DNA of 60,031 nucleotides from Bacteroidia bacterium (GTDB lineage: Bacteria; Bacteroidota; Bacteroidia; Chitinophagales; UBA2359): positions 1-60,031 of the forward strand of contig JAUHXA010000047.1 of the NCBI GenBank assembly GCA_030427245.1, read 5' to 3'. Positions 1 to 60,031 of the stretch are shown piece by piece. The notes beneath the pieces were generated by a model, which was not told where the DNA came from, searched no databases, and saw nothing but the letters and a program-made list of their open reading frames with translations. The first letter of the stretch is position 1, and the number at the start of each line of letters is the position of its first letter. The position numbers and the translations under genes are program-made.

Positions 1-427
1 ATATGATTGATTTTATGCCTATTGCAAAAATGGATTATTATTTTCAAAATGTGTGTAGTGGGAAACTAAAAAAATTAAGTCATTAATAATCAATACTTTG
101 CAAAAAAAAGTGTCAAACTCAAGAAAAATACGGTTGTTCAAAACCCCTTCAATGAAGAAGATAAATGAAAAATTTGGTTCGGGATATGAAACGATATGTG
201 GATTGGAGTAAAAATGTGAGAAAATAGTTTTAGTCTCAATTTTTAGAAGCTCTTCACCGTTATATCTTTACTCACCAAGTTACTATTCAGCAAGCCTTGA
301 GGTGACATCTTTTCAAAAATCAAAATTGGTTGATTATCAATAATGTCTCAAGAAAAGAGCCTGCCCCGAAACCTCGGGGTGTAATCTCAATGCTGAATAG
401 TAACTTCACCAAAACTCTTTAATAACC
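1..427. other. Non-coding left edge with a palindrome
   Basis: No convincing gene is seen. An inverted repeat is present: the bases around 282-295 (GTTACTATTCAGC) are repeated in reverse complement around 390-404. A short hairpin, CCCGAAACCTCGGG with one extra flanking G, lies at 364-378 and recurs near 52,202. This looks like an intergenic repeat of the palindromic type seen elsewhere in the window. AT-rich sequence at 1-240 could hold a decayed gene but nothing was recognised. Confidence 0.5.
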
Positions 428-780
428 ATGCGTTCCGTTCTTCACCTCACTTTCACCTTCCTGTTGTTAGGGGGCTTGGAAGTAAATCAGGAGGTAAAAT
501 GGTGGCGGGTGAAATGAGGTCACAAAGAGTTTTGACCGCAATTATAACAGGTCTTGGTATAGATGGGAGATTACCGATTGTAAGTTTTTACATTACTCTT
601 TTTAGAGAAGAGGCACCTATTCAACTGACTTACAATGAAGGCGGAGACTTTACGGATGCTTCATTGCAGTTGATTCAAGAAGCCCAAACAAAGGATTTTT
701 ACTTTTTCAGTGACATCAAAGTGAAAAATATAGATGGGAGTATACGAATATTGGACAATATGCTGTTTGAAATTCGGTAA
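428..780 (+). pseudogene. Frameshifted GldM C-domain-like secreted protein
   Basis: Two frames together make one plausible protein. From ATG 428 a short frame gives a signal-peptide-like start (MRSVLHLTFTFLLLGG) and stops at 515-517. A second frame, open from about 466 through 780, reads SKSGGKMVAGEMRSQ, then LPIVSFYITL, and ends FFSDIKVKNIDGSIRIL. This resembles the C-terminal domain of the gliding/T9SS protein GldM, which typically has GGK, VSFT and FEDIKV-DG-R-L blocks. The switch would lie near 465-480. It may be a small secreted GldM-domain protein broken by a frameshift or a sequencing error; it is much too short to be GldM itself. The ATG at 499 is probably internal. Confidence 0.45.
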
Positions 781-787
781 ACGAAAA

Positions 788-818
788 AGACCTTTGAAGT
801 TTTACTTTTCAAAGGTCT
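788..818. terminator. Hairpin terminator between convergent genes
   Basis: The arms AGACCTTTGAA and TTCAAAGGTCT form an 11-bp perfect stem with a short loop. A T-rich run follows some 15 nt later on the plus strand and an A-rich run lies on the other side. It sits between the GldM-like fragment and the convergent sorting-domain gene, so it may serve both. Confidence 0.6.
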
Positions 819-893
819 AAATCAAGAATTTGTTTTTTTCACAAGACAAGGTTAAAAATCTTGCCCCTTACTTCCTACCTCTCACTTCAAAAC

Positions 894-1721
894 TTACTTC
901 GTCAATACAATCTTCTCACTCACCTTTTGACTGCCATTGTCCAACTCCACAAAGTAATACCCCGCACTGTGTTTGGCAAGGTTGATTTGAGTTGTGCTTT
1001 TTCCAGCCGAAACCAAAGAGCGTTCTTGTTGAATCACTCTACCCAACATATCATAGACTGTAATGGTCAAATTTTCGCTTGTAGTAGCAGTATATTCTAT
1101 GTTTACAACACTGTTGGTAAAGTTCGGGAAAATGCGAACAGGCAATTTTTCGGCAATATTGTCAATGTCGGTGGTGAAATCGTTTAGTCCTTCCAATAGC
1201 CCCAAATCGTGTTTGTTGCCTTGATTGTCGTTGGTATTGAAGGCAGTGTATTTGGCATTGAATTGAAGGTCGGGAGTTAATTCTTTGTTTTTTACTTCAA
1301 AGCAAAATTCGGCTACATCAATCCAATCACCATTGACCGTAGGACAGCCCATATTGGCAGTCGTCAATAAAATGGCATAGTTTCCCTCACCCTTGGTATT
1401 GGTTTCCAAAGAATTGAAACTGTTTTGATAGGGAGCAGTTGCGCCATTCAAGGCACATTTGTTTTGTTCATTGAAGTGAACCGAAGTGAAATTGGGGTTG
1501 GTGATGGCTTCCGCATTGTAGGAAAAAAAGACGGTCGCACTGCCAATTTCAAAAGGGATGTCTTGTGCTTTGATTTGCACATTGACACAATAGGTATCGG
1601 AACTTCCATCGTTGGAGTTCAATACAGGATTGGTGAAACGCATATCCACGATTCCTGCAAAACTAAAGGTACTGAATGAGAGTAAAGTAAGAAAGAAAAA
1701 AGAAGGTATGAATTTTCTCAT
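894..1721 (-). CDS. Secreted protein with T9SS sorting domain
   Basis: A 275-aa protein with a clear signal peptide (hydrophobic FFFLTLLSFSTFSFAG). The middle region (about 25-170) is beta-rich with a cohesin-like look (VFFSYNAEAI, then AEFCFEVK) and two or three Cys. The last 85 residues are a type A sorting domain of the type IX secretion system: VRIFPNFTNSVVNIEY, ITVYDMLGRVI and a GYYFVEL strand ending in a basic tail. T9SS cargo of this class is exported through the Sec pathway, crosses the outer membrane and is released or anchored at the surface. The mature function is unknown. It is monocistronic, convergent with the upstream fragment and divergent from the peroxidase gene. Confidence 0.8.
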   Translation of the reverse strand: MRKFIPSFFFLTLLSFSTFSFAGIVDMRFTNPVLNSNDGSSDTYCVNVQIKAQDIPFEIGSATVFFSYNAEAITNPNFTSVHFNEQNKCALNGATAPYQNSFNSLETNTKGEGNYAILLTTANMGCPTVNGDWIDVAEFCFEVKNKELTPDLQFNAKYTAFNTNDNQGNKHDLGLLEGLNDFTTDIDNIAEKLPVRIFPNFTNSVVNIEYTATTSENLTITVYDMLGRVIQQERSLVSAGKSTTQINLAKHSAGYYFVELDNGSQKVSEKIVLTK

Positions 1722-2286
1722 TGTGAGTTGTGTTTTCTAAGATGAATAAGGGATAAATATTCTTTGCCGTTTTTAGAGTCTATCTAATTTTTTAGACGTA
1801 ACCGCTTTCCAACTAAAGTTCAAATTTATTTATTTTTCTTGGTTTTGTGTACAATTTATTCTAAATTGCGAGTGTTAATACTTCAAACACCGAGAACAAA
1901 TATCTTGTTCTCCATTACCGCTACGTTATACTACTACTATTATTTTGGATGTTTTTGGATTTTCTAACTCCTAATAGAAGTTGAATCCAAAAGTTAATTT
2001 TTTATTGAAGTTCAGTTGAATTTGCGTTTGAACTTTGAATTTTCATCCAACCCGCTATTGCTATTATGTTATAAATGTTAATGTTTGATTTTTGTCAAAG
2101 CAAAATCAAGTGATGCTGCTTTTGTACAAGATGGGTAAAAGATTTCTTTTGCCTTATCTGCAATAGTATGTCTTTACTTGCCTTTTTAGCTGCAATGGGT
2201 TAAAAACCATCTTATTGCAGGGTGAGAAAGGTATGCTTGCACATCGGCAGCTTACTACATTAATAAACACATAATAACATTTCAGA
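1722..2286. other. Intergenic region between divergent genes
   Basis: About 565 bp separating two divergently transcribed secreted-protein genes. It must hold both promoters, but no clean TTTG-N20-TAnnTTTG pair was identified. No ORF with coding character, tRNA or strong hairpin was seen. Confidence 0.5.
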
Positions 2287-4416
2287 ATGAAAACACTCAT
2301 GCAATTTTCAAGCCCTAAGCCATGGGCGAAAGCCTTTTTATTTGTATTGGCATACTTGTTTTTAAGTCCAAACCCAATCCATGCCCAAAACGACAAAGCT
2401 GTCAAAAAGGTGGAAAAACGTACCAATCAACAGTCTTTTACCCACATTCTCCGCACCAATAACAACAAGCTAATAGAAAGCTGCGAAAATTCTTCCTATC
2501 GAACAATTGATGGTACTTGCAACAATCCTGCAAACATCGAATGGGGAGCTACCGATATTGAGTTGATGCGCACCATGAACACAGATTACAATAATCCAGA
2601 CACATGGAACGATATGGCTGGAGAAGGCCGACCCAGTTCAAGAGCCATTTCCAACTACATATCAGCACAATCCGAAAGCACCCCAAGTCCTCGAAACCTC
2701 AGTTCTTTTGTGTTTACTTGGGGGCAATTTTTAGACCACGATATAGATCTCACACCCGAAGGTCACACCGAATACGAACCCATCCAAATGCCCGAAGACG
2801 AACCCTTATTTACGACCGATATCCCCTTTTTCCGTTCCGAAATCCACGAAGGAACAGGCGAATCCAACGCACGACAACAAACCAATTTGATTACCTCTTG
2901 GATAGATGCCTCCAATGTCTATGGCTCGGAACAAACGAGAGCCGATTGGCTGCGAACCTATTCGGATGGAAAGTTGAAAACCTCCACAGGAAATTTATTA
3001 CCCTTCAATACCATTGATGGAGAGCAAGAAAGCAATATTGATGAAAACGCTCCAAGTATGGCAGGAGACGGTAGCGGTACAAACAAGGTGTTTGTAGCAG
3101 GTGATGTCAGAGCCAATGAACAGTCTGGCTTAACCGTCCTACACACCTTATTCGTCAGAGAACACAACCGCATTTGTGAACAATTGAAGCAAAACGGTTT
3201 GACCGATGACGAAGAAATGTACCAAATAGCAAGGAAGAGAGTGGGGGCTTATCTTCAAGCTATAACTTACCGTGAATTCCTGCCTGCTTTGGGCATTCAA
3301 TTAGCTCCTTACCAAAACTACAGACCACATGTTCAGCCCGACATTTCTAATCTTTTCGCAACGGCGGCTTATCGTTTGGGGCATACAATGGTGACGGAAG
3401 AACTGTTGATTTTGGACAATCAATGTGAAGATGTCGAAAGCGGATCAGTTTCTTTGTTGGAAGCTTTCTTCAATCCAACAGTCGTCAAAACCTATGGACT
3501 TGATCCGCTTTTGAAAGGCCTGTCTGTGCAAGTACAGGAGGCAGTGGATTTGCAGGTGATAGACAATCTACGCAATTTCTTGTTTGGAGACCCAACCGCA
3601 GAAGTGGTTGTTGGATTGGATTTGGTTTCTTTGAACATCCAAAGAGGTCGTGATCACGGCTTGCCTGATTACAACAGCATCCGAAAACAATATACTGGAA
3701 AACGAGCGCAAAAATTCAGCGACATCACCAAAGACAATGCACTCAGAACTGCCTTGAGTGATGCCTACGGCAAAGACATTCACAATATTGACGCTTGGGT
3801 AGGTCTATTGGCAGAGGACAAATTGCCGAATAGTTCGGTGGGGGCAACACTTCATGCAGTCTTGAAATCTCAGTTTGAAAGATTGAGGGATGCCGATGCT
3901 TTTTACTACGAATACGACAAAGCCTTGACTCACAATGAGCGCAACAACATCCGAAACACGACTCTTTCCGACATCGTTGAGCGAAATTCAGAGGTAACCG
4001 ATTTATCGGAGAATGTATTTTTTGCGAGAAACTGCAATATAGGTGGTGGCGGCAATGGCGGGAACCATGGTGGTGGGCATGGTCATGGAGACGGTCGTCC
4101 GAGACGTGGTCAGACCTCTCCCTCAGAAGGTCCAAACAAAACGAGTCTTGAAGTACAAGAAACGATTGCAGAATTGAAGGTATTCCCGAATCCAAACCTT
4201 GGAACATTCCAAATCAGTTTTCATATTGCAGAAGCGACTAATTTGCAGATTGAATTGGTCGGCCTAAATGGTGAAACAGTCTATCAAGCACAAGAATCCG
4301 ATTGGAGTGGAGACTATCAGCAAGTTATTCAATTAGATGCTGTGGCAAGCGGAATCTATATATTGAAGGTGACGACTGATGAACAGCGATGGACGGAGAA
4401 ATTGGTGATTCACTAA
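2287..4416 (+). CDS. Secreted animal-type heme peroxidase, T9SS-sorted
   Basis: A 709-aa protein of the peroxidase-cyclooxygenase (animal heme peroxidase) superfamily. A signal peptide ends near IHAQ. The distal-His region WGQFLDHDIDLT lies near residues 145-157, the catalytic Arg region LFVREHNRI near 290, and the proximal-His motif AYRLGHTMV near 360. LNIQRGRDHGLPDYN near 450 is a family hallmark. After the catalytic domain comes a Gly/His-rich linker (about 582-605) and then a T9SS sorting domain (LKVFPNPNLGTFQISF onward). These enzymes use hydrogen peroxide to oxidise halides or organic substrates; a surface or released location is predicted. The Gly/His linker could bind metal. It is monocistronic. 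Confidence 0.92.
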   Translation: MKTLMQFSSPKPWAKAFLFVLAYLFLSPNPIHAQNDKAVKKVEKRTNQQSFTHILRTNNNKLIESCENSSYRTIDGTCNNPANIEWGATDIELMRTMNTDYNNPDTWNDMAGEGRPSSRAISNYISAQSESTPSPRNLSSFVFTWGQFLDHDIDLTPEGHTEYEPIQMPEDEPLFTTDIPFFRSEIHEGTGESNARQQTNLITSWIDASNVYGSEQTRADWLRTYSDGKLKTSTGNLLPFNTIDGEQESNIDENAPSMAGDGSGTNKVFVAGDVRANEQSGLTVLHTLFVREHNRICEQLKQNGLTDDEEMYQIARKRVGAYLQAITYREFLPALGIQLAPYQNYRPHVQPDISNLFATAAYRLGHTMVTEELLILDNQCEDVESGSVSLLEAFFNPTVVKTYGLDPLLKGLSVQVQEAVDLQVIDNLRNFLFGDPTAEVVVGLDLVSLNIQRGRDHGLPDYNSIRKQYTGKRAQKFSDITKDNALRTALSDAYGKDIHNIDAWVGLLAEDKLPNSSVGATLHAVLKSQFERLRDADAFYYEYDKALTHNERNNIRNTTLSDIVERNSEVTDLSENVFFARNCNIGGGGNGGNHGGGHGHGDGRPRRGQTSPSEGPNKTSLEVQETIAELKVFPNPNLGTFQISFHIAEATNLQIELVGLNGETVYQAQESDWSGDYQQVIQLDAVASGIYILKVTTDEQRWTEKLVIH

Positions 4417-4620
4417 TTTTCTTGATGCGAGAGGAGGGATTTCATTTTTCTGAGAATATCTCTCTTTGTTCTCGCTTCTTTTATCTGACCTCCTAATCAA
4501 AGTAAGTTTTTTTAGTTGATTTTATGGGCCTTGGCGACATTGGGAGTGTTGCTGAGGCTCTTTTTGTTTGGTTTAGGAAAGTTGAATTTTTATAAATATA
4601 TCCGATTCTGTTCTCCTCCA

Positions 4621-5547
4621 TCACTTCATAATCCGCTTAAAATCATCCACATTTTTTGCCAAAATGGAGTAGGACTTTTTCAATTGGGCTTTGACATCTG
4701 CTCGGTCTTTATGGCGGATGTCAATGTCCAATTTGTCCAATACGTGAATCCACGCCAACAACTCAGCCGTAGCAGGTTTCTTCCGCATTCCCTTGTTTTT
4801 GCGAATGTACTCAAAATGGTCAATCGCCGCTTCCAACATACTTTCCTTGAACGAATCATTCAATGTCAAACGGCTGTTCACAATTTTCATCAGCAAATCT
4901 TTGTCGGGAAAGGGAATGTGGTAAAATACACAACGCCTTAAAAAAGCATCGGGTAGATTCTTCTCTGAATTGCTCGTAATGACGACTATCGGGCGGTTTT
5001 CCCGATTCCTCACCTCATATTTTTCTTTGGTTTCCTTGACGGTAAAACGCATTTGCTCGATTTCGTTCAACACATCATTCGGAAAATCACGAGGAGCTTT
5101 GTCAATTTCATCTATCAAAACCACCGAACCTTCTGTGTCGGAATTGGCAATTGCCTTGCCCAATGCCTGCAATTCAATATATTCGCCTACCTTCAATTTC
5201 GCCTCCGCCTTGTCCTTCAATTGGGCATCGTGAAAGTGCCGCAAGGATTCGTAGTTGTAAAACAAATCCCTTGCCACAGACTGCGACTTGGTGTGAAACT
5301 CATGCAGCGGCACGCCCAACTGATAGGCGATACTTGCCGCCAATCGGGTTTTGCCTGTCCCTGGTTCTCCTGTCAACAACAAAGGCTGTTCTAATGCCAA
5401 TGCGACATTAACCGCATCGGCTAATTCTTCGGAAGCAATGTAACCTTTTGGGTCAGTGACGTTTCGGACTTGGTAGTCGGATAGGATGCGCTTTAGGGAG
5501 CGTTCTGAGAGGGTTTGGTTGGTGGGGGTGTAGATGTTGAAGGGCAT
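4621..5547 (-). CDS. MoxR-type AAA+ ATPase
   Basis: A 308-aa single-domain AAA+ ATPase. Walker A is GEPGTGKT (residues 60-67), Walker B is VVLIDEIDK (142-150), sensor 1 is ITSNSEKNLPD (190-200) and the arginine finger region is AFLRRC (201-206). The length and motifs fit the MoxR group, ATP-driven remodelling proteins that usually work with a von Willebrand factor A (vWA) protein. No separate vWA gene is adjacent, but the large FGE protein at 8.6-12.1 kb contains a vWA-like region, so the two may be partners. It is transcribed in the same direction as RT, the FGE protein and TIR, but a palindromic element and a plus-strand gene lie between them. It could also be an independent gene; its membership of the island is inferred. 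Confidence 0.88.
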   Translation of the reverse strand: MPFNIYTPTNQTLSERSLKRILSDYQVRNVTDPKGYIASEELADAVNVALALEQPLLLTGEPGTGKTRLAASIAYQLGVPLHEFHTKSQSVARDLFYNYESLRHFHDAQLKDKAEAKLKVGEYIELQALGKAIANSDTEGSVVLIDEIDKAPRDFPNDVLNEIEQMRFTVKETKEKYEVRNRENRPIVVITSNSEKNLPDAFLRRCVFYHIPFPDKDLLMKIVNSRLTLNDSFKESMLEAAIDHFEYIRKNKGMRKKPATAELLAWIHVLDKLDIDIRHKDRADVKAQLKKSYSILAKNVDDFKRIMK

Positions 5548-5563
5548 GATGTTTTGTATTTAT

Positions 5564-5690
5564 AGAGCCTTGAACAGGAAGATTAATTGAAAGGAAGCTT
5601 GTACAGCGCAGTACTCAGTACACTTACAGCATGGTTTATTTACGTTAAGTGAGCTTCTTTTTTATTACCTTTCATGTTCAAAGCTGTGTT
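5564..5690. repeat. Palindromic element, copy 1 (family A)
   Basis: An approximately 125-bp imperfect palindrome. The left end GAGCCTTGAACAGGAAG runs into ATTAATTGAAAGGAAGC; the right end contains TTCATGTTCAAAGCTGTG. Its reverse complement matches both ends of the copy at 13,858-13,988, including TTTCAATTAA(A)TCTTCCTGTT. The inner part has the short palindrome AGTACTCAGTACAC-like region. It encodes nothing and looks like a non-autonomous MITE- or REP-like repeat. Confidence 0.7.
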
Positions 5691-5741
5691 CAGAGATTTC
5701 AACTTAATTTCGTATATTTTCTATCAAAGATAACAATTACC

Positions 5742-6521
5742 GTGATTCACAAAGAATTAATTTACGACATAATCGGCTGTATGTTGGACGTATACAAACA
5801 ATTGGGCAATATTTGGCCCGAAAGCATCTACGAACAGGCTTTGCAAATAGCACTTCAAGGAAAAGGCATTCATGCTGTTGCTCAACACAGCTATGAAGTC
5901 GTTTACAAAAAAGGCAAAGTAGGTTTATACAGACCTGATTTGTTGGTAGAAGATAAGATAATCATTGAACTCAAAGCAGTCGAGAAACTTCAAAGCCTCC
6001 ATAAAGCTCAATTGATTTCCTATCTCAAAGGCTTTGATAAGCCCATTGGAATCCTTGCCAACTTTACAGGCACAAAATTGGCTCGACAAATCATCCCCAA
6101 CAAATACCACCAAATGACGGTATTACAGAATGTATTGGATTTTGAGAAAGTGAACATTCCTTCAAAAAACGAACTCAAATACATTTTTGATACCGCAGCC
6201 GAAGTTTTGAAGGTTTTAGGACCAGGTTTCTATGAAGAAATCTATCGTCGAGCCTTTTTCAAAGAACTGAATTTTAGAAAAATTCCTTTTGAAACTAAAA
6301 ACAAGGTGGAAGCTTTCTTCAATGAAAGCAGTTTGGGCGAAAAATACGTGAACTTCTTCAAACTTCAAAAAAACACTTTGGTCGCAACTATTGCTGTCAA
6401 AGAAATTAATCCTGTTTTGAAATCAAGATTCGCCACTTATATCAAACTCATGGGCTGCACTCAAGGCTTAATTTTCAATTTTAGTGGCTTGAGATTGCAG
6501 TTTAGTTATGTGCGGTTGTGA
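5742..6521 (+). CDS. Tandem GxxExxY-domain protein (PD-(D/E)XK-like)
   Basis: About 259 aa from GTG 5742; an in-frame ATG at 5649 exists but lies inside the palindromic element, so the GTG (VIHKELIYDIIG) is preferred. Two GxxExxY-family domains are joined. The first has NIWPESIYEQAL, then RPDLLVEDKIIIELKA, which supplies the D...ExK nuclease-like core. The second begins LGPGFYEEIYRRAF but lacks the D and ExK residues (VNFFKLQKN then TIAVKE), so it appears degenerate. GxxExxY proteins belong to the PD-(D/E)XK fold, are common in Bacteroidota and Cyanobacteria, and have no settled function. The gene is flanked on both sides by family A palindromic elements, suggesting it can move or was inserted as a cassette. 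Confidence 0.75.
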   Translation: MIHKELIYDIIGCMLDVYKQLGNIWPESIYEQALQIALQGKGIHAVAQHSYEVVYKKGKVGLYRPDLLVEDKIIIELKAVEKLQSLHKAQLISYLKGFDKPIGILANFTGTKLARQIIPNKYHQMTVLQNVLDFEKVNIPSKNELKYIFDTAAEVLKVLGPGFYEEIYRRAFFKELNFRKIPFETKNKVEAFFNESSLGEKYVNFFKLQKNTLVATIAVKEINPVLKSRFATYIKLMGCTQGLIFNFSGLRLQFSYVRL

Positions 6522-6527
6522 GGTGTG

Positions 6528-6650
6528 AAGCTTTGAACAAGAAGGTTTAATCAAAAAGAAGCACACCTGATGTAAAGGAATTGTTCTGTTTAATGTGTGC
6601 TGCTCTGTACGAGCTTCCTTTCAATTAACCTTCTTGTTCAAGGCTGTACG
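6528..6650. repeat. Palindromic element, copy 2 (family A)
   Basis: It begins AGCTTTGAACAAGAAGG and ends with TTCAATTAACCTTCTTGTTC AAGGCT (a long arm, split here for length). The ends are inverted repeats of each other, and the orientation matches the 13,858 copy and is inverted relative to the 5,564 copy. It abuts the stop codon of the reverse transcriptase gene. Confidence 0.7.
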
Positions 6651-6651
6651 C

Positions 6652-7752
6652 CTAATCCAAGAGCCGCCACGCAAAACGGTCTGTTTTTACCAAGTTCAAT
6701 CCTTTATCTTGTATCTCAAAATAGAGCGTATTTTGCAATCTAAAAGTGTCTGCTTGCTTCGCATGACCCAACCAACTGTTCAGCCGACATTCAAAATCTG
6801 CCACCTTCAATTTCTCTTTCCGAAACTGTTGGTTATTGTCTTTCAAACGTTTCCGAAATCTACGAACATTTTCTTTCTTCAGCAAGCGATGGGTGTCAAA
6901 AATGCGCTGTCCTAAAAAAGTAACTCCATTTTTCGTTGGAAAAACATGGGTCTTTTTGGGATGCAACAACAAACGATAGTTGGCTAAATAGGCTTCAATT
7001 TGGCTTTGTGCTGTTCGCAATTCTTCTTTTACATTGCCAAATAACACAAAATCGTCCACATAGCGAATATAGCACTTTATTTTCAAATCTTCCTTCACAA
7101 AATGGTCAAAGCGATTCAGATAAATATTGGCAAAATACTGACTCGTCAAATTGCCTATCGGCAAGCCTTTTCTTCGTTCAAAAGGAGTAAACAAATCATC
7201 TCCTTCAAAATAAGGGCAATGCTGCTCTTGTTCGTTGCTGTTGTCAATAATCAAATCAATCAGCCACAGTGTTTTGCGACAAGCAATTTTTCGACGGATT
7301 TCTTGCTTCAAAACCGCATGGTCTATACTCGGAAAGTACTTCCGAATATCGGACTTCAAAACATATTCATTGCTATGCAAATACTCTTGACATTTCCGAA
7401 TCGCTGCATGAGTGCCTTTGCCCTTTCGATTCGCATAGCTCGTATCAATAAAACTGCGCTCAAATAAAGGTTGAATGACATTACACAAAGCATGATGCAC
7501 GACCCTATCTCGATAAGGGGCAGCGCTGATCATTCGTTTTTTGGGGTCGAAAATGTAAAAACTGCGATATGCTCCTGATTGATAGGTTTGTGCTTCCAAC
7601 TCTGCTTTCAAATCCAACAACTCCCACTCCAATCGAAAGTGAAAGCGGTTTACATTTGCCTGTGAACGCTTGCCTTTTCGAGCTTGCAGAGCAGCCAACA
7701 CCAAATTTTCAAAATTGGTAATTTGGTGAAATAAATTTTTAAACCTTTTCAT
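6652..7752 (-). CDS. DGR reverse transcriptase
   Basis: About 366 aa from the ATG at 7750-7752 (a TTG two codons upstream is possible). Reverse transcriptase motifs in order: [13 protein letters not shown] (about 133-145, motif A region), [18 protein letters not shown] (about 196-213) and [10 protein letters not shown] (about 229-238, catalytic YVDD). The IGNLTSQ form of motif 4, the small size and the absence of a maturase or endonuclease domain are typical of diversity-generating retroelement RTs rather than retrons or group II introns. With Avd it should copy the TR RNA into cDNA with errors at adenines and install it in the VR. The final codons overlap a 19-bp stretch identical to part of the TR. 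The family A element follows immediately. Confidence 0.93.
6656..6674. repeat. 19-bp VR/TR-like relic at RT 3' end
   Basis: The 19 bases 6656-6674 are identical to TR positions 8386-8404; 18 of them also match the VR. Read on the minus strand in the other frame the segment gives TVLRGGSW, the conserved FGE block that opens the VR. In the RT frame the same bases encode FAWRLL. This looks like the stub of a former VR or TR copy, cut off by the palindromic element at 6528-6650. Confidence 0.6.
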
Positions 7753-7774
7753 AAACAATTCGATTCAATTCAAT

Positions 7775-8113
7775 ATGCAGCAAGAAACCATCATCGAAAA
7801 ATGCTACAACTACTTGAAAATCAACATTTCCATGATTGATTCCTTTCCTCGCCGGCAACGGTTTTTGATTGGTGAACGACTCCAATCCCTCAATGCAGAA
7901 TTATTGGAAATGCTCATTGAAGCCTACTATTCACCCAAAAGTCAAAAAAAAGCAATATTGCGAAAAGTAAACATCAAAATCGAAAAAATCCGATACTACC
8001 TTCGCCTCTGCTATGAATTGGGATATTACGGCTCTCGAAAACACCATTATCTGCTTGAAAAACTCAACGAAATAGGGCGGATGACAGGAGGTTGGTTAAA
8101 AAGTGTGTCTTAG
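7775..8113 (+). CDS. avd: Avd-like DGR accessory protein
   Basis: A 112-aa helical protein matching the accessory variability determinant / four-helix-bundle family. Landmarks are FPRRQRFLIGERL (about 25-37), LIEAYYSPK, a Lys/Arg-rich helix (ILRKVNIKIEKIRYYLRL) and the typical end LNEIGRMTGGWLKS. Avd forms a basic pentameric barrel that binds the RT and nucleic acid and is required for mutagenic retrohoming in studied DGRs. It is transcribed divergently from the RT, with only 22 bp between the two start codons, and opposite to the VR gene. Most DGRs place avd in line with the target gene and RT, so the orientation is unusual. The reading frame is intact. Confidence 0.85.
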   Translation: MQQETIIEKCYNYLKINISMIDSFPRRQRFLIGERLQSLNAELLEMLIEAYYSPKSQKKAILRKVNIKIEKIRYYLRLCYELGYYGSRKHHYLLEKLNEIGRMTGGWLKSVS

Positions 8114-8289
8114 AAAAACTCAAAAAACACAACACAGGTCTTTCGACTCAAGGCTACTAAACCCATGCTGCCTTTTTTGTGTTCGGCTGACAGCAAAAAA
8201 AGCCACCAACACAGGAAACCGCTTTGAAATCCTTAGGGGCAACGCTCTTGACAAGGCACAATACCTACGTCAAGACTCTGGCTAAAATA

Positions 8290-8419
8290 AAGGTGTTTTG
8301 GCGAGCCGAAAACCGTTGTTGTTGTTCCTATTATCAGGATTGTTGTTGTTGCGATTAGAAGGGCGACAGTTGGAATTGTTATTGTTCCAAGAGCCGCCAC
8401 GCAACACACGAGAGGCATC
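8290..8419 (-). repeat. DGR template repeat (TR)
   Basis: A 130-bp sequence matching the VR at an offset of 289 bp. Read on the minus strand in the VR frame it encodes RGGSWNNNNSNCRPSNR, then NNNNPDNRNNNNGFRLAKTP: runs of AAC/AAT codons at exactly the positions that vary in the VR. There are 38 coding-strand adenines; 16 are changed in the VR (8 A to T, 7 A to G, 1 A to C) and none of the other 92 bases differs. The boundaries were placed where identity stops. It lies between the VR and RT in the same orientation, as expected for a DGR template RNA. The region has no intact gene on the minus strand. Confidence 0.95.
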
Positions 8420-8449
8420 ACTTAATAAGCCGTTTCCTTTGAAGTCACT

Positions 8450-8482
8450 AAACTACAAAAGTCTTCAAGACTTTTGTAGTTT
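8450..8482. repeat. Perfect 16-bp inverted repeat between VR and TR
   Basis: The arm AAACTACAAAAGTCTT (8450-8465) is separated by a single C from its exact reverse complement (8467-8482). It lies about 97 bp past the VR end and about 30 bp before the TR in transcription order. DGRs often have a hairpin or cruciform just after the VR that aids retrohoming; this one is farther away than usual. It could also act as a terminator or as TR RNA structure. There is no U-tract on the minus strand. Confidence 0.7.
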
Positions 8483-8576
8483 TCACAGCTCAAAAAAAAT
8501 TTTGTCTCGCTTCGCTCGACATTAAAAGCCAAAAAGGGCAAAAGCACAAAAGGGTAAAAGTGTCAGAGCGCAGAGA

Positions 8577-11500
8577 CTAAGGAGTTCTGGCGAGCCGAAA
8601 ACCGTTGAGGTCGTACCTATTATCAGGATAGTAGTAGCCGCGATTAGAAGGGCGACAGTAGGAATCGTCATTGTACCAAGAGCCGCCACGCAACACACGA
8701 GAGGCACCGCTTGAAAGTCCCTGTGGATTTTGGCGAGGGCTGTTTTTATAATAGTCTGCATCGTACCAATCTGCACACCATTCGTAAACATTTCCACTCA
8801 TATCGTAAATGCCCAATTCATTTGGTTTTTTGGTTTTTATTTCATGCGTTTGACTATTGGAATTGCTATCATACCAAGCCACTTCTTCAATGTCATTGCT
8901 ACCACTATAAGTATAGTTGTTGCTTGCCTGTCCTCCTTTTGCCGCATATTCCCATTCTGCTTCGGTAGGCAGTCGTTTACCTGCCCACTTTGCATAAGCA
9001 TCCGCACCATACCAGCTCACATAAATAACAGGATTATTTTCATAGCCATTTTCGACTTCAAAAATATCTCCGTTTTTTACAATCCTACACTTTTCACTTC
9101 CGGAACTACCTTCCAAATTTATCCATTTATCAATTTCGCCTGTTGTATTATCATTCAAAAACTGTGCATATTGGACATTCGTTACTTCATGCTCGTCTAT
9201 GTAAAAATCATCCAAAACCACTTCATGAACAGGTTGTTCATCTTCTCCTCCATCATTGCTTCCCATTTGAAAACTGCCTCCTTCCACAAAAATCATATTG
9301 CCCTCCACTTTTGGAGCCAATTTAGCCGCAAAATCCTCCAATTGCTGCTTCAACAGGCTATCGCTTGTTTCCTCTTGCAGTCGTCTTGCCATTGAAGCCA
9401 CACGACCTTTGTATTTGTTGTCGAAATAAGCACTGTCCTTTTCGTACAAATATTCCCAATCCTGTACAGCTTCTTGCACCTTTCGCTTGCGTCCATTCAC
9501 CAAAGCCCTTGCATAATATACATCCAATAAACTGCTGTCTGCTTCCGCCGCCTTAGAGAATACATCTGCTGCACGAAACATACGGTCGGGAGATTCCTCA
9601 TATTTTTGGGCATAATGACTCGCCCCTGCATAAAAATAAGCTTTCGCTGCCAATTCTTTTCTTCCCAAGCCCTCCAAACTATCTCCTTTCTCCTCCAATA
9701 TCCGAACAGCACTCACTGCATAATCCGCTAATGCTATCTCTGCCCGATGTTTGGTAATGTGAGCAGGTAGGTATTGCAGTCTCAAAGCACTATCAGCCAT
9801 TGCCATACAATTCACCAACAAAGTATCTCGCAACAAACTATCGCTTACTTTCGCCACAAAAGCCACCTTCAAATAATCCAAAGCCTGTTGATGGAAAAAT
9901 TGAGCCGAATCTTTGGAAGTGTCCAAATAATATCGTTGATTTTGGTGGTGAGCAATACAGTCCGTTTTGGGCGGATAAATCAAAAACATACTCAGTAGCA
10001 AAATCACCCCTGCCAAAGTCCATCGAAAACCCTCTTTCGTTCCCAACATCGGCATCCCACTTTTATAAAACACCTTCTGCAAAAAATCGGGCAACTGAAA
10101 ACCCAATACTACCTTTGTAGCAGGGTCGACATACTCCAATATACTGTATTCTTCAGAGGATTCGGAAAGATTAGTATTCCCCCTTTGAAGAGCCTGCTCC
10201 GAGGACTCGGAGGGGCTAGGGGGAGGTTTACGTGCAGATGAGAAGATATTCTCCCACTTCTTCACCACCAACAACATCTCATAAGCCGCAAACACATTCG
10301 CCAAAGGCTTGACCACAGGTACAGCAGTTTGTTCCCTCTCCATCAATGCCACAATCTCTTGCTTCACCACCTCCTCCGTTTCCTTGTCCAAATCTCGAAT
10401 CAAAGCCATTCGCAGTTCATCGGGCATTCTTCCTGTTTGAAACCACGGAAGGCGAGAGAGTTTGAGTAAGTCATTGATGGGATTGGCTTTGTAGTCGTGA
10501 ATCAATTGGAGGGCTTTGCCGAGTTGTAGGGTGAAATCCCAATGTAGTTCGGGATAAACAGCACAGGCGCAGAGCCATTGATAGGTTTGGGGGGAAAGGT
10601 AGGATTGGAGTTCGGTTTTTACCCACCCCCAGCCCCTCCCAAGAGGAGAGTTTTTATTCCCCTCCAAGGAGAGCTTGTGCCGAGAACTCGGTAGGTTAGG
10701 GGTGGGTTCTGCGTCAAATGAGGGCGGCACTTCCAACTCCTCCAAATCCAACCACTGCCCTAAATTCCCATCATCATCACCCTCAAAAATTCCAATCAAA
10801 CGAGCCAAAGCATAAGGTTGGGCAGGCAGCAGGATAAACTGTTCTGACAGGGTAATTTCGGGATAGGTCCACCACTGCGTAGGTTTGGGGCTGAGAATCG
10901 CCTTTTGTTGCCAAGTCTCAAACAAGTTCACCCATTCTCGCAGTTCGTCGTTTTGAGGATTCACCAAAGCCTCCGCATCTCCGAAAATCAACAAACGGTG
11001 TTTGGGATAGCGGTTCGCCAATTCCTCCAAATACACATCGTCTTCAAAGGCATTTTTCCAGCACACTCTTGGGTCGCTGCGGTAGAAAAAACGCTCTATG
11101 AAAATATCCTGTTGCTGCAATTCCTTCACCCATTGTTCAAACAAACGGGTTTGGTGGCTTTTGATGTGTGGTTGGTCTATCAACACCAAATATTCGGGCG
11201 CACGAGTGCCGCTGTTGTAGGCAAAGGTCGGATAGCCCCCTTCGTCAATCGTCGTTTCCACGCTTTTCTCCACATCCAAACGAGTATTATTGCTCGCCAC
11301 CCTCCGCCGAAAAGCCTTTGCCGTTTCGTAAAATTCTTCCGATTGAAACAACTTCAAATCGGGATGCGACAAACGAATGTGGTGGAAATGATGCGGCTGT
11401 TTCTTCAATTCTTCCTTCACCAATATCAACTTTCGCCGCCGCCAACGAAAAAACTCATACAAGACAAAAGCAAACAATGCCAAAAAGATGCCTCCCCATT

Positions 11501-12083
11501 TGAGGTACAAACCGTACAAATGCCAAATTCCTGCCTCCAAATGCGAAATATCTTCTTCGAGCAATTCGCCCTTGGTAGTCAATGGAATGGATTCTCCTTC
11601 TAGTTCGGTGAGGTTGATTTCCTCGGTGGCTTCGGATTCTTCTACTTCCTCAGTTGGAGGATTTACTACTACAGTTTCTGTTGTATCTAAGATGGCATCT
11701 TTGTCAATTGTAAGGCTGTCAGTTGAATCAAGTTTTTCGTCTATTGCCTTTACCTCGTCCTGTAAATACACTTTCCAAAAAATCCCACCTCCAATCAAAA
11801 ACGCCAAAATTATCGCCACCAAATATTTCCAAGAAGAACTTTTAGCATCCATAATAATTTCAGCATCCTTCAATCGCTGTTCCTCCGCAATCGCTTCTTC
11901 TCTTTTGCTTTGTCGGTCGAACTGTTGAAAATAACGCTGAAAAGCCCGTTTAAACAAAAGCTGTTCCTCCTCGCTTTTCGCAAAAATGGGCGACAACAAC
12001 TGCCTCAAACGCCCTTCTTCCACTGATTCTCCTTCCAATTTGAGCAATAGACGTTTGACCTGCAAGTGCGTATCTGCACCCAC
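8577..12083 (-). CDS. DGR variable protein: TM, vWA-like, FGE/CLec fold
   Basis: A 1,168-aa protein from GTG 12083. Order: charged helical N-terminus (1-80), TM helix (about 87-103), acidic linker, TM helix (about 194-213), a vWA-like region (about 295-430; YLVLIDQPHIKSH replaces the usual DxSxS, so metal binding is doubtful), a helical region, a third TM (about 695-712), a TPR-like helical stretch (about 740-910) and an FGE-sulfatase/C-type-lectin fold (about 927-1168; MIFVEGGSFQMGS, RLPTEAEWEYAA, GNVYEWCADW, RVLRGGSW). The VR covers residues 1126-1168. Catalytic Cys pairs of true FGE enzymes are not both present, so ligand binding is more likely than catalysis. Two proline-rich in-frame inserts (about 458-488 and 619-636) derive from palindromic repeats. 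The frame stays open upstream to 12,273 with family-like sequence (FLLLGGFIDYLQQEGF), but no ATG exists there. Confidence 0.88.
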   Translation of the reverse strand: MGADTHLQVKRLLLKLEGESVEEGRLRQLLSPIFAKSEEEQLLFKRAFQRYFQQFDRQSKREEAIAEEQRLKDAEIIMDAKSSSWKYLVAIILAFLIGGGIFWKVYLQDEVKAIDEKLDSTDSLTIDKDAILDTTETVVVNPPTEEVEESEATEEINLTELEGESIPLTTKGELLEEDISHLEAGIWHLYGLYLKWGGIFLALFAFVLYEFFRWRRRKLILVKEELKKQPHHFHHIRLSHPDLKLFQSEEFYETAKAFRRRVASNNTRLDVEKSVETTIDEGGYPTFAYNSGTRAPEYLVLIDQPHIKSHQTRLFEQWVKELQQQDIFIERFFYRSDPRVCWKNAFEDDVYLEELANRYPKHRLLIFGDAEALVNPQNDELREWVNLFETWQQKAILSPKPTQWWTYPEITLSEQFILLPAQPYALARLIGIFEGDDDGNLGQWLDLEELEVPPSFDAEPTPNLPSSRHKLSLEGNKNSPLGRGWGWVKTELQSYLSPQTYQWLCACAVYPELHWDFTLQLGKALQLIHDYKANPINDLLKLSRLPWFQTGRMPDELRMALIRDLDKETEEVVKQEIVALMEREQTAVPVVKPLANVFAAYEMLLVVKKWENIFSSARKPPPSPSESSEQALQRGNTNLSESSEEYSILEYVDPATKVVLGFQLPDFLQKVFYKSGMPMLGTKEGFRWTLAGVILLLSMFLIYPPKTDCIAHHQNQRYYLDTSKDSAQFFHQQALDYLKVAFVAKVSDSLLRDTLLVNCMAMADSALRLQYLPAHITKHRAEIALADYAVSAVRILEEKGDSLEGLGRKELAAKAYFYAGASHYAQKYEESPDRMFRAADVFSKAAEADSSLLDVYYARALVNGRKRKVQEAVQDWEYLYEKDSAYFDNKYKGRVASMARRLQEETSDSLLKQQLEDFAAKLAPKVEGNMIFVEGGSFQMGSNDGGEDEQPVHEVVLDDFYIDEHEVTNVQYAQFLNDNTTGEIDKWINLEGSSGSEKCRIVKNGDIFEVENGYENNPVIYVSWYGADAYAKWAGKRLPTEAEWEYAAKGGQASNNYTYSGSNDIEEVAWYDSNSNSQTHEIKTKKPNELGIYDMSGNVYEWCADWYDADYYKNSPRQNPQGLSSGASRVLRGGSWYNDDSYCRPSNRGYYYPDNRYDLNGFRLARTP
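8579..8708 (-). repeat. DGR variable repeat (VR)
   Basis: It occupies the last 43 codons of the FGE-fold gene, ending at the TAG at 8577-8579. Residues that vary relative to the TR all fall on TR Asn, Lys or Thr codons: N to Y, D, D, Y in the first cluster, N to G, Y, Y, Y in the second, and Y, D, L in the third. The unchanged scaffold (RGGSW, CRPSNR, PDNR, NGFRLA) keeps the fold. The GC-richer invariant block reading CGGCTCGCC on the minus strand near the 3' end is the likely initiation-of-mutagenic-homing region; two adenine changes lie beyond it. Confidence 0.95.
10176..10226. repeat. Palindromic repeat inside the VR gene (family D)
   Basis: CCCCCTTTGAAGAG pairs with a downstream GGGGCTAGGGGG arm around the inner hairpin CTCCGAGGACTCGGAG. 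It encodes the low-complexity stretch PPPSPSESSEQALQRG in the membrane protein. The same CCCCYNNCCCCTTCAAAGGGG theme occurs between genes at 15,614 and 18,040, so it is a mobile or spreading intergenic repeat that landed in frame. Confidence 0.65.
10620..10709. repeat. Second palindromic repeat inside the VR gene (family D)
   Basis: ACCCACCCCCAGCCCCTCCC pairs imperfectly with GGTTAGGGGTGGGT at the far end, with the inner hairpin CCGAGAACTCGG. It encodes PTPNLPSSRHKLSLEGNK followed by NSPLGRGWGWVKTE, a sequence type that recurs in Bacteroidota proteins carrying such repeats. Confidence 0.65.
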
Positions 12084-12207
12084 TGCAAAGCCCTCTTGTT
12101 GGAGGTAGTCTATGAATCCTCCGAGTAAGAGAAAATCTGAATTTGAATTCGAGTTTGGTATGTTGTTTTTTGGTTCGATAGATTGTGTTATTTCGTGTAT
12201 TATTTTT

Positions 12208-12336
12208 TGAACAGGAACTGCTAGATGTAAAAGAACTTTGCCGCACTGAGTTTTGGTCTTTTGTGTTCGTATTCAGTGTGGAAAATCCAACGTCCAATGC
12301 GGAAAGTTCCTGCCCAATCTAGCAGTTCTTGTTCAC
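12208..12336. repeat. Palindromic element, copy 3 (family A-like)
   Basis: The outer arms GAACAGGAACTGCTAGAT and ATCTAGCAGTTCTTGTTC are near-perfect inverted repeats; an inner stem pairs CCGCACTGAGT with ATTCAGTGTGG. It lies between the TIR gene and the FGE gene, overlaps the TIR stop codon (12,333-12,335), and extends into the open frame upstream of the FGE gene. It shares the GAACAGGA end and the GCCGCACTGA core with the other copies. Confidence 0.65.
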
Positions 12337-13775
12337 ATCCCCCTTATCTCCGCCTGCCCCTCATCCCTTCTCAAATCCTCAATGGGTTTTTTAAAGGTCG
12401 CTTCAATCAATTCCATGGGTACTTTGTCTTGATTGGCAAACAATTGGTCTGCAAGAGATTTCATTTCGTGTAAATCAAAATCTCTTATCCAAATCCGCAC
12501 ATCTTCCATAGTCACAGGCTCTAAAGTTGCCAGCAAGTTACAATGATTTTGCAGTTCGTTAGCCAATTTCGTCAATTGCTGCTGCACTTTTTCGGTTTTA
12601 TTGGGTTGGAAAAGCCGCTTCAAAAAACCTTTTTTCGTTTCGGGATAAATGACATTGAGAAACACAATCACATAAAGGTTTTCCTGTTTGATTTGCACCT
12701 TCCAAAAATCTCGAATGTACCATTGCAGCAATTGCAGGGTTTGGGCATCCCAAGAATCGCATGAAATATTGTGTTGCAGCACAATGACTCCGCCCGCAGT
12801 ACGACTTTGATACAAATCCAACAATTCTCGGGCTGTCCAATTTGCTCCATTGAGTTTGTCTATTTCATCGGCAATTTTACGTTTAAGTTGCCGCTTGCGA
12901 AAAGGCAAATCTTTGGAAACAGGAAATTCTTTGATGGTGTAAAAATCAACGACTCCTTTGGTTTGGCTGATGATTTGAGCCGCCAAGTCGTAGATTTTGA
13001 ACTCTTTGAAGCGTTCCACCAAATTGTAGTGCTGTTCTTCAAAAGGCCCGTGAATCAAATAGAAAAAAGGTTGGTTGAAATCGGGTGAGATGCGCTGTTC
13101 GATACAATCTGTAAACTCTTCGCTTTGGTCTTTGCGGTCACAACGCAAATACAACAACGCACGTTTTTTGCTTTTTCTATCTTCTTCTTGCAGTTCCTGC
13201 TTCTGTTCCGATTCTATTGAAGGGAAAGGGTCGTGCAAAAATATTTTTTCCCTCTCAAAGATCTTTGCCTCTGAATCAATTTCAAACGCTTCCTTTTCTT
13301 CCTCTTCTGTAGGATTCAGCAGTTCGTAAATAGAAGTCGCTATTTCGCTCAATTGATAATCTCTTGAAAAACCTTCATCATTGACAATAGGAATTACTTT
13401 GCCTTTTTCATTCAATTTTGAAGGTAGAGGCTGTAAATCGGCAAAAGGTGAGTTTTTCCAAAAGCAGTAACGACCTATGAGGGGAATAACACGAGCTTCT
13501 CCATTTTCGTGTCTTTCAATGGCTTGGGTTAGTTGAACATCGTAGGTTTCATCATTGGATAAAAAATCGGAACTGATAAGCAAAAGTATGAGATTGGCTT
13601 TCTGCAAGTATTCTTCCACCGTTTTATCGGTCACCTTTCCCGCTTCTATCTTGCCATCGTGGTGGATTTGGATGTCCAAACTGGACAAATGCTTTTCCAA
13701 TTCCTCTCGAATCGCAGTATCTTGAGGAGCATAGGCAATGAAAATTTCGGTGGTATTAGAATGGTTTGGCGGCAT
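12333..13775 (-). CDS. TIR domain protein with iSTAND-like C-terminal region
   Basis: A 480-aa cytoplasmic protein. The TIR domain spans about 10-155: EIFIAYAPQDTAIREEL at the start, NLILLLISSDFL in the middle and ARVIPLIGR near 94-102. The stretch YDVQLTQAIERHE aligns with the usual YDxEM...ALERHE helix, with Gln in place of the expected catalytic Glu (my alignment by eye). A coiled, charged linker follows, then about 195-450 resembling the inactive STAND (iSTAND) module: FFYLIHGPFEEQHYNLVERF is a degenerate P-loop-like start and GGVIVLQHNI a Walker-B-like strand. TIR domains often cleave NAD+ or assemble signalling complexes. It is upstream of and co-oriented with the FGE protein and is likely co-transcribed with it across the palindromic element. 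Confidence 0.82.
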   Translation of the reverse strand: MPPNHSNTTEIFIAYAPQDTAIREELEKHLSSLDIQIHHDGKIEAGKVTDKTVEEYLQKANLILLLISSDFLSNDETYDVQLTQAIERHENGEARVIPLIGRYCFWKNSPFADLQPLPSKLNEKGKVIPIVNDEGFSRDYQLSEIATSIYELLNPTEEEEKEAFEIDSEAKIFEREKIFLHDPFPSIESEQKQELQEEDRKSKKRALLYLRCDRKDQSEEFTDCIEQRISPDFNQPFFYLIHGPFEEQHYNLVERFKEFKIYDLAAQIISQTKGVVDFYTIKEFPVSKDLPFRKRQLKRKIADEIDKLNGANWTARELLDLYQSRTAGGVIVLQHNISCDSWDAQTLQLLQWYIRDFWKVQIKQENLYVIVFLNVIYPETKKGFLKRLFQPNKTEKVQQQLTKLANELQNHCNLLATLEPVTMEDVRIWIRDFDLHEMKSLADQLFANQDKVPMELIEATFKKPIEDLRRDEGQAEIRGM

Positions 13776-13857
13776 TTAGACAATGTTTGGCTTAGATGAC
13801 TCCACAAAATAACAAATATTTCTAAAACCATAGCCATACTAAAATATTGTTGTTGTG

Positions 13858-13988
13858 TTTACAGCTTTGAACATGGCTTGTTCCGAGACCTCGAAAAATC
13901 GGCTACAAAAAAGAATCTCACTTGACATAGCACAAAACCCAATATTCAGTGCGGCTTCCTTTCAATTAAATCTTCCTGTTCAAGGCTC
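13858..13988. repeat. Palindromic element, copy 4 (family A)
   Basis: It starts ACAGCTTTGAACATGG and ends TTTCAATTAAATCTTCCTG followed by TTCAAGGCTCT. It is the inverted counterpart of the 5,564-5,690 copy; together they bracket the DGR, FGE and TIR genes. The inner part contains ATTCAGTGCGGC, the reverse complement of the core in copy 3. The rest of 13,776-14,079 holds only this element and the following terminator. Confidence 0.7.
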
Positions 13989-13996
13989 TCAACAAC

Positions 13997-14037
13997 AAAA
14001 AACAGGAAGCCACTCCCAAAGAGTGCTTCCTGTTTTC
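13997..14037 (-). terminator. Hairpin terminator after 14,080 gene
   Basis: The arms AAAACAGGAAGC and GCTTCCTGTTTT enclose a short inner stem (ACTCCCAAAGAGT). It lies 45 bp downstream of the minus-strand stop codon at 14,080 and has T-rich flanks on both strands. Confidence 0.7.
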
Positions 14038-14079
14038 GTTATTAATGTCTTGCTTCTTACATCCTACTTCTTGCTTCCC

Positions 14080-15123
14080 TTAATACTGCTTAGGTTGCGG
14101 TAATACTTTCTTACAATCAAAGCTAACCGAAAGGTTGTCGCCATAAGCCATGTTACCTGTATCTGCAACACCATTTTTAGAAGATTTTTTGATGAACAAT
14201 CGAACCTTCGCTGCATTGCTACCCAAGCTTACTTTTTCTTGTTCCAAAGTCCAAATCATTCCTGTATGCGTCACTCCAAACTGAACATATTCCAAAATTC
14301 TATCGTTGCTGTCCATGATATAGGCGTAGAGGTAAGCGTGTCCAGTAGGAGCGTTGTTTTGACTGTTGCGAGTGTAGCCAGAAATGTAAGCCGTTGAACT
14401 TCCGCTTGGTATGCGAACATCTTGGTAAAAATGAGAGTCACTTTGTTGCACTTGAAAAGCTTTGTTTCCACCTGCTAAGTTGGCGATGTTGGTCGTACCA
14501 TAAGCTGACCAGCCATTTGTACCTTGGTCTGCTTTTGGATTTCTAAGTGCATTGCTACAAGCAGAAACACCGGGAGCAGGCATGATTTTTTTGCAGTTGA
14601 AGCTCAAAGCCAAGTTGTCGAAGTGCGCCATATTACCCGTATCTGCAACACCATTCTTAGCCGATTTTTTCAAGAAAAAGCGTACTTTTCTGGCTGCACT
14701 GGTCAATTTGACGGTTTTTTGGTCGAGTTTCCAAGACATTCCCGTGTTGTTCACTCCAAACTGTACATACTCCAAAATTTTGTCGCTGCCATCCATAATA
14801 TAACCATACAAATAAGCATGTCCAGTTGGAGCGTTGTTTTGACTGTTGCGGGTATAGCCCGAAAAGTGAACATATTTGCTGCCCGAAGGAATCGTTACAT
14901 CTTGATAGAAATGTGCGCCACTGTCCATTACCTTAAAGCTTTTGTTGCCACCTGCCAAATTTGCGATTGCAGTGCTTCCGTAAGCTGTCCAACCATTTGT
15001 GCCTCTATCGGCAGTAGGGTTGGTCAAGGTGTTGCGGCATTGTGCAAAGATGTCAGTATTTGCAGTAAACAATGCGACTAAAACTAAAAGTGTCCATGCG
15101 AGATTTTTTTGAAACGTTTTCAT
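14080..15123 (-). CDS. Secreted protein with two jelly-roll-like repeats
   Basis: A 347-aa protein with a signal peptide (LLVLVALFTANTDIFAQ). The mature part is two copies of an approximately 155-aa unit. Each opens with a Cys and NP-A--GTNGW-AYG, contains FYQDV-IPSGS, then GYTRNSQNNAPTGHAYLY (identical in both), EYVQFGV, and closes with KNGVADTGNMA and a Cys-Lys-Lys. The spacing and strand pattern suggest a galactose-binding-like or FBA-type jelly roll, and the conserved Cys pair per repeat suggests one disulfide each. No sorting domain is visible. The function is unknown; carbohydrate or surface binding is a reasonable guess. It is monocistronic, flanked by the palindromic element and the SAM riboswitch region. 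Confidence 0.8.
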   Translation of the reverse strand: MKTFQKNLAWTLLVLVALFTANTDIFAQCRNTLTNPTADRGTNGWTAYGSTAIANLAGGNKSFKVMDSGAHFYQDVTIPSGSKYVHFSGYTRNSQNNAPTGHAYLYGYIMDGSDKILEYVQFGVNNTGMSWKLDQKTVKLTSAARKVRFFLKKSAKNGVADTGNMAHFDNLALSFNCKKIMPAPGVSACSNALRNPKADQGTNGWSAYGTTNIANLAGGNKAFQVQQSDSHFYQDVRIPSGSSTAYISGYTRNSQNNAPTGHAYLYAYIMDSNDRILEYVQFGVTHTGMIWTLEQEKVSLGSNAAKVRLFIKKSSKNGVADTGNMAYGDNLSVSFDCKKVLPQPKQY

Positions 15124-15329
15124 TTTTCTAAATTTTAAGGTGTTAAAGTTTAATAACTGTGTTCGCCCATTTTAGACGCATGGCGATTGGGCTTTGGAAA
15201 AAAGCAGTTGGTTTTTTGAAGAAAATGAAACGTTTTTGGGGAAGTCTAATTTTTTAACAAAATAAATGATTGATATTTAGTTAGTTGTATTTTGAAGCCA
15301 AAGCCTATTTATTTTTGAAGTGAAAAAGA

Positions 15330-15362
15330 TTTGGAACTTCAATTTGTTTTGGCTTATATTTG
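15330..15362 (+). promoter_or_regulatory. Bacteroidota-type promoter for the SAM leader
   Basis: TTTG at 15,330-15,333 and TATATTTG at 15,355-15,362 are separated by 21 bp, fitting the -33 TTTG / -7 TAnnTTTG pattern of the phylum. The predicted start is about 20 bp before the riboswitch P1 stem. Confidence 0.7.
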
Positions 15363-15390
15363 CAGCAGTTCTTTTAAAAAAAAACATTTT

Positions 15391-15513
15391 TTCTTATCAA
15401 GAAAGGTGGAGAGATTAGGCTCGACGAAACCTTAGCAACCTGTACGGCAAATTTTTTATATGCAAGTATAAGGTGCTAATTCCCGCCCTTAGAATCTAAG
15501 GGAAAGATAAGCT
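15391..15513 (+). ncRNA. SAM-I (S-box) riboswitch
   Basis: The conserved core is present in order: TTCTTATC (P1 5' strand), AGGTGGAGAGATTAGGCTCG, ACGAAACCTTAGCAACC, a variable P3 arm, AAGGTGCTAATTCCCGCC, the P4 hairpin CCCTTAGAATCTAAGGG and GAAAGATAAGC closing P1. This class binds S-adenosylmethionine and normally turns off methionine and cysteine genes. It precedes a trans-sulfuration enzyme gene, which fits. Confidence 0.93.
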
Positions 15514-15559
15514 GAAAGCAATAGCTTTCATCTAGGAAACAAATAATATTTATACAGCC

Positions 15560-15600
15560 AATCTCTTTTGAAATTCGTTTTTCAAAAGAGATTTTTTTTT
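15560..15600 (+). terminator. Riboswitch expression-platform terminator
   Basis: AATCTCTTTTGAAA pairs with TTTCAAAAGAGATT and is followed by a run of T. It lies about 47 nt after the riboswitch. The hairpin AAAGCAATAGCTTT (15,515-15,529) between them may take part in an anti-terminator switch. SAM binding is expected to favour termination. Confidence 0.8.
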
Positions 15601-15833
15601 GTTTACACTGCAACATCCCCCTCGCCCCCTTCAAAGGGGGAATTAACTCCCACAAAAGTGATTCACTTTGTAGGAGTTATACTAAGGGAAATAAATAGCA
15701 ATAAAAGACAGCTGTATAAAAAACGCCCTCCCCAATCCCAATAGCTACCGATTTACAAGCATCGAAGATGCTTAGTGAATCGGTAGCTTAACTTGATAAG
15801 TATTTAATTCTTTAATTTTAAATACTTACCAAC
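15601..15833 (+). promoter_or_regulatory. Long leader with further hairpins
   Basis: Between the terminator and the ATG at 15,834 lie a family D repeat (15,614-15,642), a hairpin AACTCC...GGAGTT (15,645-15,677), a long hairpin AGCTACCGATTT / GAATCGGTAGCT with an inner stem (about 15,740-15,789), and AAGTATTTAA / TTAAATACTT directly before the start codon (15,797-15,828). The last could hide the ribosome binding site. Whether these are functional or intergenic repeats is unknown. Confidence 0.5.
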
Positions 15834-17030
15834 ATGTTAGCAACAACAAAGATTATCCACAGTATCCCAGTAGATGAACAAACGGGTGCGATTTCTGTAC
15901 CCATCTACCAGACTTCAACTTTCGTTCAGGAAGCGCCAGGTGTCAACAAAGGTTTTGACTACAGCCGTACCAACAATCCAACCCGAAAAGCATTGGAGGA
16001 TTTGGTGGCAAGCTTGGAAAATGGCTATGCAGGTTTTGCTTTTGGCAGTGGCTTGGCTGCCATAGACTGTGTTATCAAGCTGCTGAGTGCTGGCGATGAA
16101 ATATTGGCGGTCAGCAATTTGTATGGCGGAACTTTTCGCTTGTTCGACAAAATCTTCAAAAAATTTGGCATTACGGTCAATTACACCGACACAACGGATT
16201 GGGTGAATGTCGTAGAAGCCATTACCGACAAGACCAAAATGGTTTGGCTCGAAACTCCCACGAATCCCTGCCTTCAGATATCCGACATTGAAGCCATCGG
16301 TAAAATCGCTCATCAATACGGAGCTTATTTAGTGGTCGATAATACTTTTGCTTCGCCTGTCTTGCAAAAACCAATTGACTTTGGCGCAGACATCGTGGTA
16401 CACAGTGCGACCAAATACATTGCAGGACATAGCGATGTGATTGCAGGTTTGGTGATTGTGAACAGTCCTGAACTGGCGAAAGAGGTGAAATTTATTCAAA
16501 ATGCTTGTGGTGGAATTTTAGGACCATTTGATAGTTGGCTCACCATTAGAGGTATAGAAACAATTTCGCTGCGAATGGATAGAATTTCGGACACAGCTTT
16601 GAAGCTTGCTCAATATTTGGAACAGCACGATTTGGTAGATGTGATTCACTATCCTGGATTGTCTTCTCACCCCAATCACCACATTGCCTGCAAACAGCAG
16701 AAAAAATTTGGCGGTATTATTTCTTTTTCTTTGAAGCAAGACCGCTTGAATGAAGCGCTGGATTTTGTAGGAGCGACCCAACTTTTTAAACTGGCGGAGA
16801 GCTTAGGGGGAGTGAAAAGTTTGATAGCCCATGCTGCTTCTATGACCCACAAAACAATTCCGAGAGCGATTCGCCACCAAATTGGTGTTCAAGATTCGTT
16901 GATTCGTTTGTCGGTAGGGATTGAAGATGCGGAGGATTTGATTGAAGACTTGGAGCAGGCTTTTGAGAAGGTGCAGAAGAATGGACGATTGAAAAGTTTT
17001 TCATTGAAGGCTTCATTGGCTAAAGTTTAG
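15834..17030 (+). CDS. Trans-sulfuration PLP enzyme (Cys/Met metabolism)
   Basis: A 398-aa protein of the Cys/Met metabolism PLP-dependent family (cystathionine gamma-synthase, beta-lyase, gamma-lyase, O-acetylhomoserine sulfhydrylase). Landmarks are FDYSRTNNPT (41-50), SNLYGGT (94-100), VVDNTFASP (167-175) with the PLP-ring Asp169, SATKYIAGHSD (191-201) with Schiff-base Lys194, and LAESLGGVKSLIAHAASMTH near the C-terminus. The length is normal. The exact reaction cannot be fixed by eye; the family's members share these motifs. The SAM riboswitch upstream favours a role in methionine or homocysteine synthesis. It is monocistronic. Confidence 0.9.
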   Translation: MLATTKIIHSIPVDEQTGAISVPIYQTSTFVQEAPGVNKGFDYSRTNNPTRKALEDLVASLENGYAGFAFGSGLAAIDCVIKLLSAGDEILAVSNLYGGTFRLFDKIFKKFGITVNYTDTTDWVNVVEAITDKTKMVWLETPTNPCLQISDIEAIGKIAHQYGAYLVVDNTFASPVLQKPIDFGADIVVHSATKYIAGHSDVIAGLVIVNSPELAKEVKFIQNACGGILGPFDSWLTIRGIETISLRMDRISDTALKLAQYLEQHDLVDVIHYPGLSSHPNHHIACKQQKKFGGIISFSLKQDRLNEALDFVGATQLFKLAESLGGVKSLIAHAASMTHKTIPRAIRHQIGVQDSLIRLSVGIEDAEDLIEDLEQAFEKVQKNGRLKSFSLKASLAKV

Positions 17031-17089
17031 AAAATTAGCTTTTTCTCGACTCAACTCTTATATTTGTATTCTACTTCAATAATCAATTT

Positions 17090-17323
17090 TTGAAGATTTC
17101 GGAAATACAAAAATATATTCTCATGCACTTTCCTTTTAATAAACCCCTCTACTTCAAAATGTTGGTAGGCGTAGCCATCGGACTTTTGGCTTTATTTACC
17201 ATTGGTATTCAGTTTTTTGACTATGAATTGACGGAAGCCGATCCCGCTGGTGCAACGATTACTACGCCTATTTTAGCCTATTTGCTGCATTTGTTGTGGA
17301 TGGTTTGGAAAGAGGAAGTTTGA
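17090..17323 (+). CDS. Small membrane protein, hypothetical
   Basis: 66-77 aa, depending on whether TTG 17,090 or ATG 17,123 starts the protein; the ATG (MHFPFNKPLYFKML) is a sound alternative. Two hydrophobic segments are visible: MLVGVAIGLLALFTIGI and PILAYLLHLLWMVW. A possible -7 box TATATTTG lies at 17,059-17,066. Not recognised. Confidence 0.5.
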   Translation: MKISEIQKYILMHFPFNKPLYFKMLVGVAIGLLALFTIGIQFFDYELTEADPAGATITTPILAYLLHLLWMVWKEEV

Positions 17324-17342
17324 AGTAATTCAATCTCAAGGC

Positions 17343-17388
17343 TCAAATGCAAATCAAATCTAGATTTTTTGAGTTTGCATTTGAACTT
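17343..17388. terminator. Inverted repeat between convergent genes
   Basis: TCAAATGCAAA and TTTGCATTTGA form an 11-bp stem with a loop containing a small ATCTAGAT palindrome. It lies between a plus-strand and a minus-strand gene end. The TCAAATGCAAA motif also occurs near 52,234. Confidence 0.45.
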
Positions 17389-17401
17389 TGAATTTGAAGT
17401 T

Positions 17402-17911
17402 TTATAACCCCTTCAATATCCTTCGTCCTCGACTCTTGAAGCCCGCCGAGCCGTAAGGCATTTGGTCTTCAATAAGGAGGCGGAGTTCATTTTTCAGTTC
17501 AGGGATTTTTTGGGTAATGTTGTAAAGAACGGTCATAGAAAAAACTTTGATGGCAATAGGTTCTTTCATAGACATCAAAAAATCAAAACAGATGTCTGCG
17601 ATTTCACCAATGTGTTCTTCGGGAATGTCCAAAAATTCCCAAACTCTCAGTATATTTCGCTTTGTAGCATCTCCAACATCGGGTTCTTTCAGCTTGTCAA
17701 TAAAAGTTTGAAAATGTTTGTCTGCCAATTTTGGACAATGTTTTGCGCTGTGCCCCAAAACCCATGCAGCCCGTTTTTCAAGCTCTTTGTCACCCCCCAA
17801 TAAGACTTCAATGAGTTCGTCAAACCGAGCTTGATCATTGTCAATATACGCAACGATCTGCATTGTATTTGCTTTGGAGTATTTATTAACTAAGGAAGTA
17901 CGAATGTCCAC
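17402..17911 (-). CDS. HEAT-repeat-like protein
   Basis: A 169-aa all-helical protein with no signal peptide. Helical pairs such as LEKRAAWVLGHSAKHCPKLA, KRNILRVWEFLDIP and AIKVFSMTVLYNITQ are HEAT/ARM-like. Proteins of this size and pattern are common in Bacteroidota without a known role; they may be binding scaffolds. It is monocistronic. Confidence 0.7.
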   Translation of the reverse strand: MDIRTSLVNKYSKANTMQIVAYIDNDQARFDELIEVLLGGDKELEKRAAWVLGHSAKHCPKLADKHFQTFIDKLKEPDVGDATKRNILRVWEFLDIPEEHIGEIADICFDFLMSMKEPIAIKVFSMTVLYNITQKIPELKNELRLLIEDQMPYGSAGFKSRGRRILKGL

Positions 17912-18008
17912 TTTGTAAATGAAAATTAAAATTCAAAAAAAATGTGAGTATCGTTGGTCGTTAGTAGTCTTGAAACCCAGTACACCCATCACCCACTAAG
18001 TAAGGGTA

Positions 18009-18088
18009 AAAAAATAACTCCTCGTTTTCTTTTGCTAACATACCCCATCCCCTTTCAAAAGGGGAATATTGGTCGATGAGTTATTTTT
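18009..18088. terminator. Nested hairpin after exporter gene (contains family D repeat)
   Basis: AAAAAATAACTC (18,009) pairs with GAGTTATTTTTT (18,077-18,088). Inside is CCCCATCCCCTTTCAAAAGGGG, the intergenic repeat type also found within the FGE gene. It lies 10 bp downstream of the minus-strand stop at 18,098. Confidence 0.6.
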
Positions 18089-18097
18089 TCTTTTTTA

Positions 18098-18856
18098 CTA
18101 AACCAAATACTTCAACAATATCCTTACACCCACAAAAAGAATCAAAACAGCAGTCATTCGTCGCACCCAATTGGGGGAGAACCATGCTGCTCCCAAACGA
18201 GAACCGATTTGCCCGCCTACAAAAACTGCCCCCATCAAAAGTCCTGCAAATTGCCAATTGAGGTCAAAATCAGGATGACTCATTTGACCTGCCAAACCCG
18301 AAATGGAATTGACCAAAATAAAAAAACTGGCGGTTGCTGCAATCGTTTTAGCTCCATCCCATTTGAGCAAGTGTAAAACAGGAGCTAAGAAAATGCCCCC
18401 GCCAATGCCTACCATACCCGACACAAAACCGATGCCTCCACCCAATCCTGCGTTGAAGGTGGGATTTATTGAATTTTCAGAATCAAGATTTACGGCTTCA
18501 ATAGATTTGAAGGATTGAATAAGCATTAATGTAGCTGCGAGAATCAGTGCAAAACCAAGTAGTATAAAAAAAGTATGCTGGGTAATTCGGAGACTTCCGC
18601 CTACATAAGCCATTGGAACACTGACTAAAACCAAAGGCAGTATCTTTCGCCACTTCAAATAACCTTTTTTGTAGAAAATATACGTTCCTCCTGTTACCAC
18701 TACAATGTTGCACAGCAAAGCTGTTGCCCTCAACAAACGATAATCAATTCCATACAGTGCCAAAATTGCCAAATAACTTGACCCCCCGCCAAAACCTACC
18801 GATGAATACAAGACTGCTATGCCAAAGAAAAAAATGAGTAATTCCCAATGCTCCAT
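18098..18856 (-). CDS. TauE/SafE-family membrane exporter
   Basis: 252 aa with about seven or eight hydrophobic segments. The two glycine-rich signature loops of the family are visible: VGFGGGSSYLAILALY near residue 20 and GFVSGMVGIGGGIFLAPVL near 140. Members move sulfite, sulfoacetate or related organic anions across the inner membrane; the substrate here is unknown. The protein is complete and monocistronic. The next gene upstream, a DUF2480 gene, is co-oriented with about 90 bp between. Confidence 0.87.
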   Translation of the reverse strand: MEHWELLIFFFGIAVLYSSVGFGGGSSYLAILALYGIDYRLLRATALLCNIVVVTGGTYIFYKKGYLKWRKILPLVLVSVPMAYVGGSLRITQHTFFILLGFALILAATLMLIQSFKSIEAVNLDSENSINPTFNAGLGGGIGFVSGMVGIGGGIFLAPVLHLLKWDGAKTIAATASFFILVNSISGLAGQMSHPDFDLNWQFAGLLMGAVFVGGQIGSRLGAAWFSPNWVRRMTAVLILFVGVRILLKYLV

Positions 18857-18944
18857 TTGAAGTATGGATTGATTTAAGATGTTTGATTTGTGAAGTTTGA
18901 TATTAGATTTTTGTCAAAAAAACGCAAAACTTACTTATCAAAAT

Positions 18945-19469
18945 CTACGATTTCCTCCTCAATACCGCCTGTTTATAAATAGGTACAGTAGAACAAGGTT
19001 CACCATACATCAAACTTTTGACCACAGGCTTCAATAGACGGGTAATCTCCACATAAGCCGAAATTGGGACAGGCTTTTCTCCACAACCTTTAATGACCAC
19101 TCTTTTGTCTCGATAGTCTTCAGGGTTGATTTTGCCCAAAGCTTTTTCAAACAATATCGTTTTCAAAGTTTCCGCATCTCCAAATATCATGCTTGCAGCA
19201 AAGGGCTCTAAATATTTCGCCACTACCATATACGCCCAAATTGGTACGATTGCATCTGTTGTGCAAGTAATCGCAACGTGTCGGTCTTGGTAAATACTCC
19301 AATCCAAGGCTTTGAGGCTTGTGCGAAACTCTTTTTCTTTCAGCATCAATTCCATATACAAATACTCCTTGATGTCGAAAGTAACTATCTCATTTTGAGG
19401 ATAAAAATTCTCCAAATTGAAGGTGAGGATGCCACTTTTTGCCACTCTATTCACAATTACATCTGCCAT
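18945..19469 (-). CDS. DUF2480 family protein
   Basis: A 174-aa soluble protein matching the DUF2480 family of Bacteroidota. It opens MADVIVNRVAKSGILTFNLE and has CTTDAIVPIWAYMVV and KGCGEKPVPISAYVEIT, two similar VPI-AY blocks that suggest an internal duplication. No function is known for the family. Cys residues at the two matching positions could bind a metal (speculation). Confidence 0.85.
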   Translation of the reverse strand: MADVIVNRVAKSGILTFNLENFYPQNEIVTFDIKEYLYMELMLKEKEFRTSLKALDWSIYQDRHVAITCTTDAIVPIWAYMVVAKYLEPFAASMIFGDAETLKTILFEKALGKINPEDYRDKRVVIKGCGEKPVPISAYVEITRLLKPVVKSLMYGEPCSTVPIYKQAVLRRKS

Positions 19470-19540
19470 ATTTTTGATTGTTTTATCTGAATTTTAGGTA
19501 GAACACTTAAAGATAGGAAATCGTTTTTGGGTAAAACTAA

Positions 19541-19578
19541 AAAACGCAGATGGATAACTCTATCCATCTGCGTTTCAA
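19541..19578 (-). terminator. Strong terminator after ppiD-like gene
   Basis: AAAACGCAGATGGATA and TATCCATCTGCGTTT form a 15-bp stem with a 4-nt loop, with A/T-rich tails on both sides. It lies 46 bp downstream of the minus-strand stop at 19,624. Confidence 0.8.
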
Positions 19579-19623
19579 TTTTTTCAGTCACCTATTAAAC
19601 AATAATAAGTCACTAACTAAATC

Positions 19624-21774
19624 CTAGTATGTTCTTGTATTTGCACGCATATCTTCAATCTCTGCTTTATCTGCCATATTCGCAAAAATAGAATTTACTT
19701 TTTGCATCAATTGTGTAGCAGCCGTTTTCTTTGCAGCCGCCATATCCGTTGGTTCTCCAGCAGCATTAACAGAGTTTACTTCTACTACATAGACCCCTCT
19801 TGAACCTTCAATAGGTTTAGACATAGTGTTGGGTTGAAGGGCAAAAACAGCAGCTTGCACTTTGGGTTCAGGCCCCAATCCTGTAGGACTAAAAGAAGCG
19901 AAATCCACATCAGAAGCAGTCTGTACTTCCACACCCATTTGAGAAGCTATGGCATCCAAGCTACTTGCAGAAGCAATATTTGCTTTGATTTTTGCAGCTT
20001 GTTTTTGTTTTTTCACTTCCGCTTCTACTCTCGACCGAACATTTTCCAAAGATTCCATACCTGGTTCACTGATAGATTTCAAGGCAGGAATAACATATCG
20101 CTCCAATGTACGACCACCTGGGAGTGTTTCGTCCACTTGCAATACTTTGTCTATCACAGTTCCTTCTTTTGCTTGAAACGCCCAAGTAACGATTTCTTGG
20201 TTGGCACCCAATCCTGCTATTTCATAAGAGTTTTTGGTAAGTCCACCCGCAGTTTTTACAGGTACTCCTTTTTCTTGTGCCGAAGCCGTAAACTCATCAA
20301 TCGTTCTGTTATTGGCAACAAAGCTATTGGCATTGGCGTAGGCTTCATCCCTTGTAGCCTTACTTGCTTCAATATTTCGAGTAAACTTGGCTACTTGTAC
20401 AGCTTCTGTATTGGCATCTGCATCCAAGATTTCTACCAAATGCCAGCCTTGAGCAGTCTGAAGGGTAAATACATCTCCTTCTTTATACTCATAAAAAATG
20501 GCTTTATCCAAGGCAGGTAAACCTCTAAATTGACCAGGCTTGATATATGTCGCCATTTCTCCACCATTGTCTTTGGATGCATCATCCGAAAAAGCACTTG
20601 CCAAGGCTTCAAAATCACCTCCTTTATCCAATTCTGTTTTGATACTGTCAATTTTTTCTTTGGCTTGTGGAAATGACATGGAAGGTCCTGCTTGCTTCAC
20701 AATTACTCTTATTTTGGCAGAATCCGCAATCATTTTTTTGTCTATCAACTTAACGGCTTTATAAGTGCCACCTTCATAATAAGGCCCAATCACTGTACCT
20801 GTTGGCACTACAAAAAGCGAATCTTTAATATCTTGTCGAGCAGTTAGGTTCTCTTTCGAGAAGTAGGTAGCATCGAAAGGAGTCTCAGAGTATTCTACAC
20901 GCAAAAAGGTGCTAGGGTCTTTGGTACTATTGAATTTCTCCAAGCGATCTACAATGTATTTTTCAGCCGCAGCTGTATCCGCCGCAGAAGGGTTGATAGG
21001 AAAGACGACAAAATTAACTGTGCGAGTCTCTTCTTTTTGCTTGAATTCATTAGGACGAGCATTCATATAAGCAGTCAAATCACTGTCTGAAATACTAATT
21101 TCCGTCTCAGGAATGTTAGTGTAAGGAATTTGAACAAAACGTATCTGAGCTTTTGAATTTTTCTCTACATAGTCCTGTTTTGCATACCAACTAGGAACAT
21201 AAATTGCTTTATTTACAAGAGCATTGTATTTTTCTCGAAGTTGTCCTTGATATACACTTTCCTCAAAAGACTTGAATTGTCTTTTTTGCGCTTGTGCCTG
21301 TGAATAACCAGGATCATCGCTGTCCAAATTTAGGCTCGCCAAGTATTCATCCAACTTGGTTTTGCTGAAAGCGCCCGTTTCATCTTTGAAAATTTCGGCG
21401 TTGATAATGCCAGGATGGGCAAGCAGAGCTTCTTTAAATTCTGCATTTGGAACAGTCAGTCCCAATTCAGCATACTCTCTTTCACTTAGTTTCTCTTGAA
21501 GGTATTGCTGCCATGCTTGTTCTCTAATCTGAAAGCGAGTTTTGTCATCTACAGGAATTCCACTTTGATTGTAGTTGTCCTCCAATTGTTTCACTTTCGT
21601 TTCGTAGGTGTTTCTGGATAACGGTTCGCCATCAACATGCCCCAAGATGTTAGGATCCATTTGACTTTGACCGCCAATACTCATCGCATCCATGAACAAA
21701 AAAGCCACGATAGCGGCTGCAATCACAAACACTAGCAATCCTACGTTTTCTCGTATCTTACCTATTGCTGCCAT
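19624..21774 (-). CDS. SurA/PpiD-type peptidyl-prolyl isomerase
   Basis: A 716-aa protein. A single N-terminal TM segment (VGLLVFVIAAAIVAFLFMDA, about 11-30) anchors it in the inner membrane. A SurA-like N-terminal chaperone region (about 35-210) follows, then a PpiC rotamase domain (about 345-455) with ALASAFSDDASKDNGGEM and QTAQGWHLVEI. A second, divergent rotamase-like region is suggested near 590-690. This architecture is the PpiD type: folding of exported outer membrane and secreted proteins at the Sec exit, which fits an organism with many T9SS and beta-barrel clients. Downstream of and co-oriented with the CorC-like gene. Confidence 0.9.
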   Translation of the reverse strand: MAAIGKIRENVGLLVFVIAAAIVAFLFMDAMSIGGQSQMDPNILGHVDGEPLSRNTYETKVKQLEDNYNQSGIPVDDKTRFQIREQAWQQYLQEKLSEREYAELGLTVPNAEFKEALLAHPGIINAEIFKDETGAFSKTKLDEYLASLNLDSDDPGYSQAQAQKRQFKSFEESVYQGQLREKYNALVNKAIYVPSWYAKQDYVEKNSKAQIRFVQIPYTNIPETEISISDSDLTAYMNARPNEFKQKEETRTVNFVVFPINPSAADTAAAEKYIVDRLEKFNSTKDPSTFLRVEYSETPFDATYFSKENLTARQDIKDSLFVVPTGTVIGPYYEGGTYKAVKLIDKKMIADSAKIRVIVKQAGPSMSFPQAKEKIDSIKTELDKGGDFEALASAFSDDASKDNGGEMATYIKPGQFRGLPALDKAIFYEYKEGDVFTLQTAQGWHLVEILDADANTEAVQVAKFTRNIEASKATRDEAYANANSFVANNRTIDEFTASAQEKGVPVKTAGGLTKNSYEIAGLGANQEIVTWAFQAKEGTVIDKVLQVDETLPGGRTLERYVIPALKSISEPGMESLENVRSRVEAEVKKQKQAAKIKANIASASSLDAIASQMGVEVQTASDVDFASFSPTGLGPEPKVQAAVFALQPNTMSKPIEGSRGVYVVEVNSVNAAGEPTDMAAAKKTAATQLMQKVNSIFANMADKAEIEDMRANTRTY

Positions 21775-21857
21775 TGATTTTGTATTATTCTATTTATTTT
21801 TAAAAATTGGAGGGCAAAAATACATTTATTCATACGTAAATTCAAATCCTAACAGAA

Positions 21858-23129
21858 TTAAAAGTCGTCTTTAAGTCTAAGGAGTACAATTTTGATGCGA
21901 TTCTGACTTGCTTCTACGATTTCAAACTCAAAATGAGCTGTTTCGATTAGGTCTCCTACTGCAGGAATACTTTCATGTATGTGAATGATATAACCACTCA
22001 AAGTTTCGTAATCTCCTTCGGGAATTTGCAGGTTGTACTTCTCATTCAAAAAGTCTATTTCCAAACGAGCTGAAAATCGAAAATTCTTTTCGTCAATCTG
22101 TTTATCTATCAGTCCTCTGGCATCGTGTTCGTCTTCAATCTCTCCAAAAATTTCTTCAATAATATCCTCCAATGTCACCAAACCCGCCGTACCTCCAAAC
22201 TCATCTACCACATACGCAATACTTTTCCGATTCCGTATAAAGGTTTGAAGCAGGGTCACTGCAGGCATTGTTTCTGGAACAGCCATGATGTTCCAAACAT
22301 TTTTTTTATTTCGCAGAATATCTTGGTGGTGAACATAACCTATGATATGGTCTATATCTTCTTCATATACCACCAATTTGGAGTGTTTTGTTTTAATAAA
22401 CTTTTCCTTTACCTCTTCAATTTCTTCGGATTTCTCCACTCCGCTCACCTCCGTTCGAGGTACCATACACTCTCTTATTTTGGTATGAGTCAGTTCCAAA
22501 GTTTTTTGAATTAGTAAGGTGTTTTCTTCAGGAGCAGGTTCAGTATTGGAGGTGGAAGCAGTATCATTATTGACTTCCAAATTCTCTTCTAAATAATGCT
22601 GCAAATCCACCTTTCCCAAAGCAAGCTGTTCTTCGTCTTGATAATCAATTTTAAAAAAGAGCTTCAATAATATTTTGGCTAAGAAAACCACAAAAACCAC
22701 AAAAATCCAAAGCCCCCCGTAAATGACTGCAAAAGGAAGCGCCAAAGCATGGAGAATACCATTGGGATTGAGTCGAAACAAGTTTTTGGGTAAAAATTCT
22801 CCTACAATTAATATGAGAATGGTGGAAATGAGTGTTAGTATTAACTGTACCAAAATTTCGGAATCGGGAAACCATACATATAAGTAAGGCTCCAAAATGG
22901 TGGCCATCGTAATACCATAAAATACCATAGCAATATTATTGCCTGTAAGTGTAGTTGCCAAAAACTGTGATGGCTTCTTATAATAAACAGACAATAACCT
23001 CCCGATTAGTCCGCCTTGCTTCTGCTGCAACGCAAGTTTCAGCTTGTTGGCAGAAATGAAGGCAAATTCTAAACCTGAAAAAAATGCAGAGGCTAATAAA
23101 GTAATAATTAGGGCTGTGAAATAGCTCAT
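21858..23129 (-). CDS. CorC/HlyC-type hemolysin family protein (GldE-like)
   Basis: 423 aa. An N-terminal CNNM transmembrane domain (1-165) includes SGLEFAFISANKLKL and LIVGEFLPKNLFRLNP. A CBS pair (about 205-325) follows, with MVPRTEVSGV and VDEFGGTAGLVTLEDIIEEI, and a C-terminal CorC_HlyC domain (about 340-418; GDYETLSGYII). Such proteins affect Mg2+/Co2+ handling. In Bacteroidota the gliding protein GldE belongs to this family and this one has the same layout, but paralogs are common so the name is not assigned. Confidence 0.87.
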   Translation of the reverse strand: MSYFTALIITLLASAFFSGLEFAFISANKLKLALQQKQGGLIGRLLSVYYKKPSQFLATTLTGNNIAMVFYGITMATILEPYLYVWFPDSEILVQLILTLISTILILIVGEFLPKNLFRLNPNGILHALALPFAVIYGGLWIFVVFVVFLAKILLKLFFKIDYQDEEQLALGKVDLQHYLEENLEVNNDTASTSNTEPAPEENTLLIQKTLELTHTKIRECMVPRTEVSGVEKSEEIEEVKEKFIKTKHSKLVVYEEDIDHIIGYVHHQDILRNKKNVWNIMAVPETMPAVTLLQTFIRNRKSIAYVVDEFGGTAGLVTLEDIIEEIFGEIEDEHDARGLIDKQIDEKNFRFSARLEIDFLNEKYNLQIPEGDYETLSGYIIHIHESIPAVGDLIETAHFEFEIVEASQNRIKIVLLRLKDDF

Positions 23130-23163
23130 CTACCAATGATAAAGATTGTGAAAAGCTACTTTT

Positions 23164-23400
23164 CTAGTTAGAAGATTTCATGACGTTAACAATAGAATCT
23201 ACCTTTGTACTTACTTCCTCCGTCATTCGTTGACTACAAACAGCATCTAAAGAATCTTTAATAACCGCAGTCCGTACACTAACTATAGAATCAATCTTTG
23301 CTTGTTGTTGAGCAGGATCAATACTGACTCCTTGATTGCTGCAAGCGACGATTGCCGAAAGAACACTACAGAAAAGTAGTAATAATGTAAAATTTTTCAT
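23164..23400 (-). CDS. Small lipoprotein, hypothetical
   Basis: 78 aa. A signal peptide with lipobox SAIVAC precedes a Gln/Ser/Asp-rich helical tail containing DSIV repeats (KIDSIVSV, KVDSIVNV). This is typical of short Bacteroidota lipoproteins. It is 34 bp upstream of the CorC-like gene in the same direction, so they may be co-transcribed. No function is known. Confidence 0.6.
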   Translation of the reverse strand: MKNFTLLLLFCSVLSAIVACSNQGVSIDPAQQQAKIDSIVSVRTAVIKDSLDAVCSQRMTEEVSTKVDSIVNVMKSSN

Positions 23401-23858
23401 GTTGAATTATTTTTTTAGTATTGAAATTATATTCTAACAAATATATCACTTTATCTTAAACTCGTTTGAAATTTAGACTGCTATTTACGAAAATCGCATT
23501 AAATTCAAATTTTATTATTTGAAGTAGGCTTCGGGAAGAGAATAAGAAAGGTTCTATAATACAGCAAATAAATACTTTGTAAGACCCTTGTTTTGAATTT
23601 TTTAAACATACTACTCAAAGGAGTAAACTTACTACAACAAACGCCGTTATTAAGTTTACACAAAAAAAAATCAAATTAGTTTGTTTATTAGAAATAGGGG
23701 CATATATTTGCAAGTAGTAGGTGTATGAAGATGTTAGTAACCAACCAAAATAAAGGTGCAAAATACTTTTATTACCCTTCCTCGTTGAAAAAAAAAGTAT
23801 TTTTGCTAACTTTATGCAACGAAATAAGCGAATTTAAGCAAACGAAAAATAATAACCT
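23401..23858. other. Intergenic region upstream of OmpA-family gene
   Basis: About 458 bp between divergent genes. It contains the promoter at 23,680-23,710 and otherwise AT-rich sequence with no gene seen. Confidence 0.6.
23680..23710 (+). promoter_or_regulatory. Promoter of OmpA-family gene
   Basis: TTTG at 23,680-23,683 and TATATTTG at 23,703-23,710, with a 19-bp spacer, fit the Bacteroidota consensus. This leaves a leader of roughly 140 nt before the ATG at 23,859. Confidence 0.65.
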
Positions 23859-25754
23859 ATGTCAAACAAGAATTTACTCTTTACATTTTTATTCTTGCTG
23901 CTAAGTTCATTTTCTATACAAATCTTAGCCCAAGATGATGATGATGCAGCAGATGATTATCCATATCCCGAAGTCAGAAGCGAGGAATACAAGGAATTTG
24001 TACCTGAAAAAAGACACGACCAACAGGATAAGTTTATGGATAGAAAGTACAATTTCCCTGCAAAACCACGCCACAAGTGGGAATTGGGAATTGATGCTGG
24101 TCTATTGATGGTCAGTGGTGATATCAAGGCACGTCCTGGTTTTGGTATTGGTGGTCATATCAGAAGAGCTTTTGGCTACACTTTCTCTCTAAGAGGTAGC
24201 TTCATGGCTGGTGAAACTACTGGACGCAACTGGCAAGGTACAGAAGGATGGGCACGAACCAGTATTGATCCAGACGATGTAGCTAATAAAGCATTAGGAG
24301 GGGGATCTGCCTATGCTGATTTTAATGAAAATGGCCGTACTCCTAACTATGTAGGACTTAATAACGAACTTGTCTTCTACAATTACCAAACAAAAATCCG
24401 TGAAGCAGTTCTTTCGGGGATGTTGAACATTCACAACATTCGTTTCCACAAACAAGAAACCAAATTGAATTTGTATGGTTTTGCAGGTTTGGGTGGTTTG
24501 GCTTACCGTACATTCATGGATCAATTGAATGCAAACGGTGAGGAATACGACTACTCTACCATCAGCAACAATTACGGAAACTACGAAAACAGAAAAGATC
24601 TTATAGATGCTTTGGATAATCTTTGGGATGGAGAGTACGAATCTCAAGCAGAGCGTCATTTTGATGATGCCAAACCCTTTGATGAGTTTTCTTACAAACC
24701 AACTGCTCACGTAGGTGTTGGACTTGCCTTCAAACTGAACCGTACCTTGAACTTGGCTTTAGAAAGCAAAGTAACTTATACCAACGATGACTTATTGGAT
24801 GGTCAAAGATGGCAAGAATGGGGAGCATTGACTCGTGACTATGATACCTACATTTTTACCAACTTGGGATTGAACATCAACTTGGGTGCGAAAAACTCTG
24901 TTGAGCCATTGTGGTGGATGAATCCATTGGATTATGCGTATTCAGAAGCAAACGATGTTCCTTGTTGCGAAGAGTTGGAATTACCTGACTTGTCTGACGA
25001 TGACAAAGATGGTGTGCCTAATATGTGGGACGAAGAACCCGATTCTCGTGAAGATTGCCCTGTTGATACCAGAGGTAGAATGTTAGACAGCGACCGTGAT
25101 GGCGTATTGGATTGTGACGATAAATGTCCTCACTCTCCTCCTTCTGACATCTTCGGCGAAAAAGTAGAAGTAGATGAGTTTGGCTGCCACAAAGTAGAAT
25201 GGAGTTGTGAAAAGTTCAAAGAACTATTCCCTAAAGGTAAAGACAGAAATGGTAGAGAAATTGATGGTTTCTGTGAGTGTGTAGGCAGTTGCAAACCTGT
25301 TTACAATCCTCCTTCAAACTGTTGTTCAAGAACCCTTCCAAACATCTTATTTGACTCTAACCGTTATGGCATTAAGCCTGAATTTGAGCCTCAATTGGCT
25401 GCAATTGCAGATGCAATGAGAAATTCTACATGTGCAAGCGATAGAGTAGCAGTAATTGGACATACAGATGGTAGAGGTGGCAATGGCTACAACGATGTAC
25501 TTTCTTACAAACGTGCACAAGAAGTTATCAATACTTTGGTAGAAAAGTATGGTATTCCTAGAAGCCGTTTGGTATTGCAGTACAGTGGTGAAGGAAACCC
25601 TGCTATCAGTGGTTTGTCTGACTCTGCTATCCGCAAAGGTATTGACGCCGACCAAGCATTGAACAGAAGAGTAGAAGTGAAATTCTGCCCAACAGGTAGC
25701 GAAATGCCTCGCCCTGCTGGTCCTAATGCTGGTAGAAGAGTACCAAAACCATAA
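23859..25754 (+). CDS. OmpA-family outer membrane protein
   Basis: 631 aa. A signal peptide (FLFLLLSSFSIQILAQ) leads to an acidic stretch, then a beta-barrel-like region (about 65-360; ELGIDAGLLMVSGDI, TLNLALESKVTYTNDD). A Ca2+-binding thrombospondin-type-3-like segment (about 380-425) has DDDKDGVPN and DSDRDGVLDCDD. A C-terminal OmpA domain (about 490-615) contains ILFDSNRYGIKPEF, IGHTDGRGGN and LNRRVEVKF. The last domain binds peptidoglycan and tethers the outer membrane. Several Cys pairs lie in the linker. It is one of the most conserved types in the phylum, here monocistronic with its own promoter and terminator. Confidence 0.9.
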   Translation: MSNKNLLFTFLFLLLSSFSIQILAQDDDDAADDYPYPEVRSEEYKEFVPEKRHDQQDKFMDRKYNFPAKPRHKWELGIDAGLLMVSGDIKARPGFGIGGHIRRAFGYTFSLRGSFMAGETTGRNWQGTEGWARTSIDPDDVANKALGGGSAYADFNENGRTPNYVGLNNELVFYNYQTKIREAVLSGMLNIHNIRFHKQETKLNLYGFAGLGGLAYRTFMDQLNANGEEYDYSTISNNYGNYENRKDLIDALDNLWDGEYESQAERHFDDAKPFDEFSYKPTAHVGVGLAFKLNRTLNLALESKVTYTNDDLLDGQRWQEWGALTRDYDTYIFTNLGLNINLGAKNSVEPLWWMNPLDYAYSEANDVPCCEELELPDLSDDDKDGVPNMWDEEPDSREDCPVDTRGRMLDSDRDGVLDCDDKCPHSPPSDIFGEKVEVDEFGCHKVEWSCEKFKELFPKGKDRNGREIDGFCECVGSCKPVYNPPSNCCSRTLPNILFDSNRYGIKPEFEPQLAAIADAMRNSTCASDRVAVIGHTDGRGGNGYNDVLSYKRAQEVINTLVEKYGIPRSRLVLQYSGEGNPAISGLSDSAIRKGIDADQALNRRVEVKFCPTGSEMPRPAGPNAGRRVPKP

Positions 25755-25802
25755 GGTTTTATATTCAATCAAATAGATAACACCAATCTATTGAAAAGCG
25801 AA

Positions 25803-25834
25803 AGCCTCTCCTCTAACAAGGAGGGGCTTTTTTT
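25803..25834 (+). terminator. Terminator of OmpA-family gene
   Basis: AGCCTCTCCTC and GAGGGGCT pair around a short loop (TAACAAG region) and are followed by TTTTTTTATTTTT. Confidence 0.8.
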
Positions 25835-25868
25835 ATTTTTAAAACTCAAGTTCAAAATTCAACTTCAA

Positions 25869-27098
25869 ATGCAAACTTTAACCTCCACAGTAAAAAAACA
25901 ATTTTTCCCTATACTTATCCTTGTGGTTTTCCACTCTCTTTCGCTTCAAGCCCAATCCGACTACCAAAAAGAGCTGCAAAGTCAACTTATTCTAGTTAAA
26001 GATGGTGAAACGATAACCCTAAAAGCAGGAAGTTTTAATTTTACTCGTAGTCTATCCTTAGAAGGCAAAAAAAACATCGTCATCAAAGGAATGGGTATGG
26101 ATAAAACCTTTCTCAACTTCAAAGGACAGAAAGATGGAGCTGAAGGCATCACGATAAGCAACTGCGAAAACATCACCATACAAGGCCTCACTGTGCAAGA
26201 CACGAAGGGGGATGGCATCAAAACCATGAATGTAGAAGGGATTACTTTTCAGAATGTGAAGGCTGAATGGACGGGAAAACCCAGTAAGAAAAACGGAGCT
26301 TATGGATTGTATCCTGTTAGCTGCAACAAGGTGTTGATTGATGGCTGTGTAGCAGTTGGTGCATCAGACGCAGGCATCTATGTAGGACAGTCCAACCACA
26401 TTATTGTCCGCAACAGCAAAGCCTATCATAATGTAGCAGGAATCGAAATCGAAAATTCCACAATGGCAGATGTTTACGACAACGAATCCTATAACAATAC
26501 GGGCGGTATATTGGTCTTTGACCTTCCCGATTTGCAGCAAAAAAAGGGCGGCAATGTGCGGGTTTTCAACAATGTGATACGAGAAAACAACCTACCCAAT
26601 TTTGCACCCAAAGGAAATATTGTTGCCTCCGTGCCAGATGGAACAGGCATCATGATATTGGCAACCAACAATGTAGAGATTTTTGACAATAAAATTATCA
26701 ACAACAAAAGCCTCGGAATTTCCATTAGCAGCTATTTCATGACCGAAAAACCCATCAATGACAAAGAATATTATCCATATCCAACGGGCATTTTCATACA
26801 CGACAACGAGTTTGAACGAAAACCTATGAAAGCTACCAAAAAAGGAAGGTTGGGGAAGTTGTTTTGGCTTAAATTGAGGTTTGGAAAAGAAGTGCCTGAT
26901 ATCATCTATGATGGAATTGTAGACAAAAATACCTTGGATGAAAATGGTAATGTCAAGTCCAAATATCAAATTTGCATCCGCAATAACAAGAACGTGTCCT
27001 TCATCAATATTGATGCAGAAAATGGCTTCAAAAACAAAAGTCGCGACCTTACACCCTATGATTGTGAACGTGTAGCTTTGAAAGAAGCTACTCTGTAA
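25869..27098 (+). CDS. Secreted parallel beta-helix protein (SO2931-type)
   Basis: About 409 aa from ATG 25,869; the ATG at 25,791 is rejected because the frame between crosses the upstream terminator. A signal peptide (FFPILILVVFHSLSLQAQ) is present. Repeated right-handed beta-helix turns follow: ISNCENITIQGLTVQD, VSCNKVLIDGCVAVG, QSNHIIVRNSKAYHN, NNVEIFDNKIINN. The next gene is a diheme cytochrome of the SO2930 type; the pair is known to be neighbours in other bacteria. The function of the pair is unsettled. The two genes are likely one operon (33 bp apart). Confidence 0.82.
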   Translation: MQTLTSTVKKQFFPILILVVFHSLSLQAQSDYQKELQSQLILVKDGETITLKAGSFNFTRSLSLEGKKNIVIKGMGMDKTFLNFKGQKDGAEGITISNCENITIQGLTVQDTKGDGIKTMNVEGITFQNVKAEWTGKPSKKNGAYGLYPVSCNKVLIDGCVAVGASDAGIYVGQSNHIIVRNSKAYHNVAGIEIENSTMADVYDNESYNNTGGILVFDLPDLQQKKGGNVRVFNNVIRENNLPNFAPKGNIVASVPDGTGIMILATNNVEIFDNKIINNKSLGISISSYFMTEKPINDKEYYPYPTGIFIHDNEFERKPMKATKKGRLGKLFWLKLRFGKEVPDIIYDGIVDKNTLDENGNVKSKYQICIRNNKNVSFINIDAENGFKNKSRDLTPYDCERVALKEATL

Positions 27099-27131
27099 CT
27101 TGTTGTTTTCGAATCAAAAATCAAACACAAA

Positions 27132-28184
27132 ATGAAAAAAACGGCTCTATTAGGTGGCTTGTGCTTATTGGTTTTAAGCATTCTTTTTGCAGCTAAAACC
27201 GATGGTAGTGACGAGTTAAAATTCAAAACGAAATTATCGGATTATGGTTTTTTTGAAGGAAAAATATCAGATATGAATCCCATTGAAGGGGTTGTGCCTT
27301 ATAGCCTCAATACTCCCCTTTTTTCGGATTATGCAGAAAAAATGCGTTTTGTGAAATTACCCCATGACGAAAAGGTGAGCTACAATGATTCAACTGTATT
27401 GGATTTTCCGATAGGAACAATTTTGATAAAGACCTTTTATTATTTCAATGATGTACGAGATGATTCAAAAGGTAGGCAGTTGATAGAAACTCGTTTGTTG
27501 CTTCATGAACCGACAGGATGGGAAGCATTGGTCTATGTTTGGAATGAAGAACAAACAGAAGCTTATTTGGACGTAGCCGGAGGAGAAAAGTATGTGACTT
27601 GGAAAAACGAGAAAGGCAAAAAACAAAAAGTCAATTACTTGATTCCCAACCTAAATCAGTGCAAAGGCTGCCACAACAAAAGCCAAAAAATGACTCCAAT
27701 AGGACCTTCTATTCGTCAATTGAATGGAGATTTCACCTATCAAGATGAGGTGAAGAATCAGTTACTGCAATGGCAAGATTTTGGAATGTTGGAAGGTTTG
27801 CCCCCAAACCTTGAAAATATTCCAAAAACTCCTATTTGGAATGATATGAAAAGTGGAGATGTAAACAGTCGAGCAAGGGCCTATTTGGATATCAACTGCG
27901 CTCACTGTCACAGTCAAAATGGCCCTGCTCGTACTTCGGGATTGTACTTAGATCATCATGAACAAAACCCCAACACCTTGGGAATCAACAAATCACCTGT
28001 TGCAGCCGGTAGAGGTTCGGGAGATCGAGAATTTACCATTGTAGCAGGTAAACCTGATGAGTCCATCATGGTTTTTCGGATGGAATCAGAAGATGCGGGC
28101 ATACGAATGCCTGAAATTAGTCGACAATTGGTTCATAAAGAAGGAGTGGCTTTGATTAGGGAATGGATTGAAGGGATGAAGTAA
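27132..28184 (+). CDS. SO2930-type diheme c-type cytochrome
   Basis: 350 aa. A signal peptide (LLGGLCLLVLSILFAAK) is followed by two heme c attachment motifs: CKGCH (near residue 177) and CAHCH (near 257). Conserved pieces include VVPYSLNTPLFSDYAEK near the start, KNEKGKKQKVNYLIPNLNQC before the first heme, and HSQNGPARTSGLYL after the second. It is probably periplasmic or outer-membrane facing and involved in electron transfer of unknown partner. Its beta-helix neighbour supports the family assignment. Confidence 0.88.
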   Translation: MKKTALLGGLCLLVLSILFAAKTDGSDELKFKTKLSDYGFFEGKISDMNPIEGVVPYSLNTPLFSDYAEKMRFVKLPHDEKVSYNDSTVLDFPIGTILIKTFYYFNDVRDDSKGRQLIETRLLLHEPTGWEALVYVWNEEQTEAYLDVAGGEKYVTWKNEKGKKQKVNYLIPNLNQCKGCHNKSQKMTPIGPSIRQLNGDFTYQDEVKNQLLQWQDFGMLEGLPPNLENIPKTPIWNDMKSGDVNSRARAYLDINCAHCHSQNGPARTSGLYLDHHEQNPNTLGINKSPVAAGRGSGDREFTIVAGKPDESIMVFRMESEDAGIRMPEISRQLVHKEGVALIREWIEGMK

Positions 28185-28343
28185 TTTGGACTTTAGACGA
28201 AAGAAGTAAGAAGCGGAACACAAGACGTAAGTGGTTAATAACAAGTAATTTATCGTTCCATTTCTCGCCAAAAGTATAGAGGTAATGGATAATGGGAGGA
28301 GAGTGACGAGAGACAGATTTCCCTACCTTGTTTTAATAAATTT

Positions 28344-30164
28344 CTACTCCTTACCTATCTCTGAATCCGTCGCTTTCTTCTCTCTAATTTCCTTCAAAAC
28401 TTCCTTTTTAAACTCTTCACTGACATTAGCAGTAGGTTTTTCTCGTTTGATTTTGGGAGGATAAGGAGCTTGTGAACGCAAAAGTATTGTTTCTCCATTT
28501 CGGGGTTCTTCATTTGCCTCTAAGTGATTGCGTGCTAGTAAAACCTCTAATTGTACACCATACAATTGAGCAATTTCCCACATTGTTTCGTCAGATTCGA
28601 CAAGGTGTTCTTTTTGGTTGCTGCTGCTGGGTTTACTTTTCTTTGCTTCTAAGTAAATAGGAGTATGGGTCGAAAATGTGTAGATACTATCAGCAATGTC
28701 ATTGTATCGCATCAATTCGTCAAAAGGAATTTGATAAGTAGTAGATAGGTCTTTTAGACTCACCATTTTTTCGTACTGAACCATTTTCAACTTGTTTAGG
28801 TAGGTAATTTCTTTGTGAGAAAGAACTATGGCTCCGCCTGCTTCAGAAACTACTGAGGGGCTACTGACGAGAGCATCTATTGAAGTTTCTTGCATTACCT
28901 CTTCTTCCAAAAGAGTTATTTGCGTAAAGGTTCTTTTATTGAAGGACGCAGTGGGATTATAAGCATTGTTTTCATTGAAGACTACAATATTTACAACTGG
29001 TTTTGAGGGCAATGCATCAGTTTTTATTTCTACTCGTTCTACCCAAAATGGTATTTGGGGTAAGGTTCTTTTATTGAAGGACACAGTGGGAGTATAAGCA
29101 GTGTTTTCATTGAAGTTTGTAATATTTACAACTGGTTTTGAGGGCAATGCATTGGTCTTTATTTCTACTCGTTCTACCCAAAATGGTATTTGAGGTAGGG
29201 TTCTTTTATTGAAAGGAAGGGTTTTATTCACCTCCTTGGTAATCGGCACATTAAGCATTTTTACAGGTTCTTTAGGCAGAGTACTTAAAAAAATAGGATT
29301 GCGTTGATTCAAAAATGCTTCAGAAGAATATGGCGAATTTTTTATTGGAGAATGAGCTTTGTTGGTTGATTTAGAGTTGTTTGTGTGGATGTCGGGAGAG
29401 GATTGGTTATCTGCAAAAGAAGGTGGTAGCAAGTCTTTTTTAGGAGTGGACGGATTGGGTTTTAGTAGCTTATAAGAATTATTTTTATGGGCTTTCAGTT
29501 TATTGGGAGCTGTTTTTTGAATATCTCCAAACTTATAGGCATAGATTATTGGGCCATCCAAGTCATTATTTACTTCCTCCTTACTTGCGAGGATGGGCAT
29601 ATCTTCTAAATTGATATAAGGGTCTTCTTCAAAGTCGTATTGGTGAAGGTCGTGTTTTTCGATCATCCAAATTAACTTATCTGCATACTGAGGGTCAGTG
29701 GCATACCCTGCTTTTTGCAGACCTTTCGCCCACCCTTTATAGTCTATTGGGGCCAATTCGAAGAGAGAAGTATATCGTCGTTTGCTGGTGATGATGCGAG
29801 AATGATCCACATAAGAGTCTGCTACCCAATCATATTGACGAAAACACTCATTGGGTTTATCATCGTTGTAGTAGAGTTTATCGCCTTTCCAACTTCTATA
29901 ACATTTGATTCCGAAATGATTGTTGCCTTTGATAGCCAAGTCACTACGCCCAAAATTGGATTCAAACATGGCTTGTGCGAGTTTGATACTTGCAGGAATC
30001 CCTGTTTTGTGCATATCATTTACTGCAATGTCTTTGTAGTCAAAGACATATTGTTGGGCGGCTTCGTTGGAAAGTGTGTCTATTCCTGTTAACTCGTGGG
30101 CTAATATGAATGGAGCACATAAAATGCACCATAGTACAAAAATGCTGTGTAACAAGGCTTGCAT
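28344..30164 (-). CDS. Glucosaminidase with LysM domains
   Basis: 606 aa. Signal peptide at the start (ends near FILAHEL). A flagellar-FlgJ-type glucosaminidase domain (about 40-175) includes IPASIKLAQAMFESNFG, GNNHFGIKC and FELAPIDYKGWAKGLQKAGYATDPQYADKL. The middle (about 190-420) is Pro/Asn/Ser-rich and contains two near-identical 45-aa repeats (FNKRTLPQIPFWVERVEIKT at each start). Two C-terminal LysM-like segments follow (near 450-495, and VESDETMWEIAQLYGVQLEV near 525-575). It cleaves or remodels peptidoglycan and binds the wall through LysM. Confidence 0.88.
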   Translation of the reverse strand: MQALLHSIFVLWCILCAPFILAHELTGIDTLSNEAAQQYVFDYKDIAVNDMHKTGIPASIKLAQAMFESNFGRSDLAIKGNNHFGIKCYRSWKGDKLYYNDDKPNECFRQYDWVADSYVDHSRIITSKRRYTSLFELAPIDYKGWAKGLQKAGYATDPQYADKLIWMIEKHDLHQYDFEEDPYINLEDMPILASKEEVNNDLDGPIIYAYKFGDIQKTAPNKLKAHKNNSYKLLKPNPSTPKKDLLPPSFADNQSSPDIHTNNSKSTNKAHSPIKNSPYSSEAFLNQRNPIFLSTLPKEPVKMLNVPITKEVNKTLPFNKRTLPQIPFWVERVEIKTNALPSKPVVNITNFNENTAYTPTVSFNKRTLPQIPFWVERVEIKTDALPSKPVVNIVVFNENNAYNPTASFNKRTFTQITLLEEEVMQETSIDALVSSPSVVSEAGGAIVLSHKEITYLNKLKMVQYEKMVSLKDLSTTYQIPFDELMRYNDIADSIYTFSTHTPIYLEAKKSKPSSSNQKEHLVESDETMWEIAQLYGVQLEVLLARNHLEANEEPRNGETILLRSQAPYPPKIKREKPTANVSEEFKKEVLKEIREKKATDSEIGKE

Positions 30165-30809
30165 ACCTATAAATAACTTTGATGGTTAGGAATCAGTCAA
30201 AATGAATGTGTGAATAAAATGTGCAATTTCGAATGTGGTGGGGTGTGGCTAAAAAGATCTGCTTATTGGTGGAAAATACGCTTGTTCAAATCGAAGAATC
30301 CTAATGTATGATAGTTTGGTTGTTGTAATGTTTGTCATGGTGATGTCTGCAAAAAGCGTTCCTAATTGAAGTTTGAGTACATAAAAACATATAACCAACT
30401 GTTAATGAATTAATTGAAGGTGATTGACCAAAGACGAGTAAGGCAGATTTGAAGATAAATGCTTCAAAATGTAATTGCCCAATTTACTTGCCTCCCTTAA
30501 CTTTGCCAACAATAGAAGCCAATAAATGAAAATATAGATTAAAATCGTTCGTGTAAGTAATTGATTGAAATGTCCTCAATTAACAAAAAGTAGCTTTATC
30601 AGACCGCTCAATGACGTTTGGTAAAGTTTACTTTTTCTTTCCTCTCTCCTCTCCCCTCTTTCTTTTTCCTCTTGCAACACTTCGCAAAATACTCACTATC
30701 AATTATTTCAACAATAAAATTGGAATTCTTATTTTTTTTTACTAAATTGAACTAAAGTTTGGCGTGAATCCATTCCTCAATTTATTTTTCATCAAAAAAT
30801 CATTTCTCT
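30165..30809. other. Long intergenic region with polypyrimidine tract
   Basis: About 645 bp between divergent genes. It contains a 43-nt pure C/T stretch at 30,631-30,673 (the other strand is pure A/G). No gene, tRNA or strong terminator was recognised; promoters for both neighbours should lie here. Confidence 0.55.
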
Positions 30810-31055
30810 ATGGAACCATTATTGTACATTTTGATTATTGGAGCTGTTGCAGGTTGGCTAGCTGGCGTAATTATGAAAGGCTTTGGATTTGGGCTTCTTG
30901 GCAACATTATTGTCGGGATTATTGGAGCTTTTGTAGGTGGCTGGTTGGTGCCTAAATTGGGGCTGCCTATTGGTAGTGGCCTTGGTGGTCAAATCATTAC
31001 AGCCGTTATTGGAGCAGTGGTGTTTTTGTTTGTCGTCAAACTACTGCGGAAATAA
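30810..31055 (+). CDS. GlsB/YeaQ/YmgE-type stress membrane protein
   Basis: An 81-aa transglycosylase-associated/YeaQ-family protein. It has three hydrophobic, Gly-rich segments: ILIIGAVAGWLAGVIMKG, LLGNIIVGIIGAFVGGWL and ITAVIGAVVFLFVVKLL. These small inner-membrane proteins are widely stress induced, with unclear biochemistry. A hairpin (AGGTTATCC / GGGTGGCCT, then TTTTTATTTT) near 31,093-31,124 could end its transcript. Confidence 0.85.
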   Translation: MEPLLYILIIGAVAGWLAGVIMKGFGFGLLGNIIVGIIGAFVGGWLVPKLGLPIGSGLGGQIITAVIGAVVFLFVVKLLRK

Positions 31056-31274
31056 CGTTTAAATGAAAAAGTATTATACAAATTAAAAAATACAAAATAG
31101 GTTATCCATTTGGGTGGCCTTTTTATTTTCAGAAAGCTTAAGTAAAGTCTCCTAATATAGCTTCAATATGTCCTGTAGCAGCATTATGAATAAAAACTGA
31201 GCCCTCTGTCTAAACGTTTTGCAGCTTTAGTGCATTTAAATTAGACAATATCAAAAACATCAAAATCAAAGAAA

Positions 31275-31850
31275 ATGAATCGAACAAGTTTTGTAGGAAT
31301 CACAATGTTAGTTATTTTGTTGGTGGTCGGATGCACTCAAAATCAAAACCCCAATAAAACTGCAATGAATGAATCCGATGCCAAGGTTGCTACCAAAGCA
31401 GTAAAAATGGAAGAAGCAGACACCCCTTCAAAAGAAGATAAAGACGATAATCTTCCTTTTGAAAGAATTACAAAAACCGAAGCGGAATGGAAAGCACAAC
31501 TTACAGAAGAACAATACTATGTGACTCGTGAGAAAGGAACAGAACGAGCTTTTACGGGTGAATATTGGGACAACAAACAAAAAGGAGAATACCACTGTGT
31601 TTGTTGTGATTTGCCTTTATTCTCTTCTGAAACCAAGTTTAAATCAGGAACGGGATGGCCAAGCTACTGGAAACCAATCAAAGAAGAATATATCTATGAA
31701 AACGAAGACAATACTTATGGTATGAAACGAGTTGAAGTTATGTGCAATCGTTGTTTTTCACATTTGGGACATGTTTTTCCAGACGGTCCTCCACCGACTA
31801 ATCTTCGATATTGCATCAACTCTGCCTCATTAAAGTTTGAACCAAAGTAA
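31275..31850 (+). CDS. msrB: Peptide-methionine (R)-S-oxide reductase (lipoprotein form)
   Basis: 191 aa. An N-terminal lipobox (LLVVGCTQ) makes it a likely lipoprotein, followed by a charged linker (about 25-60). The MsrB domain has the Zn-binding CXXC pairs CVCC and CNRC, the [11 protein letters not shown] loop, and the catalytic Cys in [12 protein letters not shown]. It reduces methionine-R-sulfoxide in envelope proteins. The export signal fits a repair role outside the cytoplasm. It is monocistronic. Confidence 0.93.
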
Positions 31851-31963
31851 AAAGTAATCTTGATAAATCCATGAATTATTATTAACTTTGATATGGTTAG
31901 TTGCCTTACAATTTACAGTCACAATAGAGCCTAAAAGAAAATATAAATGCTCATTTTAACCCA

Positions 31964-33496
31964 ATGGAGCTACCGCTCACTGATACTTATCATACTATAA
32001 AAATAAGAAAACCACTAAACTGTCATAGAAGTATAGCTTATTATGTACTGAAAACTATTGACAACTCAAACTCTTACAAAACTTTATCAAAGAGCCTATA
32101 TATGCCCCATCCCCCTTCTATTGAGAGGTCTACTAAGGAAAATTCCGCCAAACTTCCTGAATCAAAGCCTACTTACAATGAGCTATTGCTTCAATGTAAG
32201 GCATTGAAAGAACAGGTTGCAGCAGGTAGGTTGGTAGAACAACATTTGACGGAAACAAAGCATGAATTAGACGCAGAACTAAACCGCCTAAAAATAATTC
32301 AGCAGTATGATGATAAGACCATGCGAATTCAAAGGATTTCGGATTTTTCACTAACCACCGTCGAACATTTTGCCCTTTCTTTTGGTCTACCTAAGTGCAT
32401 CCTATTTGAATTTGACGAATCACATCATCAAATAAACAAATTGGCGCAATATGGAATATTAGATGCACCCGATTCTTTGAATTTTGATGCAAATGCACTG
32501 CCTCAAAAGCATAGTTTTGTTATCACTCATAGCCATTCTATTTCCTTGTATTTAAGGGACTTGAAATTTGTAGAAGCCATTGTCTGTCCTATGTTCAATC
32601 ATATTGGCGACTTGTCGGGCTTCATTATCACTGGTAAACAAGTCGAAGATGAACCTTACTACAAAACAATAGACAGAAAAGCGCTGCCATCTTATACTGT
32701 CATGACTCACAAAGCAGGCGTGCTTTTTCAAAACTTAAAAACTACACGTCAATTAAAAGAAAAAATTGAAGATCGCAAACGCATCGAAAAAAAATTGGCA
32801 GAGCGAGCTTTTGAACTCATGCGGTCCAATTCAGACCTAGAGGAATTTGCCTATATTGCCTCTCATGATCTCAAAGCCCCTGTACGAACCATTTCAAGTT
32901 TTTCGCAATTATTGGAGCGAAACTATGGCCATCTGTTGGACGGAGAAGCGGAAGAATACCTTCGGTTTGTGGTCGAAGGAACGAATCAAATCAATCAGTT
33001 GATTGATGATTTGCTACAATATTCTCGTATCAGCCGTAGTCGAGGGGAGCTAGAAGAAGTCGACTTCAATCAGTTGATGGATATTGTCCAAAAAAACATT
33101 GTCAGTACTATCAAAGAAAACAATGCTCAGATTATTGTAGCAAACCTCCCTACTGTTAGCGCCAATTATCTAAATATGATACAATTAGTACAAAATCTCA
33201 TTAGTAATGCCATCAAATTTCGGAAAAAAGAGGAAGCCCCCATTATTGAAGTTGGAGTGCAAGAGGACGAACACAATCACATTTTTACCATTGCAGACAA
33301 TGGAATAGGTATAGACGAGGAATATAAAAACAAAGTATTTGCTATTTTTCAACGGCTACACAATCGAGGCGAATACGAAGGAACAGGAATCGGACTGGCC
33401 ATCTGTAAAAAAATTGTGGAACGTCACAAAGGACGAATATGGTTTACCTCCAAGCCCAACCGAGGCACCAAATTTTACTTTACACTGCCAAAGTAA
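31964..33496 (+). CDS. Sensor histidine kinase
   Basis: 510 aa from ATG 31,964, or about 464 aa from ATG 32,102 (MPHPPSIERSTKEN), which is equally plausible. A coiled coil (about 65-105) leads to a GAF-like sensor region (about 105-255), another coil, and a kinase core. The H-box is YIASHDLKAPVRTISSF (near 300), the N-box LVQNLISNAIKFRKK and the G1/G2 boxes IADNGIGIDEEYKNK and GTGIGLAICKKIVERHKG. No TM helix is seen, so it is probably cytoplasmic. No response regulator is adjacent, so the partner is unknown. Confidence 0.9.
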   Translation: MELPLTDTYHTIKIRKPLNCHRSIAYYVLKTIDNSNSYKTLSKSLYMPHPPSIERSTKENSAKLPESKPTYNELLLQCKALKEQVAAGRLVEQHLTETKHELDAELNRLKIIQQYDDKTMRIQRISDFSLTTVEHFALSFGLPKCILFEFDESHHQINKLAQYGILDAPDSLNFDANALPQKHSFVITHSHSISLYLRDLKFVEAIVCPMFNHIGDLSGFIITGKQVEDEPYYKTIDRKALPSYTVMTHKAGVLFQNLKTTRQLKEKIEDRKRIEKKLAERAFELMRSNSDLEEFAYIASHDLKAPVRTISSFSQLLERNYGHLLDGEAEEYLRFVVEGTNQINQLIDDLLQYSRISRSRGELEEVDFNQLMDIVQKNIVSTIKENNAQIIVANLPTVSANYLNMIQLVQNLISNAIKFRKKEEAPIIEVGVQEDEHNHIFTIADNGIGIDEEYKNKVFAIFQRLHNRGEYEGTGIGLAICKKIVERHKGRIWFTSKPNRGTKFYFTLPK

Positions 33497-33686
33497 GATT
33501 CTTTCCAATCACCTTAAACTATAAAAACTTATAGCTTTGTGCCACTCAAAACTAAACTCTATGTGTTCTTGTTTGTCCTACTATGGATAAGAGACAAGTA
33601 AACACTCAAAAATGTAATTAACCAATTTTAACGACTTCTTAACACCTTAGTCGCCATTAATACGTTATCTTTACATACGAACTTTG

Positions 33687-33694
33687 TATCTTTG
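33687..33694 (+). promoter_or_regulatory. Possible -7 promoter box
   Basis: TATCTTTG matches the Bacteroidota -7 TAnnTTTG box and lies 35 bp before the next ATG. No clear TTTG -33 box was found at the right spacing, so this is tentative. Confidence 0.4.
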
Positions 33695-33729
33695 CTATTC
33701 ATTTAAATAACCAATCAAACAACACATTC

Positions 33730-34203
33730 ATGAAGAATTTATTAGGATTATTAGTAATTGCTCTATTGTTTACTCTTGGAAATGATGCCTTTGCTCAATG
33801 CTCTAAGACTGCAAAAGCTGCTTGCAGCAAAAAAGCAAAAACAGAAACGGCTGCAACTGAAAGCGCAGAAGGAGTAACCGTAGTAAAAGCTTCTCTTCAG
33901 GAAGACGGTACGACTGCCAAAAAAGCTTGTTCTAAATCTGCTGCATCAGGCTGCTGTGCTAAGAAAGCTGCTGCTGCCAAAGCTGCGACGGAAAGTACTG
34001 AGGGGGTAACTGTAGTAAAAGCTTCTCTTCAAGAAGAAGGAACAACTGCCAAAAAAGCTTGTTCTAAATCTGCTGCTTCAGGATGTTGTGCTAAGAAAGC
34101 CGCTGACGCAAAAGCTGCTGCCGAAACAAAAACTGAAGGTACAACTACCGTAGCGGCGGAAGTTCCTGCTGTGAAAGTTAGCTCTGAAAACAACAAAAAA
34201 TAA
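33730..34203 (+). CDS. Secreted Cys/Ala/Lys-rich tandem-repeat protein
   Basis: 157 aa. A signal peptide (LLGLLVIALLFTLGNDAFAQ) precedes a mature part dominated by Ala, Lys, Thr and Cys. Two near-identical 44-aa repeats start at EGVTVVKASLQE (from 33,868 and from 34,000); each contains KKACSKSAASGCCAKKA. A partial unit (CSKTAKAACSKKAK) precedes them. The CSKS...GCC pattern could bind metal or form disulfides. Similar low-complexity Cys-rich secreted proteins are found in Bacteroidota without known function. It has its own strong terminator. Confidence 0.7.
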   Translation: MKNLLGLLVIALLFTLGNDAFAQCSKTAKAACSKKAKTETAATESAEGVTVVKASLQEDGTTAKKACSKSAASGCCAKKAAAAKAATESTEGVTVVKASLQEEGTTAKKACSKSAASGCCAKKAADAKAAAETKTEGTTTVAAEVPAVKVSSENNKK

Positions 34204-34250
34204 ACTTCAATAGCTTATTTTATGGAAGGGCGTGAAAAATCGCTCCTTTG

Positions 34251-34290
34251 AAGCTGCTGATTACCGATGTGTAATCAGCAGCTTTTTTGT
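34251..34290 (+). terminator. Strong intrinsic terminator
   Basis: AAGCTGCTGATTAC and GTAATCAGCAGCTT form a perfect 14-bp stem with a 6-nt loop and a following T run. Confidence 0.9.
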
Positions 34291-34403
34291 TTTTGTTATG
34301 GTTTTTTTTCAAAATTCGGTTTTATTTTATAAATTGGCATTGATTTTCAATTATTAAATTAATCGTAGATTTAAAATCCTTTTAATAATTATAAAACCCT
34401 AAC

Positions 34404-36377
34404 ATGAAACGTTTAGTTACTCCAATCATTCTTATTCTTCTATTGGTTTCCAACCTTCAACTTTTTGCACAACCTGTTCCAATGAAATTTGGAGATATAA
34501 AACTAAGTGACCTCAAAATGGAAACTTTTGAAGCCGATCCAGATGCTTCGGTAGTGATTTTAGGCGATTATGGAAGTGTAGATTTTAAATTAGCCCGAGG
34601 TTATACCGAATTTAAACGACATCGGCGCATCAAAATATTGAACAAAGCGGGATTTGATTGGGCAGACATCAATATCCAGTATTACAAAGACGGAGGTGGA
34701 GTTAGCAATATCAAAGCAGTAACTTATACATTGGAGAATGGAAAAATGGAGGAACACAAACTCAACAAAAAAGCCATTATTGATGAAAAGATAAATGAAA
34801 ACTATTCTCAAAAAAAGATTTCCATGCCCAACATTAAAGAAGGAGCGGTTATAGAGTATAGTTTTACGATAGTGTCTAAAAATTTTGGTATCCCTTCCTG
34901 GTATTTTCAAACCTCTGAACCCACACTTTACAGCGAATACAGGGTCAAAATTCCGAAATACTATGAATATGCCAATTACTACCAAGGTGCCAATCTTTTG
35001 ACGGTAAATACCGACGAAAACTATTCCAATACGGAGACCATAGATGGTAAACCTTTCAATTATTCGGGCAGATATTATCGAAGAGTAGCGGAGAATGTCC
35101 CCGCTCTTCGAGAAGAACCTTATATGACCACTCCCGACGACTATCGAGCCAAAGTAGGATATCAGCTTCAGGCGATAAATAACCCAGGAAGATTGGTGAA
35201 AAACATTATGGAGGATTGGAACAAGGTAGCCGAAAGATTGTGGGAAGATGAAGACTTCGGCTTGAGTTTGAGAGGATACAGTAACAGTTCTGTCAAAAAA
35301 GTTGTTCCAGATGTAATCGCAAAAGCAAGTACTCCAAAAGAAAAAATGGTGGCCATTTATGACTATGTTCGGCAAACCATGGAATGGAACGGTACGCATC
35401 GTTTTTGGACAAGTCAAAGCCTCAACAATACTTTTCAAGAAAAAAAAGGAAATAGTGGAGACATCAATCTCATGTTGACATTAATGCTTAGAGAGGCGGC
35501 ACTAGATGCTCTTCCTGCTATGATAAGTACCCGAAGTCACGGCAAAATGCAGCCTATCTATCCCTTCCTTGATCAGTTCAACCATACGATTGTGTATGTG
35601 AAAATTGGAGAACAGGAATATTGGTTGGATGCTACTCATAAGTATCGCCCCTACAACTTGCTAGACCACGACGACCTCAACCACAACGCCTTTGTAGTAG
35701 ATAAGAACAATCCCGAATGGAAACCCCTTAACTCCAAACAAAAATTCCAACACTTAGCCAACGCCACCTTCGTCCTAACTGAAGAAGGAAATTTGGAGGG
35801 GACTTTTGCTTGTTCGGACAAAGATTACAGCGCGTTTTATTATCGGAAATCACTGAAGGCTGATGGAGAAAAAACCTTTGCCGCAGAGATGTTCAAGGAT
35901 GATTTGACCGATATGGAAATGAAGTCCTATGAATTTGAAAACGTAAACGAAGTAGTAGAGCCTTTAAAATCCAATTATGAAATGACCATCAATTCTGTAG
36001 CTACTTTGGCTGACAAACGCATGTATCTCAATCCTATGCTCAGTGAAGCCATGACAGAAAACCCCTTCAAACTTGAAGTAAGAACTTTTCCGATAGATTA
36101 TGGATATGGCTATAGTTATACCTACATCTTCAACCTTGAATTACCAGAAGGTTACGAAATAGAAGAATTGCCCGAAGCAACTCGTGTTGCCCTCCCCAAC
36201 AAAGGCGGATCTTTTATGTACAATATCGCCGCAAAAGAGAATACATTGCAGCTTATGAGTAAGTTTTCTATCAAACAAACGCTTTTTCAACCAGAAGAAT
36301 ATCCTCTTATCAAGCAGTTTTACGATATGATAGTTGCCAAACATGCCGAACAAATCGTATTGAAGAAAGCAGAATAA
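34404..36377 (+). CDS. DUF3857/transglutaminase-like protein (I)
   Basis: 657 aa. Signal peptide (LLLVSNLQLFAQ). An N-terminal DUF3857 domain (about 50-230) includes RRIKILNKAGFDWADINIQY and IKEGAVIEYSFTI. A transglutaminase-like core (about 290-420) has FNHTIVYVKIG and YWLDATHKYRPYN. At the position of the usual catalytic Cys (GDCK-type) it reads GNSGDIN, so it is likely non-catalytic. A C-terminal DUF3858-like region follows. These envelope proteins are common in Bacteroidota, often in tandem, and poorly understood. It is 42 bp from its paralog; likely one operon. Confidence 0.83.
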   Translation: MKRLVTPIILILLLVSNLQLFAQPVPMKFGDIKLSDLKMETFEADPDASVVILGDYGSVDFKLARGYTEFKRHRRIKILNKAGFDWADINIQYYKDGGGVSNIKAVTYTLENGKMEEHKLNKKAIIDEKINENYSQKKISMPNIKEGAVIEYSFTIVSKNFGIPSWYFQTSEPTLYSEYRVKIPKYYEYANYYQGANLLTVNTDENYSNTETIDGKPFNYSGRYYRRVAENVPALREEPYMTTPDDYRAKVGYQLQAINNPGRLVKNIMEDWNKVAERLWEDEDFGLSLRGYSNSSVKKVVPDVIAKASTPKEKMVAIYDYVRQTMEWNGTHRFWTSQSLNNTFQEKKGNSGDINLMLTLMLREAALDALPAMISTRSHGKMQPIYPFLDQFNHTIVYVKIGEQEYWLDATHKYRPYNLLDHDDLNHNAFVVDKNNPEWKPLNSKQKFQHLANATFVLTEEGNLEGTFACSDKDYSAFYYRKSLKADGEKTFAAEMFKDDLTDMEMKSYEFENVNEVVEPLKSNYEMTINSVATLADKRMYLNPMLSEAMTENPFKLEVRTFPIDYGYGYSYTYIFNLELPEGYEIEELPEATRVALPNKGGSFMYNIAAKENTLQLMSKFSIKQTLFQPEEYPLIKQFYDMIVAKHAEQIVLKKAE

Positions 36378-36419
36378 ACGCTTCCATTTTTTTGTAAAAG
36401 CCCCAAAAAAAATCAACAG

Positions 36420-38369
36420 ATGAAAAAAAAGATCCTGCTTATAAATTTCTTTTTGTGTATTCTTTTTCTCCAAACTACTTATGCCTCCATTTCCTTCAAT
36501 GCAAACGATGCACCTCAATATTCCGTCAGCAATATTCCAATTGAATTGACCAAAGGAGCAGATGCAATTGTAAGAAGTGCAAGCGAAATATTCATTGTCA
36601 AATCGGAAGGTACAGCTACCTACAAAAACTACCGTGCCATCACGATCCTCAACGAAAACGGAAAAGGGTGGGGCTATATTCAAGAAAGTTATGACCAATT
36701 CAGCAACATGAGTAAAATCACCGCTACCCTCTACGATGCACAAGGGAAGGCGGTGCGAAAACTCAAAAAAGACGAAGTGAGCGATATGAGTGCCACCACC
36801 TTTTCGAGCGGCTATGGAGACAACCGCATCGTTTCGGCTAGGATGGTTTATGACAACTACCCCTACACCATAGAGTACGAATACAGCATCAACTACAAAG
36901 GCTTGCTTTTCTATCCCTCATGGTATCCCCAATATGGAGAAGGTTTAGCCGTCCAAAGTTCGAGCTTTGTGATAGAAATGCCTCATTCTCTACCGCTTCG
37001 TTATTATTCAGAAGATGAAACATTGAAGCCCAAAATCACCAAGGGCAACAGCAGTACCTACTACAATTGGGAGGTAAAGGATCTGAAAGCTATTGAAATA
37101 GAGCCTTATGGGCCGACTTCTTCCAGTCAGGTAATGAGTGTTTTAGTAGGGCCAACAGACTTCAAAATTGACGGTTATTCGGGGAATATGAACAGTTGGC
37201 AGAACTTTGGCGAATGGTATTTTTTGCTCAACAAAGGTAGAGACAAACTTTCATCCGAAACCACATTGAAGGTACGAGAACTCACCCAAGATGCTCAGAC
37301 AGACAGAGAAAAAGTCAAACTCGTCTATCAATATCTACAAGATCATACTCGCTATGTCAGCATACAGTTGGGCATTGGAGGTTGGCAAACCTTTGAAGCC
37401 AGTGATGTCGAAAAAAACAACTACGGCGACTGCAAAGCATTGACCAATTACATGCAAGCCATGCTTAAAACTATTGGTATTCAATCCAAACCTGTTTTGG
37501 TGAAAGCAGGGAAAAGAGCTTCAAAAGTATGTGCTGAATTTTGCAGCAATCAGTTCAACCATATTTTTCTGACCGTGCCTCTGGCAGACGAATCAGATAC
37601 CCTTTGGTTGGAATGTACGAGCCAACAATCTCCTCTCAACTATATGGGAAGTTTTACTGACGACCGAAATGTATTGTTGATTGATGAAAAAGGCAGTAAA
37701 ATCGTTCGCAGTCCAGCAAGCACAGCCGAAGACAATATCCGAAAGCGAGCTATTGAAGCAGAAATATTGGAAGATGGAGGTGTTGCCGCCAAAGTCGCTA
37801 TTCAATATCGAGGCTTGCAGCAAGATTATCCCCGATACATTGCCACCATGTCTTCACCGAGAGAACAAGAGAAATGGCTTCAAGAAGTCATCGAACTCAG
37901 TGGCGTGACCATCAATGAATATGAGTTTACCAACATTAGCAAGGATGAGCCTGTTGTTACTCTGCAATTGAACATCAACGCTCGTCAATATGCTTCAAAA
38001 GCAGGCAAACGATTGTTAATCAATCCCAATTTGCTCAGTCGTTGGTCAGATGTACCCCAAAAAATGGAAAAACGCACGCAACCTGTGGTCATCAAACGCC
38101 CATATTCATTCAAAGATGAGGTCTATTACACCATCCCTGAAGGATATGCTATCGAAAGCATGCCTTCTGAACCTGTTGAGATTCAATCGGAATTTGGTGC
38201 TTACAAAACCCAGTACTTTATGAGCGAAGATGGTAAACTGCAATACAGCCGCTTTTTTCAACAAAATAAGGTGAATCTACCTGCCGAAAAATACGAGGAT
38301 TTTCGACAGTTTATGATGGAGGTAAGCAAGGCGGATAAAACGAAGGTGGTACTGGTGAAAGAGGAGTAG
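36420..38369 (+). CDS. DUF3857/transglutaminase-like protein (II)
   Basis: 649 aa. Signal peptide (INFFLCILFLQTTYAS). DUF3857 domain (about 50-235) with YRAITILNENGKGWGYIQE and YTIEYEYSINYKGLLFYPSW. The transglutaminase core retains catalytic-type residues: YGDCKALTNYMQAML (Cys near 340), FNHIFLTVP (His near 381) and LWLECTSQQSP. A C-terminal domain follows (YTIPEGYAIESMPSEP). Compared with the upstream paralog this copy keeps the Cys, so the two may have separate roles (inference). Confidence 0.85.
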   Translation: MKKKILLINFFLCILFLQTTYASISFNANDAPQYSVSNIPIELTKGADAIVRSASEIFIVKSEGTATYKNYRAITILNENGKGWGYIQESYDQFSNMSKITATLYDAQGKAVRKLKKDEVSDMSATTFSSGYGDNRIVSARMVYDNYPYTIEYEYSINYKGLLFYPSWYPQYGEGLAVQSSSFVIEMPHSLPLRYYSEDETLKPKITKGNSSTYYNWEVKDLKAIEIEPYGPTSSSQVMSVLVGPTDFKIDGYSGNMNSWQNFGEWYFLLNKGRDKLSSETTLKVRELTQDAQTDREKVKLVYQYLQDHTRYVSIQLGIGGWQTFEASDVEKNNYGDCKALTNYMQAMLKTIGIQSKPVLVKAGKRASKVCAEFCSNQFNHIFLTVPLADESDTLWLECTSQQSPLNYMGSFTDDRNVLLIDEKGSKIVRSPASTAEDNIRKRAIEAEILEDGGVAAKVAIQYRGLQQDYPRYIATMSSPREQEKWLQEVIELSGVTINEYEFTNISKDEPVVTLQLNINARQYASKAGKRLLINPNLLSRWSDVPQKMEKRTQPVVIKRPYSFKDEVYYTIPEGYAIESMPSEPVEIQSEFGAYKTQYFMSEDGKLQYSRFFQQNKVNLPAEKYEDFRQFMMEVSKADKTKVVLVKEE

Positions 38370-38444
38370 GGCAAATTCAAACAATACTTTATAAGCGAAT
38401 GTATTACATTTCACAAATGACTAAATGAATGTTTTAGTTTGCCT
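38369..38444. repeat. Intergenic repeat, family B copy 1
   Basis: The ends GGCAAATTCAAA and TTTAGTTTGCC are near inverted repeats. The segment TTCAAACAATACTTTATAAG recurs at 52,260 with one base changed. Confidence 0.6.
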
Positions 38445-38457
38445 AGAGAAGCGAAAA

Positions 38458-38802
38458 TTACTGAGAAACTTCTTCAAAACTTGGCTCCCACTGAACCGCC
38501 ACCATTTCTGAATCTTCGTATTGAATTCTCGCAGTGAAATTCACTTCTCTGCCGCCTTCTTTTGAAGTAGCCTTAACGTTGTATTGAGCGGTATTTTCTT
38601 CCACTACATTTTGCCTTTCTGCTTCAATGTATTGAAAACCATAGTGTTTGAGTTGAGCTTCCAATTGAGCCTGCTCTGCATCGTAGCCCATGTCTCCCAC
38701 CACAAAGTATCGGTAAATGACATATCCTATTGAACAGAAAATGCCTGTGATTACCCAGAAAAAAGGGTCGGATAATATCTTGAAAAACTGTTGGAATATC
38801 AT
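38458..38802 (-). CDS. Single-pass membrane protein, hypothetical
   Basis: 114 aa with one TM helix near the N-terminus (FFWVITGIFCSIGYVIYRYF, about 14-33). The soluble part (about 40-114) contains an acidic C-terminal tail (QYEDSEMVAVQWEP). Not recognised. The soluble part is probably outside the cytoplasm if the N-terminus is in. Confidence 0.5.
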   Translation of the reverse strand: MIFQQFFKILSDPFFWVITGIFCSIGYVIYRYFVVGDMGYDAEQAQLEAQLKHYGFQYIEAERQNVVEENTAQYNVKATSKEGGREVNFTARIQYEDSEMVAVQWEPSFEEVSQ

Positions 38803-38864
38803 AAGGCAAAAAATAAATGATTATTGGGCTGCAAAATTACTCAAATACCAACACTTAACCACGT

Positions 38865-40541
38865 TCAGTAGCAAGATATATAAAAAACGAAGGGTTGGAG
38901 GAGTTTGATTTGTTCAGTAAAAGGTTGCCCCTTTAGAGTATTGGAGGAGGTCAGCAGTTCGTTGATATCAAACAAACCCGTTTGTTCTAAAAATTGAATT
39001 ATAGCGCTCGATTTGAGGGCATAAGAGACTTTGCTAGCATCTACATGTTTGCTTTTTAGAATTCCCAAAAGGTTTCCTTGATAGTCAAACAAGGGGCTTC
39101 CGCTGTTTCCAGCATAGACCTGCACACTTGTTTGGTAATAAGATTCGGCATTTTTGTATCCTCTGACCGAACTGATAGCTCCAACTGCTAATTTTGGGTG
39201 CATGCCCATAGAAGACACCAAAGGATAGCCTAATGTAAATACTTTCTCGCCTATGTCGGCTTCTTTGCTTTCAAATTGATAGGGGATTCCATCACATATA
39301 TTGAATAGAGGGGTGTCTATTTGCAGCAAAGCCAGGTTAAGTTTGGAGTCGGCTTTTACGATCTTTGCAGACCACTTTGCCTGTAAATTTACGTCTGTTT
39401 CATTGTTTAGTTTGGGGAGCATAACAGTTATTTGTTTGCTATTTCCGTTAGCACCCTCTATCACATTGTAACTTGTGATGATATAGCCTCTTTTATCTAC
39501 CAAAATACCGCTGCCAGATATTCCTTTTCCATCTATAGTTAGCTTATTGGTAAGCGCTTCTGTATTGTCTAACTTTTTGTAAATATATGCGTTGTAGTGA
39601 TTTTTAAACTGCAATATGATGTTGTTCTCTCTGAACTTAATCGTTCCTTCTTTTTGAAGTGTCTTATTAGGAACTATCCATTTCACCTTTTCAAAAGTAT
39701 TTTTGTGAAAAGGAGATTGGATTTCGCCCATCCATTCTCCTTCCTTCCAGTCCAAGTAATTACTTGCCCCGTCTATATAAATCACATTATAACCACCTGT
39801 TGTATTTTTAACAATGGCTACGGTGTGCTTTTTTTCGTTGTAATCATAAAACGGAACTTTTTCAAATATTCCCTCAATAGTGGCCAATGAGGAAGTATTT
39901 TCTTTTAAATATGCTAATATGTCCTTTTTTGTGGCAATAATGCGGTTAACAGGAAGCTGTAATCGGTTTTGAATATCATAAGAGAAGGATGTGTTATAAA
40001 TTAAACTCCAAAGATTTTCGAGGTTCTGCAATAGCTGTTCGTTGTTGTCAAGTCTATCTTTGTAAGTAAATTCGATGAAATTGTCATTGCAAGTCCGTAA
40101 ACTCAATTGAAAATTTTCAAAATATAGCAGCTTAGGTGCCATTTTGAAGCGCACACGAATGAAATCGCAATAAGTAGGTGCGCTGAGTATTAATCTGTTT
40201 TTATCGGCTGTCTGATAGACAACTTGTTTGAATCCCAGTTTTTGCAGATAATCAGCAAAATGTTCGATAATTGGGTATTGTCCAGCATCTGCTCTCTTTT
40301 GTTCAACGGCAGAGAGTTCTATTATTGCATATTTGACCCCAGATAAAATTAGTCTTAGGGAATCTTTTTCTGCATCAGTGATCAAATGAGGAGAAGATAG
40401 TTTGCCATAAGAAACATAGACATCACCACTTAATGCCTTAGAACTAGGTAATTGAACTGTTTGATTCTCTTGTGCCGTTAGTAGTGTATTGTTAAGTATT
40501 ATGACACACAAACAATAACACATTAGATTGAAAAAATTCAT
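38865..40541 (-). CDS. Trypsin-fold protease homolog with lost catalytic His/Asp
   Basis: 558 aa with a signal peptide (NLMCYCLCVIILNNTLLTAQ). The N-terminal half (about 40-320) is unrecognised. The C-terminal part (about 330-530) is a trypsin-like (HtrA/Do-type) fold: GSGILVDKRGYIITSYNVIEGA, where the catalytic His is Asn (near residue 356), and SKLNLALLQI, where the usual Asp is Asn (near 402). The nucleophile motif YAGNSGSPLFDY (near 480) is intact. Both changes are encoded by unambiguous AAT/AAC codons. It is probably a pseudoprotease that binds rather than cleaves. Confidence 0.8.
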   Translation of the reverse strand: MNFFNLMCYCLCVIILNNTLLTAQENQTVQLPSSKALSGDVYVSYGKLSSPHLITDAEKDSLRLILSGVKYAIIELSAVEQKRADAGQYPIIEHFADYLQKLGFKQVVYQTADKNRLILSAPTYCDFIRVRFKMAPKLLYFENFQLSLRTCNDNFIEFTYKDRLDNNEQLLQNLENLWSLIYNTSFSYDIQNRLQLPVNRIIATKKDILAYLKENTSSLATIEGIFEKVPFYDYNEKKHTVAIVKNTTGGYNVIYIDGASNYLDWKEGEWMGEIQSPFHKNTFEKVKWIVPNKTLQKEGTIKFRENNIILQFKNHYNAYIYKKLDNTEALTNKLTIDGKGISGSGILVDKRGYIITSYNVIEGANGNSKQITVMLPKLNNETDVNLQAKWSAKIVKADSKLNLALLQIDTPLFNICDGIPYQFESKEADIGEKVFTLGYPLVSSMGMHPKLAVGAISSVRGYKNAESYYQTSVQVYAGNSGSPLFDYQGNLLGILKSKHVDASKVSYALKSSAIIQFLEQTGLFDINELLTSSNTLKGQPFTEQIKLLQPFVFYISCY

Positions 40542-40669
40542 AGAGCTATATTATTCGGTGTTTGTAAAACCCGGTGTATTTGCCCTCTTTAAGTAAGTAC
40601 AAACTTATCTTTACTTATCCTTTTAGTTGGTAGGTGGTTTATTATTCTTTCTTCGTATAGGGGATTTGA

Positions 40670-41446
40670 TTATTCTTTTACTTTTTTCTTTTCAATATTG
40701 GTTTTGAGAGAAACTGTATCTATCACTCCATCAATAACCATGCTGTTTTCAATAATTTTCTTAGAATCAGAATTTTCTATTTTATCTTTCATATCCTTTT
40801 CTTGTGATTCAGAATTTTCTTTTTTTCCAGCATCCTTCTCCAAACCTTTTTCTGTCTCACTGTCCTTCAATTCTATAATCTTAACCTTCTCTACATCCAT
40901 CGAATCATTTTCTATTTCCTCTATTTCCATTTTAACAGCTCGCTCACAAGGGGGACATTTGGTATAAATAGCCTCTTCTTGCTCAAAATCATGTATGCTT
41001 ATAGCAGCAGTACAGTTGTTCATCGGAAAAACAACAACCTCCTTGGATTGGTGAAAACGAATGATAAAATATCCCATTTCCTCCAATTCTTGCACATATT
41101 CTTTGAAATAAGAAGGCTCTATACTTATATCTTCGGCTCTTTCTGCAAAAATCTTTACAGTTTTGTCAATAGGCTGAGATTGACAAGCAATAACATCGCT
41201 TTTCTTCAAAAAATAATCTACAATTCGTTCAGCATCTTTCTCTGTAAATGCCATGATACGCCACTTTTCCATTTTCCGAAACATGAATTCACCCTTGACT
41301 ACATGTTTTACAACCCCTAATTCACTATTGTCAACTGCCTCATTCTTAATATTTAAGCCGCAAAAAACCTTATTTTGGGCATGACAAGTAACACTTAATA
41401 CCAAGCACAATAATGCCAGTAACGGGCTTGAAATACGATGGAACAT
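40670..41446 (-). CDS. Secreted protein with charged tail, hypothetical
   Basis: 258 aa. A signal peptide (LLALLCLVLSVTCHAQ) precedes an alpha/beta-looking domain (about 20-165) with FRKMEKWRIMAFTEKDAERI and VFPMNNCTAAISIHD. The C-terminal 90 residues are rich in Glu, Lys, Asp and Ser (KDSETEKGLEKDAGKKEN). Not recognised. A CPPC motif (near 168) could be redox active or bind metal, but no thioredoxin fold is apparent. The upstream pseudoprotease gene is co-oriented, about 130 bp downstream. Confidence 0.55.
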   Translation of the reverse strand: MFHRISSPLLALLCLVLSVTCHAQNKVFCGLNIKNEAVDNSELGVVKHVVKGEFMFRKMEKWRIMAFTEKDAERIVDYFLKKSDVIACQSQPIDKTVKIFAERAEDISIEPSYFKEYVQELEEMGYFIIRFHQSKEVVVFPMNNCTAAISIHDFEQEEAIYTKCPPCERAVKMEIEEIENDSMDVEKVKIIELKDSETEKGLEKDAGKKENSESQEKDMKDKIENSDSKKIIENSMVIDGVIDTVSLKTNIEKKKVKE

Positions 41447-41608
41447 ACGAAATTGTGTTTTGTAAAATAGTAAAGATAGTGGAGTTAAAGCATAAAATTA
41501 CGTCATTTGATTCAAAAAAAGGAATATCTTGATATGTTTCGTAAGCAATAAATCCATTTTGCCTATTTTTGTGTTTAGTTATAGAATCAACCTTTACAAA
41601 CATAGTAT

Positions 41609-42790
41609 ATGAAAGAAGTTTTTATTGTATCAATGGCGAGAACACCCATTGGTAGTTTTGGCGGTGCGTTGAGTTCTTTATCTGTGGTCGAAATAGGAGC
41701 ACATGTTATCAAATCAGCTATTGAACGTGCTGGAATTGAAGCCAGTGCAGTGGGCGAAGTTTACATGGGGAATGTATTGCAGGCGAATGTAGGACAAGCT
41801 CCTGCTCGTCAAGCTGCTTTGAAGGCAGGTTTACCTCATTCTGTTCCTTGCACGACCGTTAATAAAGTCTGTGCTTCGGGTATGAAAGCCGTTATGTTTG
41901 GTGTGCAAGCCATTCGATTGGGTGACCAAGACATCGTAGTAGCAGGTGGTATGGAAAGTATGTCCAATACTCCTTATTATACTACCAATGGAAGATGGGG
42001 GTCTAAATATGGCAACCAAACCCTCGTAGATGGTATCGTAAGAGACGGGCTCCAAGATCCTTATGATGGTTCGATGATGGGAGTTTGTGGAGAGGTTTGT
42101 GCAGAAGGATACAACTTCTCTCGTGAAGACCAAGACAATTATGCCATTTCGTCCTACAAACGAGCAGCCGAAGCAACCGAAAAGGGCTATTTTTCAGATG
42201 AAATCGCTCCTGTTCAAATTCCACAACGAAGAGGCGAACCTATTACGGTATCAGAAGATGAGGATTTCAGAAAAGTGAAATTCGAAAAAATTCCCAGCCT
42301 TCGCCCTGCCTTCAAAAAAGAGGGTACTGTAACGGCTGCAAATGCTTCCAATATCAATGACGGAGCGGCAGCTTTGGTTTTGATGAGTGGCGAGAAAATG
42401 AAAGAATTGGGTTTGAAGCCTTTGGCAAAAGTATTGAGCTATGCCGATGCTGCTCAAGAACCTGTTTGGTTTACCACAACTCCTTCAAAAGCACTTCCCA
42501 AAGCCATCCAAAAGGCAAAGCTGGAGTTATCGGATGTCGACTACTTCGAAATCAATGAAGCTTTTGCAGTTGTTGCACTTGCCAATATGAAAGAAATGAA
42601 TTTGTCGCACGACCGAGTAAATATTTTTGGTGGGGGCGTTTCGATTGGTCATCCTATTGGCTGTTCGGGAGCAAGAATTTTGTGTACTTTGCTCTCTGTC
42701 TTGAAGCACAAAGAAGGAAAAATTGGCGCAGCAGGTATCTGCAATGGCGGCGGTGGTGCTTCGGCCATGGTAATTGAGTTGATGGCTTAG
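41609..42790 (+). CDS. Acetyl-CoA C-acetyltransferase (thiolase)
   Basis: 393 aa, the usual length. Catalytic Cys88 lies in TTVNKVCASGMKAV, the general-base region in GGGVSIGHPIGCSGARI (near 343-359) and the second Cys in ICNGGGGASAM (near 380). It condenses or cleaves acetoacetyl-CoA; directions in beta-oxidation or in ketone and isoprenoid routes are possible. fadH and a TesB-type thioesterase elsewhere in the window hint at fatty-acid turnover. A possible -7 box TATTTTTG is at 41,564-41,571. Confidence 0.93.
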   Translation: MKEVFIVSMARTPIGSFGGALSSLSVVEIGAHVIKSAIERAGIEASAVGEVYMGNVLQANVGQAPARQAALKAGLPHSVPCTTVNKVCASGMKAVMFGVQAIRLGDQDIVVAGGMESMSNTPYYTTNGRWGSKYGNQTLVDGIVRDGLQDPYDGSMMGVCGEVCAEGYNFSREDQDNYAISSYKRAAEATEKGYFSDEIAPVQIPQRRGEPITVSEDEDFRKVKFEKIPSLRPAFKKEGTVTAANASNINDGAAALVLMSGEKMKELGLKPLAKVLSYADAAQEPVWFTTTPSKALPKAIQKAKLELSDVDYFEINEAFAVVALANMKEMNLSHDRVNIFGGGVSIGHPIGCSGARILCTLLSVLKHKEGKIGAAGICNGGGGASAMVIELMA

Positions 42791-42848
42791 GTAGTTTCAA
42801 ATTCAAATAAAAACGCTATAACCATAATCGGTTGGTTAATAAATGCTG

Positions 42849-42885
42849 GCGATGTTGCTTTCGAGCGACATCGCTTTTTCTTTTT
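42849..42885 (+). terminator. Terminator of thiolase gene
   Basis: GCGATGT and ACATCGC pair around a GCTTTCGAG-type loop and are followed by TTTTTCTTTTTTT. Confidence 0.7.
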
Positions 42886-42904
42886 TTGAAAATGTTGAAG
42901 AAAA

Positions 42905-42946
42905 AAAAGCATCTATTCGACTATCGTGAGCTGAATAGATGCTTTT
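42905..42946. terminator. Terminator of the beta-barrel gene
   Basis: AAAAGCATCTATTC and GAATAGATGCTTTT form a 14-bp stem. On the minus strand it lies 28 bp after the stop at 42,975 and is followed by a long T run. Confidence 0.8.
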
Positions 42947-42974
42947 AAAAGTAGTATAAAAAAGTTAATTATTG

Positions 42975-43445
42975 TTAGTTCAGATTAAACAATATCCCAG
43001 CAGCCAAGAGTAGTTGGGATGCATCCCCTATCGAAAACTTCAATTCGCCAATACCTGAAATATTATCAGAAATACCTATTTTACCTCCTGCTCCAAGGTT
43101 TAAGCCTGTTTCAGTATTGGACACCGTTTCTCCCAAAAAGGAAACAGACGCTCCAAAAAGATTGATTCCTGCAAGGGCATACAAGGTCGCTTGATCAGTA
43201 CTTGTGAGCATGTAATGTGCATTGGCATTAAATTCCCAGATAGATACATCTTCTACTCCTTCTAAGTAATAAATGAAATCTGCTCCGCCTCCCCAAGTAT
43301 CATTGAATTGGTGAACTCCTCTTAGTTGAATACCCAATTCTGACACATCAAAACCATAAGCAATACCTCCACCTAAACCAGTTTGAGCATTAAGGGAAAA
43401 AAAGCTAGCAAAAACTAAAACAAAGGATAAGAATAATTTTTTCAT
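42975..43445 (-). CDS. Small outer membrane beta-barrel protein
   Basis: 156 aa with a signal peptide (LSFVLVFASFFSLNAQ). Alternating hydrophobic strands with Gly-rich turns (GLGGGIAYGFDVSELGIQL, LNLGAGGKIGISDNISG) and a C-terminal aromatic/Asn end (AAGILFNLN) fit an 8-stranded OMP barrel of the outer-membrane beta-barrel superfamily. Monocistronic. Exact role unknown. Confidence 0.75.
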   Translation of the reverse strand: MKKLFLSFVLVFASFFSLNAQTGLGGGIAYGFDVSELGIQLRGVHQFNDTWGGGADFIYYLEGVEDVSIWEFNANAHYMLTSTDQATLYALAGINLFGASVSFLGETVSNTETGLNLGAGGKIGISDNISGIGELKFSIGDASQLLLAAGILFNLN

Positions 43446-43682
43446 AAGATACTAATTTGAAATTAAGGTTAAAAATACATTTTTTAATAAATAATACACA
43501 ATGTTACCTTTTCACTAAGTAACGTCTTTATAACGACATTTACAAACTAATAGTTCCATGTAAAACGATTATTTGCTCTAAAAAAAAACTCGTTTTTGGG
43601 ATTGAAAAATTATCCATTGTTAAGTGATTTTTATTTTGTATATTGCTATCATTTAAAATATACAAACCTTTAAAAAAAGCCT

Positions 43683-45478
43683 ATGAAACCCTTACCTTTT
43701 ACTTCAAAACCACTCCTATTCCTCCTCATTTTTATTAGTACAACTGCAATATTCCATTCCTGTGTCAAAGACCAAAACTTTTTTGACCAACCTTCAGTTG
43801 CTCTCAATGGCACAGAGAACTTCAATTCGCCAATTCGATTATTACCAACATTTTTGGATTGGTGGTAGATGAAAACGACTATCCTGTGGAGGGCAGTGAG
43901 GTTTTGCTCAAAACCATTCATGGCATCCAAACTACAATAACGGATGCAAATGGAAATTTTCTCTATTCCAATGTGACGGTGGTAAAAGAAGGTGCTTTAT
44001 TGAAGGTATGTCAATCGGGTAAGTTTGAGGCATTTCGCAATATGAGCCTAACCCAAAACAGCTACAACTATACCAAAATTAAACTACTCGACAAAAACGT
44101 CATTGGTTCTATTCCTTCAATGGAAGGTGGTGAGATTCAAGACATTTCAAGGCCTGCAAAAATAGCGTTAGCACCTAATAGCGTGCGTTACCAAAATGGC
44201 GAAGACTATACAGGAAGTGTAGATATCGCTATGTCTTGGATTGACCCAACTGCCGAAGATTTGGCTGAAAGAATAGTAGGTGATTTGAGTGGTATAGATA
44301 AGGATGGCAAACAAATGGCTTTGGGGACTTTTGGGATGTTGAATGTACAGTTGTTGGGTGAAAATGGGAAAGAATTACAGCTCAAAGAAGGAATGTCTAC
44401 CACGCTTTCGTTTCCCGTTCCCGATGGAATATTGGCGAAAGCCCCTTCAATGATTCCGCTTTGGTCTTACAACGAAGAGGCAGGAACATGGATTGAAGAA
44501 GGTTCTGCAATATGGCAGGATGGTTTTTATGTGGGTGAGGTAGCGCATTTTAGTTCCTGGAATGTGGATACCAAAACTGACCCTATTTCGGTGAGTGGAA
44601 ATGTATTTGTTCGAGTGAATGAGGAAGATAAGCAGGTTCCTTATTTGCAGGTTTATGTGAGCATTGAAGGAGTACGTCAAGCAGGTGGTTTTTTGGACGA
44701 TAGTGGCGAGTTTGAGTTTTACAATTTTCCTGCAAATACGGCTTTTACGCTGACTATTTTAGATGCTTGCGGAGCTATTTTGTGGGAAGAAGAGTTGGGA
44801 CCTTATGCAAGTGATACCGAATTGGAAACGATTGTCGTTCAATCTACGGATAGTAATTTTGTGACCATCAGTGGTTCGGGTGTGGATTGTGAAGGGATTC
44901 TCCTTGAAGATGGCGACGTCAAATTTGAATTGAATGGCGTTTTTTCTTTTTACCCTTTGCAGGAAAACGGCACTTATGAATTTGTAGTCAATGTATGCGA
45001 GGCAAGTCAAGGCAGACTCAGCATCATAGACTTCAAAAATGGGCGAACAAGTTTTGCCGAAACAGTAGAATTTTCAAATCCTTCTATTGCAGTAAGTCCT
45101 TTGGTCGTTTGTAATGAGTTGGATGCTTATATGAATATTATTGATTCAGAAATATGGGGAGCGATATATCTTACCAATACAAGGGCATCTATAAATGATG
45201 AAAATACACTCACCGTGTCCGCTTGGGATAACTACGACTTTTTTTCTGCTTCATTTTTCATACAGAATTTTGAAGGAATTGGGGTCTATGAAGATATTTT
45301 CTTCAATCTTGCAGAAACAGATGCCCTTGCTGCATATTCAGTCACAGTAGAAATCACCAAATTTGGAAAAAACTCAGGTGATGTGGTTGTAGGTTCTTTC
45401 TTCGACGAAAATATTAACCCACAAACGGGAGAAATCACTTATCCTATACGAGGAACTTTCAAAGCCATTGTCCAATAA
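43683..45478 (+). pseudogene. Frameshifted lipoprotein with regulatory-like beta domain
   Basis: Frame 1 from ATG 43,683 encodes a lipoprotein signal (LIFISTTAIFHSCVKD) and ends at 43,868. A second frame, open from 43,787 and continuing to 45,478, holds the rest: ITNIFGLVVDENDYPVEGSEV and LLKTIHGIQTTITDANGNF (carboxypeptidase regulatory-like), followed by beta-rich repeats to the end. The natural junction is near 43,828-43,836, where frame 1 NS joins frame 3 SIITNIFGLVV. A one-base change or sequencing error separates the two. TTG at 43,859 is not a credible start. The whole would be about 600 aa, surface anchored, of unknown role. Confidence 0.7.
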
Positions 45479-45480
45479 CT

Positions 45481-46341
45481 CTACTTCTTCCGCCTTTTCC
45501 GAATCAAGCCCTCTTGCACCACCGAAGCCACTAATTTACCCTCTTTCGTAAAAATACTGCCTCGGTTAAAACCTCTTGTACCCGAAGCACTTGGACTGTC
45601 CAAAGCATATAAGAGCCATTCGTCCATTCGGAAATTTCGATGGAACCACATGGCATGGTCAACGCTCGCAAATTGAAGTTCGGTGTCATTTACCACGTCT
45701 CGATGCGGCAAAACCGAAGTTCCCAACAAGTTGTAATCCGATGCATAGGCCAAGGCTTCACAATGCAAAGCCTTTAGGTCCAACATCGAGCCACTCGCCC
45801 GCATCCAAACATGTCGAAAGGGAGGCTGTGAGGTATTGTCAAGTGGATGGAATTGTTCGACAGGTCGAAATTCAATGGGGCGAGGTGTTTGATAACGTTT
45901 GTAAGCTTCGGGAGCTTCATTTTTCCATGTTTCCGAAAGCTCTATATCCGTCAATAAGGCTTCGGGAGGCGGAACATTGGGCATGGTGATTTGGTGATCT
46001 AAACCCTCTTGGTCGAGTTGAAAAGAGGCTGCCATATTGAAAATCGGGCGACCTTTTTGGATGGCGATGACCCGACGAGTTGTAAAGCTTCCCCCATCTC
46101 TGATTCTGTCCACGTCGTAAATAATCGGTTGACTCAAATCCCCCGGCAAGATAAAATAAGCGTGCATCGAATGAACACAACGGTCTTCGGGAACGGTTCG
46201 GCGAGCTGCGTTCAAGGACTGCGCCAAGACCTGACCGCCAAAGACAATGCCCCAAGGTGTTTGGTAGTTGTTGCCACGAAATAGATTGGCATCCAGGCGT
46301 TCTAAGTTCAGTAAATTCGATAATTCTTCTACGGTTTGCAT
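45481..46341 (-). CDS. tesB: Acyl-CoA thioesterase II
   Basis: 286 aa, the family's usual length. Double hot-dog landmarks: WGIVFGGQVLAQSLNAARR (near 31-49), HSMHAYFILPGD (near 58), GGSFTTRRVIAIQKGRPIF, and the C-terminal LDHAMWFHR-like block (SVDHAMWFHRNFR) before EWLLYALDSPSA and GRGSIFT-like end (FNRGSIFTKEG). It hydrolyses medium and long acyl-CoA to free acid and CoA. It is convergent with the lipoprotein gene and divergent from typA. Confidence 0.92.
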   Translation of the reverse strand: MQTVEELSNLLNLERLDANLFRGNNYQTPWGIVFGGQVLAQSLNAARRTVPEDRCVHSMHAYFILPGDLSQPIIYDVDRIRDGGSFTTRRVIAIQKGRPIFNMAASFQLDQEGLDHQITMPNVPPPEALLTDIELSETWKNEAPEAYKRYQTPRPIEFRPVEQFHPLDNTSQPPFRHVWMRASGSMLDLKALHCEALAYASDYNLLGTSVLPHRDVVNDTELQFASVDHAMWFHRNFRMDEWLLYALDSPSASGTRGFNRGSIFTKEGKLVASVVQEGLIRKRRKK

Positions 46342-46468
46342 ATCTAATATGGATACTTTTTAGCAAACTTAGGGATTTTAGTAGAATTTTTTATTGTTCT
46401 AAATTCATTTTGTATCAAACTTAACAATTTGATTTTTAATGATTCTCTAATTTCCAAGCAAAAAGACG

Positions 46469-46476
46469 TACCTTTG
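46469..46476 (+). promoter_or_regulatory. Probable typA promoter -7 box
   Basis: TACCTTTG fits TAnnTTTG and is followed by a GC-rich start region. The same box with a clear -33 element precedes rpsA. No good TTTG was found at the -33 position here. Confidence 0.5.
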
Positions 46477-46590
46477 CGCCCCAATTGGAGAAGGGATGTC
46501 ATTGTTTTGAACATCTTGTTTGTCTACCCGATATTTCGGCAGAGGCTCTTCAAATGGGAATTAACAATATTATATCAAATTATTAGCATT

Positions 46591-48402
46591 ATGCAGCTTA
46601 GAAATATTGCGATTATTGCCCACGTTGACCACGGCAAAACGACCTTAGTAGATAAGATGCTCATTACGGGGCAGCTTTTTGAGGCGCATGAGAAAGTGGG
46701 TGAACTGATTATGGATAGCAATGATTTGGAGCGAGAAAGAGGGATTACTATTTTGTCCAAAAACGCTTCTGTACGCTACAAGGATTACAAAATCAATATC
46801 ATTGACACGCCTGGTCACGCCGACTTTGGGGGTGAAGTGGAGCGTGTACTGAACATGGCGGATGGTGTGCTGCTTTTGGTGGATGCTTTTGAAGGTCCAA
46901 TGCCACAGACTCGATTTGTATTGCAAAAGGCTTTGGAATTGGGATTGAAGCCGATTGTGGTTATCAATAAAGTGGACAAAGAAAATTGCCGCCCCGACGA
47001 AGTGCATGATGCGGTGTTTGAATTGATGTTTAACTTGGATGCAACAGAAGAGCAGTTGGATTTTCCAACGGTTTATGGTTCTGCAAAGCACAATTGGATG
47101 GCGGAAGATTGGGTAGAACCGACGGATAACATCACTTACTTGTTGGATGCTATTGTCGAACACATTCCTCCTCCAAAAGTAGGTGAGGGGACAACTCAAA
47201 TGCAGATTACGTCTTTGGATCACTCGCCTTATATCGGTCGTATTGCGATTGGACGTATGGAAAGAGGTTCTTTGGAGGCTGGTCAGGCGGTTAATTTGGT
47301 GAAACGTGATGGGAGTTTACAGCGTTCAAGGGTGAAGGAATTGTATGTTTTTGAAGGTTTGGGAAAGAAAAAAACAGACCGAATTGAAGCGGGTGAAATT
47401 GGCGCAGTTGTTGGAATTGAAGGGTTTGAAATTGGTGATACAATTGCTGATTTTGAAAATCCAGAAGGGTTGGCGCCAATTGCAATTGACGAACCTACGA
47501 TGAGTATGTTGTTCACAATCAACAATTCTCCGTTCTTTGGGAAGGAAGGCAAGTTTGTGACTTCTCGTCACATCAAGGATAGATTGGACAAAGAATTGGA
47601 GAAAAACTTGGCTTTGCAGGTGAAGGACACAGGCTCGGCAGATTCTTTTTTGGTGTATGGTCGTGGTGTTTTGCATTTGTCGGTTTTGATCGAAACAATG
47701 CGTCGTGAGGGGTACGAATTGCAGATTGGTCAGCCGCAGGTGTTGATCAAAGAGATTGATGGCAAAAAATGTGAACCGATTGAAGAATTGACCATTGATT
47801 TGCCCGAAAAAGTATCGGGTACGGCGATCAATATGGTGACGCAGCGAAAAGGCGAAATGTTGGCGATGAACTTGAAAGGAGATAGAACGATTTTGGAATT
47901 TATCATTCCTTCGAGGGGAATTATCGGCATGAGAAACGAAATGTTGACTGCTACGGCGGGCGAGGCGATTATGTCGCACCGCTTCAAAGAGTATGCACCT
48001 TGGAAAGGAGATATTCCGTCTCGTACCAATGGTTCGATGATTTCGGGCGATACGGGCGTTGTGATTCCTTATGCGATTGACAAATTGCAGGATAGAGGTA
48101 AGTTTTTTGTGGATCCTGGAGAAAAGGTCTATACAGGCCAGGTCGTAGGCGAACACTCGCGAGGTAATGACTTGGTGGTGAAGGTGAACAAGACGAAGAA
48201 GTTGTCGAATGTTCGTGCGTCGGGTTCGGACGACAAAGCCAAAATTGCACCTGCTATTAAGTTTTCGTTGGAGGAGGCGTTGGAGTATATTCAGGAGGAT
48301 GAATATGTGGAAGTGACTCCTCAGTCTATTCGTTTGAGAAAGATTTACTTGGACGAAAACGAGCGAAAAAGAATGGGTAAGAAAATATTGGTGGAAAACT
48401 AG
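46591..48402 (+). CDS. typA: Translational GTPase TypA/BipA
   Basis: About 603 aa from ATG 46,591 (MQLRNIAIIAHVDHGKTTLVDKML); the upstream ATG at 46,429 lies before the promoter and is rejected. GTPase motifs: G1 AHVDHGKT, G2 ERERGITI, G3 DTPGHADFGGEVERV, G4 NKVDK. Domains II, III, V and the C-terminal domain follow (RGVLHLSVLIETMRREGYEL, ASGSDDKAK). It binds 70S ribosomes and helps late 50S assembly and stress adaptation. The methyltransferase gene follows 36 bp downstream. Confidence 0.95.
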   Translation: MQLRNIAIIAHVDHGKTTLVDKMLITGQLFEAHEKVGELIMDSNDLERERGITILSKNASVRYKDYKINIIDTPGHADFGGEVERVLNMADGVLLLVDAFEGPMPQTRFVLQKALELGLKPIVVINKVDKENCRPDEVHDAVFELMFNLDATEEQLDFPTVYGSAKHNWMAEDWVEPTDNITYLLDAIVEHIPPPKVGEGTTQMQITSLDHSPYIGRIAIGRMERGSLEAGQAVNLVKRDGSLQRSRVKELYVFEGLGKKKTDRIEAGEIGAVVGIEGFEIGDTIADFENPEGLAPIAIDEPTMSMLFTINNSPFFGKEGKFVTSRHIKDRLDKELEKNLALQVKDTGSADSFLVYGRGVLHLSVLIETMRREGYELQIGQPQVLIKEIDGKKCEPIEELTIDLPEKVSGTAINMVTQRKGEMLAMNLKGDRTILEFIIPSRGIIGMRNEMLTATAGEAIMSHRFKEYAPWKGDIPSRTNGSMISGDTGVVIPYAIDKLQDRGKFFVDPGEKVYTGQVVGEHSRGNDLVVKVNKTKKLSNVRASGSDDKAKIAPAIKFSLEEALEYIQEDEYVEVTPQSIRLRKIYLDENERKRMGKKILVEN

Positions 48403-48438
48403 TGTTTGCATTTAAAATAAACCTCTACTTTAGAGGCT

Positions 48439-49209
48439 ATGAATACTACAAAACACAATCAAACTGCTTGGGATAACTACGTGGACAAAAAAGACCGTTG
48501 GACGCTTCCCATTTCAGAACAAGAATTGAAGGAAGCAAAAAACGGAAAATGGGGTGTTGTTTTGACCCCGACGAAAGCCGTTCCCAAAGAGTGGTTTCCA
48601 GCATTAAAGGGCTTGAAAGTATTGGGCTTGGCATCGGGTGGAGGGCAACAAGGACCGATTTTGGCGGCACTGGGGGCTGAGGTGACCATTTTTGACAATT
48701 CCGAAAAACAACTCCAACAAGACCAAAAAGTAAGCGAGCAGTTCGACCTACATATCCGAACCATTCAAGGCGACATGAGAGATTTGTCTGTATTTACAGA
48801 TGCCTCTTTCGACCTCATTTTCAATCCCTGTTCCATTTTGTTTGTCGACAATCTTCAAGCCGTTTGGGAAGAGTGTTTTCGAGTATTGAAGCCGAATGGA
48901 ATCTTGATGACGGGTTTGATGAATCCGCTTACCTTTCAATTGAAGGAAAAAGAGGGAACTTTTCAATTGGCTTACAAACAGCCTTTTTCTGACCTCCAGT
49001 CTTTGCCCAAAGCAGAATTGGAGGAGTTGATTCAAAACAAAGAAGCTTTGGTTTTTGGACACAGTTGGAGCGACCAAATTGGAGGGCAATTGAGAGCAGG
49101 ATTTATGTTAACAGCAATGTTTGAAGACGATTGGAAAGGCAATGAGAAAATGGATGCGTTTTTTCCTTCTTTTATGGCTACAAGAGCAATCAAGCCCCCT
49201 ACAAGCTGA
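48439..49209 (+). CDS. Class I SAM-dependent methyltransferase
   Basis: 256 aa. A Rossmann methyltransferase with the SAM-binding loop VLGLASGGGQQGPILAALGA (near 65-84; glycine-rich motif I), TIFDNSEKQL (acidic residue of motif II), GDMRDLSVFTDASFDLIF (motif III/IV) and a conserved EECFRVLKPNGILMTG. The substrate is unknown. It lies 36 bp after typA and may be co-transcribed with it. Confidence 0.85.
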   Translation: MNTTKHNQTAWDNYVDKKDRWTLPISEQELKEAKNGKWGVVLTPTKAVPKEWFPALKGLKVLGLASGGGQQGPILAALGAEVTIFDNSEKQLQQDQKVSEQFDLHIRTIQGDMRDLSVFTDASFDLIFNPCSILFVDNLQAVWEECFRVLKPNGILMTGLMNPLTFQLKEKEGTFQLAYKQPFSDLQSLPKAELEELIQNKEALVFGHSWSDQIGGQLRAGFMLTAMFEDDWKGNEKMDAFFPSFMATRAIKPPTS

Positions 49210-49256
49210 TTTTTTTCAGCATTTCACTATTCCTTTCTTTCTTCGCTCGTCCTTTG

Positions 49257-49288
49257 TTTGAATATCACACATAAAAAACGTACCTTTG
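49257..49288 (+). promoter_or_regulatory. rpsA promoter
   Basis: TTTG at 49,257-49,260 and TACCTTTG at 49,281-49,288 are 20 bp apart, a close match to the Bacteroidota consensus. The leader to the TTG start is about 75 nt. Confidence 0.75.
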
Positions 49289-49367
49289 CACCCTATTTCT
49301 TTAATCTAAATTGAAGTGATAGGCGACCGAAACCAATTTTTTTCATTTTTAAAAAACATAGTCGATC

Positions 49368-51404
49368 TTGACTGAGAACGAACTAAACAACGAACAAACT
49401 GAAAACCAACAGGATGAAACTGTTGTGACAGAATCCACTGAAGACGTAAAAACAGACGTAGTGGAAGAACAAACAGAAACCACTGAAGTAGTAAAAGCAG
49501 AGGTGGTAGAAAATCAAACAGAAACCGAAACAACTACTGAAAGCAGCGAAGAAGTTGCGGCAGTAGAAGTAGAAGCTTCTGAAACTACTGAATCAAATTC
49601 GGAGGAAGAAAAAGGAGAAGCTTCTCACGATGAATTTGATTGGACATTGGGAAAAAGAGCCGAACAAAATTATCAAGACGTTGAATACGACAAACTGTTC
49701 GATATGTACGATGGTACTTTCAAGACCATCAACGAACACGAAATCGTGACAGGTATTGTAGAAGCTATCACCGAATCTGATGTAGTTTTGGATGTAGGTT
49801 TCAAATCTGACGGTTTGGTATCTACCTCTGAATTTAGAGACTTATTGCCCGACTTGAAGAAAGGCGACAAAGTTGAAGTCTATGTATTAGAGAAAGAAGA
49901 TGATAGAGGTCAATTGAGATTGTCTCGCAAAAATGCCAAATTGTTGCGTGCGTGGGAAAACATTGTTAGCGCTCACGAAAACGATACTTTGGTCACAGGT
50001 ACGGTAATCAGCAAAACCAAAGGTGGTTTGATTGCCAATGTATTTGGATTGGAAACTTTCTTACCTGGTTCACAAATTGATGTGAAGCCAATCGTAGATT
50101 ATGATGCCTATGTAGGAGTGACAATGGAATTCAAAGTGGTGAAAATCAACGAAGCCATTAAGAATGCAGTTGTTTCTCACAAAGCTCTTATCGAAAGTGA
50201 TTTGGAAGACCAACGTCAAAAAATCATTGCTCAATTGGAGAAAGGTCAGGTATTGGAAGGTACTGTCAAAAACATTACCGATTTCGGTGCATTTATTGAC
50301 TTGGGCGGTGTTGATGGCTTGCTCTATATCACTGATATTTCTTGGGGACGTATCAACCATCCTTCTGAAATATTGGAGAATGGTCAAAAATTGAACGTTG
50401 TTGTTATTGACTTTGACGATGCTAAAAAACGTATCTCTCTTGGTCTGAAACAATTGACTCCACATCCATGGGATGTATTGGACGAAGAACTCAAAGAAGG
50501 TTCTTCTATCAAAGGACGAATCGTCAATATCGAAGATTACGGTGGGTTCTTAGAAATCACTCCAGGTGTGGAAGGTTTGATTCACGTATCAGAAGTTTCT
50601 TGGAGCAACCAACCTGTCAATGCTCGTGAATATTTCCGATTAGGTGAAATGTACGATGCTAAAATCGTGACATTGGATAGAGAAGACCGAAAAATGTCTT
50701 TGAGTATCAAACAACTTCAAGCCGATCCATGGGATAGCATCAAAGATACTTTCCCTATCAGCAGCAAGCACAGCGGAGAGGTGAAAAACTTGACTCCTTA
50801 CGGTGTATTTGTAGAGTTGGCTGAAGGAATCGGTGGAATGGTTCACATTTCTGATTTGTCTTGGACCAAACGCTTCAATCATCCTTCTGAATACACAAGA
50901 GTTGGACAACAACTTGAAGTGGTGATTTTGGGAATTGACCAAGAAGCTCGCAAATTGTCCCTCGGACACAAACAAATTGAAGAGGATCCATGGGATACTT
51001 TCGAGACTGTATTCCCCAAAGGTTCTGAGCATACAGGAACCATCATCAAACGTGACGACAAAGGCGGCATCGTTGCCTTGCCTTATGGCTTGGAAGCATT
51101 TGCACCGAGCAAACACTTGCGTAAAGAAGATGGCACAAACGCACAATTGGACGAAACACTTACCTTCCGCATCAGAGAATTTGATCGAAACGACAAACGA
51201 ATTATCGTTTCTCACTCTGACAGTTGGAAGATTAAGAAAGACGAACAATTTGAGCAGGAAAGAGAACAAAAACAAACCGAACGTAAGCAAGCTACAGAGC
51301 GTGTTCGCAAAATGAACAAGCAAACTGATAAAACTACTTTGGGCGATTTGTCTGTACTTTCTGAATTGAAGAAACAAATGGAAGAATCAGAAGATGACAA
51401 ATAA
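49368..51404 (+). CDS. rpsA: 30S ribosomal protein S1
   Basis: 678 aa from TTG 49,368; a stop codon lies just upstream in frame (49,359-49,361), so no ATG is available. An acidic, Glu/Thr-rich N-terminal extension (about 1-85) precedes six S1 RNA-binding motifs, for example VTGIVEAITESDVVLDVGFK, LEGTVKNITDFGAFIDLGGV, SIKGRIVNIEDYGGFLEI and HSGEVKNLTPYGVFVELAEG. It binds mRNA and promotes initiation on the 30S subunit, which matters in this phylum where Shine-Dalgarno use is weak. The long acidic leader is longer than in Escherichia coli. Confidence 0.95.
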   Translation: MTENELNNEQTENQQDETVVTESTEDVKTDVVEEQTETTEVVKAEVVENQTETETTTESSEEVAAVEVEASETTESNSEEEKGEASHDEFDWTLGKRAEQNYQDVEYDKLFDMYDGTFKTINEHEIVTGIVEAITESDVVLDVGFKSDGLVSTSEFRDLLPDLKKGDKVEVYVLEKEDDRGQLRLSRKNAKLLRAWENIVSAHENDTLVTGTVISKTKGGLIANVFGLETFLPGSQIDVKPIVDYDAYVGVTMEFKVVKINEAIKNAVVSHKALIESDLEDQRQKIIAQLEKGQVLEGTVKNITDFGAFIDLGGVDGLLYITDISWGRINHPSEILENGQKLNVVVIDFDDAKKRISLGLKQLTPHPWDVLDEELKEGSSIKGRIVNIEDYGGFLEITPGVEGLIHVSEVSWSNQPVNAREYFRLGEMYDAKIVTLDREDRKMSLSIKQLQADPWDSIKDTFPISSKHSGEVKNLTPYGVFVELAEGIGGMVHISDLSWTKRFNHPSEYTRVGQQLEVVILGIDQEARKLSLGHKQIEEDPWDTFETVFPKGSEHTGTIIKRDDKGGIVALPYGLEAFAPSKHLRKEDGTNAQLDETLTFRIREFDRNDKRIIVSHSDSWKIKKDEQFEQEREQKQTERKQATERVRKMNKQTDKTTLGDLSVLSELKKQMEESEDDK

Positions 51405-51424
51405 TCATCGTTTGATTTGAATGT

Positions 51425-51461
51425 AAAAAGCCCTCCAAAATTTGATTTTGGGGGGCTTTTT
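51425..51461 (+). terminator. rpsA terminator
   Basis: AAAAAGCCCTCCAAAA and TTTTGGGGGGCTTTTT form a long stem around TTGA and end in a T run. Confidence 0.9.
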
Positions 51462-51563
51462 TAATAGGTATCGGATATACTTTTGCTTAACAGGTGACTA
51501 CGAGTTGTTTAACTATCTTCCTCACCTTAAAAAAAGAAGGTGTCCGATACCTTTTAACCAAAC

Positions 51564-51995
51564 TTAAGAATTTACCAATTCACAATGTTCTTCAAACGCT
51601 CCCAATAAGTGTTGGGCAATCTTTTGAGCAGAATTCCCTTCAATTTGAAGTCTTTCTACAAAATGAACCAGTTTACCATCTTTGAAAATAGCCATTGAAG
51701 GAGAAGAAGGAGGATAAGGCAAGGTATATTCTCTTGCTCGACTCACTGCTTCGTGATCTACTCCTGCAAAAACAGTGGCAATTCTATCTGGTTTTTTTTC
51801 TGAATAGTGCACTGCTGCTTTAGCCGCAGGACGAGCATTCCCAGCCGCACAGCCACAAACTGAGTTAATCACCAAAAAAACCGTACCTTCTGATTTCGTA
51901 ATCAAATCATCTACTTGTTCAGCAGTCGTAATGTCTTCAAATCCAAAATCTGTCAAATCGGCTTTCATTGGAGCCGTTAATTGTGGAGGATACAT
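51564..51995 (-). CDS. Bacilliredoxin (BrxA/BrxB family)
   Basis: 143 aa with a thioredoxin-like fold. The redox motif is CGC in VINSVCGCAAGNARP (near 45-60), the hallmark of the family; also PSMAIFKDGKLVHFVER. In Firmicutes these proteins remove bacillithiol from mixed disulfides; Bacteroidota versions are abundant and presumed to do the same with their thiol pool. Monocistronic. Confidence 0.9.
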   Translation of the reverse strand: MYPPQLTAPMKADLTDFGFEDITTAEQVDDLITKSEGTVFLVINSVCGCAAGNARPAAKAAVHYSEKKPDRIATVFAGVDHEAVSRAREYTLPYPPSSPSMAIFKDGKLVHFVERLQIEGNSAQKIAQHLLGAFEEHCELVNS

Positions 51996-52380
51996 GATAG
52001 TATATTTTTGTTATGAAATAATCTTTATGGAAAAAATGAAAATTAAAATGATATTCAAAATAAAAAACGTTTATCATGGAATCACTTCAAGATTCTTTTT
52101 AAAGAACAAGGGAGTCGCAAAAGTGTTTTATTTTTTTGGGTTTAGATTGGTAGTTGTTTTGCAGTGTTTATAGAAACACTTTAGGCAAATTCAAAACCTG
52201 TCCCGAAACCTCGGGATTAAAAACTCAAATGCAAAACTTGTCCCGCATTTTAATCGGGATTCAAACAATACTTTGTAAGCGAGCAAAGTAAATTGCAGAA
52301 ATGCCTGATTTAATATTTTAGTTTGCCTTTAGTAAAATGCCACTACATCAGCCCCAAAAAAACCAGACACAGTTATCAGC
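51996..52380. repeat. Intergenic region with family B copy 2
   Basis: 52,183-52,327 repeats the ends of the 38,369 element: GGCAAATTCAAA at the left, TTCAAACAATACTTTGTAAG at 52,260 and TTTTAGTTTGCC at the right. A 65-bp insert contains the hairpin CCCGAAACCTCGGG, also present near 364. No gene was seen. Confidence 0.6.
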
Positions 52381-53514
52381 TTATACCCCAATCAAGCTTC
52401 TCAAAAATGCTCCAATCGTTTGCGCCATTTCTACTTCATAAGCACTTGCGAGTATGTAAATCGTGAAAACAACATAAATGCCCAGTAACAAAACGGCTTT
52501 TAAACGTCCCATTTTGTCGCCAATATAATAAATCAAAAAGGCAACAATCGTGAGCAATAACAATAAGACCCAAAGCTCACTCACCTTATCAATCGTTGCA
52601 GGACTCATCGTAATAGGTCCGTTCAACATCGTGAAAGCAAACAAAGGCAACCCCAAGGCAAAACAAATATCGAAAATGTTGCTGCCCAAAGCATTGGCAA
52701 CAGCATCATCGTACTCTCCACGTTTGGCATCCTTGTAAGAAATAATGGTATCGGGAACACTTGTTGCAGCCGAAGCAATGACAACCGCCACAAAGAAAGT
52801 ATGTATCCCCAAAGCCTGCCCCAATTCTTCACAAGAATACACCAACAACGCACAGGCCGTTCCCATCACCCCAACAGAACCCAAAATCAAATTCCAAGCA
52901 TTCAGTGTATTGATAGGTCGTTGTCCCAAAAACAATGCCTCCAAATCTAAAGAAACCAAAGCCTTACGGAGTCCCCTGCGTTCTACATTGCCTAGGTCTT
53001 CCTCTACGCTTCCTCCAAAATCTTCTAATTCTGATTTAGACATAGTTTGCAGCATGAAAAATACATAGACTGCATAAATCCCCATCAACAATGCTCCATG
53101 CCACCAATAAAGTGTATTACCACTGATAATCAAAATGAGTAATATTTCTGCAAGAATCAAGGACAACCCATCCCTCAAAATCACCTTCTTTGATACCCGA
53201 ATAGATTTCGTGATACCATAAGCAACAACGGCCAGAATAACAATTGCAGGAATAATCATCCCATTGAAAATAGCACTTCCCGCAGTCGTTCCGATACCAC
53301 CCGAAAAACCATCTTTGTGTTCTAAAACAAACAAAAACCATAGAGTGGTAAACAATTCGGGCATTGAGCTACCGATAGCATTGATAGTCGCTCCACGCAC
53401 ACCGTCCGAAAGATTCCGCCCCAAATATTGAGAAGCTGTTTCGAAACCGTCGCTTGCTCGCCAAATAATGACACAGCACACCACAATGATAAACAAATAC
53501 AAGGCTATACCCAT
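52381..53514 (-). CDS. Sodium/calcium antiporter family protein
   Basis: 377 aa with about ten TM helices. Two alpha repeats of the CaCA superfamily are visible: GATINAIGSSMPELFTTLWF (near 39-58) and VIASAATSVPDTIISYKDA followed by AVANALGSNIFD (near 242-280). The loop between repeats (about 155-185) is acidic. It exchanges Ca2+ for Na+ or H+ at the inner membrane. Monocistronic. Confidence 0.88.
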   Translation of the reverse strand: MGIALYLFIIVVCCVIIWRASDGFETASQYLGRNLSDGVRGATINAIGSSMPELFTTLWFLFVLEHKDGFSGGIGTTAGSAIFNGMIIPAIVILAVVAYGITKSIRVSKKVILRDGLSLILAEILLILIISGNTLYWWHGALLMGIYAVYVFFMLQTMSKSELEDFGGSVEEDLGNVERRGLRKALVSLDLEALFLGQRPINTLNAWNLILGSVGVMGTACALLVYSCEELGQALGIHTFFVAVVIASAATSVPDTIISYKDAKRGEYDDAVANALGSNIFDICFALGLPLFAFTMLNGPITMSPATIDKVSELWVLLLLLTIVAFLIYYIGDKMGRLKAVLLLGIYVVFTIYILASAYEVEMAQTIGAFLRSLIGV

Positions 53515-53630
53515 AAAAAATCAGTTTGAAGTGAATCTGCGAAGTTACACAATAAACGGTGGAATGGGGGATTGTGACAACACTGAATAGCACAGCAGCA
53601 AATATTTAACAATCCTGCAATCATTCCATT

Positions 53631-55898
<2,268 letters not shown>

Positions 55899-58826
55899 TC
55901 ACTTCGCTTCAAAGGTATGCGACAATCGCAATACAGCAAAGCGCCCAACGGCAGGCGCACCAACTACTTCTTGATGACTGTTGTTGAATAGATTCTGAAT
56001 ACTCAATGAAATTCGAGTGAGGCGAGTTGGTGCAAAAGCGTATCCCAAATGCACATCTATCGCATCATAAGAAGGCACTTCACCAATGTAAATCCCTGAG
56101 TTGACATTGAAGGAGGCTTGCCATCTATATTTCAATGCTGCATCCAATCCAAAGCTTGCAGAGTACTTCAAGCCCAAATTTGCCTTGTGTTGCGGTGCAT
56201 TCAAAGCCAAAGGAATCCCTCTATCCGCTTCAAATTCTCCTTTGCTAACATAAGCATAATTTCCATCTGCGGTTAATTGATCATTGAGGTTGTACAAAAA
56301 CCCTAATTCCGTTCCCCACAATTGCACATCGCCAAAATTAGTGTAAGAAAACAGCATCGCAGGTGAATTTTCAAAAGTTGGGCTGATTGTTCCAAAAGGA
56401 ATACTGACAGCTGAAGTAGTCAGAAGTGTCACCAATTCATCTATTCCACTGCCGTTTGCGTTGCCTACTACCGGAAAAGTCGTGCCATCCGCATTGTCAA
56501 GCATTTGGGTGAACAATCCAGCTATAGACGCATACTGAGGGCTTTGCAGCTTTTGGGCAATTTCTGTTCCTAGATAACTACTTAACGAACCTGCATCTAA
56601 AAACACATTGGGAGTCATCGATTGTAAAGGACTGATGATGTCGGTGATGTGCGTAAAATAAACATTACTGAAAACACTTAATTTATCGGAAACAATGCCT
56701 TTATAACCCACTTCAAAAGTTTGATAAACCGAGTTTTTAAGAGATCCAATATCTTCAATTTGCTCAGAGTTTATGGCTTGAAAAGGGAAATTTTGTTCAA
56801 AAGTAAGCGATTGAAGTTGGTGATCTATAGCAGGAATTTGGCTGGGAAGTATTTGGTTTCGCAAGATGCCAATCAATGCGGGGTCTAAGCCTCCTTGTTG
56901 AAGGCCTTGAAGAAACCCTTCTAAAGCAAAACCATAGACGATATTGGAGATAGTTGGGTCGTTCAAATCGAAATAGGTATTCACGTCCTGTCCTAAAATA
57001 CTTGCAAAAGGGGTTTTGAACTGAGGCAATCCATTGTTGCCATAAGAAAAATCAAACCCTCTGTTACCAACTGCTTTGATAGCAGTACCAGAAGGCAAAC
57101 CAAGCGCAGTAGTAAAACCATAAACATCGTCGAATTCGGTAATATCCAAAGAAAGTGTCAAGGGCGAAGGGGAATCAAATGCTTTGTTGTAGGTCGCTCG
57201 AAAAGTGTGGTTTTCACTAGGTTTGAATAAAAAGGCAGCACGAGGTGACAAGAACCAATCGTTGATAAAATTGTGTTTGTCTGCTCTAAGTGTGCCAACA
57301 AACTTCAATTGATTATTGAAGCGATAGTCCGCCTGCAAAAAACTTCCCAACTCATTAATGGCATCACTGTCTTCGTTTTGTCCATGAAGTGTGTATTCTG
57401 TTTTAGAGCGAGTAAGCAGTGCATCTATGCCATACAACAATTGCAGATTTTGTGATAGAGTGCTGCTATGTTGCACTTGCAGGGCATATTGAGCTGATTT
57501 GCTGGAAATAATACTTCCATTTCTCAACAAGTAAGTATCCCCTGCATTGCTTGTATTCATATAAACTTGGGCAAATAAATTGTGCCAATTCAACTTTGCT
57601 TGAGCATAAGCATAAGACCAGTCTTGTGCTTGCATTGCGCCAACACTTACCATTTCTATCCCTGAAAAACGGCTCAAACCACCCGATAAAGTAAGCTGCA
57701 TATCTCTATTAAAGCGAAAATCCATCCGACCATCTAAGAACATGTTTTCCTCCTTTGTATTTCGAGTATTGTCAATCGCCTCTCCTTCAATCTGTTTGCC
57801 TGTCAGGGTATAGCGATTTTTTGTAACCGTAGTAGGTTCAGAAGGGTCGTAATACAGCCATCCATTGCCACCAAAATACTTACCCGAAATCTTGTAACCA
57901 ATTTCCAAAGACTTTGCAGGGCTTGTCTCAATTTTTCCTGAATGTCTAAATGCTGCAATCGAGATAAGTTGATTTTCATTGTCTATCAGTTGGTTATTGG
58001 GGTTTACTTCTTTAATCGGAGAAGCGGTCTCAGCTCGTGTTCCCAATCCCATGCTTACCGTTGTTATACTTTTAGCATTATTGTCCAAAGGTGAACTTGT
58101 GATATAGTGAATAACCCCATTAGAACTATTAGGACCATAAAGTGCGGAAGCAGGTCCTTTTAGAACTTCAATGTGGTCTAGGTCAAAAATATTGAAGGGA
58201 AGCAGCTGATTGGCATTCAAATACAACGAAGGAATTCGGGCAATTCTGCCATCTACCATTGTCAAAGTCGTTCCCGAAAAAACATTGTTGAATCCTCTCA
58301 CAACTACATTGGAGGATGTAAGATTGGTTCGCATAATATCTACACCCGAAACGCCTGTCAAGTAATCGGTTGGACTTGCGGCAATTACATCTTTAAGTTG
58401 ATTCGCTTTTAGTACACTGATGTCAGCAGGCACATCTAAGGTACGCTGCAAACTTCTGCCAGAGGTAATACTCAACAAGTCCATTGGGTTTTCAGTGGCC
58501 ACCAAACGAATGTGCATTTCTCCAAAAACGCCAATATTGACTTCATGGCTTTCGTATCCATCTCGCTGAAAAACAAGAGTTCTATGTTCGGGTGGAACGG
58601 CAATTTTATATTGTCCTTTAGCATCACTAATGGTACTGATTGAGGGCCAAGTTTTGATACTAACCTGTACCTGTGCGATAGGTGCATCAGTATTATCGTC
58701 TGTGATTGTGCCTCGTATGTAAGTGTTTTGTGAAAAAAGAGTAGAGGAATATAGGGTACAAAGTATCCACACCCCAAGATAAAAGGAGTAGTTTTTTTTC
58801 ATTTCTAAATGTTTTTGGGTCGACAA
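55899..58826 (-). CDS. TonB-dependent receptor
   Basis: 975 aa. A signal peptide (FYLGVWILCTLYSSTLFSQ), a carboxypeptidase-like domain (about 35-110; RGTITDDNTDAPIAQVQVSI), a plug domain (about 130-260; GVSGVDIMRTNLTSSNVVV and IEVLKGPASALYGPNSSNGV) and a 22-strand beta-barrel follow. The final barrel strand ends VLRLSHTFEAK. It takes up a large ligand such as a siderophore, vitamin or oligosaccharide with TonB energy. There is no adjacent SusD gene, so a glycan-utilisation system is less likely than metal or vitamin uptake. The substrate is unknown. Confidence 0.92.
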   Translation of the reverse strand: MSTQKHLEMKKNYSFYLGVWILCTLYSSTLFSQNTYIRGTITDDNTDAPIAQVQVSIKTWPSISTISDAKGQYKIAVPPEHRTLVFQRDGYESHEVNIGVFGEMHIRLVATENPMDLLSITSGRSLQRTLDVPADISVLKANQLKDVIAASPTDYLTGVSGVDIMRTNLTSSNVVVRGFNNVFSGTTLTMVDGRIARIPSLYLNANQLLPFNIFDLDHIEVLKGPASALYGPNSSNGVIHYITSSPLDNNAKSITTVSMGLGTRAETASPIKEVNPNNQLIDNENQLISIAAFRHSGKIETSPAKSLEIGYKISGKYFGGNGWLYYDPSEPTTVTKNRYTLTGKQIEGEAIDNTRNTKEENMFLDGRMDFRFNRDMQLTLSGGLSRFSGIEMVSVGAMQAQDWSYAYAQAKLNWHNLFAQVYMNTSNAGDTYLLRNGSIISSKSAQYALQVQHSSTLSQNLQLLYGIDALLTRSKTEYTLHGQNEDSDAINELGSFLQADYRFNNQLKFVGTLRADKHNFINDWFLSPRAAFLFKPSENHTFRATYNKAFDSPSPLTLSLDITEFDDVYGFTTALGLPSGTAIKAVGNRGFDFSYGNNGLPQFKTPFASILGQDVNTYFDLNDPTISNIVYGFALEGFLQGLQQGGLDPALIGILRNQILPSQIPAIDHQLQSLTFEQNFPFQAINSEQIEDIGSLKNSVYQTFEVGYKGIVSDKLSVFSNVYFTHITDIISPLQSMTPNVFLDAGSLSSYLGTEIAQKLQSPQYASIAGLFTQMLDNADGTTFPVVGNANGSGIDELVTLLTTSAVSIPFGTISPTFENSPAMLFSYTNFGDVQLWGTELGFLYNLNDQLTADGNYAYVSKGEFEADRGIPLALNAPQHKANLGLKYSASFGLDAALKYRWQASFNVNSGIYIGEVPSYDAIDVHLGYAFAPTRLTRISLSIQNLFNNSHQEVVGAPAVGRFAVLRLSHTFEAK

Positions 58827-58989
58827 TTACCAAAGCAACAGATAAGGAGAGGCTTTGGAGTCTTGTATATACGAATCAGGAAGGAGTTTGGATTTATACA
58901 GGCAGATAAGCTTGACTACGTTTTCTTATGTTCTTCTTTTTTATAATTCTTTTCTTATTGTGTAGCACTTTTTCTTTGATGGGTTCGAC

Positions 58990-59523
58990 TTAGTTCTTTT
59001 TCAACAAGTCAGGAGCAATATTGAAGAGTTGTTGTTTGTATTTACTGTAGCCAAAAGTGGTATGGTTTAGTCTTTCTTGCAGCAGGTTCATCAAAAATTT
59101 GATTTCCCATTCGGGCATTCGGATATTGATTTTCTCATGATTTAGTAGGTGAATATATAAAGTGGAGTATTCAAAAACCTTGATGCCAAAAGGAAGGGAT
59201 TGTACTTTGTAGTAATAGACCCAGGCAACCATATCGGGGCGTTGAGTCATGATTTTCAGCACATAATTTTTTTGAGTATCATATCTAAGCAAGGCACTCA
59301 ATAAAAAGTAAATTCCTGAAAAACCAAACAACATACAAGTCAATGCCAAAGTGAAAGCAAATTTGGTAGGAAGGGTTTCCAAGGCACTTATGATAATGAA
59401 CGCTGCAAAACAAACCAAAACAGCCCCTACCATAACCTTCCAATTGCGGTTTTTACGGAGTGCGTTTTCGATGATGAGAATGTCTAAATTGGGTTGATTT
59501 AGATCGTACTTTACTTTTTGCAT
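58990..59523 (-). CDS. Two-helix membrane protein, hypothetical
   Basis: 177 aa. Two adjacent TM helices (VMVGAVLVCFAAFIIISALE and FAFTLALTCMLFGFSGIYFL, about 30-80) precede a soluble C-terminal part with RPDMVAWVYYYKVQSLPFG, and a basic end. Not recognised; a small membrane-linked binding or regulatory role is possible. Confidence 0.55.
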   Translation of the reverse strand: MQKVKYDLNQPNLDILIIENALRKNRNWKVMVGAVLVCFAAFIIISALETLPTKFAFTLALTCMLFGFSGIYFLLSALLRYDTQKNYVLKIMTQRPDMVAWVYYYKVQSLPFGIKVFEYSTLYIHLLNHEKINIRMPEWEIKFLMNLLQERLNHTTFGYSKYKQQLFNIAPDLLKKN

Positions 59524-59822
59524 GGCGTAAAAATGACTTTACAGTTTTGTTTTATTATTATGAGGGCTTCAAAAATATGGGGCTACAACGAGTTAGGTTG
59601 TTTAATCTTCATCTGATAAATAAAGATTATTAAGCTGGTAATGTTTAAAAAAATGCTTTTTATTTGAAATTTTAATTTTCCTTCGCTATTTACCCCTCTT
59701 ACTATCTTACGAGTTTACTTTCATTTAGTTAGTCGTAAAATCACCTAATTTTGGTTGCTTTTGTTATTTTTTTGTAAAAATTAGTAATTTCGACCGTTTT
59801 CAACATATACAAAAAGGACTAC
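59524..59822. other. Intergenic region at right edge
   Basis: About 300 bp, AT-rich. Nothing identified. A TTTTTGTTATTTTTTTGT-like T-rich stretch lies near 59,757-59,776. Confidence 0.4.
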
Positions 59823-59948
59823 ATGAAAACTTACGAACACATTATTTGGGACTGGAACGGGACATTATTGAACGATGTTGACCTGTGTGTTGCGATTGTA
59901 AACAATCTAAGTACAGGACAAAAGTACCATGAGGTCACTGATGTCTAA
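59823..59948 (+). pseudogene. Truncated HAD-family hydrolase (phosphoglycolate phosphatase-like)
   Basis: The start encodes MKTYEHIIWDWNGTLLNDVD, a clear HAD nucleophile motif (DWNGTLL; the first Asp is the nucleophile). After residue ~29 the sequence becomes unrelated and a stop follows at 59,946-59,948, giving 41 residues instead of about 215. The junction lies near 59,910-59,925. It may be cut by an insertion whose far end is beyond the window, or by a rearrangement. The rest of the window (59,949-60,031) has no recognisable continuation. Confidence 0.7.
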
Positions 59949-60031
59949 TTTATGGATACATTTTACTCTCAAAAAATCTAAGCCAATCCTAAAAGTAGAA
60001 TAGAGTTTTGTGAGCCTTCCTTTTACCTTTT

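Follow-up and report, generated by a model that had tools for sequence, protein, structure and literature searches.

A template-repeat stub at the 3' end of a DGR reverse transcriptase gene, most likely left by a change in cassette order

The window analyzed here, a 60,031-nt stretch of the Bacteroidia bacterium contig JAUHXA010000047.1 (GCA_030427245.1; genome size 7.58 Mb), contains a diversity-generating retroelement (DGR). Read along the minus strand, an FGE-type target gene with a variable repeat (VR) is followed by the working template repeat (TR), the avd gene in opposite orientation, the reverse transcriptase (RT) gene, a palindromic repeat, a plus-strand GxxExxY gene, and another palindromic repeat in inverted orientation:

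8577-12083, minus strand: target gene, 1,168 aa, with an FGE-sulfatase domain at the C-terminus (residues 929-1166) and the VR at its 3' end
8579-8712, minus strand: VR, 87% identical to the TR
8290-8423, minus strand: working TR, 134 bp with 40 adenines
8114-8289, minus strand: post-TR spacer of the presumed TR RNA, 176 nt, resembling the post-TR spacers of downstream-TR relatives
7775-8113, plus strand: avd accessory gene, with bAvd and DivGenRetAVD matches above cut-off
6652-7758, minus strand: DGR RT, 368 residues, with an RVT_1 match
6656-6674, minus strand: TR stub, identical in 19 of 19 bp to the 5' part of the working TR (8386-8404)
6529-6645, no strand assigned: palindromic repeat, family A core as defined by an alignment of 13 copies; in this copy the inverted repeat spans 6521-6653
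5649-6521, plus strand: GxxExxY (PDDEXK_3) gene with two domain copies, between both palindromic repeats and behind the stub
5563-5685, no strand assigned: second family A copy, in inverted orientation

An intact YxDD box is an expected feature of DGR RTs, and here it reads YVDD. The same translation contains IGNLTSQ, which satisfies (I/V/L)GxxxSQ, given as the DGR-type RT motif in the accessible text of PMC3521204. Of the 134 positions of the TR/VR pair, 17 are mismatched, 16 of these at TR adenines; with RT and avd both present and mismatches placed nearly all at TR adenines, the locus is a DGR having the expected parts. The working TR would most likely feed ordinary mutagenic retrohoming into the FGE-type target, in a presumably active cassette. 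The avd and RT genes lie on opposite strands, divergent, with a 16-nt gap; avd is on the RT strand in all 33 relative loci (32 places) with an avd match. Near the target gene are an AAA_5 ATPase (MoxR-type match below cut-off) and a TIR-iSTAND protein (window 4621-5547 and 12333-13775); a MoxR-family ATPase (L081) and an AAA-family ATPase (L080) stand beside FGE genes in relatives.

Another piece of TR sequence lies at the RT 3' end. The first-pass annotation had equated bases 6656-6674 with TR 8386-8404, and this identity is confirmed at every one of the 19 positions. The VR shares 18 of them; the final stub base (A) agrees with the TR, not with the VR. With up to two mismatches allowed, the 18-mer TTGCGTGGCGGCTCTTGG occurs at three sites in the genome, namely the TR, the VR and the RT 3' end, and its reversed control pattern has no match genome-wide. 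When the TR is locally aligned to the RT 3' region the score is 19, whereas 200 shuffles never exceed 11 (0/200 as high). The stub reads LRGGSW in the TR/VR frame and ..FAWRLLD* in the RT frame, with the stop right after: it does supply the last RT codons, as had been proposed, and the companion reading TVLRGGSW has to be shortened since its T and V fall outside the 19-bp identity. On the 5' side, bases 6675-6693 are unlike the present TR flank, and the 19 further positions shared there by TR and VR (17 identical) are absent from the RT end; on the 3' side, the match to the TR ends at once.

A complete adenine-rich TR is absent behind the window RT, where 19 bp are left and no other TR pieces of at least 14 nt were reported (5400-6655). 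A genome-wide TR search listed the TR, the VR and a TR on contig C18, with no second TR half; it also missed the 19-bp stub and is therefore blind to other short pieces. The family A core ends at 6645 and the inverted repeat reaches 6653, placing the seam 3-10 bp away from the stub. The dispersed palindromic family has 20 matches in 15 places genome-wide, three in the window. Its repeats are about 100-120 bp long (AGCyTTGAACAAGAA .. TTCTTGTTCAAGGCT) and lie at window 5563-5685, 6529-6648 and about 13954, and on 12 other contigs; two inverted copies flank the GxxExxY gene. No target duplication was seen by eye at the 13 aligned copies, and insertion of the palindromic element into a TR as the cause of the truncation is unproven.

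Where do the relatives of this RT keep their TRs? RT searches gave matches in 12 genomes among 60 relatives (E 0.001), in 13 of 395 genomes of the class (1e-40), in 33 of 395 genomes of the phylum (1e-50) and in 5 of 20 genomes of the family (1e-20), each count including the window's own genome; the 20 family genomes comprise no other member of its genus. Other RT matches came from genome contigs (6 loci), plasmids (35 records), phages (74 records) and viral contigs (two loci, both with distant RTs); 13 of the plasmid and phage records were taken for study. The comparison set consists of 61 relative loci plus the window, more distant RTs (L029-L034, L073-L076 and others) being excluded. No relative found exceeds 57% protein identity over most of the RT (L107, at 60%, is a partial match), which leaves intermediate states unseen.

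A TR-like RGGSW stretch follows the RT by no more than 200 nt in 29 of the 61 relative loci, one of which is present twice, its second copy being L137. Another 26 loci have the TR upstream; in L065 and L067 it follows the RT by 510 nt and 968 nt, in L081 it lies elsewhere, and none was detected in L120 and L134. The downstream-TR types include Poribacteria (L017-L019), cyanobacteria (L020, L021, L078-L080, L082 and L085) and Prosthecochloris (L084), and also occur in genomes of the family, class and phylum to which the window belongs. The place just behind the RT, where the first-pass annotation advised looking for a TR or VR in relatives, holds a TR in 29 of 32 relatives measured, a proportion that is not a frequency because these relatives were picked mostly as apparent downstream-TR types. 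Their RGGSW-type TRs start 52-174 nt after residue 340 (window numbering of the RT), 23 with an adenine-biased repeat pair and 6 with the motif only. The TR overlaps the RT end by roughly 8-16 nt in L068 (in one of two pairings), L069 and L109. Behind the RTs of 25 of the 26 upstream-TR loci (all but L136, where the contig breaks off within the RT; two of the 25, L131 and L132, are near copies), a stub scan found nothing above shuffles: the lowest were L087 (8/200 as high) and L127 (13/200), against 0/200 for the window. One downstream-TR locus, on the Anabaena sp. 90 plasmid pANA02 (L082), has its TR at 6081-6205 behind the RT and two VRs at 2892-3015 and 3929-4053; the DGR that the excerpted text of PMC7517822 calls degraded in Anabaena sp. 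90, with the RT alone detectable, may or may not be this locus.

The spacing of the stub matches that of a downstream TR. From the codon of RT residue 340 to the start of LRGGSW, the distance is 64 nt in the window, 66 nt in L078, L079, L080 and L085, 67 nt in L084 and 69 nt in L082. The RT stop, by contrast, comes 84 nt after residue 340 in the window and 42 nt after it in seven downstream-TR relatives (L017, L018, L078, L079, L080, L082 and L085), so that the suspicion of an altered RT C-terminus is supported: the window RT is about 14 codons longer than these relatives and, in another frame, runs through the stub. The spacings of 64 and 66 nt differ by 2 nt, which fits a frame change of the window RT end. 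Late stops occur elsewhere, at 96 nt in L020, 81 nt in L021 and 93 nt in L081, with tail sequences that differ from that of the window; a long RT tail by itself is not special.

The counter-case named in the first-pass annotation was a WRLL-type end shared among homologous RTs; none of the 61 relative loci ends in WRLL. RTs whose TR lies elsewhere end in other residues, e.g., ..NLLRSLGL.. or ..FIKKPE. WRLL-like strings arise only from out-of-frame TR DNA, as 'VWRFLEQQ' in L063 (RT frame, past the stop) and 'SWRLLEQQ' in L064 (another frame). Aligned by tblastn to the 61 loci, the window RT matches no further than residue 351 of 368, except in L125 and L130 (358) and L084 (368); the last reaches the end because the alignment crosses the annotated stop into the L084 TR.

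The sequence that follows the working TR also bears on its origin. Compared with the post-TR spacers of eight relatives, seven of them downstream-TR types, the 176-nt spacer (8114-8289) scores 253 against a shuffle mean of 159 (0/300 as high; z 9.5). The same test gives z -0.2 behind the VR, -0.6 behind the stub and 0.5 behind the C18 TR. When 2,722 window pieces from both strands were scored, the top three all overlapped the spacer, and 2,303 scored at least as high as the stretch behind the stub, for which 226 of 300 shuffles did as well against the cyanobacterial and Poribacteria spacers. The present spacer also resembles those of the sister clade f104 (seven loci; z 5.8), to which the post-stub stretch has a weak likeness (2/300 shuffles as high; z 2.65); sister-clade spacers are themselves weakly like the cyanobacterial and Poribacteria ones (35/300 shuffles as high for L121, 2/300 for L128). 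An nhmmer profile of the relatives' spacers had no match at the window post-TR spacer, where the pairwise tests did find likeness, and Rfam had none in 5400-8900 up to E 1. On the simplest reading, the present TR with its spacer would share one lineage with the downstream TRs found in relatives of this RT.

The RT tree comprises 56 of 62 rows, the partial or duplicate ones (L020, L021, L085, L132, L136 and L137) being left out; L120 and L134 were labeled as upstream by kinship, L065 and L067 as downstream despite their 510 and 968 nt, and L081 was unlabeled. The best identity to the window RT within the tree is about 56%. The window is sister to 15 rows of family f104 (support 99/97), with the TR upstream in all 13 where it was detected. 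Window and f104 group with cyanobacteria (91/85) and then with Poribacteria (83/85), where TRs are downstream except in L081; both of these supports are below the tree program's mark for firm support. Because the nearest sister clade has its TR upstream, an ancestral downstream TR rests on the deeper, moderate branches together with the stub. The window stands between both arrangements, with a trace of each. Its stub is unmutated over 19 bp despite the deep split from the sister clade, which leads us to infer a fairly recent loss of the old TR in the window lineage, perhaps independent of the change in f104.

Other DGR parts occur in this genome, in which the RT search has the RT of contig C131 as its sole match. 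On contig C18 (G000:C18:26000-34000; L077) there is a second TR/VR pair (TR 4312-4427, VR 3593-3708) in which 13 of 13 mismatches fall at TR adenines. Its RT is apparently deleted to about the last 34 codons (EYQRHILPLLAFTQYASTKKLRQEIIEKLEGQSS*), a tail likened by eye to L063 and L065, with the TR shortly after, and its target gene combines a caspase domain with an FGE domain. This pair may be served in trans or may be dead. At G000:C84:17104-17265, bAvd has a second match that is partial and contains an in-frame stop; it is probably a pseudogene.

Why, then, would a DGR with an upstream TR carry 19 bp of TR behind its RT? The preferred reading, to which we give a probability of roughly 0.87, is that these are the first bases of a former TR directly behind the RT, that the TR-RNA module now stands in front, and that the old copy was cut. 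The ancestral state would have been a TR directly behind the RT, as in cyanobacterial, Poribacteria and many same-phylum DGRs. The module (TR plus the spacer of about 176 nt) would since have come to lie in front of the RT, beside the VR, and truncation would have left the old TR copy with roughly its first 19 bp. The usual RT stop would have been lost by a small change of frame, so that the RT reads the former spacer and the stub, stops at the seam, and gains about 14 residues. That the upstream TR derives from the downstream one, by a move or a duplication, is our inference, as is the order of events. On one possible route, an avd-RT-TR block would have been duplicated in tandem, after which the first avd-RT was deleted and the second TR truncated. 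The inversion of avd relative to the 33 loci implies at least one more rearrangement. A narrower version of this history has about even odds: the locus would be a frozen intermediate of a cassette-order switch, in which the module was duplicated to the front of the RT, both copies coexisted, and erasure of the old one left no more than a stub, which the RT frame absorbed.

A different history, unlikely rather than far-fetched, would join two DGRs: recombination placed an RT with its own downstream TR next to a TR/VR pair already resident, after which the downstream TR, being redundant, decayed. Such joining would sit well with the dispersal of DGR target genes and loss of parts within genomes described in the available portions of PMC7517822, with the inverted avd as a sign of rearrangement, and with C18, where a second TR/VR pair has lost its RT. 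The spacers speak against it: the present one resembles the post-TR spacers of this RT's own relatives, and that of the C18 TR is different (z 0.5). The likeness of the spacer to those of RT relatives, taken with the 19-bp identity of stub and TR, makes both TRs look like one lineage.

Could the stub be the start of a second VR, the last of a target gene that once lay beside the RT? The first-pass annotation had left VR and TR side by side; the TR fits much better, and the VR is very improbable. In favor of the VR, 18 of the 19 bp are common to VR and TR; in L067 the RT strand carries an FGE-like frame after the RT, and in L081 a gene with a VR runs convergently toward the RT. Space speaks against it. 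With LRGGSW 64 nt past residue 340, the body of a target gene would not fit, which led to rejection of this candidate; a second, exact deletion would be required. In addition, the last stub base is that of the TR, and most measured relatives carry a TR at this spot.

Still a little less probable is a later copy of the TR, pasted into the RT 3' end as cDNA or as a recombination product. DGR machinery does produce TR cDNA, and perfect identity over 19 bp between dissimilar flanks is what such a paste could look like. It would, however, have had to land in the right orientation and no more than 2 nt off the spacing of four cyanobacterial DGRs, and nothing comparable lies behind the RT in the 25 other upstream-TR loci, nor does the 18-mer occur anywhere else in the genome. 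Chance or a conserved functional RT C-terminus can be dismissed, even though the stub is coding in the RT frame and three cyanobacterial RTs (L020, L021 and L081) have long tails: chance was rejected on the genome search, which confines the 18-mer to this DGR, and on the shuffle control, and a conserved tail because the relatives' RT ends differ, with WRLL in 0 of 61 loci and other sequence in those three tails.

How does this arrangement compare with known systems? In the accessible text of PMC3521204, DiGReF structural group 3 is defined by a TR overlapping the end of the RT ORF. As far as groups 2 and 3 (TR downstream of or overlapping the RT) are described there, the window is like them in the position of the TR start, its orientation and spacing, the overlap with the RT end, and RT kinship, with cyanobacterial loci at 50-56% identity to the window RT; it differs in that only 19 bp are kept behind the RT and the working TR is upstream. 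Bordetella phage BPP-1 (VR - TR - RT; L086) shares the VR, the TR upstream of the RT and adenine-specific differences, whereas the window has an inverted avd between TR and RT, a downstream-TR stub, and an FGE-type target instead of a phage tail protein. The nearest RTs, at 52-56% identity, are those of the sister clade f104 (L121-L133 and L135, plus L120 and L134), which have the TR upstream on the RT strand; there, unlike in the window, avd is on the RT strand, the TR lies between avd and RT, and a stub was not found. Degraded DGRs in cyanobacteria and Treponema likewise lose some parts and keep others; in the portions of PMC7517822 and PMC4891356 that describe them, the cases are of absent RTs, RT-only loci and left-over target genes, whereas here a vestigial TR stands beside an intact-looking cassette.

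Variable cassette order, TRs overlapping RT ends and degraded DGR loci are already known from the literature, within the text available. Surveys classify DGRs by how TR, VR and RT are ordered. The relation of cassette order to RT phylogeny is described as not tightly correlated in the accessible part of PMC3521204 and as clearly clustered in that of PMC6642488. A vestigial TR fused into the RT frame does not appear in the accessible portions of the literature covered (including PMC6642488, PMC3521204, PMC8144416, PMC7517822, PMC6199706 and PMC4891356), a body in which subscription papers are mostly outside the scope.

Thus, in a DGR that is otherwise ordinary, a change of cassette order most likely left behind an abandoned template start, that of a TR rather than a VR. 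An old template position kept in this way is direct evidence on the direction and kind of one such change. It also provides a recipe for finding more cases, a search for wrong-frame TR 5' codons at RT 3' ends, and a caution that what is annotated as an RT C-terminus can be left-over template DNA. If the duplication reading is true, template RNA genes would be mobile units inside DGRs, which would help to explain why cassette order is so variable.
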